Shown here: in pieces, positions 1-64,000 of the stretch
How the letters are laid out: each line of letters starts with the position of its first letter
Numbering within the stretch: the stretch's first letter is position 1
Assembly: GCA_002189035.1 (NCBI GenBank)
Contig: NEEC01000004.1
Span: 1,426,001-1,490,000, forward strand
Direction of reading: 5' to 3'
DNA length: 64,000 nucleotides
From: Utricularia gibba
Taxonomy: Eukaryota > Streptophyta > Magnoliopsida > Lamiales > Lentibulariaceae
Made by a program: the position numbers and the translations under genes
The notes under the pieces: generated by a model
Seen by the model: only the letters and a program-made list of their open reading frames with translations
The model's database searches: none
Told to the model about the DNA's origin: nothing

Positions 1-552
1 AAATAGATAATTCATTTTATTTTCTTTTCAAAATCGATATACAATTTTAATAAATTTAAAAAATACTCAAATTAGTTGAACTCTTTTAAATATAATCAAT
101 CCCTATAAGACTTGAGCTTTTTATTTTAATATTTATTATCCAAAGATTCAAATAATCTTTTTAATTTCAACCTTTCAACCATGTTTTTTTACCATGTTTG
201 TGAATATTATTCATAAGAAAAGTGTTTGTGAATATTATTCATTTTAATCTTTTGTACGATATTATATGTTTAGAATACTTAATCCTCATAATTTTATACT
301 TATTTCTTTCCTAAAAAAGATCTAATATAAAATTAAAATAATTTATTTATTTAAATATGTATTCTTCCTTATATGTAATCAATATATAATATTATTACCA
401 AACTCCTAACCTTACATAACATACTCTCACAAATATATATGTTAGTGAGCCACATAACAAAACTATGGTTGTTTCCATTTCATGGAAATTGTTTCAAAAA
501 AGTATTTTTTAATGATTTTTTGGAGTAATAACTATTTGAAAAACTGCAGTGT

Positions 553-663
553 ATTTTTTAAAATAGATTCTTTCTCTCAAAATATTTTTTAAAATAGATT
601 CTTTCTCTCAAAATATTTTTTAAAATAGATTATTTTTCTCAAAATATTTTTTAAAATATTTTT
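553..663. repeat. 31-bp tandem repeat, about 3.5 copies
   Basis: A unit of the form AAAATATTTTTTAAAATAGA followed by TTCTTTCTCTC recurs head to tail about three and a half times. The third copy has small changes in the pyrimidine tract. It lies in AT-rich intergenic DNA and no function is implied. Confidence 0.75.
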
Positions 664-819
664 TATGTCAAAAAGTTAAAAATACTTGCATTTGTTAGAC
701 AATTTAGGTGGGTTTCTATGTGTGTTTATTAACAAACCCACGTTTGGTATGTGAGTTTTAGATGGATAAAAATATATTCGATTGTTGTTTATACATTCAA
801 TAAGAACCGATAGAGTTGG

Positions 820-859
820 GTTTACTTAAATCGAGGGAAGTCGGTTGATTTAAGTAAAC
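820..859. repeat. perfect 13-bp inverted repeat (hairpin)
   Basis: The arms GTTTACTTAAATC (820-832) and GATTTAAGTAAAC (847-859) are perfect reverse complements around a 14-base spacer. The neighbourhood (734-748) also carries AAACCCACGTTTGGT, a motif found in the subterminal part of the Harbinger element at 39.4-45.9 kb. It may be a relic of a small non-autonomous relative of that element. Confidence 0.55.
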
Positions 860-1738
860 AAGTGTTGCATTTTCCAATTTTATCCTCACACCACTATGAA
901 TTTCAACACAAATCCACCAGAAATCAGTTGCAAACATTGTGAATTGCCAACGGTGTCGCATTCGTGTACTGATTGGCCAGACAGGTGGGTCTTCTGGTAT
1001 GCTTGTTTTTTTTTTGCTATTGATGGGTTTTGTTTATTGTTGATGCATATTGTGACCCTTGTCTTTGATTTTTTGAGTGTTGTGACGTTTTTATTGAATT
1101 TTTTTGTGAATCTTGTGTGCATTATAAAGAATCAATAAGCAACATATGATGAATGACTCGATGTATGACAAAACACACGGGCAATGAAAGTAACAACAAG
1201 CACTACATATGTATATATATTCAGTACATACTTCTTAGGATTTTATGTTTACATGAACACTGCTACTCATGGTTTCTAGTGCTTCCTTGTGATGCTGTTC
1301 ATATTTCATCACTATGGTGCATGTTACCTTGTATGGGTGGTCAGTTTTGGAAAGGGGTATATGAATTATTTCATATATATTCGTCATATATCTAATTTTA
1401 TATTTATATGTCAAAAATCTTTTCATTTTAAATTTAAATAAATTAAATTCATTAATCAAATACAAATAATATTCTAAACTCATAAAATCTATTTATCTAA
1501 ACTAAAATAAACTAAACTCGGGTTTATATGTTGTCCCCAAATACACCCTTATATGTTTAATATGAGAAAATCAATGGATATTTATTATTGAACAAAAAAC
1601 CCACTAGTCCTTGGAAGTTTAGAAAATGAAGGAGAAACCTCTAACGTGCAATGGATTTCTTTAACCTTCTCTCGCAATGGATTTCTAACCCGTCAGCCGA
1701 ATGTTTTTCTAGTAGTGAGAATTCGAAAAGTTAGAATG

Positions 1739-2096
1739 TTTAACTCCAAAAGTGACTTGTGAGAGAGGTTTAGTATTTACTAATTCATTATATAATTTTT
1801 TGGATATAAGCTAGAATGTTAAAATTCGAATATTTAATAATTCATTATATAATTTTTGATAATTTCAAAATGTGGTTAAACTCCAAAAGTGACTTGTGAG
1901 AGAGGTTTAGATCATTTGTGTATAAATTATTTGGATTTTAGTGAGTATTGATCATTTTATTTTATTGATTTCTCTCATATTTGGAGGTTTAGATCATTTG
2001 ATAAAATTGATAAGTTTATTGGGTTACTAGATTAGGGTTTTGCAATATAATCAGTTTGATTGGATATTTAAGTTATGTGAGTATTGATCATTTTAT
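1739..2096. repeat. nested direct repeats in intergenic DNA
   Basis: A block around AACTCCAAAAGTGACTTGTG plus AGAGAGGTTTAG occurs near 1741 and again near 1880. AATTCATTATATAATTTTT occurs near 1781 and 1839. GTGAGTATTGATCATTTTAT occurs near 1941 and 2077. The interleaving suggests local duplications followed by divergence. Confidence 0.6.
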
Positions 2097-2857
2097 ATTT
2101 AAATTACAGATATATTTTTATTAATGTGAAGAATATTTTTTCACTATGAATCATTTTTTTAAAAGCAATATTTATCAAGAATTCATCCAAATGTTATAAA
2201 AAAAAATCAAGAGATTAAAAATAAAATTTCCCTTAGGAATTTTATTTTATAAGAGAAAATAGGATATAGATGTTAAAGAGTAAGGACAAAATGTCTAAAT
2301 CAATCTGCTTTAGAAGATATTTTATAAGAGAAAATAGTATTTATAATATGTGTATAATACAAATGATATATAAAATATAGTTTTAAATTACAAATTTATA
2401 AATATAATTATTAATAAAATATATAATTTATTTATTAAAATCAATTTTATTTTTGATATTCCAAATATACATTCATTTTATAATAATCATTCTAAAAAAT
2501 ACTTTGAAATATATATAAATTTTCAATTTTATTAAAATCAATTCTGAATTGATTCTTAGCAACTAATGTTATGAAACCTAATCATTGAGGAGGTTGGTTG
2601 ACTTTTTAAACTGCTCGCACGTTTGGTGTGATAGATTAGAGATGTCAATTCCCGGAGAGCGCGTGTCAATTATCATCTGTCGAGCTCAAACCTAACGATC
2701 ATTATTTCTTCGGCTGGCTTTTCTTCTTTTTTTTGTTATTTAATTTTTTTATTTTCTTTTAAGAGGTAGATCCAATGGGCTTTTTTAATGGAGGTCGTTT
2801 CCAGCTGTTGCCGCCAACTGAGTACTCGGAGATTTGCTGGACGTCCACGCGAAGCAA

Positions 2858-5800
2858 ATGAGTGATCTCCCCGCCGACGACGTCTTTCCTTCAGATCCGC
2901 CGCAGCATCTGCTTGAGAGGCTCAAAGATTACGGTCAAGAACACGTCTTTGCTCGTTGGAATGAGCTATCTTCCAACGAACGCCAGCTCCTCGTCGATGA
3001 TATTAAAGTATTTTATTCCTTTGCCCTCCCGGATATCCTCTTTGCTTATTGGGTCGATTTTAGAAGGTCTTGGTTTTTTGTCCAAGTGCATTGTTTTTAA
3101 TCTGCTAACCGTTCCCCTCTAGTCTTAGATTTTAATTAATGATCTGGGGTCATTGATGTCGACTAGATCGTGTGCACCTTTTACCCATAAATGAGTTTAA
3201 TGTTGCAGATTCTTACATTTGACTGCTTAATTGGAAATATGCACATATTTGAATCGTGAGTCCTAGGTTAACAAATACCCTTTTGCAGAGCATAGATCTT
3301 CCGAGGATTGATCGTATTATTCGATGCTCATTTCGTTCTCAAGGTTTATTTTTTTTTATGTTTATGTGCATCTTGTTTGATTAAATGAGTCTTGTAAAAC
3401 TAGTAAGATCTGTGTAGGCCTTTCTGCTGCCACGGTAGAGCCTGTTTTGGAGAGCAATGTATCGACGGTTAATAAGAGGACTGCTGAAGAGAGGGATAGA
3501 TGGTGGGAGATAGGATTGAAGGCCATCTGTGAAGGAAAGTTGGGTGTGCTGCTCCTCTCCGGAGGCCAGGTGGTTGATTAATTTTTTAGGTGATGTGTCT
3601 TTTGCTTATTCTTTTTTTGGCGGTCTCGAATGTTCTTAAAGTTCGTGGGTGAAGCATCACTTGCATGATACTATAGTGTTGAAATTAGAACTCTTGTGTT
3701 GATATTGTGATGATAGTAACACCAGTTCCACCTTATCATATCCGGCTATAGACATGGGAATTACCTTGGCCTTCATTGTTATGATACAATAAAGGTGTTG
3801 ATTGAAGGTTGATCGATCTTTATGATATAGGGCACTCGCTTAGGAAGTTCAGATCCAAAGGGTTGTTTCAGTAAGTGTTTATCTTCTCTTTACTGAATAA
3901 TATGTGTAATGTAGGTGAAACTCTTCAATTTACTTACCCCAGCAATTTGTATTTGCATTTTTTCATCGATAAGTTGATTTCTATTGATACATTTTCCTCA
4001 AAACAGAGTAGAAGTAGTGGTAGATGCCGCATTGACATCCTTAATAGTTGGAGGCGTTTATTATTTTTTACAAGGATTTATATATTTTAGTTTATCTATT
4101 TTTTTACATGACCGTTTTCTGTAATCTTGTTCTACTAGTTAGCACTTTTTTGACAATCCGATTTCATGTCTCTTTACTGAAAGAATTTGTCCTCCTTGAT
4201 GTTTTTCATTAGATTCTCAATCTTATTTTCAGATATTGGGCTTCCATCTGGTAAATCACTTTTTCAGCTTCAAGCTGAACGAATCTTGTGTCTTCAAAGA
4301 TTGGCTGCTCAATCTCCAAGTCGAGGTAAGTATTGCATTTTTTACATGAATTCCGAACCTTTTTCATTCAAGTGTGCAAATATAAAAATTTGATTGGCTA
4401 TTTGTAGGGCCTTCAAGTGCTAAACCTATACAATGGTACATAATGACTAGCCCATTCACTGATGAATCTATACGAAAATTCTTTGAATGCCGTAAATATT
4501 TTGGCCTTGAACCAGATCAAGTAAGTGTTGTTCGCCTTGCTTAAATGATTTGATATTTGATTCTAAAATATTGCTAATTAAGATACCCTAAATCAAACAC
4601 AGGTCACCTTCTTCCAGCAGAGCACTATTACATGCGTGTCTCGGGATGGCAGATTTATCATGGAGGCTCCTTACAAAGTAGGGTATACGTTTTGTTACTT
4701 GTGTATGAATAACCTAGGTTGATACAAGTGTATTTTAGTTGGTAGTACCTGAAATGGTTTTTTGCTTTTTGTTTTTGGAAAGATTGAAAAAATTAAGTAC
4801 ATTCTTCTATCTATTCTGCTTTTTCCTCTCAGTAGCATATCGCAAATATTTGGTTTGTCTTAAATCCAGGTAGCCAAGTCTCCTGATGGGAATGGTGGAG
4901 TCTATTCAGGTGAACTGCAGCAATCTATTTGTTCTATCTTCGCTTATATTTCTTATAATACCTTTTTTTTTTCCAATTCTTTTGCAGCTTTACAATCTTC
5001 AGGCTTGCTGGAAAGTATGTCAATGAAAGGCATAAAATACTTGGATTGCTATGGGGTTGACAATGCTTTGGTCTGCATGTCTTTTTTCACCTTCGTACTC
5101 TATTTGTGATATTTTTCAACATTCATGAGTAATGATATTTTATTAAAAATAGGTGCGCGTTGCTGACCCAACTTTTCTTGGCTATTTTATTGAAAAAGGA
5201 ACAGCTGTTGCTGCAAAAGTTGTCAAGAAGGTACGTAGATTCTGCATTTGTAGATAAATATTCTTCCAAGACCTTTACATTTACATTTACACTGCTTCTG
5301 TATCCATGAACCTTTTTTTTTTTTTCTTCTGTTTAGTTATACCCCCAAGAAAAGGTTGGTGTATTTGTTCAACGAGGAAGGGGTGGCCCTCTGTCAGTAG
5401 TTGAGTATAGCGAGTTGGACCCATCTCTCGCCAGTGATGTTGATCAGGAAACTGGGCGGCTTCGTTTTTGTTGGAGTAATGTATTCCTCTTCATCTCTTC
5501 CATAATTTTCAATCAATTACTAGTATTTCCACTTTCATACATTATATTTAAAAGCATCCAGCGAAGGAAAGAACTTAAGAAATGCATTCATATTAGATTT
5601 GTACATTACTTTCTGCCTTTAGTCTTTGCAACCGTGTTATGTTCACTGTTCATAGTTAACATTTTTTTTCATGTCTCAGTTCACGTGCATTGTTGATGTT
5701 GCATTAATACAATGATTGATGATTTTATTGATTGCCCTTTACCATTTCAGGTTTGCCTTCATATGTTCACGCTTGATTTTGTGATCCAAGTAGCAAATGG

Positions 5801-6471
5801 TCTTGAGAAGGATAGCATGTAATATTTCTCTTTTAGTTTTGCATCCTTTCTCCTTCCACTTTAGTTCCACTAAGCAGACTCTTTGTCGCATCCTATTAAG
5901 CATGATAGTTCAGATTGTCCCTTTCCTTAAGATTTCGGCTCACTCTCCCGTGTACAGATACCATGTTGCAGAAAAAAACATACCTTCAATTCATGGGCAC
6001 ACCATGGGTTACAAGCTTGAGCAGTTCATATTTGATGCATTTCCATATGCTTCGTCAATGTCTCTCTTTGAGGTACAGACAAATAAATCACAACATTCAT
6101 CATATCATCTTGTTGCTGCTTCAGCCCTGCTATCCCATTGTTTCATAGGTGCTACGCGAAGAAGAGTTTGCACCAGTCAAGAATGCCAATGGTTCCAAAT
6201 TTGACACTCCTGACAGTGCCCGGCTGCTTGTTCTTCGGCTCCATACAAGATGGGTGGTTGCTGCAGGGGGTTTGTCAGTCACTCAGTGCCTCTCTATTCA
6301 ACCGGTAGACTCACATTAAGGTTATAAATCAATTTCTTGGTCCCAGAATTGCTTGAACTTCGTGTTGTCTCAGGTGTGGAAGTTTCACCCTTGTGTTCCT
6401 ACGCCGGAGAAAACCTGGAAGCCATTTGTCGTGGGAGAAACTTTCATGCTCCCTGTGAGATTTCATTTTAG
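2858..6471 (+). CDS. GlcNAc1pUT: UDP-N-acetylglucosamine pyrophosphorylase (apparent frameshift near 3' end)
   Basis: The enzyme of this family makes UDP-GlcNAc from UTP and GlcNAc-1-phosphate in the cytosol, feeding N-glycan, GPI-anchor and O-GlcNAc synthesis. About fifteen exons can be joined (2858-3007, 3289-3343, 3418-3569, 3831-3870, 4233-4325, 4408-4520, 4603-4677, 4870-4909, 4988-5070, 5153-5230, 5337-5480, 5751-5818, 5958-6072, 6149-6304, 6374-6471). The nucleotide-binding loop [18 protein letters not shown] is split over two exons and is followed by [34 protein letters not shown] and the conserved end [16 protein letters not shown]. The ATG at 2858 is used because upstream ATGs run into stops. 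Joined length is about 486 residues, close to the plant family (about 500). In the penultimate exon a run of five Gs (6266-6270) leaves the frame one base short; see findings. Confidence 0.88.
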
Positions 6472-8776
6472 CCACTGTCGGTTGGCTGTTTACCTCCCCT
6501 TGAAGGCGTGTGGTGTGTTCCCGTTTGCTCTGAAAAGTCTGTCATGAACTTGAAAAGATTTACAGTTCATTATATTTTTCAACGCAGAGGATTTGGCCAA
6601 CGCTTCCCAAATAGTGGCCACAAAACCACAATCAAATTATATGCTTTGGTTTTTGTTAACCTCAAGTGAACAATCTTTAGCTAGTTCAGTTGATTGTACT
6701 CTTTAAACATTCGTGTATTGATAATAATACATATTTGGTAAATTAATTTAATAGTAAATAAATATTTTTACGAAAGTATAGTAAAATATTTCAAGTTGTA
6801 TATTTTAAAATTTAACTTTTAGGTGGGTTTTGGTAAATAACATTATTTATAAAGTATTTGTTTTAAGTATATTTATCAAATATAATATTATTTCAAACAT
6901 ATATATTTAAAATCTATATATCAAACAAACTTTAATTTTAAATATATAATACATATTTATTTAAATACAAATAATTCAAATGCATTATTAATTATAATAT
7001 ATGACTGAATTAATTCTACATACTAAGGCCTTGTATTTGTATCTATTAATTGTTTTAATTAACATTTTAATCAAATATCGAAAACATATAACATTTAAAA
7101 TGGGTTTTAAAATATCCATATAAAGAAAACTAATCTCTGGTCAAGTTGATGAACATACATAGTAGAATGGGGGATTTTTTTTCTAGGGCAAAAGGGGTTT
7201 CTTTGAAAAAAATCAAAGTAAAGGGGCGGATTGGGCACTGAATCAGGATGATGATATTATGATTGACGAAAAAGGGAAGAAGATGATGCAAAGATAATAT
7301 GGATGGCCGGCCCACCACTCGGTTCCTCGTCGCTCTTCCACCTACGAAAAGGCGAAAGTGGCTTAAGATGGGCATGGATGTCGGTGGGGATTAAGGATCA
7401 CGCGTAACAGAATCGTTTGTCGGCACATTTTTTATTGTATTTGTAAGTTTCTCTTCCTCAATTTCTGCAATTGGGTTTCAATTTTAGTTCAGTGTGGTGC
7501 TGGGGAAGGCGTCGAAACGCAACTGAGGGGATCCATGTGACTCCTAAGTTGAGGTAGGAGTAAAAGAGACAATCGCTGAAATTCGTGCGTGAAGGGTTCG
7601 AGGGCACCTACCTTATTGTGGCTGGGTATGATGGATTCAGGATTTTTATGGGTTGCCTGATACTTTCATGCAGCCTTTATTTTTTGTTCACAAGATTCCA
7701 CGGAATCATCGTTATCCTTTGTGCTACTTTCCAAAATTGATTCTTATTGAGTAAATGCCTGTTGAGACGTGTGTTGATAACTGGCCACTCGTATGAAGCG
7801 TGATGAAAGAAAAGACTTGGTGGGACAGGAGGAAGAGGACAAAGAATGGGAAATTCACTGCGGAATTCTACTGCAGATAATTTACCGAGTACAACAGCCT
7901 TCGTTGGAGAAATCTGAAAAGCTCATTATCCTTTATATGTCATTCCAAAAACAGCTATCGTCTTCAAAGATGATTTCTTTCTCGCATTCACTCTCTCTCC
8001 CTCTCACGCTCACGGTACACTTCCATATCTGATTAAGCCCAGGCCCCCTACCCCCTTTGTAATGGATTCCGCGTCAATGGCGTGGGCGCTTGATGATCAT
8101 GTAAATTTGCAGGAATTGAAGCTGGTGATGTGGGCATGGTAATCTATCTGTGTACGCTTGTTTTTGTCACTTTTCTTTGCAAACGCATTGCTGTTATGGA
8201 GTATGCATTCAAAATTTGTTTGCTATTCTTGAAAACGCTAATTTTTGCTTGTGTTATATCATTTTAGGCTTTGGCCTTCTATCAGCAACACTGATATTTT
8301 TCCTTGGAGTATAATCCTTGATACTTCAAGTGCATCTTTTTTATTCAATGGTTTCAGTTTATGTTTTTTTCTGGGGCGTAATAGCTGAAAAACCGCTTTA
8401 ATCTGCGGAACTTGTCACTCACGTATGAGCTATAGTTCTGTATTACTCCGATTCTTATTTTTTTTTCCTCTGAAATGCTCTGGATGATTTAGTTCATCTG
8501 ACTGCAGATGTTCTTGTCGTTGTCTCTTTTATCACTAAGAGTAACTGTGTTTCAGGAATTTCAGTGTGCTTGCATTGATTTAACGACTGGGGCTCTTCCA
8601 TGAAACTGCTGTGAGTATCTTTGTTTTTTTTTTTTTTTCTAATTTACCTTTTAAAAGCACCAAATCTAGTTGACAAGTTGTTGAATATCCTTGACTCAGT
8701 GCAGTATTGCGAATTATTTGATGCAGACACGATAACTGTATTTTACTTGAGGGGGAAGCAACGCTTGGATAAAGCT
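6472..8776. other. spacer and 5' leader region of the NAL1-like gene
   Basis: From 6472 to about 7130 the DNA is AT-rich with no gene. From about 7390 it becomes less AT-rich and contains pyrimidine-rich stretches and possible splice sites (for example around 8110-8160 and 8555-8615). This fits untranslated 5' exons and introns of the downstream protease gene, but I cannot fix their borders. Confidence 0.45.
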
Positions 8777-10950
8777 ATGGCTTTATGGGATTTAAGTGCC
8801 TCTAATTCTGGTCCCTCTCAATCCGAGGAATCAGCTTTGGATTTGGAAAGGAACGGATGCAATGATCTGAATCAGCCTGAGTCAATTTCACACCCTTCAC
8901 AATCACTTGCATCCGGAGGTCACCTTTCTGAGACAAATAAGGCCTACTTTTCATGGCCTGCCTGTCGAATAACTGATGATGCTGAAGATAGAGAAAATTA
9001 CTTTATGAACCTTCAGAAAGAGCTTCTACCTGAAGCATATGGACGGCGACCCACTGGAGCCCAGGCTTCTACATTGCTGGAACTGATGATAATCAGGGCG
9101 TTTCATAGCAGATTCCTCAGGCGGTATAGTTATGGCACTGCAATTGGTTTCAGAATCAAGAAGGGTGGGCTGACTAATACACCTGCTATTCTAGTATTTG
9201 TTGCTAGAAAAGTTCATCAGCGTTGGCTCAATCCATCACAGTGGCTACCTGCCTTTCTTGAGGTCTTATGGCTGTTGTGCTTCAGCCTACCCTTTATTTA
9301 ATTATACTTTTACCTTGAGTCTGCTGTTATTGGAACCAGATAGTCTCATGGTGTCTGGAAAATGTCTATACTTTGTGAGAATTGGTTGCATAGACTTCAG
9401 GCATTGTGTTTACTTAGAGTTGACCTGCAGGGACCTGGTGGGATATGGTGCGACGTTGATGTTGTGGAATTTGCTTACTTTGGAGCGCCTTCATCCACCT
9501 CAAAGATACGACGATACACGGAACTTGTAGATGGCCTTGGTGGAAGTGCTTCGTGCATTGGATCCGGTTCCCAGGTAGAACCTTTGTTTCTGAACCTGGC
9601 CTCTGTCTACATTGAAATTAATGAAAACAACAATTTACAGGTTGCAGGCCAAGAAACATCAGGAACCTTGGGAGCCATTGTCAAGAGCAGAACAGGAAAT
9701 AGGCAGGTTGGTTTTCTCACTAACCGCCATGTTGCTGTGGACCTCAACTGCCCGAATCAAAAGATGTTCCACCCCTGGCCCCCTAATCTTGGACCAGGTG
9801 TATATTTGGGTGCTGTTGAAAGGGCTACATCATTCATAACAGATGATAATTGGTATGGTGTCTATGCTGGCGACAACCCTGGTAATGCTATTTTTAAAGG
9901 ATCATTTATCATTTGATATGCCCCTGGAAAGACCCCTCCCTGATTCTGTGTCAATGCAGAGACCTTCGTTCGAGCAGATGGCGCTTTTATTCCTTTCGCT
10001 GAAGATTTTGACCTGTCCAATGTCACCACTCGTGTGAATGGCATAGGGGAAATTGGAAACGTCCATGTTATAGACCTGCAATCCCCCATTGGAAGCCTTG
10101 TTGGGCGGCAAGTTGTGAAAGTTGGGAGGAGCTCTGGTTTGACTATTGGGACAATAATGGCGTATTCCCTGGAATACAATGATGAGAAAGGAATTTGTTT
10201 GTTCACTGATTTACTTGTTGTTGGTGAAAATGAGCAGACATTTGACTTAGAAGGTGACAGTGGGAGTCTCATCCTCCTCACGTCTCAGAATGGTGAGAAA
10301 CCTAGGCCTGTTGGTATTATTTGGGGTGGTACTGCTAATCGAGGCAGATTGATACTGAAACGTGGCAAAGCACCAGAAAACTGGACTAGTGGAGTTGATC
10401 TAGGCCGTCTTCTTGATCTATTGGAGCTTGATCTTGTTACCTCCGATGATGAGCTTCAAGGTTCTGGCTTCCTTCCTTTTGCTCCTGGTATCTCATTTGT
10501 CTCCTAATATAATGGACTGATTTTGTTATATGTTGCTTAGATGCAACGCAACAGCAGAGAAATGGAACACCACGAGCTGACTATGCTGTTGCAGAGTATT
10601 CCCCGCAGGCTCCGGGCACCAAGGAAAACATGAATGGAGAAAATCCTGTTTCAGTTGCACCTGGCACTCAGCCTGTTTCTAGACATGATGATGCCCATCA
10701 GGGCCAAACACATTTAGTGAAAGATGAATTCCAAGTGCAGAGTGGCTTGGAGGGGGTTACCAGCATAGAATACCAGTTCATTCCATTCCCTTCATGCAAT
10801 TCCCCTGCAAATCAAAGCCAGCAAGCAGTCCTGCAGCTCCCCGAAAACCTCTCAGCATTGAGAGATGAGACAGACAACAAGCTTGAGATTTTGTTGCAGT
10901 TGGGAGATCCACAGACGAAGAGGAGAAAACATTCTGACTCAGAGTCATGA
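8777..10950 (+). CDS. NARROW LEAF 1-type trypsin-like protease
   Basis: This is a plant-specific trypsin-fold serine protease of the rice NARROW LEAF 1 family, which affects leaf width, vein number and auxin-related growth. Exons 8777-9262, 9431-9574, 9641-9881, 9960-10460 (or 10487) and 10541-10950 join in frame to about 593 residues. The N-terminus has the family's SEESALDLERN and AYFSWP motifs, then LLELMIIRAFHSRFLRR and GTAIGFRI. The catalytic His lies in GFLTNRHVAVDLNCP and the catalytic Ser in FDLEGDSGSLILL. The Asp of the triad cannot be fixed by eye. The ATG at 8777 is the first one consistent with the family N-terminus. The C-terminal tail is low-complexity and ends in KRRKHSDSES, possibly a nuclear signal. 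Two donors are usable at the end of exon 4, both keeping frame. Confidence 0.9.
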
Positions 10951-12775
10951 TGGATTCTCAAAATAACCCATAACGGCTTCGTTGTACATAGCGAGACACC
11001 GTTGGAAATCCGCATGCCTTCACATATTTACTGTGATGATTATGAAGTTTACATGTAATGGATGTGTGTAAAGATGTTTCTTGAGTTTCAAGAAACATAT
11101 GAGTGCCTTGTAAAGCTGTTCCTGCCATGCCATGCCATTATTCTGTAATGCAAGAAACTGCTGACTTTAACAGTTTTTCTGAGACTCAAGATTGATTGAC
11201 CAAGCCAGCTAATTATACTGGCTAATATGATGGGAAGCAACATATCCTGATTTAGCTTTTTTTTTTCAGTAACATTTTCCAGCTGTGTGGAGGCCCGAGG
11301 CTGATGAGGGACGTGAAGCCATTACCAAACTGCTCTTGTTCAGCGTTAAACTGGAATCCAGAATACAAGGTAATCAAGCCATCATCTGATTTTTCATGTG
11401 CCCTTTGCTGCCAAAGACCAAATTTGTGAACTTGATTCACAAGAGGAAATCTTAGTTGTCATCTTACCATATTGAAGGAAGAGTTGTAGTGATCTTGTCA
11501 TTTATGACAACATTAATCTTATCCATGCTACTTTTTTCATAATTACTTCCAGGCAAGGATGTCAAAATCCTTATAGGTAAACAGGGGCTTTGAATGATTC
11601 CATGAGAACATGTGCTACTGGAGTATTTTTTGCTTATCTGTTCCTGCGAGTTAATGCAGACAAGAACATTAGCGTCACTGTTTCAGTAAATGGTGGTTGG
11701 TTGGAAGTAAAATTGCAGTGAAAGAGACTTACTCCAGTACTGAATAATCAAATTACTGTCTTGGGTGCTCTCTCTGTCGAGGTAAAGACAATTGTCTTGT
11801 CTCCCCATCTAACTCTTCATTATCAACTTTCCCTTAAATGATGCTAATTCATGCATTCATCTTTTCACTGTATTCGTTCACAATAATGTCAGGCTACCAA
11901 TGGGGAAAATGAACTAAGGGAACACCAAACATGAGACAGCTTCATTGAATATTTGCAACAACCGCCCGTAATCACATGACAATTCGAGCCTTCTTATGGC
12001 AAAACCATGTGCGTCCCTGTTCAATAATCACGGGGTGTGGTAGTCTGTGTGGGTGTGTGTCTCTCTCTCTGTTGCTTGCTTTTGAAAAAGGGTATGAGTG
12101 GTCCTTTCCATTCCGTTAGGACAAAGGCTTTACCCTCGTCTTTTTTCATTCGGGCAGCTGTATTCCAAAGCAAAAGACAAACCCTTTGTTTTTCTTTCCC
12201 TTTTGCTCATCACAGCCCATCTAACAAATTCGTCTTCTTAGGGACGACGGAACTGGTGAACACAGTTGACTTCTTGATGAGAATTCTAACATACCCATGT
12301 GCTGTTTTGGCTGTACAGAGCTCCAAGTTCACTCGGGAGGTTGGTGATTTAATTAATTCAATGTGATGAGCACATTTCCAGTGCTATCAAAGATGAGAGT
12401 TGTAAGGTGCAGTTGAAGTGGGGTTACGGAGTGTGAGAGTGGTCCTGGATCCTGCACATCATGTCTGGTTTTAAACTCAGGATTTAAAAACAATAAAAAA
12501 AGGAAAAATGAAAAATGAAAGAGTTTTTCATATTCTCGTTGTTGATAATAAATACCTGGTACTAGTAGCTGCGTATGCGCAGGAGGTGTTTTTGGGGCAG
12601 GCAATGAGTCACTGTCTGTAAGAAATGAATCTTCTGCCCAGAAAACTTATGTCTCTTTCTTCCTCTGTGTTGGTGAAGGGCTCTTTCCTGCTGGGAATAT
12701 GCATGGCTTCTCTGTTTCATTTCTTCTGCGAAAGAAAAACACAATCTTTCGTTGTTACCTTGTTGCTTGTGTAGA
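10951..12775. other. intergenic; probable start of the MIR167 primary transcript
   Basis: The first 150 or so bases look like the 3' UTR of the protease gene. The rest has no protein gene I can support. Scattered frames (for example 12037-12366) contain a CT microsatellite and no domain. The composition is less AT-rich than true spacer, which fits a non-coding primary transcript leading into the MIR167 hairpin. Confidence 0.45.
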
Positions 12776-12923
12776 GATTGAAGCTGCCAGCATGATCTGG
12801 TCTGATCAACGCTATCTCCTTCCTTCCATGATCTCATGTACGCATGGACATGAAGGATCTCGATTTCAATATTGAGTCGAATCCTGCGTCCATCCATCAT
12901 CAGGTCATCTAGCAGCTTCAATC
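12776..12923 (+). ncRNA. MIR167: MIR167 precursor hairpin
   Basis: The 5' arm at 12779-12800 begins TGAAGCTGCCAGCATGATCT, the canonical miR167, and continues GG as in the longer 22-nt form. The 3' arm at 12901-12923 carries the matching star strand (core AGGTCATCTAGCAGCTTCAA). The outer stem GATTGAAGCTGC / GCAGCTTCAATC is perfect over 12 pairs, giving a foldback of about 148 nt with a loop of about 100 nt. miR167 targets AUXIN RESPONSE FACTOR 6 and 8 mRNAs and IAR3 in plants and so controls flower and root development. An open frame on the opposite strand covering this region (12562-12921) is a by-product. Which family member this is cannot be told from the mature sequence alone. Confidence 0.93.
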
Positions 12924-13794
12924 ACTCACCAACGACACCAGGCGTCTATCCATTTTGTTGGGGTTGCAGCATCATTGCCATCCATGAAACCTGGTGAGTT
13001 TCTCATCTACATCAGTGGTTTTTACAGGCTTCACTTTGCTGCTGTAATGACTTTCCATAGAGCAGATCTGATCCTTGTGCTCACAGATTATCACTAGCTA
13101 GCAGCCCCTGTTGCATCAATTATCAAAACCACTTCAACACATTTTGCCTATAGTTCTATGCGAAGGTAATCATTTATTCCTCATTTTTGTATAAATCCAT
13201 GGTGAAGCCTCACTGAGTTGAGCACTCATGGTCCTCGAAGCTCTCCTGCAAAACTACAGAAACGCCTACACGAGACCAGTCACATTGTTTAAGGCCCCAT
13301 TCACTAGAACCTAACCTCAAGGGTAGCAGGACCCCAGCACAAGTTGCTTCATCTACACAATTGTTTTTAGGTATTCTTCTACATATTTGATAGCTTCTGC
13401 ATGTTGGGTTAAGGGTGTTGTGGCCCACCACCTTCATCACTGCGGGTTGAGTTGAGCCAGACCTTGAATTCACACAAACAAATATTTTTAATGTTGATTT
13501 CCAAACGTTTAAAATACTTTAAAACAGTAATATTCATGTGTCAATTTCGTTCAACAAAATAGTAGTAGTAAACATCTGGCAATATCAAGGATTGCAATGT
13601 TCGATAAAGGCACTACGACACACGAATCCTCAAAAGAAACCAAAGCCATGTTCATGTTCGGGAGAAAAGACACTTCTTTTCCCAAGGTTACCCAACTTTT
13701 TGGAGGATGCTCCTGTACTGCTTGCTGTACATGAGGTGCATTGTGAAGTGCATGATGTACGTCCTTAGGAGATCGAATCGACCTGGATGCAGAA
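12924..13794. other. unassigned spacer between MIR167 and RNase H2C
   Basis: Probably the 3' part of the MIR167 transcript, then spacer. A minus-strand open frame at 13210-13473 has mixed composition but no domain I recognise. No splice-consistent gene structure was found. Confidence 0.4.
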
Positions 13795-14608
13795 CTAATC
13801 CTCAGCCATGCTCATAGATTCCAAGTCTTCAGCAGTCACTGGCTTATGAAGCTGTGGAAAACAAGTTCAATGAGGCAAAAGCTCACTGCTTGCGAATGAC
13901 AGCAGAAACTCTAATGCGATCATAAGCACCCCACCCAATTCGGATTTCGCAGTTATTCTCAAACAACCAAGTACTCCTCCAACAAACATGAATCGGATAA
14001 TTGGTTCAAGAAGCCCAAAGACGATGAAGCGAGTAACAGTAGGTGAAGCAAACTCACGGTTTCAGCCACCGGAAACCAATGGAAGGCGCGGAAGAATGCA
14101 TCATCTTTGGAGGGCACTGAATCATGATTCCAAACTCTGAAGTTTTTAAACGCAGCACTCGTGTCCCAGCAACAATCGGATTCATTCTCAGAAGAGCATT
14201 TCTTTCCCAGAACGAACCCTAACAAGAACACAGTGAACAACCGCAAGCACTTCGAAATAAGAAATGAGCGAAAACTGCGATGGTTACCGGAATAGCCATC
14301 TGGCACATCAATTACGGTTCCGTGAAGCTTCCTCCCTCTGAAGTGAGCTTCTTCCAAGCTCAATTCATCAACATGCAGGCCTGCGGAAATGAAATCCATT
14401 CACCGACAGCAGCAGCATTTCGTTTCAAATCGGATACGATACCTGTGCGCTTCGGCTTGAAGTAGTGAGAAACCGCGGTGGAGCCGTTGTACTTTATGCA
14501 GCACGGTAAATGATGCACATTCCCCGTCAATTCCACCGCCCTTCCGCAATCTCGACGTAGATCCACTGATATCGGCGGTGCCGGAACCGAGGCTGCTCCG
14601 CCGTCCAT
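13795..14608 (-). CDS. RNASEH2C: ribonuclease H2 subunit C
   Basis: A non-catalytic subunit of the trimeric RNase H2, which removes ribonucleotides and RNA from DNA in the nucleus. Four exons (14443-14608, 14288-14380, 14058-14218, 13795-13851) join in frame to 158 residues. Family signatures are VHHLPCCIKYNG, VSHYFKPKRTG, FRGRKLHG and the C-terminal FFRAFHWFPVAETLHKPVT. The start at 14608 (MDGGAASV) was preferred over an in-frame upstream ATG at 14683 because conserved sequence starts soon after it; the longer form would add 25 residues. It faces the PsbP-domain gene across about 480 bp, so the two may share a divergent promoter. Confidence 0.85.
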
Positions 14609-15091
14609 GTTACCCGAGCCCAGAAACGTGCGAGCCCTAATCTCAGGCCATCTTGCTTTGAGGAAGTGGTTGCTTCTCAACATTGACGTTTAAAATTTCA
14701 AATTTAAATTAATACCTTCGCTCTTAATTTATTAAAATGTAATTTAATAATTTCCTTTTTATTTATAACATTATTTGAAAATCATAGATTCAACAGGAAA
14801 CTATTTCACATTTAATTTAAATTCATATATACGCTGAAAAATAGACTCCACTCATTTAAATAAATTTTTTATTTTTAAAATATTTTAAAATATAATTAAG
14901 AATTATGAAACTCGATTTAATTCATTATATAAAAAAATCAGGAAAAAAAAAAAAACACGAAAGCTGTCTGTTACCTTGTAATTTAGACGTCACCTCCGCT
15001 CAAGTCTTATCCTGGTTCCTGGTCAGTGCAATGATATCGGAAGAAGGCCTGCCTGAGTTGGCGTGGAAATAGTGCAGCAAGAGGCGCTTCA
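14609..15091. promoter_or_regulatory. divergent intergenic promoter region (RNASEH2C / PPD5)
   Basis: This 483-bp gap separates two genes transcribed away from each other. Its middle (14700-14960) is strongly AT-rich and the flanks next to each start codon are GC-richer, the usual look of a plant divergent promoter. No clear TATA box was assigned to either gene. Confidence 0.5.
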
Positions 15092-16728
15092 ATGGCGGCC
15101 GCGTCTCCTTCACTACTCTCCCATTGCTACCCTTCTCCCATTCCAAGACTTCATCCAGAGTGGTGCTGATTTATCTATCCCTCTTTTGCTCTACGCTTAT
15201 TGGGTTTTGTAGATAGATTTTTTCTCAATGTTTTCTCCCGTAGGAGCACATGTGACCTTGCGAAACTGCGAGTTCGTAGGAGAAAAAAGGTTCATTGCTC
15301 GCTCGATTCCTCGAGACCCAATTCCCAAAATGGGGTTTTCCGAAGGGATTTGATGTTCCTCGGGTTGTCTTCCTCGCTGCCCATTGTTTTCCCTACACCA
15401 GGTGACTCCCTCTGCGTTGCCAGTGTATGCGACATTTAGGGCTTCTTCAAAATCAACTTTCGGTATGATGAATTTTTGAGGCTGCAGCTTGGGGCGTGGA
15501 GGAGGTGCAAATGGCTTTGATGGTCGATGATGTAAATGCATATTCGTATTTGTATCCCAAGGAGCTGCCCTCCAAGAAGTTCGTTTTCAAATGGTGATGC
15601 CTAACTCCCTTGGTTATCTTATCTTGCACCATTCTGTTGCAGCAGCCTCACTCTTGTTGTTCACTCTTGTTGAAGGGTGGAATCCAGGCGGCCGGAGAGG
15701 TACTCGTCTGCAGCACCCCTCTCACGTAAGTCCCAATTCATTTCCCTTCAATAACAAGCAATGCAGTGCCTATCAGTAAGCTTGGTGACACATTCTCACT
15801 GACTCAGCAAATGCTCGTCTTCGCATCGTGTCGGAGAGGGTCGATTTCTTGGATAACCTTGTTATTTCAGTATCGGTAACATGGCCTTGCTCTGCACTAC
15901 AGCATCCATCCCATCAGTTTCTCTTGCTGTTTGTTCACTGTCACTTGCATCCAGATAGGTCCCCCTAATCCAGTGTTGCAATCAAAAGAAAAGAGTACAT
16001 GGACTGCCAAAGATGTTGCTGATTCTGTTCTGGCTGACAAATCTGCTCTGGTAATTTCAATGCTGTTCACTTGCTCATCTTCCTCCATGTCCGATGCTGT
16101 ACATGAGTTTTACTGCTTGAACAGAGGGTGTCCTCCACCCAACGCTTGGAAGAGAGCTCTGTTCTTGATACACACTCTTCGCTGGTAAGTCATGCTGCTG
16201 TTGTTGCATTGCTCGAATGCCATAGCAACTGAGCTTTGTTTCAGATTGAAGGAGAGCCGTACTGGTACTATGAGTATTTGGTTCGCAAATCACCTACAAA
16301 AACTGTGAGCTCTTTCTTCCCTGTACATACTCTGTACATCTGTAGAACATGTTATTCACTGCTGAGCATTGCAGGCTCAGGAATCAAATCTGTATCGCCA
16401 TTTTGTTGCCTCAACAGTGGAGCGAGATGGTATGGCTTCTCTAACCAAAGGCTCTCTCCGCTCCATCACATCCTAAGGGATTGGATTTCCGTCTCTTTTT
16501 ACAGGCTACCTGTACTCACTCACTGCTTCGACCTTGAGCAAACAATGGGGCGCAGTAGGCTGCTGTGCTTTCTCCTTTAACCGTTTAGTTTTCATTGCTT
16601 TAAGTTCAGCTGATAATTCTGTTCCTCAGGTTGGAGCCTTGTTGGAGAAAACCACAGATTCCTTTCGTCTTCTCCCCGCAACTGAAAACTATGTTCCTCC
16701 TTACAAAGATCCCTGGAGATTTTGGTGA
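15092..16728 (+). CDS. PPD5: PsbP domain-containing protein 5 (thylakoid lumen)
   Basis: A PsbP-like protein of the chloroplast thylakoid lumen; PPD5 in Arabidopsis is linked to chloroplast function and strigolactone-related traits. Eleven exons join in frame to about 287 residues (15092-15159, 15244-15401, 15488-15593, 15676-15725, 15808-15869, 15955-16050, 16125-16184, 16245-16304, 16375-16429, 16505-16554, 16630-16728). Residues 1-45 are a Ser/Arg-rich transit peptide; RRDLMFLGLSSSLPIVFP looks like a twin-arginine-type lumen signal. The PsbP domain runs from VDDVNAYSYLYPKELPSKKF through IEGEPYWYYEYLVRKSP and TASTLSKQW to the family-typical end NYVPPYKDPWRFW followed by TGA. All introns are short with normal borders. 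Confidence 0.93.
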
Positions 16729-17054
16729 CAAGTTCCTCGTCTTGGAAAACTGTATCAGATTTGAGATATTACAAGAACACAGAAGAAGAGTCAAGTAATG
16801 GCGGACTACTGCAACAATAGCTGGATGGCAAAGAAGCTACTCTCATGTTGCTGCTGTTGCATTCTAGTTCCCCCCGAGAAAAGATTGCATGTTGAAAATC
16901 CTCTATTATTGTTTACAATAAAACAAAACATTTCCAAAAATATTCCAAGGGAGCAACATTGTCTTTAAGAGAATGAGAGAGGCTAAAGATGAGGTGAACT
17001 TATAGCACAGAGCAGTCGCGTATGAGATATACCGAGGCGGGCAGGCAGGCTTCT
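16729..17054. other. convergent 3' ends (PPD5 and SYP32)
   Basis: The two genes are transcribed towards each other, so this 326-bp interval should hold both 3' untranslated regions. Nothing else is visible. Confidence 0.6.
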
Positions 17055-18705
17055 CTATGCCACAAAGAAAAGGAATATCATGAGGAAGAAAACCAAAACA
17101 AAGAATATTTTGATCATCAGCCACCGGTTAGACGAGATGCTATTAAGGTACTTGAGGAGAGCTCCTTGAGCGCCTTCGACATTTGCAAGTGTGTCATCCA
17201 TGTGCTCATCGATCCTGTGAGACAAGCAAGAGAACGGCCACTGATTACACGTACATAAAACAGAACAATTTTGGATTGGAGATTGAAGGAATGAGCTGAA
17301 TTCCAGATACAAGTACATGATGTCTGGGAATCATGATTTCAACTTAATTAGGATGATGCAACTTGAGCACTTCAAACCTGATGGCAATCTCCCCTTGCTG
17401 AGAGACCAATGTAGCAAGCTGATTGAAGATAGTGCCAAGCTCATGAATCGTGGACTCCACGTTCTGAAGAGCTTCTGCTCTGCTCTGCATGTAGCTGTCC
17501 TGAAGTGGAACCAATTGCTGCTGTTGCTGCTGGTTTTTTCGCGGCTGCAATAGTCCTTGCGACTCACCGTTCACCTGGTTCCTGCAACCAGGTTCAACAG
17601 CAATAGATGTTAAATATTATCAGCCACACAGGAAAGTGTTCCGATAGCCAGTATCTGATGTTCTACACAGATCAGTCTGTCTATGCACCCGGAATTGCTA
17701 ATTTTGGGTGCATGATCTCCTTGCAAACTACAGTTATCTTAACCAAAAGTAATGGTTAATTTAGACTAATTTACAAATGATTTGGGCTGTTGGATTTAAA
17801 AGAGCGAAATATAATTTGGGATTACCATGGAAATGACTGGTCTGAGGATTGTGTTTCATTAGCCCATGGCAACAGGGGTGTATTGGGTTTAGTTGCAGCA
17901 GACTTAGCGGCCAAAGGATTCTCGCGTGTAAAAGGGACAGAAGAACTCTTAGAAGCAGATGAGGAAAACAATTGCCGTCGTTGTTCATGAACCTTGAGGT
18001 TCTGTTGAAGAAAGCATCAAAAAGGGTCAGTGAAATTAACGCGGATAGATCACACAATAAAACAGAAATTTTGACAGGTTCACCTCCGTTCGCATGGTCA
18101 AAACTTCCTTGAACTCTTTAGTGGCGCTCATTAACCGGTTCTTCAAATCATCAACAACTGTTGTAGAATGGGTGGATGTATCACGGGATACATTATTGCT
18201 TCCATTGCATAGAAATTGAAGATCCACTACTGCAGCATTAAGAGCTGTTATATCTTGCTTGATAACTGCTGTAAGCTCCTGAATTTCCATTGCGGGGTCA
18301 TCAAAAACAGATGTCTTCTTTGCCACTGTAACAAAACCATCAACAACAACTAAGTCCTATTTTCCACACTGTCATACACAAGGCATCAATAACAGGAAAA
18401 ATAAGTCTGTATAAGCTGATGATCTGCAATAATCTTGCTCCCCGAAACACATTGATCCCAAAATTCTTACGTTTTGCTAGCTTGGCAAGCTTCTGTGACG
18501 TCTGATGAATCCCAAGGCCAATTTTCGACGCCCTCCTGTTGAATTCCGATTGCATCGCCACAGCTGACTGCGGCCGATCTTCCTTCTTGGCTCCGTTGGC
18601 GATATGCCCATTCTGCGAAGAAATCGACTTCCTCACACTCTGCCCGATCCCAACAAATTCCTGCGTTCTATCTCGAACCGAGGCACTACCACCCCTCAAC
18701 GACAT
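17055..18705 (-). CDS. SYP32: syntaxin of plants 32 (Golgi Qa-SNARE)
   Basis: A Sed5-type Qa-SNARE of the cis-Golgi that drives fusion of ER-derived vesicles. Exons 18471-18705, 18084-18325, 17826-18001, 17378-17581 and 17055-17214 join exactly to 338 residues. The N-terminal SVRDRTQEF is the Sly1-binding motif region of Sed5 syntaxins. LAKLAKLAKKTSVFDDP and MEIQELTAVIKQDI start the Habc-type helices. A glutamine-rich linker precedes VPLQDSYMQSRAEALQNVES, the SNARE helix. The central layer Gln sits in LVSQQGEIAIRIDEHM, and the protein ends in SNRWLMIKIFFVLVFFLMIF plus LFFVA, the tail anchor. The match is closer to SYP32 than to SYP31. Confidence 0.93.
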
Positions 18706-19438
18706 CTACGAAAATTGTCTATTCTCTCGATCACAGCAACCACTCAAACGCCGATTGTGGTTAAATCCGAATCCGGCAAATGAAATCGATATCGGAGAAT
18801 CACCGGAACTTGCAGAAGACAAACCCTAGATCCAACACGGTTTGTGGAAAACGGAAGTAAACTCTCTATTTTCACAACTTCCTTCCTGAACACGTTTACT
18901 TCCAATTTCTTTTTTATTTTTTAATCGTGATCATAATTCACTGTTTCCCCGAACCAGGATCGGTGTTTAATTGTTAATAATTTATACTTAATTCAATTAA
19001 AAACACTTTATGCAAATAATAAATTTTCTTTTACCTATATTATTCATAAATCCACATCATCAAGATAAAACCATTTAATTGTAATCTGCCCTGCATTGGC
19101 CGCTGGCCAAATAAGTCAATGTTACCAACATATTACGCATACATTAGTACAAAAAAACCATGATTCAAACACAATTCGATGAAATGTAACTCAACTATTA
19201 TCGTCAATGATTCATAATCCAAAATAATTTAATAAGGTTTTTTAAACACAGATTAACAGCATTAAGCATTAATCTGAGTCAAGTGCGGAGACTGAAGTGG
19301 ATGAATGGAATTCATACGCATAAACAAGCATAAGGATACCCCAGCAACTAGAGGGGGAGCAGTGTCACAAAACTCTCAGCATACAGAACAAGGGTCTGCC
19401 TTCTAACAGTGTCACAAGACTTCTAGTCAAGGAAAAAC
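18706..19438. other. spacer between SYP32 and RPL11
   Basis: Holds the 5' leader and promoter of SYP32 (about 18706-18950), an AT-rich stretch to about 19260, and the probable 3' untranslated region of the ribosomal protein gene. No further gene is visible. Confidence 0.55.
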
Positions 19439-20490
<1,052 letters not shown>

Positions 20491-20550
20491 CGGGATACGC
20501 TGCAGAGGAATGAAGCAGCAGCCGCTGAACTAAAATCGAGTTGACCAACG

Positions 20551-20612
20551 GATCTTATATATATCGTTGGGCTAGGGCTTCCAGCAAAGTAAGCCCAATA
20601 TCGAGCATCCAA
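20551..20612 (-). promoter_or_regulatory. RPL11 core promoter: TATA-like run and TGGGC elements
   Basis: Read on the minus strand, two TGGGC-type site II elements flank an AGCCCTA telo-box-like motif (20571-20610) and are followed by an alternating TATATATAT run at 20556-20564, about 65 bp upstream of the ATG. Site II plus telo-box is the standard signature of plant ribosomal-protein promoters and ties expression to growth. Confidence 0.6.
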
Positions 20613-21633
20613 TTATTTATCTTGTTTTATTAATGTAATTGAAATATGAATTTACATATAAAAAGATAATTATAATTTATAATTTAATTAAAATATAGTA
20701 ACAAGTTTACCGATAATTAAAATGTTTGCCCTCCACGAATTAAATATTTATTATTTTAAAAAATAAAAATACCGTACAAATGTTAGCTCTAGTCATGTGC
20801 ATTTTACACCATTATTTAAATTTTATAAGATCGGCCACGTGGCCTATACAATGTGCATTAAGGGTACCCTTTATTTGACTATAATGAGTGTTACATAGTT
20901 GTCCTATTAACTGTATTGAGTGTGACCGACTGGTGAGGAGAATTGTGATAATATACACATTCGATACCCACGTAAAATGAGATATGTTTAAATAGATGAA
21001 TCATCTTAATTTTGTATAAAAAAAATTTTTAAGAAAAAAAACTTAAAAGCACAAGAATTAGATGATATAATAGGATAATATCGTGGAAGTTACCATTCGG
21101 ATTTAAAAGTATGTCCAAGTAAAAATATCAACATTATCCATGTTTGATTTATAACCCAAATATCAATTTAACAATAAACCAAATATATGTATTTTTTCGA
21201 AATTCAATCATACCACCTTTCCTACTATGTTTTGTTTATATTGTTATTTGATTAATAATTATTTATTACTTTTATATAATATTATTAAAATAATATAATA
21301 GATAGTTTGAATAAAACTTTTTGTAATAAAAAATTAGTACTATATTTTCATGAGAATGAATGAAGACATAAATAAAAAAATATACATTTTTGTATAATTA
21401 TTTTAAAATGTATATTATTAAACATAAAATAATACTTCATATTTTAAGACAGATTATAGAAGATGTGTGGAATGTCATTTTATTAAAGATGGTGTGCACA
21501 GCCGGAGGCTGCTACATGATGAATATGAGAGTAAAAGAAATAAAACATTCCAAATGCAGTTCCCATCGCCAAGCTATGTGGAGCATCAGATGATGGGCAG
21601 CCATTTTTATTGTTCTTCCATAGCCATACCTTC
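20613..21633. other. AT-rich spacer
   Basis: No gene seen. Only A/T-rich sequence; the last 100 or so bases are probably the 3' untranslated region of the proline-rich repeat gene. Confidence 0.6.
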
Positions 21634-22522
21634 CTAGTTCCTCGATCCCTCTTGAGCTTCTGCAGGATGTTCGGGGTGCTTAATCTCAGGCAGGTGAGGG
21701 AAGTGAATCTTGGGATGCTCGGGAAGATGCGGGATGTGGATCTTGGGGTGTTTAGGAAGCTCAGGGACGTCGATCTTAGGTTTGGGAATATGGGGTACAT
21801 GGATTTTGGGCTTGGGAAGATGTGGGAAGTGAATCTCAGGCTTGGGGTGCTCGGGAATGTCGATCTTAGGTTTGGGAAGATGAGGGATGTGGATGTCGGG
21901 CTTGGGAATATGTGGGAGGTGGATCTCAGGCTTGGGATGCTCGGGAATGTCGATCTTAGGTTTGGGAAGATGAGGGAGGTGGATCTTGGGCTTGGGAATA
22001 TGTGGGAGGTGGATCTCCGGCTTGGGGTGCTCGGGAATGTCGATCTTAGGTTTGGGGAGATGAGGGATGTGGATATCGGGCTTGGGAATGTGAGGAATGT
22101 CGAGCTTGGGTTTGGGAATGTGAGGAATATCGAGCTTCGGTTTGGGAATGTGAGGAATGTCGAACTTGGGTTTGGGAATCTGAGGAATATCGAACTTGGG
22201 TTTGGGAAAATGAGGAATACCGAACTCAGGCTTCGGAATGCCAGGAAACGAGGCGCCATTCTTGAACGGAGCTCCCTCAAACGGCGGCTTAAACAGCGGA
22301 GCACCATATGCAACTGCTCCTCCGGGAAACCCTTCACCCACATCAGCTGCAAAACCAGAAAGACAAACACATAATCACCAAACAAGAACCAAAACAGACA
22401 ACGAAAACCAAGGGCTACTCACATCCAAAGCCGGCACCAAAACCCGGCGCCACATCTCGAGCTCGGGAGCAGGAGACGAGGAGGATGAGAGAAGCCAAGA
22501 AGATGAACTTGGAAGCAGCCAT
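21634..22522 (-). CDS. secreted PELPK-like proline-rich repeat protein
   Basis: Two exons (22423-22522 and 21634-22346) give about 270 residues. Exon 1 encodes a signal peptide (MAASKFIFLASLILLVSCSR). After a Gly/Ala-rich segment the protein is built from about twenty tandem units of 9-10 residues of the form IPKPKIDIPEHP, IPHLPKPKI or IPHIPKPEI, with Pro at fixed places and Lys, His and Asp/Glu in between. It ends without a membrane anchor. This resembles PELPK1-type cell-wall proteins of Arabidopsis, which affect germination and early growth; the exact PELPK core occurs only once (DVPELPKHPKI). Likely destination is the cell wall. Function is inferred from the family. Confidence 0.82.
21700..22240 (-). 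repeat. coding tandem repeat (about 30-bp units)
   Basis: The proline-rich units are also near-identical at DNA level. On the plus strand, GGTTTGGGAA or GGCTTGGGAA recurs every 30 bases or so, with a higher-order period of about 180 bp (compare 21840-21900 with 21930-21960 and 22020-22060). Such DNA is prone to slippage and unequal crossing over, so copy number may vary between accessions. Confidence 0.8.
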
Positions 22523-22570
22523 TGCTGTGTTCCTGATGAAGGGTGCCTTTGGAAGCCAGCATGGGGTCAC

Positions 22571-22578
22571 TATTTATA
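22571..22578 (-). promoter_or_regulatory. TATA box of the proline-rich repeat gene
   Basis: TATAAATA on the minus strand lies about 50 bp upstream of the start codon, in a spacing that suits a short 5' leader. Confidence 0.6.
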
Positions 22579-22679
22579 CAGGAGAAGGAAGAAGCAGTTG
22601 AGTAGTGGGACGTCTGTTGAGGGGGGGAATTTCTTAAAGCAGCTACTCAGCACGGAGACTGTGTAATAATGCATTATTG

Positions 22680-25600
22680 CGCCACCTACGAGAGGCAGCC
22701 GTGTAGATCAATAATCACCCCACTAATGACGCCTATTTAGATAACTAATACATAGCGCAGCATATTAAAACGTGGCCAACATTCGTAGGGCCCTTCCTCC
22801 GTTTTAACCACTAATGGAAAAAAAGTTTTAACTTTTTTTTCCCATGAATTCTCACCCCATGATTACTATTAATGACACTTGGTGGGGACAGTAGATTTTA
22901 TTCCCCACAGTCATCAAAACCAATAAGCCCATGATTGGGTAAAGAATCTAATAGTTATTAGTATGATAGTAAAGTATTAATATGCTTAATTTATTGTATA
23001 TATTCAATTATATATAACGTTTGATATATGAAAATATAAATTTAAATATATGAATAGTATACATACAATTTGCCATCAATTTCATTTATATATATTATTT
23101 GTATATTTAAAAAATAAGTGTGCAATTGATATAATCATATAAGATTGGTATATATATACTAATTAATTAAATAATAATATATATGTAAATTTAGTTTTAA
23201 ACATTTTATACTCTATTATCAAACAATCCTTAAAGATTATATTTTTATGTGTTTGGCACAAATATTTATTAAATTCATAAAAAAAACAAAAACTTGAAAT
23301 TTACTGGAAAAAATAAAATTTTAAGTAGAAAATAGATAAAAATATTTAGTTTCAACTAAATCCGTACATAATTCTTAATAAACTAAACTATTTCATTTCC
23401 TTTCCTTTTACCAAATATCGTCTAACATGATCTATATTTTCGGAGAATGTTGACCATTTTTGTAGTTAAAAAGATGTGATTTTATCATATTTAGACATTA
23501 TATTAACGTTATATTAATAATTACTAATAAAATAACAAATATATACAAATTTGAAATAAGATAATCTAAAAAAAGTCTACTAGATTCAGTTTATACACAA
23601 TATGCTCCCATAATCTGAGTTAAATCTAAAATTCGGATGAAATATTTTTTTCTTCTTGTGATCGGTAAAACCCAAATTTTTCTGGAATTAGGGTTTCTAT
23701 AAATTTGTGATAATACAAATGAATGATTTATACTTGGAAAAGAATAAAAACTTGAGAAAATTTATATTTTTTAACTATAAATTTCCATCTTTGACTTTAT
23801 AAGAAATTATTTAAAAAATTGATTTTGAAGAAATGGAATCTAGAGTTATGTCTCACCTAGGAGTTGTCCTTGTCTCAATTGTTTGCCATTTTCTTTCTAT
23901 TTTGATTGATAGCATTAGGTAGGTTTCATAATAGACATAATAAATTATATTATATTTATGGATTTCAATAAACAATTGAGAGTATTTAAATGCATACTTC
24001 CCTTTCCTTAACCATATTAATCAAACGTTATATAATAAAGTAATTATTTTAGATTAGTTTTTTTTAACTCAAATAATAAATTAAACTTGTTTTACTCATG
24101 TTCCATCAATTAAACACACCCTTAAAGACTTGTTTGATAAGATATGAAAAACATTTTATATTAAATAATGCATGTTCATCGCATATTTTGTGAGAATTGA
24201 TATTTAATATAATAAATTAGATATTTGGATTTTTTTAATTATCTAATACATAAATCATTTTGGAATATACACTCATATTCTAAGTGAGTTTAATTAATAT
24301 CACATTTACTACACTTACCGTTGTAAAAAGTTTTCTCTCAAAATTTCATTTTTTATTCCCTTTTTTAATCAATTGATTTATTTCATATTTTCAATTTTTC
24401 ATGTCTTACAATTCTTAAATTATAATAATAAAAATTATCTTTAAAATTTTTTTAAATATGAACAATCTTCAATTTTTGTTAAAAAAATTATTTAACTATA
24501 ATCATTTTGATAATCAGTTATAAAAGTCTTTGTTTTTATTAACTAAATTTTTATAAAAATAAATTTTTATTTTTCTTAACCACTGATTTTTATGCAAATT
24601 AATTTTACTCGAATATAATAATTAATTCATTAAAATATTTTACCAAAGGTTTCGCACTTGGGTCGGGACTGTATCTGGGCCTCTAATGTGATATATTTGA
24701 CAATTGGGCTTTTAAGAAAATGGGCCGGAGATGAGAATGTGGCATGATGACGTATTTTATATTACTTATTTTATTAATTGTAAAATCCGCCAACTGTCAC
24801 ACCATCAGTTGTCTTCAGTCCTCTGCTTTAGAAATATACACCAATTTTTTTAATAATAATTAAAGTAACTAAATATTAAAAAAATATCCAAATTCATGAG
24901 CAAATGGGGAACTGGTGCCCATCAAACCCATTTCAAAATTCTCAAATTTGAATTATTAAAATATTATTGTAAAGCGAACACGAAAAATAATAAAAGATCA
25001 AAACATCATACATGTAAAACGATGTATTAAATAATTTCTCGATCACTAAGATTCAAGAGGTTATTCGAGAATTGTTGTATTGGTCTCAGAAATCAATTGA
25101 ATATGCACGTAAACTCTAAACTCTAATGACTTGATACAAAACGAAGTAAAACATGGATTTAGATCACACATGCGATAGGATTTCCTTTTTGGATCTAATA
25201 AATTAGAACCTTATATATGCACGATACCCAATTCAATCTCAGGCCTATCAAAGTTAATATATTGACTTTCCATATAAACTAATTGAAAATCAAATTATTT
25301 TAATGAGTAATGTGGGATAACTACCCGCCTCTCCAATAACTTTATTCCAACAAATATAATATGAATTAAAATTGCAAATCATTCCCAAAGCCGGGTTTGT
25401 TCATGGGGGAATGGGGAAGTAGAAGGTGATGCGTGGTTTTACATGAAGGCATCATCATTAGGATGGTGGGTGAATAATTGAGGAATGATACATGATGATT
25501 AACTCACAGATGTCAAAGAGATAAAGGACAGGGCAAAGTTAGCAAAGAAAGAAGGGCGAAAAATGGAAGCTTTTAATGGGTTTTCACCTCCCCAGCTGTT

Positions 25601-26294
25601 TCGCCTTCACATATCGATGTCTATGAGTACTTCCTATCGCCAGGTCCACGGGAGCTAGTTCTCTCCGATAGCGCTAGTCAACGAACAAGGGAAAACATGT
25701 TTGCGACATTAGCATGTCCCCAGCCATAAATGGTGACCGGGGTTCTAAATTTTGTGTTTTGAATCTCGATGGAAAGCGATTCTTTGTAATATTGAAGACC
25801 CAGTTCAACAGATGAACCAAGGTAGTGTTTTTCATGCGGGTTTTTTGTTTTTCAGCCTGCTGCGGTGTTTCTGCTTCAAAATATGGTTCTTTTACGGGGT
25901 TTACCTGGTAACTTTTCGCGAATTAACTCGATTTTTGGTGAAAAGAATGAATTTTTTCTGCTCGAGAATGTCCCCAAGTTTCTTCTCTTTTCATTTCTCC
26001 TTGCGTAGAAAAGAATTAGAACAGAGTTCGCGGTTCAGTTTACTTGTGTTCCATTCATAGATATTGTGACAAGGGAAAAAAGGAATTGCCTGCCTTGTTG
26101 CCTTTTTGCTGAATTGATAAATGTGTAGTATTCCATTCTCTTCTGTTCTGGTTCTGAGTACTTGTTTCATTCCCGTGAGATTGATTTCATGATAAAGTCT
26201 TTTCGTTTAGCTGAAGTTGATGGTGTGTTGCTGATCTCTGATTCATGGCTATTGATATAACTCTTGACGGAGCAGCATACCTCAAAAAACTGTG
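22680..26294. other. long AT-rich spacer and IRX9H 5' leader
   Basis: From 22680 to about 25550 no gene, repeat family or RNA gene can be supported; the DNA is AT-rich with many stops in all frames. From about 25555 the composition changes and pyrimidine-rich sequence with a possible donor near 25820 and acceptor near 26275 suggests the 5' untranslated exon and intron of the glycosyltransferase gene. Confidence 0.55.
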
Positions 26295-27758
26295 ATGGCG
26301 TCGATCCGAAGAACACTGTCGCCTGTTCCGCGGCCTGGTTCTTTGCTAAATAGTGAAGCAGTCCAAGTTTCATCTCCCTTATCTAGGTCCTCTTTGAATA
26401 CTCCGAGCTATGCATCACATGGCAATCTACTCTCTTCTTCACTGGCTCCATTGGATTATGCACTGTACAAGGCTCAGAGCTTCTTTCTTGGCCTCCTCTT
26501 GCAACATCCACCGAGGCCCTTTGATAGATCCAAGTTGAAGGGACAGTTTCTGATTCGAGGCTTTTTCCACTTCTTGATGTGCTTCTTTGTAGGCATCTTC
26601 ATCGGCCTCACACCATTTGTTCCTCTAAATTCGTCTGATCATGTGGGGCTGAAGCACCGTGCCTTCAACATTGACATCCTTCCTCCACCTGAAGTGCTAT
26701 CCAAACGGAATGATGAAGCCTCTGGTGTTAGTAGATCTTCTGCAAAAGAAAGCTCTACCTTAGATTCAAAAGCTGAAGTGCAAAATGGGAGGTTAAACTA
26801 TTCGTATTTGAGGCATTCATTCCTGCCATTTTCTGATGAGGTTGTGCATGATCTTCTCATCATTGTGACACCAACTCAACCGGGATCTCATCAGAGTTAC
26901 CATCTGAACCATTTGGCGCACACCCTGAGACTCACACCACCTCCCCTTCTGTGGATCGTTGTGGAAATGGACTCTCAAACTCAAGCCACAGCTGAGTTGC
27001 TGAGAAACAGTGGTGTCATGTATAGACATCTCTCTTGCAACAACAAGAACCTGACTGAATCCACAAATATCGATGCTCTTCTGCGAAATATCGCACTCCT
27101 GCACATCGAGACGCATAGTCTCGATGGAATAGTTCACTTTGCAGATGCCAGCAACACCTACTCCGCTGAGCTCTTTCAGCAAATGAGGAAGATCAGGTGC
27201 GATGTGTACTGTTACTTGAACCAGCTTTAAGTTAGTTTCATTCCTGTTGAATCTGTAGCTTTCAAGTTCCCATGCCATTAAAGTTTTAAACGACTGGCTC
27301 TCCCTAACACACACCACATACAAGCAGAAGGCTTGGTGTATGGCTAGTGGCCACATTGATAGAATGTGGAGAGACAGTGTCTGTGGAGGGTCCGGTTTGC
27401 AACGGCTCCCAGGTCATCGGATGGCACATAGACAACACCACGGATGCATCTCGAAGGTTCCATGCCGATATATCAGGTTTTGCATTCAACAGCACCATCC
27501 TCTGGGACACCAAACGATGGCAGAGACCTACTACTGCACCCGTAAGGCAGCCAGTGGAAGTTAATGAGGATTCCCAAGTGAGTTTTCCACATAATTGAAG
27601 TTCCACTACTCCCAACATGACACGAGACAGTATGGTTTGTGTTGCAGGCTAGCAGGTTTGTAGAGCAGATTGTGGAGGATGAAAGCCAGATGGAATGCTT
27701 GGCAGGCAATTCTTCAGGGATCATGATTTGGAAACGCATTCCCCTTGTAGTGGGATGA
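26295..27758 (+). CDS. IRX9H: IRX9H-type xylan glycosyltransferase (GT43)
   Basis: A Golgi type II membrane protein of family GT43 that helps extend the xylan backbone of secondary cell walls, in a complex with IRX10 and IRX14 types. Three exons (26295-27196, 27328-27577, 27648-27758) give 420 residues. The N-terminus MASIRRTLSPVPRPGS with PLDYALYKAQSFFLGLLL is typical of the IRX9H branch, not IRX9 or IRX14. One membrane anchor is FHFLMCFFVGIFIGLTPFVP. The GT43 domain begins at LLIIVTPTQPG, followed by PPPLLWIVVE and HFADASNTYSAELFQQMRKI. The last is the DxD-equivalent site, here ADASNTY rather than a full DDDN motif, as is common in this non-canonical branch. The C-terminal part has GPVCNGSQVIGWH and FAFNSTILWD. 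Confidence 0.9.
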
Positions 27759-29199
27759 GCAATGAAGCTTGTCTCCTCAGCCATTGTAAGAAATATGTTC
27801 TTGTAGTTTGTGACAAGTGTTGCACTGCAACCTTGTACCATTTGAACCAATCTGGAAACACCCTTCACAGATCCATCTATTTTCACCTTATTCCAACAAC
27901 GGATTCACACTTCTGAAATGCAAATCTAAAAACACTTGCATTCTCATAGCTTCAATTGATCTAAATTCTATTCCTTATCAAGTAACACTAAAGAAGAAGC
28001 AGAAGAAGAAACGCCATTGCACTTAGCTACTAGAATTCATTTTGCAGAAACGGCATGCAGGAGAGGCAACAATGGCTCCATACAGTGTAGATAGGATGAG
28101 ATGTTTGGAGTGAACCCCAGAGCAGGCAGAGACATATCGCCCGGTCTTATTTATTCCTCTGGTCCTCGTGTACTGAGATGTCGGGTACCATGCTTATCTT
28201 TGTAGCCGTTTTGTTCTCCCTCCCCATCTTTCCTCTTCTTCTTAACTACAGCGGAACGGGAAGCCTTCGTGTTGAAAACCATCAATTCTCCCCACCCTCT
28301 CTTCCTTTTCTTTTCTGATGCGAAGAAGAGTTAAATTGTATTAAAGAACTTATGGCAGCGTTTTAAAAATAATATTTAAATCATTTTAAAATAGACAAAA
28401 TATGAATTACTAGACGATTCAATTATAATTTAATATTTTCATAATAAAATTAAAAATAATAATTTAATATCGATCTTTAGTTTTTTAGGTTTAATCACAT
28501 AGATGTATAAAAAATTTAAAAAAAAATCTAAAATTTTAAATATTATATTTATATAATTATATTTTAAATATTTTATATTTCATAATAAATATAATTTAAA
28601 ATTAATGAATTAATGTGGACAAGGTTGTAATTCAATAGTTTAAAAATATACAGTATCATTTGGAAAATTGATCATTCATATATTATCTCATATATTACGT
28701 TGAAAAACTTATATTATGGATAACTACTTTTATTATATAATATTTGATACGTGACCAGATTTCTAATTGATTTAACCATATGATCATGATAAAATGACGT
28801 AAAATATTGGATTTTTGATAAGATCATATTCAATCAAAATGGTTGATTAAATCGAAAAATGAATTGAACCCGTTTTAAAAATATTGATCTTACCGCATTT
28901 CGTGTTGGTAAATGATGGATGGTTTTTAGGTAGAATTGGATGAAATGCGCTCGAAATTGATTCGGGTTTTTAAATGTGTATGTGAAATTGGGGGAAAAAA
29001 GCAACACTTTGTCTATTGAAATTCCAACCCTAGAAATGAACTTATGAGGCCAGCCTTGTGATAGGGTGATGATGCATTCAACACCTCTTCTTATGACATA
29101 AATATCATTTCATAAAAATGGTGGATAAAGCGACGAGAATTTGGTCGTGGTAATAACTTGCCATTTCGTGTGCCAACTTCTTCTCTTCTCCATCAACCT
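27759..29199. other. spacer downstream of IRX9H
   Basis: The first 550 or so bases are moderately GC-rich and may be the 3' untranslated region; 28330-29000 is AT-rich. No gene is visible before the WD40 gene. Confidence 0.55.
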
Positions 29200-30733
29200 A
29201 TGGAGAATCGCAGCAGCAAGCCTCTCTCCCCCGTCGCCCTCCCCATGGACTACGATTCCGATGCACCGGGGGCGAAGCCGACCCGGTTTACACCTCCGGC
29301 GGGGGGAAACTCCCGGGCTCGCCGTGGATTCCTTCGCAGCAGTCCACACCTTCCCCGCCTCTCCTCTACCACTGCATCTCGGCACTCAGCCGGCAGGAGG
29401 GGAGGATCTTCTCCGTCACCGCGGGTAACGGGCTGGTCTTTACCGGCTCCGAGAGCAGCCGGGTTCGGGTCTGGCGCCAACGTGACTGCGCGGAGTGGGG
29501 CTGCTTTCGTGCCAGGTGTGGCGATGTTAGAGCCATTCTGGCTTTTGGAAACACCATCTTCACGTCGCATAAGGACCTTAAGGTTCGGATGTGGAAGGTC
29601 TCATCTCCGTCGGAGGATTTTCATTCCAAGAAGGCTGCAGTCCTGCCTAAAACACAACCCCTTTTTGGTATTCTTCGATTTTGTATCCTATTGTTCCTAG
29701 ATGTAAGAATGTTAGGATGGTTAACTTTCAAAATATGTTTTTTTAAAAGAAATTAATTTAATTGTATTAATGTAAATAAATATTCAGCATATTTAGCAAC
29801 AGGGATTTTTAAGACGAGGAGCAGCTTCAAGCACAAGGACTTCATTTCTTGCATGGCGTTCAACCATGTGGAAGGTCTGCTATACACCGGTTCATGGGAC
29901 AGAGCCATCGGGGTTTGGAGGGTTTCCGATAGCACCTGCGTCGACTCCTTCATTGCGCACGAAGATCAGATCAACTCCATCGTCGTCACCCAGAACGACT
30001 GCACCCTCTTCACCTGCTCCTCCGATTGCACCATCAAGATATGGCGGCGCGTGTTCGGAATGAACTCCCACACTCTCACCATGACTCTAAGAACCCACTA
30101 CTCTCCGGTGAACGCCTTGGCCCTCAGCGGCTCGTCCCCCGCCGGCAGCTTTCTCTACTCGGGATCCTCCGACGGGGTAATCCCCAAGTATCCAAACATG
30201 CTACTTTCCAACACTTTCTCGTGAGCATTTTTGTTCATGTTTACGCACAGGTCATCGGGTTCTGGGAGAAGGAGAGGAACTCGGGAAGATTCAAGCACGG
30301 CGGATTCCTACAAGGCCACAGATTCTCAGTCCTCTGCCTGGTCGCCGTCGACAGGCTGGTGCTGAGTGGCTCAGAGGATACAACCATCAGGGCGTGGCGA
30401 AGAGAAGAAGGTAGCTCCTTCCATGAATGTCTGGCGGTTATAGAGGCTCACCGGGGACCGGTGAAGTCTCTCGCGGTTGCAGTGGAGGTAGCAGGTTTCT
30501 TAGTGTTCAGCGTTGGACTGGATCAAGCGTTCAGGGCGTGGCGGATTAAGTTGACGCCGGAGGGACGGCCGTGCGATGCCAACAGCAATCCCGTGCTATC
30601 CCCAACTGGGTGGAGAAAAAACTTCGACGTGACTTTTTTATGCCTCCGTGCAACGGAATCTGATACCAAACGCCATTTTTCTGGTTTCGGTGGCCATGTG
30701 TTTCCGTATTTTTTTAGTTCACATTTTTTATAA
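29200..30733 (+). CDS. JINGUBANG-like WD40 repeat protein (apparent frameshift in exon 1)
   Basis: A WD40 protein of the family that includes Arabidopsis JINGUBANG, a negative regulator of pollen germination. Exons 29200-29667, 29803-30176 and 30251-30733 would give about 441 residues. WD repeats are clear: TAGNGLVFTGSESSRVRVWR, FTSHKDLKVRMWKV, GLLYTGSWDRAIGVWRVSD, FTCSSDCTIKIWRRV, LYSGSSDGVIGFWEKE, LVLSGSEDTTIRAWRREEGS and FSVGLDQAFRAWRI. The ATG at 29200 (MENRSSKPLSPV) opens one frame and the first WD repeat lies in another. They join if the six-G run at 29301-29306 had one more G. The tail after GWRKNF runs longer than I would expect and may not be conserved. Confidence 0.82.
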
Positions 30734-32447
30734 TGCAAATTAATTGAATTTAATCTTTTTTATTAGTTTGTGTTATGAAGTCGAATATACCTAGACTTTT
30801 ACTTTAAATATAGATAATAATAACAAACATGAAAATCAAATAAAATAAATTTTAACCTAATATTTTAAATTTCACCAAAATCAAGTTTATTGTAAACGAG
30901 TTTATTGTATTTTAGCTTTGTGTTTGTGTGTCTCTCATGTCTTATGGCTAAATAGATAGTTATGTAAGGAGGACTAAACATAACTTTTACACTATGTTTT
31001 GCTATGAGATATGTGAATATTTTTTTTGTGTTCTATCTTAATTTTGTATGATATTTTGAAATAAATGAAAGTCAATTATTCACTAGCAATATACCTAATT
31101 TACTTATGAATTAGAGTTTTAAACTTCAAGTTTATAAGATATATTTTGTAATTTGAAGTTGTGCTTCATATTATATAAAATAGAATCAATCGTAGTATTA
31201 TGTAAATAGAATCAATTTGATATTGTAATTTTTTTATAAAATTTAATAAAATAAAATACATATTTTAAATTTTAATATATTAAATTATTATATAAATATA
31301 TTTTAAGAATAGATAAAAAAATACATAATATAATTTTTTAATTAATCTATTATTTAATCACCAAAAATTTAATAAATTCAATAATGTACTAAGTTAATTA
31401 AAAAATCTGAATTTCTAATTTTACTACAAAACAATTGAAAATTAGAATTTTTAAAAATTAAATAAAATTAATTTGGAAAATTATTGAAACAGAGCAGAAC
31501 TATAGTAAAGCTTTCATAATTTAATAGGATACTACAGCTCTATATTCGTTCTGTAGGGACATGACATTAAGGCTTGTGTTCGTGAAGGTAGGAATTTGTA
31601 TCATTTTAATTATGATTTTAATGACAAAGAATTATCTAAATTAACATCCCGTGCCGGTCACGTGCATGCTTGGTATTTGTTGCACATGGAGTATGCACCA
31701 AGCCCACAGGATCTCAAGCTTTTGAGTTCTAGTAGTGTGCGTATCATATCTTTGTCAACTGGTTGGTACGAAGGCTAAGGGCTCTACTAAATGATGATTA
31801 ATAAGCCTAATAATTATTAGTGATAATTGAATCTCTTTTAAATTAATTCCAAAAAATAATCCTGCCCTCTCAACGGAACACCTACGAGATCTCACTGCAA
31901 ATGGCAGGCAGGATCTGACACTGCAATTCAAGTTTTCTCGATCGCCGTGGATTCAGGACTAGGGAACCCAGATGCCCGCAATCGCGGCCGACAGATGCTA
32001 TAAATTCCATGTTTCTCTGACGTTTCGGTTCTGGAGTGAATCAGGTAACTCTTTTGGAGAGTAACAATTTTTTACGCTTGCTTGATTGGTTTCCGTGATG
32101 CTTCCTTTGTACCTTTGGGGCGATGTGGCTAGTTCATTAGGATCCGATTTTGTGAAATCTATTTCAGTTTTGTGGGTTTTTTAAGTTTCTCGGTGGGTAT
32201 GAATGTTCTTTCTTTCTGGATTTTCTGATATCTGGTTGTTTTGTGTGTGGATATTCGATTGGATCGTACGATCAAATTTGAGTAGCATGAATAGGAATTA
32301 TCTGATGCTGTTTTAAGAGTCGAATGTTTAAGATTGAGTGTGTAAGTTGTGATCATTTACTTTTTTGGCCGTTTGCGGTTCGTCTGAGTTGTTTCATAGT
32401 TAGCTCTAAGCTCTTGGTGTTTCTGAATTTCTTTCTTAGGCATTATC
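30734..32447. other. AT-rich spacer, an orphan exon-like fragment, and GT47 5' leader
   Basis: 30734-31550 is AT-rich and featureless. 31559-31778 holds a short coding-like stretch without a recognised product (see findings). From about 31880 the composition changes. A donor at about 32045 (CAG|GTAACT) and an acceptor just before 32441 (TTCTTAG) fit a 5' untranslated exon and leader intron of the GT47 gene. Confidence 0.5.
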
Positions 32448-34654
32448 ATGGGCAGAAATGTTGGCCATGTAGATACGCGAAGATTGCTGTTATTGATCGG
32501 AGCCGTTTTTGGATTCTTTATGTTTTTTCAGTATTTTGAGCTTTCATACAGTAGATTCCTGTCATTATTAACGCCTAGCAAGTCCGAGGTAAAATCAGTA
32601 TTAGGCTTTCAGAATGGGAATTCATCAAGTGTTGTGATGGCAAAAGATTTGAATTACAGTGGGTGCCCCAACGCCCCTGATGATGGCACATTATGCAGCT
32701 TTCCTCAAGAAAACTCCATTAATGTGGATGATGTGCCCACAAGAAATCCCTCTGTTTCCAAAGACGATTCATTCGATGAAGATGATGGTGATGGTGAAGA
32801 CACCCGTGATGTGGACAGTGGTCTGGATGATGGGATGCATTCACAGGATGAATCTTCCTCAGACTCCTTGGAAGTGGCTCAGAACTCTTCTTTTGAAAAT
32901 TTATTGAAAAATAATAGTTCCGAAGATCATGAGAATGATACAACAATTAGTTCCTCAAACAACCATACCCTTAGCAGCAGCATGCAAGCACCTGATGAAG
33001 ATATTGGAAAATTTTCCAATTCAGATGGTCCTCTAGCTGCAGAAACCTCAGGGAATGTTGGCAATCCCTCTGAAAATTCATCTATGGCAAAAGATATTGA
33101 AGACAGCCTTGAAGATGAAGATTCTCATATGATTTTGAAGAACATTGCTCCTGCTCTGGTGAACGCGCCTTTACTAAAGGATCCAAAACGTAAGGTTTTA
33201 TCAATATCTGAGATGAAAGATATGCTTCTACAGAGTCGAACTTCTCTTCCTGCTGTGGTACTTTCTGACTGTCTTAGACTTCATATATTGTTCTTTAAAC
33301 TTAGCACTCTTTCTTATATGCTTGTTTTATTCTATTTGAAGAAGCCAAGATGGTCTTCCTCTGCAGATCAAGATCTATCACGAGTTAAGTTGCAAATAGT
33401 GAATGCCCCAATCATAAAAAATGATGCGCAGCTTGATGTTAGTGTGTATAGGAGTTTCTCCGAATTTAAAAGGTAAACAAACTCAATGCACTTGTTTTGT
33501 ATGCCTTTCTTGCGATATCTATATCAGTTGTTAGTTCGAGAAATCAGCTCAATGTTTTGTTCTGCAGGAGCTATGAATTGATGGAACAGACACTCAAGGT
33601 ATATGTCTACCGTGAAGGAGAGCAGCCGATATTCCATCGACCTCCTCTTAAAGGAATATATGCATCCGAAGGATGGTTCATGAAGCTGCTTAAGACAAGC
33701 AAAAGATTTGTGACTAAAAACCCAAGTAAAGCTCATTTATTCTATCTGCCTTTCAGTTCTCGGAATTTGGTGACCATGGAATACATACCAGATTCCCACA
33801 GTCATGACAACTTGATCCAGCGTTTAGGTACCTTCACTGAGCTAATTAAGCAGAAGTATCAATTCTGGAACAGAACTGCTGGAGCTGATCATTTTCTTGT
33901 TGCTTGCCATGATTGGGTACATTAATATTACTTAAGCTCATTCTTTACTGTAAATCTAAGTCAACTCAAAATCTTGTTGCTTCAACAGGCACCCGTAGAA
34001 ACGAGGGATGTAATGGCAAATTGTATTCGCTCTCTATGCAATGCTGATGTTACGGAGGGATTCCAATTTGGCAAAGATGCATCACTTCCTGAAACATATA
34101 TTCAAGCCCCACAGAACCCTCTTAGGCAACTAGGAGGCAAACCTCCTTCCCAGAGACAAATACTGGCCTTCTTTGCTGGAAACATGCACGGTTATCTTCG
34201 TCCTATTTTACTAAAGCACTGGCAGAACAAAGATCCAGACATGAAAATCTTCGGCCGGATCAGTAAAGGGAGGGGTAAGATGTCTTATGCTCAGTACATG
34301 AAGAGCAGCAAGTACTGCATATGTGCTAAAGGGTATGAAGTCAACAGCCCTCGTGTGGTTGAAGCCATCTTCTTCGAATGTGTCCCCGTGATAATATCCG
34401 ACAACTTTGTGCCTCCGTTCTTCGAAACATTGAACTGGGAATCATTTGCAGTTTTCGTCCCCGAGAAGGAGGTACCAAATCTGAAGGATATACTTTTATC
34501 AATTTCAGAGACAAGGTATCTTGAGATGCATGAGAGAGTTAAGCATGTGCAGCAGCATTTTCTTTGGCATTCTAGACCAGTCAAGTATGATGCATTTCAC
34601 ATGATTCTTCACTCTGTGTGGTACAACAGAGTCTTCCAAACAACCCCTTTGTAG
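32448..34654 (+). CDS. exostosin-family glycosyltransferase (GT47)
   Basis: A Golgi type II protein of the GT47 exostosin family, close to the Arabidopsis At5g03795 group; the polysaccharide it acts on is not known. Exons 32448-33257, 33342-33472, 33568-33916 and 33989-34654 join to 651 residues. The membrane anchor is LLLLIGAVFGFFMFFQYFEL (about 13-32). Residues 40-270 are an acidic, Ser/Asn-rich stem. The exostosin domain begins with LKVYVYREGEQPIFHRP, then GIYASEGWFMKLL, AHLFYLPFSSRNL, HFLVACHDWAP, LAFFAGNMHGYLRP, YMKSSKYCICAKGYEVNSPR and VVEAIFFECVPVIISDNFVP. The ATG at 32448 is the first after the leader intron. The first intron (33258-33341, 84 nt) has no stop and keeps frame. Confidence 0.93.
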
Positions 34655-35920
34655 CTGTGTACAGAACAACCGAATTGGGACCTCACAGATTACACTAGAC
34701 TTGAATGGAAACTGGTTCTTTCAGATATACAGAGCGCCAATTGCTTGTAGCTTTGGTACTCTAAACAGCAAATGCATTGTTTTACAGCAGGAACTCCCCA
34801 AAGTCCCATGGTCCATGCAATGTCAGCGTGTAATCAATCCCTTCTTTTTTCACGCACGAATGCACAGTATTTTTGTACAAGACCGTGCTTCAAACTTCAA
34901 CCTGCTGCTATTCTGCCAGTTTTTCAAAAGAAGAAAGGGTCCCCATGGAGTAACTTATGGAGAATATGACTTGGCCTACAGCTTCACATAATCTAGAAAC
35001 CAAAGCATGGCTTTTGCTCTCTCTCTCTGATCCAAGTGGTTGCGAGTCTGACAGCCACGAAGCAAAAACAAGCAACGTGTTGAGAGTCAGATCAGATCAG
35101 AAGATGTTGAAGTAGTATTTAAAGTAGTGACACACGCAGCTACCCACCACAAGCAAGAGAATAGCCTCCACATTAATGGCGCACACTGAAACCAGGGAAG
35201 CCACCCACTCACGGGACTCTGATAGAAGGAAGCACATCCTGATGGGTCCAGAAAGACATTACTGCTTTAGACAAACCAGGCTATGAGTTCTGCTAACGAA
35301 CCATATGCAAAAGCAATCTGGGTCGCAATGCTGTTGAAGATTAATCAGACCCTCGTGGGTTCTGTACTATTCTAGTATCTTCTGTGGGATTAGAGAGGCG
35401 TATCGCTTCCCACAACAGCAAGGTCCCTGCTGTGAATCCAGAAAACGCAGAAGCTGCAACCTCACAGGCTTGGAGTGTCTTCTAAGAGCGGACTGCCCAT
35501 GCTCTGTGTTTACTAAATACTTTTGTAATGAAAATTGGTGTTGGAAGAGATGGGGTTGCGCATTTACTCGGGGAAGATGGGGTTCGATGGATGCGCAGTG
35601 CAGGGGCCACATGGAGTTAGCTGGAAATGGAATGCCATGCCATGGTTACTGTTGTTTTTCCCCACCTGACGTCTCCAAGGGCAAGTAAAACTGCAATAGA
35701 AACAGAAATGGAGGAGAAGAACACCAACAAATCATTACAGGACCACGGTCAAACCTCATTAGTCTTACGTAAATATTGAATGCTCACTAAGACAATCTTA
35801 GGTGAAATTGAAAAGCACTCTGACATCATTCTTCCTCGTGGTAGTTTGCTATTTGTAACCCCATTTCCCTCGTTTTCCTTCTGCCCCAAATCTCCTTTTC
35901 TCTCCCACGCAGCATCTGTT
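34655..35920. other. spacer between GT47 and ERF genes
   Basis: GT47 3' untranslated region, then about 1 kb without a gene I can support. The composition is moderate rather than AT-rich, and 35367-35690 has overlapping open frames on both strands, none with a recognisable domain. The last 150 bases should be the ERF leader. Confidence 0.5.
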
Positions 35921-36475
35921 ATGTCTTCTCTGGATCACACTTCTTCGCCTGCTTCTCTCCCGGGGAAGAGGCGCCGTAAGAGCAGCTGCGGGGGCGCGGC
36001 CACGAAGCACCCGGTGTACCGTGGAGTCAGGATGCGGAACTGGGGGAAATGGGTATCGGAGATACGGGAGCCGCGAAAGAAGTCGCGCATATGGCTAGGG
36101 ACATTCCCCACACCGGAAATGGCGGCGCGCGCGCACGACGTTGCGGCGCTGAGCGTGAAGGGTGCGTCCTCCGCCGCGCTAAACTTCCCCCAGCTCGCAG
36201 AAGTGCTCCCCCGCCCAGCCTCCCTGAACCCACGCGACATCCAGGCGGCTGCCGCGGAGGCGGCGAGATTAGACTTCCCGGTGGCCTCGACGGATTCCAC
36301 GGATTCCTCTTCTTGTCCGTGCTCGTCCCCGGAGCTGGGGGACATCGTGGAGCTCCCACGGTTGGACACATGTCTGAAACTGGTTTCCTACGATTGGACG
36401 GGGGTCGACATGGAGCCTCCGCCGCCCCTCCCGTGGAGCGACGCCGCCGAGGAACTGATGACGTGGAATTACTGA
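35921..36475 (+). CDS. AP2/ERF transcription factor, DREB A-4 (TINY-like) type
   Basis: Single-exon gene for a 184-residue nuclear factor. A basic stretch ([11 protein letters not shown]) precedes one AP2 domain: [40 protein letters not shown] and [20 protein letters not shown]. Residues [17 protein letters not shown] put it in the DREB A-4 group (TINY and ERF038-ERF043 relatives), which bind DRE/CRT-type sequences and act in stress and growth control. The C-terminal half is Ser-rich and acidic and ends in EELMTWNY, typical of the group. The ATG at 35921 is chosen over in-frame upstream ATGs because those lie in AT-rich leader sequence. Coding GC content is much higher than its surroundings, as usual for ERF genes. 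Confidence 0.93.
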
Positions 36476-39368
36476 ATGGTGGTAAATAAGCACTGTGTTT
36501 TTGCTAATGCATGGCCTTTGTGCTGCTTTTGTCTTCTCCTAATATCTAATCAATCCCTTACATGTTGCCCACCCCATTTTACACAAATAAAGAACATTTA
36601 ATATAATGTAAAAATAATTTCGTGTTAGGGTGGGGCCCAACCATGGATTGTCATATTATTGAATTCACTCCAATAATTTTTATAAAAACAACTCAAAATT
36701 TCAGTCAATGATATTAATAAATATAATTAAAAATTAATGAATTAAATTCAATTTCATTATAAAAATAATTCAATAAATAAATAATAAAAAAAGATATTAT
36801 TAAAATAGTGGTTTGTGTTGTGGTCCCCTGGCCAGACCAACAAAGAGCTGGCTGCGTGGGGGATGGATGGATGGGTAATAGCAATAATTAATGCCATGCC
36901 ATGCCATGCCATAGACCATCGAATGACGAACATGGTGATGCTTTCCCGAAAGGGATGTTAATGTTGACGGTTATTGAATCATCCAGACAAATGATAATTA
37001 GTAGTACACACTCCACATTCATCATCCTTGTCTCCTTCTAACCAATAATATGTTTCATTTTATTCTTTTTAAAATTATTTTGAGGAGTGATTCTAAAAAA
37101 AAAATAAAAATTCATTTTTTCAACTTGTTAAAAATAAAAAGTGACTTTGAATTTCTACTCTCTTTAAAATGGAATTCGGTTATATTTAATGATGAAATTT
37201 TGTATTCTTGGGATATTTATTTTTTTCAAGTCATTCTATTTAATTTTATTCATTTTAATAAAATTATAAATTTAGATTATATAATTAATTTTAAAATTGT
37301 TGAATTTTTTCATTTTTTATGATTAAATAATAAATAAATTAAAGAATATATTATTCAATTTCAAAAAGATTTTTTTTTATTTTTATATTAATTTTTATAT
37401 CATATCATAAAATAATTTATAATATTAAAATTAACTATATTTTATATAATTTGAATCAAACATTCAAAACACAAAAAGTTGTCTCTCTAACACGGGCCCG
37501 GTTCTACATATTTTAATGCATTTATTTTTGGATCACAAATTTTTTCTATTTATTATTCATCTTAGATTTGTTTATATAAAAAACTCGTAATGATAATATA
37601 TAATAATTATAATATTATTTTATTAAATACTACTGAAGAAGAATCCGCGTGTTGACGATCGTCGCTCGTGCGAGTGTTATGAACACGTGGTTACCATCCA
37701 ACGGGGGATGTGAGCTTCCACGTGTCACCGAGACATTGGCGCACCAAATACCGCATCCAGCACGCTCTGGATGGCATGCACTGTTTATATTGAAATACAG
37801 CTATTTTTGTAATTTCCATAGAATAAAAATAATAATAACAAAAAAACAAACGCGAAAGCCATCAGCCTATCACGTCATAACACCTTTCTTTTATCTTGAT
37901 TATTTTATGAGCAAGATATGGATGATGTCACGTTCAATAATGTTGTTGCATGTCGGGTACATTTTCAACGTGCCCACACGCGCCACTATAAAACTGAAAC
38001 ATGACATTATTGCTTATATTTTAATAGACAATGACAGCTGTCAATTTGGAATTTTTGTTCATTTTTTTAATTCTTCTTTCCCAATGTTTAAAAAGGTACT
38101 ATTCTGTAAATATATATTTAAGTTTTAAAGAATATAATATTTAATTATTATATAATAAAATTAGAAATTCAAATTATTAATTTCATAAATTATTAAACTT
38201 TATAAATCTTTATTTAGTGATTAAATAAAAAAGTTAATTAAAAATATATGACTCATTTTTTATCCAATTTTAAAATATATTTATATTATAATACTGAATT
38301 ATATATTAATTTACCATATAAATTATTATATTAAATTTTATAATATTATTTTAGATTATACTATAAAACAATTATATAATATTAAATTAATTTTATTTAT
38401 ATAAACTTAAAACTGTTTTTATTCTACATAATATGAATTACAGATTCAAAATACAAAACATTTCACAATAAACATTTAAAGATTTTATGTGTTTTCAAAT
38501 GTAAATATTATGATTGGAAAATTATTTATTTACTCATACAAATAGTTAATTAATAGCTAATTGTATGATTAATTTACAGGAAAAATAATTAAAGTTAGAT
38601 ATGGTAATTTGAAAAACACTATATTTCTCGGATTCAAGATTTGGGATTCAGAATTCTGAGGATGCGAGACTCCGAATCCGCAAAATTTAGAAGAATCATA
38701 AGAAAGATTTATATTTGTGTTTTTTAGGATTCATTTAGATAAGTTTTACATTCCTTATGTTTTTAAAAGAATTTTATATCTTTCATACCAATTTGATCTT
38801 TTTGGATAGAAAATGTATTTTGTGATTTTTCAGGACAATTTTGGAATAATTTGGAGGATTTTCGAACTATTTTGATAGAGTCAAAGATTTGATGTATCCA
38901 AATGAAGCCTTAGTCAAAGATTCTCGAATAAGATAAGATTCATATCTTATCTTGGAAAATTTAATCTTATACTAGAAGATCTGTATCAAATCTTAGAAGA
39001 TTCTAATGAAAGATTTGATATGAGTCCATCAAGAAAACCCAACAAATCCTTACTATTATATAAAGACTAGAGCCCAAAGATCGAAAAAGTTAGTTAGGGG
39101 GGACGATCAGAGAGTCAATTTAGGGTTTAGAGTCGAGTCTAACATGTTTTGGATGTCTTCCTTTTCGTTTTTCATCAATTTTTGTTGTTTAGAGTCGAGT
39201 ATGCACATGTGAGCGCTTGCGGCTGAGGATCTGCTGTGAAGCCTTGCTTGCGCAAGTCCTACGCGTGTGACTATCTTACTATGTTTTTCAGGATTTAATT
39301 TGATGTTTTATTCTGTTTTTCGCAACGTTTTCTTTACCAATGTGATCTTTAATACCATATAACCCTAA
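36476..39368. other. AT-rich spacer and older repeat flanking the transposon
   Basis: 36891-36910 is a short (ATGCC)4 microsatellite. 37050-38600 is very AT-rich with no gene. From 38640 to 39368 the sequence changes character, with a TATATAAAG at about 39057 and a transcript-leader-like stretch. It continues on the other side of the Harbinger element (45932 to about 46200), so it looks like one older repeat or transcribed unit that the transposon entered. Confidence 0.45.
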
Positions 39369-39391
39369 GGACGCGTTTGGTTGCTGGGTTT
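39369..39391 (+). repeat. left terminal inverted repeat of Harbinger element
   Basis: 23 bp; bases 8-23 are identical to the right end, with mismatches at bases 3 and 7. Preceded directly by TAA. Confidence 0.9.
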
Positions 39392-39882
39392 GGCCTACAC
39401 CCAGGTTTAGTTATTTGGGTTTAGGAAACCCGGTTTTGTGGGTTTCGGTTTAGGAATCGTGTTTGGTTGATGGGTTTACATTATTTGGGTTTAAATGAAC
39501 CCACGTTTGGTTGGTGGGTGGTTAATACATAATTTTCATGAGAATTTACCAATATAGCATTTTACACTCGTCTACCGTTTTCCACACCGACTTTACCAAT
39601 CAGACATATCCCTCTTTATTACCATAAGTTTTCCCAATGCGTTCACCGACTTTCACACTCGGTTGTCGCGGTGCTGCCGGTCGACGAGATCTCTCGATTT
39701 CACAAGTAATTGAGAGTGAACAACCATGGGTTATGTCCAGTTTGTATACTCCCTTCGTTGCGCAGAATTTGTCGTTCGAAATCCGTTGAATTTTGAGTGA
39801 ATTTTACGGTTTACTTGTGGTAAGTGCTCGGCGTAGTTGCTTTTTTCTTGTTGTTTTCTTTCCTCCAGCATAGATTGCAAGT

Positions 39883-40917
39883 ATGCACAGCCCAATCGTG
39901 GTGGAAGACTCTCACAAGAGAACGAAACGCGCCTGGAAGCCAGATGAAGAGAAAGACTTGTTGCACGCTTTGAAACAGATAGTGAATGAAGGCTGGAAAA
40001 TTGAGAATGGTTTTAGGGGTGGGTATCACTGAGCGTTAGAGACAGAGTTCTTGAAACTCCACCCTAGAATTGACATTCGCGCACACCCGCATATATCTAG
40101 CAAGGTGCATACCTGGAAAAAAGACTATTACCTCCTTGTAGATTTTTTATCTAGGTTGGGCACCGGTTTCAGTGAGCTGACCTACACCGTAGACGTAGAC
40201 GATGAGGTTTGGAAGGAGATTGATCAGGTACGTATGCCTTGTTGTCGCTGTGTTATATTCGGTGCTGACCGTGTTATTATGTCAGCATGCACCCAGACTG
40301 CGCGTCCTAAGACACAAAGCGTGGCCGTATTACATGGAGTGGCAGGAAATCTTTGAAATGGATCGGGCTAGAAGAGAAAAAACAATGAGCTATGTTCACG
40401 CGACTAGGAAGAGGAAATTCATGGAAGATGTTGGGGAGAATCTGGAAGTATCTTCGGATTGCCCTCTGGACACGATATGAACTTCTCGTATGCTGACACA
40501 CCTTGTGACCCAATTGGTTGCGCTGCGGAGGGTGTGAACGTCATGCCTAGTAGGGACTCCGAGTCACACAACAACACCGACTCGTCGCGGCGGACTGGAC
40601 GAAGTGGCAGGGGACCGAGGGGAATCGACGATGATGTGTAGTTCATCAAAGAAATGAAGGAGCTTAACGTGCGCACATGCGAAGAGCTACGTCACTTGGG
40701 ATTAACAGTGATGTAGCAAGCGCGGGAGTTGGTGGATAATCAGCGTCAGGCAGGGGAGATCATTAGAGGTATGTCGGTGCAATTAACTGCCATCGAACGT
40801 TTTACCATGGCAGAGACAATTAGTTCCAACCCTACGAGGTTGCGCTACTTCCTTGCCTCCAGTGACTGTGAAAGAGAGCTTATTGTGCGTGATTTAGCAT
40901 CAGAACGTAGATCTTAA
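39883..40917 (+). pseudogene. Harbinger ORF1 (Myb/SANT-like DNA-binding protein), decayed
   Basis: ORF1 proteins of PIF/Harbinger elements bind the element ends and help nuclear import of the transposase. Here the frame starts MHSPIVVEDSHKRTKRAWKP with DEEKDLLHALKQIVNEGWK, followed by FLKLHPRIDIRAHPHISSKV and TWKKDYYLLVDFL, the SANT-like fold of plant L10-interacting-type MYB domains. A small intron (about 40229-40287) fits before HAPRLRVLRHKAWPYYMEWQ and EIFEMDRARR. A TGA at 40030 interrupts the domain. A one-base loss in a C run near 40460 shifts the frame, and TAG codons stand at 40639 and 40714. The C-terminal part (MAETISSNPTRLRYFLASSD) is still readable. Confidence 0.8.
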
Positions 40918-41331
40918 ATCTGTCGTGTGGTGCTCCGCCTTATGTTAGACTCATGGACTAGATGTATTTCATCTTCTATTCATCCTTTAAACTGGCATGA
41001 GCACTGCAAAAGGTAGACAGTATTCTGACTTCGTATGTGGAAGAACCGCGTAAGAACAAGCGCGGTGTTTTGTTCTTGATCACTTTTCCGCAAACATTGT
41101 ACTGCAACTACCGCCACATTCATAGCGGTGCTATCGAGAAGTGATGGACTAGCACCGCGTTGGTGCTGCATATTACGAAGCACCACGTCTAGACACAAGG
41201 TTTCAAATCCAGAGACGGCACCGGATGTTTAACATTCGGTGCCATTACGATAAGTGGTCGATAAAAAACTAACAAGGTCAGCATAGGATAGTTCACGGAA
41301 GATTCATGCAATTTCAAAGGTGCACCGTCGA

Positions 41332-42332
41332 TTACACAAGAGTCTTATAATGCTTCCACAATGGGTGTTCCTCGTCTATTGGACGTTGACCTACCCGACG
41401 GCGATCGACGTGCGTGGGTACATCCATTTGGTTAATGAGAGCTTCCAGGAACGTCCTAATATCTCCCCCTTGAACCAGCGAACAATCATTGACCGCGGTG
41501 TACTTGAAGGTGGTTGGGAATATGGCATTTTCGGGCTGTCGAATGAAACTAAACAAGTGAAATAGGATGCAAGATGGTGGAGAATGAGCACAACCAGAAA
41601 CTCACCGGATTGTGTAGTGATTTGTACGGCGCATCATCGATGAGAAGCGTATTAAGACGATGATATTTGCCCTTGAACTCTTGGTTGGTGCCCCATACAT
41701 GATTCAAAAGCTTAAGTTTAACTGTGTTGTTCCTGTTGTCGTGCACCGGAATGGCCGGTGTCCACACACCTGGATCCATCCCATTGGAAGACGAGCTTGC
41801 TGGCTGCTGCAGTCCCTAGTAACCACTGAATCACATCGTGCAATTGTTCACGTCCACATGTCGTCAGAAAAAAAAATGTCAGCAAGAATGCCCCTTGTCT
41901 GCTAGGTGTTCATTATTACCGCCCTCTTGAAGACCAAATGGCGACGTCAAAGTGTTCCATGCAAAACTGTATCAACTCACATTCACCTGGTCGAAGATAC
42001 ACTATAAGCATAAGAAATAGTACTGACACATGCACCAAATATTAAATGCATATAAATGACATTGCATTACTGTTTCGCCAGTAAATGACGGCATCCGGCT
42101 TCGGCGCTCCCCATCTGACTTCGCGAGGATACACAATGTCCGCAAGTACGCCATTCACGTCAAATATAAGCAACTTCCGTGGTGGGGCCGTGTTATCACT
42201 CGATGGTCCACCGTATGACCACCTTGCTTCATACCATGCAAGCCGACCAAAAAAATCAAGATTCTCTGCATATAGTCTGTCCATTTGGATATACTTTGCA
42301 GTGGCAGCACCGCACCCGTCGTCGTGTGTCAA
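41332..42332 (-). CDS. FCP1/HAD-type phosphatase-like cargo gene (possibly degenerate)
   Basis: Reading the minus strand, pieces in order are: RKLLIFDVNGVLADIVYP (HAD motif I as DxNG, as I recall for plant FCP1-like proteins), then after an intron MYLRPGECELIQFCMEHFDV and AIWSSR (motif II region, T/S in WSS), then REQLHDVIQWLLGTAAASKL with VFQWDGSRCVDTG, then KLKLLNHVWG and TLLIDDAPYKSLHNP (motif III/IV with the DD pair), and after a further intron ENAIFPTTFKYT, GGDIRTFLEAL and GQRPIDEEHPLW before the stop. This is the order of an NLI/FCP1-homology phosphatase. One frame step near 41740 and an uncertain 5' exon make its integrity doubtful. It lies wholly inside the transposon, between ORF1 and transposase. 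Confidence 0.72.
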
Positions 42333-44038
42333 AATCGGTGTTGCCCCTCCGTGTTGCCCCAGACTTCTGGCTGCACATCTTCATCCTCTTCATGGGTCAC
42401 CTCCTCAAGATCATCATTTGTACTCCTACGTTGTCTACGGTGTCGAGGGACACCACAGATGCTGTGTCCTAGGGGCATTGATGAAGGGGGGCAAGACGTC
42501 CTCCAAGGACTTTGTTCTGCAAGAAAATAAATTCACAAACCTCCTTGCCGCACGTTTTGGCAATACCTCTATGCCTACAACGCAAACAGCAAAAAAACAT
42601 GAGTACTGTTCAACAAAACATGTGAATATCCGAAGTAATTGTTTATGATTACCTGATGGGTGTCCCACATTCTCTGACACTGTCAACGTTGTTGGCCATT
42701 CTGCAGCGGTGGGCATACCCATACAAAACTAGTCCACCAATCATCATATTCGCTTCTCACGTCTGTAACCAGTACCACACCAGGTTTTCCATGAAGCGAG
42801 TAGTGCGGACTCCCCTTGCGTTGGACACAGACAGAAACTGCAAAGAAGACACGCATTTCTGGGAGTATGTCCTCTTCACAGATCTGCAGAAATGCGAGAA
42901 CGTGTGCCACAGAACGCGGTGTGAGGTGGGAGAGCGGGATCTGGAGTGCAGCAAGTATTTGCACCAAGAAAGGGGGCGGGGGGGGGGGGGGGGGGAGTCG
43001 CAATCCACACTGAAAGTGCTCGGTGCTGACGGCGAATCGCGAACCGCCAACTCTGGATGGCAGTTCGCCGTCGGACATTTCGCCCGGCTGTTTATCCCAC
43101 ATCGTGTAACCGTCGGGAATTGAGAAGCGGACACGTAGTTTCTCACACGTAAACCGAAAACAATAGACGTGCTACTCGACAATGGCAACGAAGAATTTGA
43201 AACGCAAAAGGCAAAGGTGCCTACCGTCGCGGCGCTGTTCTAGAGAGGTTGCCGAGGAGATTGTTTTCGCGATGCTGCTGCACGTTTGCCGAAAGGGTGG
43301 AGTTGGATGGGCAGAATTAATGAAGTTGTTTTGGAAAGTGCACAATGTCAGACGCCTTTATTGTGCGCAGGGGGGGTATTAATAGCGTTGGGCGGTTGTC
43401 AACCGCCCTTCGCATTTAATGCTGAATAACCGCAATATTTTATGGCATTTTATTTTTGGAACTCAGAACACCGGATTATGTTTTCGCGGTGCTGTGGAAT
43501 GCGTAGCGTACCTCAGGCATTTAGAAACACCGCATATAACGGATCGCGGTGTTTTGTCAAATGGAGTATTATTGTACTACCAATCACCCACGCTAACATG
43601 TACCAGCTGCATACATATCTACTTCTAAATTTTGACAGCACCGGATACGTGGAAACATCCGGTGCAGCACTGAACGCGGCATAGCCCAAGCGTACAGAAG
43701 CACCGGAGTTTACGGTTCGCGGTGTTCGGTCAAATGACGATTTGCTGTACTACCAAATACCCTCACTACTATGCATCAGCTTCACACTCATCTAATCTTT
43801 AATTTTTATGAGCATCGGATACGGTGAAACACGTGGTGTTGTCGACAACGGTGGTGTCGTACAAGCATCTGTAGCACCTCAACTGAAGATCGTGATGTTG
43901 TACAATCCCAACAATTTGTGCATCAACTACCAAATACTTTGCAATTTCAAGTTCAAGTTGGAGTACAAACGACACGATAGGTTCGATACGGGAATTAAGG
44001 AAAACCACTAGCATGACAATGTCTAAAACAGTGTTACA
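42333..44038. other. internal non-coding part of the transposon
   Basis: Between the phosphatase-like gene and the transposase. Holds overlapping open frames without a domain, a run of 18 Gs at 42978-42995, and diverged duplicated blocks (about 43430-43830). The 5' exon of the phosphatase-like gene may lie at 42333-42722; an acidic stretch (DDLEEVTHEEDEDVQPEVWG) reads on the minus strand there. Confidence 0.5.
43470..43830. repeat. diverged direct duplication with CGGTG/CACCG motifs
   Basis: A block containing ACACCGCATATAACGGATCG, then CGGTGTTTTGTCAAATG, GTACTACCAAT, CAGCTGCATAC and GACAGCACCGGATACG (about 43523-43640) recurs in altered form (AGCACCGGAGTTTACGGTTC, GGTCAAATGACG, GTACTACCAAATACC, CAGCTTCACAC, GAGCATCGGATACGG) at about 43698-43825. 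The same CACCG/CGGTG words appear near 41130-41240 and 45478-45520. Confidence 0.65.
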
Positions 44039-45383
44039 CTAGTGGCGCCTGCGGGATGCCAGCCACTCGGTGTACATCCCCTCAGCTTGCTGGTCACGCC
44101 ACCTATTCCATGCTTGATTCCCTCCGGCAGATGTCATGACATCTTCTGGATCACTCGTGTCCCCAGCTTCATCCTGGAAGTCCAATGGGACCTGATCCTC
44201 CAAGGGATCGACCACCATCTCCTTTCGAATGAGGTTATGAAGTAAAGCACATGCCAATACAATGCGGTTTTGTGTGTCTACGGAATAGTAGCTAGTCATC
44301 CGTAGTATACCCCACCGCATCTTCATCAAGCCCCAAGCTCGTTCGATCACATTTCTGACTGATGCATGCCGCATGTTGAATAACTCCTTCGCATTCTGGG
44401 GTGCTCCATTTCCCTGGCCCCACTCCTTTAAGTTGTAACGGACTCCACGGTATGGTGCCAAAAAGCCCTCCCTATTGGCGTATCCCTTGTCACATAGGTA
44501 ATATGTTCCTGTGTCATCGCGTATACCAGGTGCATAAAATCATTGGAATCACATGTGCAAGAGCTAAACAAGTAAAATACCTGGGCGTACACGCAAGCCG
44601 TCGGATCGTGATAGTGCATCGTTGAGCACCCGACTATCTGCAGTAGACCCCTCCCACCCAGTAAGCACATATATAAATTTCATGTGTTCATCACATACAC
44701 CCAACACGTTGGTGGATATCACCCCCTTTCGATTTCTATACCTTGCAGCATCACATTTGTTAACTCGTATACCGATGTATGTGTCATCTATGGCTCCAAC
44801 ACAACCCTGCAAATGCATAATCAATTTTAGGATACACATTCGTAAAAAGAAGCATGAAAGATGTGTCAACCTGGAAGTGTTTAAACTTTCCTTCGGATGC
44901 ACGTTCTGCAGCGACTACCGGGGTCTCTAACAGCACCTCATGGAGGCAAAGCACCGCATGCAACACCTTTTGGAAGCACCGAGACTGTGTCTCGGTGCTC
45001 CTCCCGTAGGTATACTTCTGCACCTGCATTTTTTTATGATGACCTAATATTCCTAAAAACATGCAAACCATCTCCGGAACCGTTACATATTTTCCAGCCT
45101 TTAAGTTAGAACGATTTTCTAATAGACTACATAAAACACCCAACGCATCTCGGCTGATTCTCAAATTCTCAATGGATGCGCTGTTCACATCACTCACCAA
45201 CCTACTAATAAACTCAACTTGTCTAGGAATCTTGTGTGTAAGTGAATACTTGCGTCTCAGCCTATATCCCCTACGGTATTTCCTTGAATGTAAGTATACT
45301 AACACATTCATCTGCACCAAGTATTCAGTCAAAACTGCCGCTGCCGCACTCAAGATGACATGACCCTCCGTGAAAAAATCCAT
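44039..45383 (-). CDS. PIF/Harbinger DDE transposase
   Basis: A DDE-type nuclease (DDE_Tnp_4 family) that cuts and moves the element. Exons 44871-45383, 44581-44806 and 44039-44508 join exactly to 402 residues with no stop. The N-terminal helix-turn-helix part contains RISRDALGVLCSLLE and TVPEMVCMFLGILGHHK. The catalytic domain has GCVGAIDDTYIGIRV (first acid), YVLTGWEGSTADSRVLNDAL (second acid), YYLCDKGYANREGFLAPYRG and RHASVRNVIERAWGLMKMRW (catalytic Glu), then the usual ACALLHNLI. Ends with EWLASRRRH. The reading frame looks intact, so the protein could still be made. Confidence 0.92.
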
Positions 45384-45669
45384 GTCCCCTCAACAGTCAC
45401 CAAAATTGAGCAAAATAGGTTCACTGAAACAGCACCACAAATTCTGAAATTGAAAATTCACAGATAAAAATCCACAAGCGCGGTGCTGCCGTGGTCGGCC
45501 CCTCGCGGTGCTACCGTGGACCAACCCACTAAGAACAGAAAGCATATTTACCGAAAGACCCACCCTCTTGCGCTCGAACAGGCGACGCCACTGGCAAAGC
45601 ACGAACGAATTCTGGGTTGTAGACCTGCGTTCAAATGCAGTTCACGCGAGGGCAAAAGTGGAAGTGCCG

Positions 45670-45800
45670 AGCTGGGTTTAGCTAAACCGATCCCCACCCC
45701 CCCCCCCCCTCGGGTTTAGCTAAACCGATCCCCACCCCCCCCCCTCGGGTTTAGCTAAACCGATCCCCCCCCCCCCCCTCGGGTTTAGCTAAACCCAGCT
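45670..45800. repeat. palindromic minisatellite with poly-C tracts
   Basis: GGGTTTAGCTAAACC, a near-perfect palindrome, is repeated four times (about 45674, 45713, 45749, 45781), separated by GATC plus C tracts of 9-13 bases and CTC. The last copy runs into AACCCAGCTCC. It sits about 130 bp inside the right end of the transposon. Confidence 0.85.
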
Positions 45801-45908
45801 CCACGGGTTCCTGCCTGGTTTATGGTCAATAGGTGGGTTTATTTTTACCCACCTGAAACCCACGAACCAAACGTGGATTTATGACTAAACCCACGTCGCA
45901 ACCCACCT

Positions 45909-45931
45909 AAACCCAGCAACCAAAGGCGCCC
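45909..45931 (-). repeat. right terminal inverted repeat of Harbinger element
   Basis: Reverse complement of the left end apart from two bases; followed directly by the TAA target duplication. Confidence 0.9.
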
Positions 45932-47280
45932 TAAGAGAGTATGAGAGAATCAAAGGTTGCCTAAAGCATCTAAGAAGAAGAGCTTAATTGGACATTGTTG
46001 GTAAGACATATTATGTCTAATTTGTCTGCGAGGTAAAAGGTGTAGGGGTTAGATTTGGGTGTGGGGAAAACATGAGTTATCACAATAAGTGAAAAGGGCT
46101 CTGGTGGCGTAGTTGATTCCATAATCCCACAAAACAAGGGACGGTGCTATAAAGGTCATCAAGTAGCACTATTTTAGCATAACACCCCCAAAACTTGCGC
46201 AAGCAGATCAATTCTCAAGGTTTGTACACACGCAAGGGCGAGTTTCAAGTAAGTTGGATCTTAGATACAAGGTTAATTTTTCTTATTGTTTTCAAAACCA
46301 AATATCTTAGATACAAGGTTAATTTTTCTTATTGTTTTCAAAACCAAATCTTTCTTTTGTTTTCAATCCTTTTAAATCTTTGTTTTGAAAAGAAAATTTC
46401 AATAACAATTTCTTATGGATACGATCTTATTTTATTACTTCGACGATTTCTGTGTACTTACAGAATCACCATCACTAAATAACAAAAAAATATTACATTA
46501 TTAAATACTAAAAAAACAACAATATTTATTTGTAATAAAACCAGAGTAATAAAACTGATGATTACTTGGAAAAGGAGTAGTGATTCATAAAGAATAGAAT
46601 GAAGGGTTCATTTTTACACAACATATAGCGAATGGCAAGTGAATCCAAATCTGATTGGTAAGGGATTCATATTTTGGGTGCAAAACAAGGAATCCAAATA
46701 AAGGGAGAGTTGAGTGCACAATTAGGACCTCAAGAAAAAGAAATAGACTTTAGAGGCTGCATTTTTCCCCTTCTTGCATTCTATGGAGGTAGTGTGTGGG
46801 GTTTTGTTGACGTGAATTATGTTTTGATGGGCACCTAATTTCCCTGCAAAAACTTGGAAAGGTGAGTTTGACAACACGCAAAAGAATCAAGCAAATTCCT
46901 TATCTCAGGCGCTTGCTGGCGGTTTCCGGGCATTCGTCCTTTGGACCCTGCCCTGCTTATGCTTCTGGGGCAATAATGCAGCACCCCGGCACTGGATCCT
47001 TCTCTCTCAAGGCGTTTACAAACTAATGCACAGTTACCTTTCTGGAGTGTCTTTCTTTCGGGACAGTCGGACTTCACATTAAGGACTTGTACAACAGTAA
47101 CGAATATGAAGTTCAAACCAATCCCACAAAATTTGTTCTGATGAATTTTTGTAAATTCCGGTGTGGTAAGAATAACATCATGAATTCTGCTTATCCCAAG
47201 CAGCGGTCTGCTGCAGGCTCCTGAGCAGCTCCCGGGATGAAAATGATGGTGATACATAGCGAACAATGTCTTGTGCAGGT
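45932..47280. other. spacer right of the transposon
   Basis: 45935 to about 46200 looks continuous with the interrupted older repeat left of the transposon. 46258-46349 is a perfect 46-bp tandem duplication. 46500-47280 has no recognised gene; the end should be the 3' untranslated region of the YebC-like gene. Confidence 0.5.
46258..46349. repeat. 46-bp tandem duplication
   Basis: ATCTTAGATACAAGGTTAAT followed by a T-rich tract to CAAAACCAAAT occurs twice head to tail without a mismatch (46258-46303, 46304-46349), so the duplication is recent or is an assembly duplicate. Confidence 0.9.
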
Positions 47281-48903
47281 TCATTTCTGGTCCGTGTACA
47301 CAGCATCGACATCGTCCAGCTCAAGGAGTTTGGACATCAGTTCCTTGTTCAGAGCCATGGCCTCATCATCCACCTGCATGCGATCCACAGTCAGCAACTC
47401 TGCATGCTTCTCATGAAGCTCGGTGACTATGCTCTTTCACGGACTTCGTGTAAACAAGAAACTAGTCCCTGCAACCCATTAACTGTTACATAGAACTGAT
47501 GCTGCAAGGAGATTACCTCAACTGGCATCAGAGGAATAAGCTCGAATCCCCCATCGGTTTCGAATGGTATTCCTTCGTTGCGTAGGTTTGTCAACAAGGC
47601 AGGGTAATTCTCCACGGAAGACACAATCTTGAAGTAACTATCACCAAAGGAAGCAAGTTATAAAAGAATAATGTGTAATCAGAGTGAAAAAAAAAAGGGG
47701 AATAGACACAAGATGATGTTGTCCACCTTTCTGAATCTTCTTCCGAGTCATCTTCATCAACAGAGGGTTCGAGGACATCATCTGAACCAGAATCCAAAGC
47801 GATGGCTATAAGGTTATCTTTAACAACATCAGTGACCTTGACGGTAACAACGTGGGCACGTTTGAATTTGAACATAATCGAACCAGAATCTGCCATTTTT
47901 CCACCATACTCCTTTGCAACCTCCCTAACAGCCGCCACAGATCTGTTTACCTTATCTGTCAACACCTGAATGATCATTCCTGCACCCCCGTAGCCATAGA
48001 CCTGGGTTGTATAGAAATGATGGAGACTGCATGATCTCAAATGAAATGTATATGCAGATTCACCCATGCCAAATTTTGTATGGGATAACAACCTCATAAA
48101 ATTTCTCGATGAAGGCTTCCTGGCCCTTCTCTGAAGCCCTCTTGATGTTCCTGTCGATAATATCTTTAGGTATGTCGAGCTGCTTTGCCTTCTCAAATAG
48201 AGCAGCCAATGCAGTGTTAGACACAGGACTGGAGCCACCCTTCTTGACCCTGGGGGTTACATTTCGAAACATCAGGATTCAAGAAAACACATAGCATCAA
48301 AACACAACAACAAGGAAGCTCAATGCAGATTTGGTAATGCGAATAATATGACGAATAATTGCCATTCAATGAAAAAAAAAAAAAAAACCTACGCTGAAAC
48401 AACTTCCTTCCCAAATCTTGCATACAGCTTTGCTTTCTTAGCATCCTGGGTCGTCTGCAGAGAAAATGCATCACCCACAACTCTAATTTAAGCAATTTCA
48501 AACACCAATTCACTACGATTTGAGATCATACTCAGCACCTTTCTTCCCGCAATTTTACAGGAGCGGCGGCCCATGCACAAGATGGTGCAAGACGAAATCT
48601 TTCTCGCAGCAATTGCATATTCATACCCACGGAAAGAAACCCAATTTCCGAAAGAGGAGTAGCATGATAAAGACGAGAGCCTTCTACTCGTCAAAACATT
48701 TCCTGCAACGAATCATCTGCTGTTTCTTAAACCTCAGACGACTGCCAATCATTTAATCAAGGAGATTAACAAGCTTGATTGCGGAAAACGAAGAAAGTGG
48801 ATTTACTAATCAAAGAAACGGAATCAGAGGGTTTAAGAAAAACCCCATCGGAATATCTGACAAGTAGCGAACCAAACGCTCTGAGTGTTGGTGAGCATGA
48901 CAT
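47281..48903 (-). CDS. YebC/TACO1-family protein, organelle-targeted
   Basis: Member of the YebC/TACO1 family (Arabidopsis At2g25830 type). Bacterial members were named transcription regulators; TACO1 and recent bacterial work point to translation on mitochondrial or plastid ribosomes. Seven exons (48807-48903, 48539-48702, 48393-48454, 48093-48249, 47727-48001, 47517-47637, 47281-47373) join in frame to 322 residues. The first 70 or so residues, rich in Ser and Arg and starting MSCSPTLRAFGSLLVRYS, look like a transit peptide. The core starts at MGRRSCKIAGRK, then AKKAKLYARFGKEVVSAVKK, LDIPKDIIDRNIKRASEKGQ, YGYGGAGMIIQVLTDKVNRS, VREVAKEYGGKMADSGSIMF and the end DDVDAVYTDQK. The exon 1/2 junction relies on donor A|GTAAAT and is the least certain. 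Confidence 0.88.
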
Positions 48904-50162
48904 CTTTTCATTTGCGTTGCATGTCACACACAATCTCCTCCCGACTAGAAATCTTGGTGAATGAACGAACACACTGAGCAGATCAAATCTCCTCCATCTC
49001 TGTCTCTCACAAGCAGAGAGAACTCAGAACCCACAACTAACCGCTTCTTCTTCATCAGCCCAATTCAAATTTATTGGGCCTCATCATATTCATTTGCCCA
49101 GAATTGTGCTAACGGGCCCATTTTAATCAAATTCTAAATGCGATCCCTCAACTATTTATTATTTACATCTGCGACCCCAATCTCTGTGACGTTTGACATC
49201 CTGTATCTTCTTCTTCGCCAATAAACGCCACCTGATTGTCGCCGCCGGTGCGCCACCGCGGGTGACAGGTACGCATAACACGTAATTGACTAATGTTGAC
49301 ATCAATTATTATGGATTCCTATGACTTAAATGAAACAACAGACGTTTATTTCTTGAGAAAAAAATAAAAACAAAAAGCTCACGCATGCACTCTTCGGAAT
49401 CATTATGCTGTTTCTTCCTTTTCACATCTCCCCATACCATCATTGCAAATTGATTCCTTTTTTCACTACAGCCTTTGCTTCTGCATGCACTGCTATAGAA
49501 AAATGCGGAGAAAATAGGAGTGAGATGGGCTAAAGCTAAAAGCTTAGAGTGTTGGTAAAGTAAAGAGACAAAGCAAGGGGGGCAAAAAGAACATTGGAGC
49601 TACTTTTAGTCCCCAAAAATGGCGTCTTGTTTCCTCTTTTCCCCATCAGGCACTGTCACATCACATCTCATGAGTAGAAAACTGAAAAATTCTCCAGATG
49701 GGTGCCTCGCTTGTATAAACCTAAACCTTTTCTCCTGCTGGGTCGTTCTCATGGAAGATCTGCGTATTGTGCCTTTGTGCTGAAGACCCCAGACGACTTG
49801 GTTTGCTCCAATATTCCCTCTTCAGGTAACATGAATCCAGTAAGTTTCCATGGGAATGCAAGTATGCTGTTTTGTGGACTAGTTGTAGCATTTACTCAGG
49901 GGATTAGCAGTTTGCTGGATTACACCGATTCTTGTCATTATCCGTGTTGTATGCTATGGCTTTGAGGTGGGATTTTTAGATTTTACGACTTCTGCTTCCA
50001 AAATATCATCTTTTTGAGGGAAGGAAGAGCGGTGTAATCAAATAAATCTGGTTAACTTTGAGTGGCTTTTTATGGTTTTCTGGGTCGTCATAATCTTGTT
50101 TTGTTTGCCATCTATGCTGGTTTTGTTTAATCATTCTAAGTGAAAGATGGTTTCCTTTAGTT
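48904..50162. promoter_or_regulatory. divergent intergenic region, YebC-like / HD-ZIP III
   Basis: The two genes are transcribed away from each other. At 49074-49120 are TTGGGCC and CGGGCCCA elements (site II/UP1-like) near the YebC-like gene, common in promoters of housekeeping and organelle-biogenesis genes. 49620-50162 is the likely leader of the HD-ZIP III gene and contains short upstream ATGs, for example at 49699, whose frame closes after six codons. Confidence 0.5.
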
Positions 50163-53100
50163 ATGGTGGCGGTGACATCTGCTTACAAAGACGGTGGCAA
50201 AGGAGGAGTAGATAGTGGAAAATATGTACGGTATACACCAGAGCAGGTTGAAGCGTTAGAAAGGTTGTACCATGATTGTCCCAAGCCCAGCTCTTTGCGT
50301 AGGCAGCAGCTAATCCGCGAGTGTCCGATCCTCTCCAACATCGAGCCGAAGCAGATCAAAGTTTGGTTTCAGAACAGACGGTAGCATATCCTGTTTTGGT
50401 AAAAGAGAATTGAATGGATGGTTTCTTGAGCTTTTTCTGCGATGCAGATGCAGGGAGAAGCAGCGGAAAGAGGCGTCACGTCTGCAAGCCGTGAACAGGA
50501 AACTGACTGCGATGAATAAGCTACTTATGGAAGAGAACGATCGATTACAGAAGCAGATTTCGCAGTTGGTGTATGAGAACGGCTATTTTCGCCAAAGGAC
50601 CCAAACTGTAACTCTACGTTTTCTTCTCTCATTCCCTTCTCGTAGCTTTACTTAAACTTGAGATTTTGATTTGAGGCCTTCTGACTTCGCAGGCAACACT
50701 GGCCACCACCGATAATAGTTGTGATTCAGTGGTGACGAGTGGTCAACACCGGCAAACTCCTCAGAACACGCCCCAAGATGCAAGTCCATCAGGGTGAGCT
50801 AAGAATCCAATACATCTGTGGTAGTGTGTTGAATTCAGTAATGTGATGGGTTTTCTGTTTGTTTTCAAGGCTTTTATCTATAGCTGAAGAAACTTTAACA
50901 GAGTTTCTCTCAAAGGCAACTGGAACTGCTGTTGAGTGGGTCCAAATGCCTGGGATGAAGGTATGCAAATTTGTTTCTCTTTATCTGATTCTGTGCATGC
51001 CAACGTTGTTTGTGCATTCGATGTTTGGCAGCCTGGTCCGGATTCCATTGGAATCATTGCTATTTCTCATGGATGCAATGGTGTTGCATCACGCGCTTGC
51101 AGCCTTATTGGGCTCGAGCCCGCAAGAGTAAGTCTTTAGCTTGGCTCGTTGAAGTACTAAGCAGAGAGATGCTCGTGAGATGATAACTCATGATCTGTGA
51201 TCAGGTAGCTGAAATCCTTAGAGATAGGTCTATTTGGCACCGTGATTGCCGAGTCGTTGATGTCATGAATGTGCTTTCAACTGGTACTGGGGAACCATAG
51301 AATTGCTGTACATGCAGGTGCTGCATTTTCTCTGTACTTGTTGCTTCTTTTTCATTACCGGTATAATCTTACTGATGGTTTTCTATCCTCAGCTCTATGC
51401 ACTAACAACTCTAGCTCCGGCTCGTGAATTTTGGCTACTTCGATATACTTCACTCATGGATGATGGCAGCCTTGTGGTAGTATTATGCTACCCTTTTTTC
51501 AACTATTTGCATGGTTTGATACTTTATCCACTGGATCCCCCCTTGTAGGTGTGTGAAAGATCACTGAACAACACTGCAAATGGACCAAGCATTCCTCATG
51601 TGGAAAACTTTGTGAGAGCAGAAATGCTTCCAAGTGGATACCTCATAAGGCCCTGCGATGGAGGCGGATCCATTTTGCATATAGTCAATCACATGGATCT
51701 CCAGGTACTTCTGAATTCCGACAATGGACTTGGTCTCTTAGATTTCTGATGAGCGCAACTGATTTCAACAAGTCATCTCTCTAGTCTTGGAGTGTGCCAG
51801 AGGTCCTGCGTTCACTATATGAATCTTCGAGTTTTCATGCTCACAGGACAACATTAGCGGTAACGCTGTCTTTCATCAGTCTCCTTCCCCTTCAGAACCG
51901 AGAATCTTTCTTTGTTGCATTTTCATTACTCCTTTTTTTTTTTCTGGAGTAGGCTCTACGTCATTTGAGGCAGATATCTCAAGAAGCTTGCCATCCAAAT
52001 GCTACTGCTTGGGGACGAAGGCCTGTGGTATTACGTGCCATAGGACAAAGAATGAGCAGGTTGAATTAAAAAAAACCAGGATTCTTACATTGTTCTGTTT
52101 CATGGTCACTGTGATGGATCTTTGTTGTCCGATTTTCACACGCAGAAGCTTCAATGAGGCCGTAAACAGCTTTCCCGACCAGGGTTGGTCGTCCATACAA
52201 GGTGATGGTGTAGATGATGTTTCCCTTCTGGTGAACTCTTCCCCTGGGAAATTGATGGGATCAGTTCAAAACTATTCAAAGGGACTTCCCGCCATGTCTA
52301 ATGGAGTTCTATGCGCCAAGGCATCCATGCTGTTACAAGTTAGTACGCATACGCCGAGTCGTCTTCCCTCTTCTTGGGTAAATGTTGAACATGTTCTTCT
52401 CTCTTGTAGGATGTCTCTCCTCCTGTACTGTTAAGGTTTCTCCACGAGCATCGTTCCGAGTGGGCTGATACTGGAATAGAGGCCTGCTTTGCTACCGCAG
52501 GTAAACCGGGGGCTTTTTCCCTGTCTTCCACTCGACAAGCAGCGCCCTTTGGTTCACATGTTATTCTTCCACTTGCTCCTACCATTGAGAACGATGAGGT
52601 GAGTCCCTGCTTTTTAGATGATCCTGAGCTCCAGCATTGCCAGGCTAGTTATATTCTGACTTTTCAATTCTGTTTCAGTTCATGGAAGTTATCAGGCTGG
52701 AAAATGTATCTAATATTAACCAAAACATGACGATGCCTAATGATATCTTCCTCCTGCAAGTGAGCTCTTTATCCAATCAATAGGAATTCATTCCTCATTC
52801 TCTGATGTTCCTGAGCTTTTTTTTTCCCATCTGCAATGGTTGATCAGATGTATAACGGTGTGGACGAGAATGCTGTGGGTGCTTGTGCTGAACTTATATT
52901 CGCTCCGATAGATGACACTTTTTCGGATGATACGCCTCTCCTTCCTTCCGGATTTCGTATTATGCCGCTGCATACCAAACCTGTAAGCTCACAAACTTGC
53001 AACTTCTATGCCTGGAAATGTATCTTGCTTTTTCTGTCTGTTGGTGTTCTCTTGTTTTTGCTTCTGATGTTGGTGGTTGAACTGATGCAGGATCCTTCCA

Positions 53101-54032
53101 CCCCAAATCCTACATTGGATCTTGCATCGACTCTTGAAATCGGCTCTGCCGGGCACCATTTTTCCAAGGAAAATTCTGCAGCTCATGGGGCTTCAGAATC
53201 TGTAATGACAATTGCCTTTCAGTTTGCGTTCCAGTTCCATCTTCAAGATACTGTGGCAACCATGGCAAGGCAGTACATCCGGAGCATCATTTCCTCTGTG
53301 CAGAGGGTCGCAACGGCACTCTCACCTTCCAACTCATGTGCACGAGCTGGCCTGCGTGCATCTCCCGGAACACTCGAAGCGGAGGCTCTTGGCCAATGGA
53401 TTTGCCAGAGCTACAGGTATGCGCCATAACACGACATGAAAAAGGAGGGCGAAAGCGAAATCATTCACTATTCTTGTGCAGATTCTACCTGGGTACGGAG
53501 ATGCTGAAACCTCAGAAGGAAGGAAATGGTTCCATTTTCAAAGCACTATGGCAGCATTCTGATGCAGTGATGTGTTGCTCGTTGAAGGTGAATCGCTGGG
53601 TATAAAAAAAAAGGATCCTTCAGCACCTTTTCTAACGAATGCCCAACTTCTTTCTCACCGCAGGCATCCCCTGTCTTCATGTTTGCAAATCAAGCCGGGC
53701 TGGACATGTTGGAGACGAGCTTGGTGGCACTTCAGGACACCAGGCTGGATGAGGTCTTCAATGACAACGGAAGAAAAACACTACTAGCAGAGCTCCCACA
53801 GATCATGCAGCAGGTAGGATCTCAACCATCTACAGCTCACTCAATGTCAAAGCTCTTTACCTGCTCAATGTCTGGTACTGTACAGGGATTCGGGTACCTA
53901 GAAGGTGGGTTTTGCCTGTCGAGCATGAGCCGGCTCGTTTCATACGAGAAAGCGGTGGCCTGGAATGTACTGAACCAAGAAGAGAAGGTCCACTGCCTCT
54001 GCATCATGCTCATAAACTGGTCCTTCGTCTGA
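50163..54032 (+). CDS. HD-ZIP III transcription factor, ATHB-15/CORONA-like (apparent frameshift)
   Basis: Class III homeodomain-leucine zipper factor; relatives control vascular patterning, organ polarity and meristems. Eighteen exons join to about 842 residues. Homeodomain: KYVRYTPEQVEALERLYHDC to EPKQIKVWFQNRRCREKQRK. Leucine zipper: LQAVNRKLTAMNKLLMEEND. START domain: SIAEETLTEFLSKATGTAVE to about 400. C-terminal MEKHLA domain: SPVFMFANQAGLDMLETSLV to KVHCLCIMLINWSFV. Closest by eye to ATHB-15 (LYHDCPKPSS, IIAISHGC, LEIGSAG, ICQSYR), but many normally fixed residues differ. In exon 6 (51205-51317) the run of four Gs at 51289-51292 leaves the frame one base short: as read it meets TAG, whereas one more base gives the expected TIELLYMQ. 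All other exons keep frame. Confidence 0.9.
50951..51041 (+). promoter_or_regulatory. miR165/166 target site, split by an intron
   Basis: TGGGATGAAG ends exon 4 (50951-50960) and CCTGGTCCGG starts exon 5 (51032-51041). Joined in the mRNA they form the complement of miR166 and encode GMKPGPD in the START domain. A site spanning this exon junction is the known arrangement in HD-ZIP III genes. The match implies that this gene remains under miR166 control. Confidence 0.92.
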
Positions 54033-55045
54033 TGAACTATCATGTAGCAGCAGCTTCCCTGCTCTCTGTTGAATCTTGGAAAACGCATAGGAAGTGTCCA
54101 TGAGCATCATCTCAATCCAAAAAAGCCGATGCTCAAAACCCCATTTCGGCCGGAGAGCACGAACAATAGAACTCAGTCAGTCATCTTCCAAATCCCCGGC
54201 CTTCTCTGGGATGAACCAACAAGTAGGAAGCACCATGGGCGTCTCTTGAACCCATTGGGCCTTAACTGTACCCATTTTTCTTATTCCTTCCGTACACCCA
54301 ACTCCCAGCTCAAATTGAAAATGCAACAACCACCCCGCATTTTCGCCGCGTATGCAACCTTTGCCAGTCTTAGAAACCCTAATAATTGTGTGTGGGGACG
54401 ATGGGATGAGATGGGGCACTTGGGCGCGTGGACTCACGTATTTATCTTTATAATATTAAGATTAAAAAAATTAATATAAAATATCTGTATTAAAAAGTAC
54501 AATACATTTCACCCCAAAAATAGGCCGGTGGGTGGGTGGGCCGGCGTCCTCATCCTTATCCACTGCCGGCATGTACAGTCACGTGCCACGTTGGCATCCG
54601 TACCACTCCCACCGCAGCAACAAGAATCTTGTTTTAACCTCAGGTAGGAGACTAATAATGTTTGTAAAATGTCTCGGAACATGTGGAAAAATCAATTCAA
54701 AATTGATTTTATTAGAATTGATATATATTTTTTAAAATATTTGATGTACATTTGGAATACATAGATTTTACGAACTTTCAAACTTTGCTTAAATGTTAAT
54801 CGAGATACATTCGGATGATTTAGAAATTAGATTATATTATTTATACATATATATATGAATAATAATATTATTGATTTTTTATATGAGTGTGTGACAAGAA
54901 AATAAGTATTTTCAAATGATTTAAAAAGAAAAATGTATTTAATAAATAGAGGATATTTATTGAGATTTATTGACAGCGTGCGTTAGCAGTAAGTTCCGAT
55001 ACGGTTTCCAGTACTCTGATTGGCTGCCCCTAGATATTCAGCAAC

Positions 55046-55079
55046 TAACCACGGTCAGGTCGCGTCTTGACCGTGGTTA
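55046..55079. promoter_or_regulatory. perfect 12-bp inverted repeat in CCCH promoter
   Basis: TAACCACGGTCA (55046-55057) and TGACCGTGGTTA (55068-55079) are exact reverse complements around a 10-bp spacer. The right arm with its preceding base gives TTGACC, a W-box core. The repeat lies about 20 bp upstream of a TATA box, a fitting place for a dimeric-factor site. Confidence 0.7.
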
Positions 55080-55098
55080 CTCCCAAACCGGTGTTCTT

Positions 55099-55104
55099 TA
55101 TATA
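55099..55104 (+). promoter_or_regulatory. TATA box of CCCH zinc-finger gene
   Basis: TATATA in the context TTCTTTATATAGGGTACGG, about 130 bp upstream of the start codon. Confidence 0.65.
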
Positions 55105-55229
55105 GGGTACGGTCCTAGCATGCATTTTCGCCATTGCCATACGCACTGTCACAGTTACGCTTAGACTGGATAGGGTACGGAGTAGAGTCGACGAAGTAAG
55201 GAGGCTGGATCTGAGTTTTCTGGATCTTG

Positions 55230-55934
55230 ATGATGATGATGATCGGTGATTATGGATGGGCGCAGCGGGATCTCCGCTTCGCGGTGGGGTGCGAGGGAAT
55301 CGAAGATGAGTTTGATGTTCCGGTGGACGCTTTTTCCTGCGACAGTTTCCGAATGTTTGAGTTCAAGGTGAAGCGATGCCGCCGCGCTAGGGCACACGAT
55401 TGGACGGATTGTCCCTACGCGCATCCCGGGGAGAAGGCTCGGCGTCGGGATCCGCGGTTCTACGCCTACACCGGTAGCGCGTGCCCCGATTTCCGGAGAG
55501 GCGGGTGCCCTAGAGGCGACGATTGTGAGTATGCGCACGGCGTATTCGAGTGCTGGCTACATCCTTCTCGCTATCGCACGCAGCTCTGCAAGGACGGTAC
55601 TCACTGCCGCCGCCGCGTGTGCTTTTTCGCGCACACGCCAGAACAGCTCCGCCGCCACATACCCGAAGCGTATGCTGTCCATATTCCGTCTTCCCCAGCG
55701 TACTCGTCGCCGTCGTCCCCTACCGAATCCGCATCTCCGGATCTGCAGTTCATCTGTCCATTTCCTTTTCAGTTTCGCTTCGGATCCCCGATCCAAACAC
55801 AAATCTCGGCGCATTTCACGCCATTCGAAGAAGAAGATGATCTGATGGTGGAGAGAGTGGAATCAGGAAAAGCACTACGGGAGAAACTCTACGCCAAACT
55901 AGTGGAGGAAAATTCGCTAAGCCGGGCGGTCTAA
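55230..55934 (+). CDS. CCCH-type RR-TZF zinc-finger protein
   Basis: Intronless gene for a 234-residue tandem CCCH zinc-finger protein of the plant arginine-rich (RR-TZF) group (Arabidopsis C3H20/C3H23/TZF1 relatives), RNA-binding proteins found in P-bodies and stress granules that affect hormone and stress responses. An arginine-rich segment [20 protein letters not shown] leads into the RR domain with [15 protein letters not shown]. The two CCCH fingers are [20 protein letters not shown] and [20 protein letters not shown] plus H. The start is a run of four ATG codons from 55230. No ankyrin repeats are present, as in the short members. The C-terminal third is Ser/Pro-rich. Strongly GC-rich coding sequence. 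Confidence 0.94.
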
Positions 55935-56227
55935 TTCGGATTGGATCAAGCGAAACTCCAATTTTCCTTCTGTGAATATATTGTAATTACACACATCCCC
56001 TTCACTGGGTGTGACAAAAGAGACGTGCGCAATTTGTTGGTAAATCATATTTAAGAAAATAAAAATTAATTTCTGACAAGCGAACCCGGTTTTCAGAATT
56101 ATAAGCACGAGTTTCAAATGACGATGCAAAACAAGGAGAAATTGCACCAAAAACAACAGTTACAACTTACAAGGCGTGAGGAAAGAGATACGATGCAGGG
56201 ACAAAACAGGGAAGAAAAAAAAGGATA

Positions 56228-59159
56228 TCAGATCGAGTCGTTCTGCTTCCTTTCTTCTTGAATAGATCTGAAGATCCTTGCAGCTGACTCGGAAGCAGAG
56301 ACAGAGTTATGGGGAACTACCTTTATAGGCCGCCGGGGACGGGCGGAGCTCTCGGAGTCCGGTAACGTGGCGTTGGCGGAAGAATAGGCAGAGAAAAACG
56401 GGAACATGCCTCTCGGCCCCGTTGCACTGCTTCCCCTGCTACTCCTCACCGCCTCACTTGGGCTGCTGGCTGTGCTGGCCAGGACTTCGGCATCCTCCGA
56501 ATGCCGTGCCTTGGGTGCCTCGCCGGCAGCTTTGGAGTCTTCGGCAGGTACATAGCTCGGCGGGTTCCTTTGATCCTTGGGTGGGTTGGCGGAAGGAGCA
56601 GTATTCATAACAGGCATGCCATAAGCCGGGAAGTAGCCGTACGGTCCCATGGGAGGGAACGGCACTGGGCATTGAGGTAGCGCAGGAACTCCGCACACCG
56701 GAGGCATGAAGTTGCCGGCGTTTGGATTCGACCCCCCGGAACCGCAGCCGCCGCACCCATGGCCTGGGAAGCATGGCCCCGGATACGGCTTGTATACTAA
56801 TCCTTCAGAGGGAGACATCACAGGAACCAGGAACTGGTGGCCTGACAGTTGATTGAAGTATAGTGGGTTGCCGCAGTTGTTGCCGGTGCTGGTGGTGGTT
56901 GGCCCGGAGGGGTTCCAGTGGGCGGTTTGCATTTAGAGAGCTGGACGCTGTTTTCCGAAGCAGAGACGGCATCAGCTTTCTCGAAAGCATTTCCTGCAGT
57001 GGCTTCCTTACAGCTAGACGGCAGCTCCACTGCTGCACTTTGTTTGGAAACATTTGAAGTTGTTTCGAAGGGGGAAACTGAGGGAGGTTTCTTCTTAGGC
57101 AAGGACTTCGCAGCTTTACTCAGTAGAGCAGTTGCTTCCTCAGACAGGAGGTGGGATGATGCAGCAACTAGCTTCTGGACCTGAATCGACAGCACGAGCA
57201 GGATACAGTGAAACTAAACTGTCTGCAAGCCCACCAAAGCTAAGGGAATCATGAACTACAAAGAATCCAGGCTTTACCTTGACCAATTTGTGCAGCTCAA
57301 ATAGTTGAATCGCGAAAATTCTTTGTTGGCTGCAGAGAAAAATCAAAGGCCACACTGTTAAACTGGGATGGCACTAGGAGAGTGTAAGACACAAAGCACA
57401 GACACCATTCCAAGGATAATATCAAAACAGGATTCTTTTTTTTAATCACAGAGTAGAAATTTTCATTTATTTGGCTGCAGCTGTGAAGACGTTCTTCAAG
57501 GATGCTTGGATGAAGCCATGATTAAGAACAGTAAACTTACCAACGCAGAGACTCACTCAACGGAAAAAATTTTCCATCCCCCTCAGCATCATGAAGACAA
57601 TAGGAACTACTCACCTTCAGTCAAATGTGTATACTCTCAGATGAACCAACCATGCAAAACATATGGACATGCGCAGCTGAGATACACCAAGGGTGGTGGA
57701 AGACAATATTCCCTCACTGTCAGATATTATTAGACTCTGCACCAGTAAACCCACCCGCCATTTAATCAATCATAAAACACATACACTAATCTAAATATCC
57801 TATACTTCAAATGAAATCCTCCACCACGTCGATGTATCCAATCCAGTATGGTAAGAAGGGTCTCCCATATCAGTAATCGGGATAATCATTTGTCATTATT
57901 AGTGCATAGCAAGGACGATCCAACTTAAAAGGTAGCCTAGACACAGAGGAAACTACAGTATTGCATTTGTAAGATCTTTACCGTAAAGGAGTGATATTAC
58001 TTCGAAAGTATCCCCAGAAAGTGGGATAAATTCAAAAACAATCAACAATAAAAAAAAACGCGAGGCAAAATTTACTTACTCGGCAATTGTCCTTCTGGCT
58101 TTCCAGAAACGTTTCTGACCAATGAGACTAGCAACATCATCAGGTGTTATACTCTCCACGCTGGACTCGGTTTCCAAAACAGAGGTCTCAGAAATGCAAT
58201 CATCCTTCTCAAGGTTCCTCGTCTGAAATGACTTACAAGACACATCTTCCGGACAACCCGTATTGTTACTAGAATGATGGGTATAATTCTGATTCTCCGG
58301 AGGAAAATCATTCTTAGAGTTTGACGATGATTTCCTTTTTCCCAGTGTAGCAACATTATCCAGACATACTGTACTGTTGTCCCCGTGACTAGTAGTCACT
58401 GAATTTTCACCAGGTTCGTTACGCATGAACGGACCTGCTTGTGCTTTCAGACACCAATTCTTAGAAATGGGTGATGAGTTCGACGTATCATCTGTGCATT
58501 CATCAGCAGAAACTTTTGCGGCCTGTCTTCTCTTATTTTCACGGTTAGAGGTTGAATCCCTGTCACACTCGTTGCTACGACTTTTATCCAAACCTTTACT
58601 CGGCGAAGAGTGGGTGAATATAGGGACCCTATAATCATCCTCAACCTGCTTCTTTCGCTGCTCAATTCGTGCCAATGAAGAATCAGAAGATAAGCAGCAC
58701 TGGTTCTCATAGTGATGTCTTGAAGTAGCCTGACGGAGGAAAACCAAAATGGCCAAATCATATCCATGTTTAAGGAAAATAGACACAAACACACTAGAAC
58801 TCACTAGTTGCGGTAGTACTGAAGCAAAACATATTATATACATATTCTGCACAGTCCACAAGTTCGCCTCTTCAAAACATATCAAGCACGCAACTTCCAC
58901 ACAAAAAAAAAAAAAAATAATCAAAACAATATGATCCTGTTAAGTTCACCTGGCTTGATTTTGCTGCTAAGTTTGTGGCAGGGCTGCTAGGAGGCTTCGT
59001 TCGAATATGACTGTGAAATCTCTGAGAAGGAATGCTGAGTTGTTCATAGAGAGCCATCTTATTTCTTGGTGGTGCCCTTGGACCTCCCTTAAACGCATCA
59101 TTCACATGAAGCCTAGGAAACATTGGTTCCATCATCTTTTCATCTCTCCCTCGCTTCAT
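56228..59159 (-). CDS. ELF3: EARLY FLOWERING 3 (circadian evening complex; apparent frameshift)
   Basis: Scaffold of the evening complex (with ELF4 and LUX), which gates light and temperature input to the clock and flowering. Exons 58950-59159, 58080-58729, 57278-57329 and 56228-57180 would give about 621 residues. The N-terminal signature is clear: [40 protein letters not shown] and F. The conserved middle block is [20 protein letters not shown] with [20 protein letters not shown]. The Pro/Gly-rich C-terminal region has [20 protein letters not shown] and ends [18 protein letters not shown]. The last exon is one base short: [11 protein letters not shown] reads in one frame and [16 protein letters not shown] in the next, with the step near 56880-56890 at CCGG. 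No long polyglutamine tract is present. Confidence 0.9.
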
Positions 59160-61749
59160 CTCCAAATCGCCTAATTAAACACTAGCCTGAAAGAAAACAT
59201 CACACTTTTGTCAATAATTTGAGAAACATCTATAAATCGAGGAAACAGCTCCAAATCTTTCTATTCCTAACCCTAATCATCAAATAACCCGGCAGAACAA
59301 AAAGATGAGCCAACACCCACCTGAACTTTCAATCCTGGATCACAAATCCACAACCCCCGTAACCATAAAATCACTGAAACAATCAGACAAAAATATCACA
59401 GACGAACCAAACAAAAATCTGGGACTGGGGATCCGACGGTGGAAGAAGATTTAAGGATAGGGATGTGGTTAACAAGAGGCTGGAAATCGAACAAGTGCGA
59501 GAGAGCATAAGCCTTCCTTGAGTGCCGTGGGCCAGAGTTTTGGATAGAAGCGAACCTTTTTGCTGCTCTGCCTGGGACCGTCAACTGCTTTCCCCCGGCA
59601 CACCGTATAACATTACCACTGCCTTCTCCTCTGGTTTTTCATACAAAAGTATCTTTTAAAATCATTTGATTGATTGACATTTTTTAATTAACAAATCCAG
59701 CATTTTTAAATTATTTTCTATAATTTAAATCACGAGTATATTTTTTTTTTTTATCCATTGCACGTTAACTATTTTTAATTTAAGATACTATAATATCAAC
59801 CTACTTAAATTTTAAGTGATTATTAATTAAAAATATTTTTGATATAAATATTATAACAAAAATTAGAAATAAAGTATGCCTTAATGTGACAAACTCGAAT
59901 TTCATCCATTGAAACTGGTTTCAAAATCGAACTCATAAAGAATCAATTTAATTTAAAAATCAAACTTTAAAATCGCAAATAATATTATTTTCACACAAAC
60001 TGTCATTAACGTGGATAATTATGAATTTTTGTAAAAATTATTTAGAAAAATCAAGTAGATGTTCAAAACCGTTGACTTTAGCCCTCTTCATCTGGATGAA
60101 TCCAAAAATTCAACCACCTCAATAGATGCAATTAGCTTGAATTTACTTGTAAATATAAAACCAATAAAATTCAAAATATTTTTTTACTATAGGGTATTCC
60201 ACGATATAAATACTTAAAGTTTTTCAAATTGGCACAATTAATCTCCAATATTTAATAAAAATGTTATAAGTAGTACTCCATATACATATTTATCCACAAT
60301 GTTTAACGTACCAAACATATTTAATTCATATTTTTTTTGTAATTTAATCATTTTCTATATCCACTATTTAAATAACATTTATAATTGATTCTCAATATTA
60401 AGAAATTGAATATAATTGATCTTAATTGTTTAATAATTTGGCAAAATTGATCCCCATTTTCTCCAGCAATCGTACGGAGAAAAAATTGTGGTTGTGGTGG
60501 TCAGTGGCGGTCGAAGGTCAGTCGAAAATAGTAAAATTAAATAGAAAAAAATCAGGTTTTTAAATTGGTACTTGATTTTGCTAGTAGTATAAATAGTGGT
60601 GACTATTTTTGTTCGATTTTAAAATAGTTGGGACTATTTGTGCCTGATATTAAAATAATGGAGACTAATTATAAATGGTTTTGAAATAATGAGGATTAAA
60701 ACAATATTTTGAGGTACAAATTATGCTATTTAGGTAAATATTAGAAATCATTGGCGTAATCTAAAATTATAAAATATATTTTATCTTAAACTATATTGTC
60801 AAAATCTTAAATTATCTATCATGATCGAAATACTTTGAATATTATATAATAAAAATCATTAAAAACGGTAACAAGGATTTCAAAACACACAAGTTAGAAT
60901 ATTCCAAAAATACGAAATTTGATAAATAACGCCCCCACCCCCGGTTTGTTGAAATATCTCCAATTCAAATATCTCACGTCTGTATGAAATATCTCCAATT
61001 CAAATATCTCACGTGTGTATGAAATATCTCCGTCTCTCTTCATTCTTAAAAAAAGTCCTTGAGATATTTTGATTATTCTCTAATTTTTATAATTTAAAAG
61101 CATCGGATATATAAGAAACAAATAAATAAATCAAAATATAAATGTTTGTATTTTGCATTTATTTTAGAAATATGAAGTGGAGAAAATTAAATATTGAAAA
61201 TTGGGGCATGTCGCCGGGATAGGCTGGCGAGTATACTGAGGGATGATTTTGTTAAGGCGGCGGCTTGCAATTCGAACCAGTTGCTTCTCAACGCTGCGCG
61301 AGGATTGTTAAGCCATCTGCTATTGTACGGTTTGTTAGATTCTCCTGGTTGAATTCTCTATTGTCGGCCGCGGTTACTTTGTGGGTTTTTCTTCGTTTTT
61401 TTTTGGAAACCGGAATGTTTCAAATCTGGGGAGGTGTGATTGTGTAATGAGGGATGATTTTGGTGTATTAGTGCTTTGGTTTTGTTATCACGTAGCTTTC
61501 TATCAAGTTGTTGAATTGCACGTGAAGTGGGTCATATTGATGGGTTGGAGTAATGCCTACCACCTGTTCGATGTTTTGTCTATTTGAAATTCATAGTTTC
61601 TTTTTCAAATATGATGAAACTTTAGTAAGCCATTCACATGTCATTTCTCTTGCACGACTCATTGCGAAATTGCCTTACTGAAAACGCGGTTTTCTCTCAG
61701 TCAGCACATGAACAACATTGAAATTAGGGGTCTCGGATAGGTTCCTCAC
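59160..61749. other. ELF3 leader, AT-rich spacer, IMP2 leader
   Basis: 59160-59600 looks like the ELF3 5' untranslated region with at least one intron. 59640-61190 is AT-rich and holds a 35-bp tandem repeat at 60951-61031. 61200-61330 is suddenly GC-richer and reads open as RLASILRDDFVKAAACNSNQ and on; it may be a leader exon or an orphan exon (see findings). Confidence 0.5.
60951..61031. repeat. 35-bp tandem repeat, 2.3 copies
   Basis: GAAATATCTCCAATTCAAAT followed by ATCTCACGTCTGTAT repeats head to tail (60951-60985, 60986-61020) with one base change, and a partial third copy follows to 61031. Confidence 0.85.
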
Positions 61750-62642
61750 ATGGCAGCATCAAATTCATTATGGCGTTTAGCAAGAAATGCTGTCACCACT
61801 GCTCTAGTCTGCACTACCATATCCGATCGTTATGCTAGTGTTATGGCGGTTCGTGGTTCATCTATGTCCCCAACTCTGAATGCCAGTAGCAGCTCCACTG
61901 GATTTGCCATGGGTAAGTTCTTTACCTGCGCCACTGGTCACTCAACTTTACAGCGGTCCAACATTAACTTATTTGGTTTCAGATGATTATGTACTCGTTG
62001 AAAAACTTTGCCTCGAGAAATACAAGTTCGCACTGGGAGATGTTGTGGCTTTTCGGTAGGTTTTTTTTTACTCCGTGGATCTCCTATTGCCTTGTGATGA
62101 AATAATAAGTATGCTGCTCTGTGCTCTTTTTCTAATATTTGGTGTAATGGACATTTGGGTACCCATGTTACTGAATTCTCGAATGAGGGAATGTAGAACA
62201 AACACTTGTTGATGTTAAACAGAATTCTTTGGAGGGGTTTCTCCAAAGTTGAAACTATCAGCAAATGAGATGGTTGAGTTGTGTTCACTTTTTCATGCAG
62301 TTCGCCAACAAATTCAAAACAAAAACATGTGAAGAGAATTGTTGCGTTGCCAGGTGACAGGATTCATCTCTCATCCTTCGATACCATAAGGGTCCCTGAA
62401 GGGCATTGCTGGGTAGTTGGAGATAATGCAGCCTGTAGTAACGATTCAAGATCATATGGCCCGGTATGTTCAATCATGATAACCGCGTTGGCTGCTGCAT
62501 GATGAATTAATTCTTTGCATGTCGTTTCTGGGATTTGCAGATACCACTGGGTTTGATATGCGGCCGAGTTACCCATGTCGTGTGGCCGCCTCAAAGAATA
62601 GGCCGAGTTGGTGGTAGAAACAACACTTTGCCGCAAGGTTAA
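61750..62642 (+). CDS. IMP2: mitochondrial inner membrane protease subunit 2
   Basis: Signal-peptidase-I-type serine protease subunit (IMP2/IMMP2L) of the mitochondrial inner membrane, which trims intermembrane-space sorting signals. Exons 61750-61912, 61983-62055, 62301-62463 and 62541-62642 join to 166 residues. The catalytic Ser is in VRGSSMSPTLN and the catalytic Lys in KHVKRIVALPGDRI, with VPEGHCWVVGDN and the conserved end PLGLICGRVTHVVWPPQRIG. The N-terminal 35 residues form the membrane anchor region. Length and motif order agree with plant IMP2, not with thylakoid or ER signal peptidases. Confidence 0.92.
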
Positions 62643-64000
62643 ATTTGGGGTTCAAAGAACATCATTATATCCTGAAGAACAGCACCGTTTCTTTCAAAGC
62701 TTATTCGTTTACTGTCTCTTATTACCAGAAGGTGCTGAAAACATTATTGTATGTTGCAACTTCATCTCACAGTTTACAGGAATGAAGATTAGAATTTAGA
62801 ACCCTTGGCCATCATCATCACTACATGAAATTCCTAGATAGCCCTCGGTAAGATAAGCCAATCCCTCAAGCACAAGACATCTGGTGTCGTCCTCAAGACT
62901 GCTTCCTCTGCATTGAAAGCAGCATCACCAGAGGCTAATATATCCATCCGAGATGCAGATATCTTTGGCAATGTTAGAATATGGAATTCTTCATCATCAT
63001 CATCATCATGGCCATCCAAATGAGGAAGTGCATGATAATGTTCAGTCTGATGAAGCACAGGGTATGCGGAAGATGAGTGCTTCTGGTTGCGAAGAAGAAT
63101 CCATACATGTGCAAGAGCTCGGGGACGATGAGAAATAGGTGATTTCTCCAGCGCTACCGCAGATGCTTTTGACACCAATCATAAATCTGGAATCAGTGAG
63201 ACCACCGCAGAAATTGCCAGAAAATTTCTCAAACCACCTTCCCTGATGCCAGGATCCAAAAGGTTCGCAACAAGATAGAAACACACAGGGAGCTCCTTGA
63301 AACATGTAAAAAACCTTCTCAAACCTTGTCTCAACACAAGCACCAAACGCTTCATCGGAAGAGAATCTCTTGAAAACGAAGGTGGTTTCAACTAAAGCAT
63401 GAAGAGCATTATGCGCAGTGAGGGAGTTAACTCGGTCAAGTTACTTGGTTAATGGTTGAAGCATGCTCAAATGTCAACAAGAGCAGCAAGTTTATCAACA
63501 TCAGAATGGTGTGTTCTTGTAGGAGAGTTCTCAACTGTTTCTGAATATCGAATCACGACATCCTTAAAACGGATTAAAGCTTGTAAGTTGAATTCTATTT
63601 TGGGAGTCCTCGAGCTTAAAACAATTGAAACGAATGCGAGATATTTGACTTCTCAGTCTCCACAAAACAGAGAAAAACATGAACTTGTGTGATCAAGGAG
63701 CTAAGTAGACTGAAAGCATCTTCCACACACGAACGCTGACACTTCGATGGAAGGTTCCTACTGATTTGCAATGATGCCCTGAGCTAAAACAAAAGATGGA
63801 AATTCCTTCTGATTTGCAAGATGATGATGTTTTCTATTTGGTCACTAGATATGGATTTCAACATTGTAATAAATGTTCCCTTCAGTTTTCCAACGGGTGG
63901 AATGCCATAACAAGCACTTTTGATATTGAAGGGATGTTCCTCGTCCCTTCTGAAGTAGAGCAGATGAAGCAATTCTACTGTACAGGTTTGTGCTTCTCTG
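62643..64000. other. unresolved end of window
   Basis: After the IMP2 3' end, open frames occur on both strands (minus 62834-63178 and 63179-63391 in one frame separated by a TGA; plus 62953-63138, which includes six His codons) without a domain I recognise. At 63796 a plus-strand frame starts MEIPSDLQDDDVFYLVTRYG and runs to a possible donor near 63985 (CTGTACAG|GTTTGTG), so it could be the first exon of a gene beyond the window. I do not assign a function. Confidence 0.35.
63796..63985 (+). CDS. possible first exon of a gene cut by the window end
   Basis: About 63 codons open from an ATG: MEIPSDLQDDDVFYLVTRYG, FQHCNKCSLQFSNGWNAITS, FDIEGMFLVPSEVEQMKQFY, then a plausible GT donor. Codon use and amino-acid mix look protein-like, but I recognise no family and cannot see the next exon. 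It could also be chance or part of a decayed gene. Confidence 0.3.

Follow-up and report, generated by a model that had tools for sequence, protein, structure and literature searches.

The PIF/Harbinger element found in the window, that is, the whole 64,000-nucleotide stretch of Utricularia gibba DNA that was analysed, carries between its ORF1 and its transposase a gene that probably unites a Transposase_28/TRP28 domain (hereafter T28), a linker and a HAD/FCP1-like domain. The balance of the evidence, which comes from sequence comparison within one genome, favours T28-linker-HAD being a standing third gene in a number of PIF/Harbinger subfamilies and in at least two families of hAT, where it would assist the carrier element in being expressed or in evading silencing.

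The element occupies positions 39369–45931 (6,563 bp). Its terminal inverted repeats lie at 39369–39391 (plus strand) and 45909–45931 (minus strand), and a TAA target-site duplication flanks them on both sides (39366–39368 and 45932–45934), so that the 6.56-kb element with matching ends and TAA duplication described in the first-pass annotation is confirmed. With the flanks included, the two arms comprise 27 nt and are 89% complementary. ORF1 is encoded on the plus strand by exon 1 (39883–40230), which is Myb/SANT-like (PF12776) and contains one in-frame TGA, and by exon 2, whose matched part spans 40280–40477; it matched Myb_DNA-bind_3 in Pfam with an E value of 2.5e-5. The transposase is encoded on the minus strand by exon 1 (44868–45383), exon 2 (44573–44818) and exon 3 (44039–44530, with the stop), and DDE_Tnp_4 was matched in Pfam in two of the three, exons 2 and 3. 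All exon limits in the window were set from tblastn matches, with the splice sites judged by eye. The 3-bp TWA duplication, the terminal inverted repeats, the DDE_Tnp_4 transposase and the Myb/SANT ORF1 are those by which PIF/Harbinger elements are recognized. Pack-TYPE elements are defined, in the available part of the source, as non-autonomous elements with captured gene fragments and without a transposase gene (PMC8903248), and this class was ruled out for the window since the transposase and ORF1 are within the same element. Judging from its reading frames, the present copy is probably non-autonomous, because ORF1 exon 1 is interrupted by the in-frame stop and the HAD gene shifts frame internally.

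The T28-HAD gene is read on the minus strand. It begins with an open frame (42683–43171) that contains the T28 domain (PF04195 at 43027–42842; 32.3 bits against a cut-off of 26.2, E 1.2e-7), followed by the linker, an acidic stretch (42329–42532) which, in the window copy, is not in frame with the HAD exon. Four HAD exons follow: the motif I exon (LLIFDVNGVLADI), with a matched part at 42063–42245 and an open frame up to 42380; the motif II exon (FDVAIWSSR) at 41920–41996 and the motif IV exon (LLIDDAPYKSLHNP) at 41600–41867, both with approximate limits and the latter with an internal frame step; and the last exon (NAIFP...GGDIRTFLEAL...GQRPIDEEHPLW) at 41332–41544, with the stop. When joined, the HAD exons matched positions 1–159 of the 160 of the NIF profile (PF03031), with 32.5 bits against a cut-off of 21.8 and E 8.4e-8, and in the PDB they matched the solved structure of UBLCP1 (3shq, E 6e-4); taken singly, none of the window HAD exons gave a Pfam match. 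This profile match excludes a chance similarity of motifs. The first-pass annotation had placed the HAD exons on the minus strand between ORF1 and the transposase, had recognized in them a HAD/FCP1 similarity and had seen one frame step; the exon positions hold, the similarity extends over nearly the full PF03031 profile, and the frame step is real in the window copy, in the third HAD exon. The gene is longer than had been described, the upstream PF04195 domain having been overlooked. A long G-run at 42974–42996, in the T28 frame (Pro codons on the minus strand), exceeds that of most aligned copies, which may be due to slippage or to an assembly error.

Of the 18 HAD-bearing Harbinger loci that were read (L001–L017 and the window), 17 have T28 upstream of HAD; L014, where T28 was not matched, is the sole exception. 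A single open frame runs from T28 into the linker in L004 and L006, and from a related linker into HAD motif I in L016, L020 and L030. Since T28 is on the same strand upstream and open frames join the parts, T28, linker and HAD probably form one gene. A PDB search with the T28 profile gave a best E value of 1.7, and the predicted structure of T28, of low confidence (pLDDT 41), gives no support to DNA binding.

Catalytic roles are assigned to the HAD motifs, and FCP1/SCP-type phosphatases are recognized by DxDx(T/V), with two Asp in motif I. In the transposon HAD this motif is DxN (LLIFDVNG in the window), with Asn at position +2 in 25 of 25 readable transposon copies (two of the 27 rows are gapped), and the host FCP1-like genes also present DxNG. 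The first Asp of motif I is kept in 22 of the 25 readable rows. Motif II has Ser or Thr in all 25, with the second Ser of WSSR in 23 and Thr in the remainder. The second Lys column is kept in 25 of 26 rows, while the first is variable, and in motif IV the first Asp is present in 23 and the second in 21 of 26. As the usual acid/base Asp is missing in transposon copies and host genes alike, catalysis by the protein is doubtful, and for this same absence the protein should not be classed as an FCP1-type phosphatase. The earlier reading of the motifs as those of such a phosphatase is therefore not supported, the second Asp of DxDx(T/V) being Asn.

The distribution of the gene was searched in the whole genome assembly (100.1 Mb, 516 contigs). 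The DNA of the element had 91 matching pieces with 76–100% identity, and its exons had 230 matches for the HAD protein, 179 for the transposase and 168 for ORF1. Clusters were built from the best 150 of the 230 HAD, 150 of the 179 transposase and 150 of the 168 ORF1 matches, so that counts of repeats derived from them are lower bounds. Among the matches listed there are at least 178 clusters: 31 with ORF1, HAD and transposase, 19 with ORF1 and transposase, 14 with HAD and ORF1, five with HAD and transposase, and single-gene clusters of HAD (37), ORF1 (48) and transposase (24). In every one of the 31 three-gene clusters among these matches HAD is flanked by ORF1 and the transposase and shares the strand of the transposase, opposite to ORF1, which is the place and strand that had been described for the window copy.

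The HAD-bearing Harbinger loci that were read fall in three subfamilies, A (the window and L001–L010), B (L013–L017) and C (L011 and L012). An identical TWA duplication together with end repeats matching at 12 or more of 14 bases was found in seven of the 17 testable HAD-bearing loci, the window scoring 12, and was absent in the other 10; when the same end-finding rule was applied to 340 sequences with shuffled flanks, one scored 12 or more of 14. One of the 27 transposon HAD rows, L028, lacks a transposase match within the stretch read, and many copies of the HAD gene carry stops or frame steps. In loci of other Harbinger lineages, neither T28 nor HAD was matched at E 0.05 in any of the nine that were fetched; as a positive control, host HAD queries alone recovered 18 of 18 HAD-bearing loci. 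These nine loci, together with the 19 ORF1 and transposase clusters without a listed HAD, indicate that T28-HAD is dispensable. Two further copies of subfamily A may be mentioned here. The match of the close copy at C409:233295-237985 skips approximately 1650–2938 of the window element, losing HAD and not T28, and the HAD-rich fragment at C1:5722694-5725260, without transposase or ORF1 among the matches listed, looks like a deletion derivative.

The gene was also found in hAT elements. In L020, T28-HAD lies beside frames with hAT-like_RNase-H (1.8e-7) and Dimer_Tnp_hAT (2.8e-7), and L041 presents Dimer_Tnp_hAT at 8e-23; PF05699 is thus present in both, and PF14372 is above the cut-off in L020 and below it in L041. 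The transposase of L030+L040 was recognized only through its similarity to the L020 protein and L041. A genome query with the L020 hAT protein gave 122 matches, and the zone within 6.5 kb of these matches makes up 1.3% of the genome. Among the matches listed, and with second rows of one hAT locus omitted, a hAT match occurs within this distance in 16 of the 37 HAD-only clusters, against eight of the 141 clusters belonging to the six remaining types. Region L030+L040 has an exact 8-bp duplication and 11 of 11 matching end bases that enclose both T28-HAD and the transposase, and L020 and L041 are bounded by hAT ends whose 8-bp duplications agree at seven of eight bases. In the other six of the nine regions searched, hAT ends with an 8-bp duplication were not found, and some of these six may extend past the stretch read. 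Nested insertion was ruled out as the source of the association, since in three regions ends and duplications enclose both genes; it is also contradicted by the hAT2 copies, which align mutually across both T28-HAD and the transposase. In hAT2, as in Harbinger, T28-HAD and the transposase share a strand, with T28-HAD coming after the transposase; in hAT1 the two genes are convergent. The suggestion that the gene might be specific to the Harbinger element is consequently not borne out.

The host relatives of the HAD part were searched with a consensus of a plant FCP1-like family. Four host genes (L043–L046) were matched exon by exon at 45–78% identity, with 66–78% for the best exon of each gene, whereas the same query matched the longer transposon exons mostly at 33–41%, so that a single capture with a near-identical host gene was rejected. 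Three introns are shared. The intron after the GRA/YGR site has its GT at equal distance (phase 1) in the four host genes, the window, L011, L016, L020 and L030. A GT also stands at equal distance after WSSR, in phase 2, for three of the host genes and, among the transposon copies, for the window, L011, L016 and L041; in L020 this base pair is altered. After NP, the phase 0 GT is common to three host genes and to the transposon copies of the window, L016, L020 and L041, and it is altered in L011. Two additional host introns are absent from the transposon HAD genes. A tree was built with 17 of the 27 transposon HAD rows (five of the 11 of Harbinger A) and the host genes, in which one branch (100/100) separates all transposon copies, as a clade of their own, from the four host genes. 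From the shared intron positions and this single clade, the HAD part was probably captured once, as genomic DNA, from the host FCP1-like family. Five ordinary PF03031 hits (L032–L036; five loci of 20 rows) were tried as the host source and rejected, since none of them matched the transposon HAD at E 0.01; motif I is DLDET or DLNET in some of them, and the remaining ones we take to be CPL-like.

Topology tests rejected neither the grouping of all Harbinger copies (p-AU 0.221) nor that of all hAT copies (0.142), and hAT1 grouped with Harbinger B (83/84; 0.96 in a FastTree run without hosts). These trees would be compatible with a single transfer between Harbinger and hAT or with several. In the transposase tree, L025, which is without HAD, was placed among the HAD-bearing lineages (0.91 and 0.93), and loss or separate gains of HAD are therefore possible. 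The first-pass annotation had offered a captured host gene and an element-specific third gene as alternatives, and both seem true in turn, a capture followed by a long life as a third gene. Descent from the host, fixed place and strand, and, in the largest subfamily, dN/dS values like those of the transposase agree with this, and the part of the claim that made the gene specific to Harbinger does not stand. Nor does a single passive capture, since the gene has an identical position in other copies and the four host genes that were recovered are distant.

Selection was estimated as dN/dS pooled per subfamily, with intervals from a codon bootstrap; copies decayed after insertion raise these pooled values. 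In Harbinger A, the largest subfamily, dN/dS is 0.40 (0.30–0.54) for T28 and 0.45 (0.37–0.54) for HAD in 11 copies, against 0.45 (0.37–0.55) for the transposase in 11 copies and 0.40 (0.31–0.51) for ORF1 in 10. The values of the gene thus equal those of the transposase. In hAT2 (six copies) HAD has 0.39 (0.28–0.54) and T28 0.57 (0.40–0.82), and the values for hAT1 (two copies) are 0.39 (HAD) and 0.32. Harbinger B presents 0.71 (0.56–0.91) for HAD, 0.49 for T28 and 0.59 for the transposase, and Harbinger C (two copies) 0.60, 0.53 and 0.75, respectively, with intervals reaching up to 0.95–1.29. Between subfamilies the synonymous change is saturated. The HAD gene appears to be retained about as well as the transposase in Harbinger A, and less clearly so in B, where selection is weaker; in C it is poorly resolved.

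The presence of the gene in many related elements and in a second, unrelated kind of transposon suggests that T28-HAD helps its carrier elements to move or to escape control. In the mechanism that we propose, the N-terminal T28 domain would bring the HAD domain to the DNA of the element or to the nuclear transposition machinery; the HAD domain might then bind phosphorylated transcription or chromatin proteins, such as RNA polymerase tails, or act on them through a weak hydrolytic activity, and the element could in this way be better expressed or evade silencing. Because sister Harbinger lineages are without the gene, we infer that it is helpful and not needed for transposition as such. The absence from sister lineages and the many broken copies would suit a useless passenger, in which case an ancestral Harbinger or hAT element would have captured a host gene on one occasion and the other kind of element would have acquired it by nested insertion and recombination; pieces of host genes are common in plant PIF and hAT elements according to the available portion of PMC2528002. 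Against a passenger are the protein and motifs kept despite saturated synonymous sites between subfamilies, the dN/dS of 0.40–0.45 in subfamily A, like that of the transposase, the order and strand fixed in 31 of 31 clusters among the matches listed, and the presence in two superfamilies; this explanation is largely refuted and we regard it as improbable. Selection on behalf of the plant, through a host-domesticated or host-beneficial gene, is more improbable still: 21 of the 37 HAD-only clusters have no nearby transposase of either kind among the matches listed, but some of them are Harbinger A fragments, copies are found within delimited elements from several families, and the four host members of the FCP1-like family stand apart from them.

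The remaining alternatives concern the manner in which the protein would act. A pseudo-phosphatase adaptor, which would bind phosphorylated partners or the transposase complex without hydrolysis, is a tentative possibility that accords with the invariant Asn of motif I in transposon copies and host relatives and with the loss of the motif I Asp in three of 25 rows and of the first motif IV Asp in three of 26. Nevertheless, the motif I Asp, the motif II Ser/Thr, the second Lys and the motif IV Asp are otherwise kept (22/25, 25/25, 25/26 and 23/26), seemingly beyond the need of a scaffold, and some HAD enzymes function without the second Asp. By analogy, T28-HAD might instead shield the element from transcriptional silencing in the manner of VANC, which is an anti-silencing factor, or of TET/JBP. 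We know of no role of FCP1-like domains in DNA methylation, which weighs against this tentative analogy. In its favour, the pattern is as for the fungal TET/JBP, an accessory enzyme common to hAT, Harbinger and other superfamilies in the available text of PMC12730594, and T28 also occurs in antisense ORFs of Retand, as far as the accessible part of PMC11963269 describes them, and beside a gypsy-type integrase at L047. A broader speculation, to which we give limited credence, is that T28-HAD constitutes an independent, mobile accessory gene, moving between cut-and-paste superfamilies and acting as a transcription or anti-silencing factor for its carrier, T28 being a common nuclear-interface domain in plant elements of both classes (Harbinger, hAT and Retand). 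If true, it bears on the published question of the origin of the Retand TRP28 region. Our preferred reading of T28-HAD as a standing third gene makes it a testable candidate for the dealings of plant DNA transposons with host transcription or silencing.

PIF/Harbinger elements have been described as two-gene machines: in the available part of PMC2836001, virtually all coding elements then characterized hold two genes, both needed. The window element is like them in its TWA duplication, terminal repeats, Myb-like ORF1 and DDE transposase, and differs in the third gene between ORF1 and transposase, a gene under selection and common with hAT that probably joins TRP28 to an FCP1-like domain. TRP28 was described in antisense ORFs of Retand gypsy elements with a predicted DNA binding and, within the text available, without similarity found outside elements or to other known elements (PMC11963269); one of the two papers on the subject (PMC11963269 and PMC7264820) states that it is confined to flowering plants. 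T28-HAD and the Retand antisense ORF share PF04195 in a transposable element of a flowering plant, but Retand is an LTR retrotransposon whose T28 is described, in the available parts of both papers, without HAD, and here TRP28 is placed in two DNA transposon superfamilies, hAT and Harbinger. Locus L047 (C328:343500-353499) presents the Retand arrangement, a T28 frame (26.0, against a Pfam cut-off of 26.2) being encoded on the strand opposite to that of a gypsy-type integrase.

Accessory enzymes common to several transposon superfamilies are already known, as the available texts on TET/JBP and ULP1 indicate. The fungal TET/JBP dioxygenase is likewise an accessory enzyme of hAT, Harbinger and other elements, with transfers between superfamilies, but it is a different enzyme in a different kingdom (PMC12730594, available part). 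The ULP1 protease of MULE and CACTA is likewise a host-derived accessory domain in two plant superfamilies, with a different enzyme and different superfamilies (PMC2528002, available part). A literature search that covered part of the matching papers found no phosphatase-like or T28-HAD gene named in Harbinger or hAT. The host genes L043–L046 and UBLCP1 (3shq) share the NIF/HAD domain, and the host genes also share DxNG at motif I and the three introns, yet the host genes have two extra introns and are distant in the tree.

Some repeats were observed in and around the window element. Just inside its right end, at 45659–45804, a unit of about 35 bp, with the palindrome GGTTTAGCTAAACC and C-runs, occurs four times in tandem; these copies look like subterminal repeats and a potential binding site for a transposon protein. 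A 128-bp direct repeat (43506–43633 and 43679–43806, 71% alike) lies between the T28-HAD gene and the transposase, and two identical 46-bp tandem copies (46258–46349) lie directly outside the element. In some hAT2-like loci, a second T28 match is present on the opposite flank of HAD (C213:3036184 and 3039907; C414:470281 and 472897; C1:4837140 and 4840848), perhaps representing a second T28 gene.
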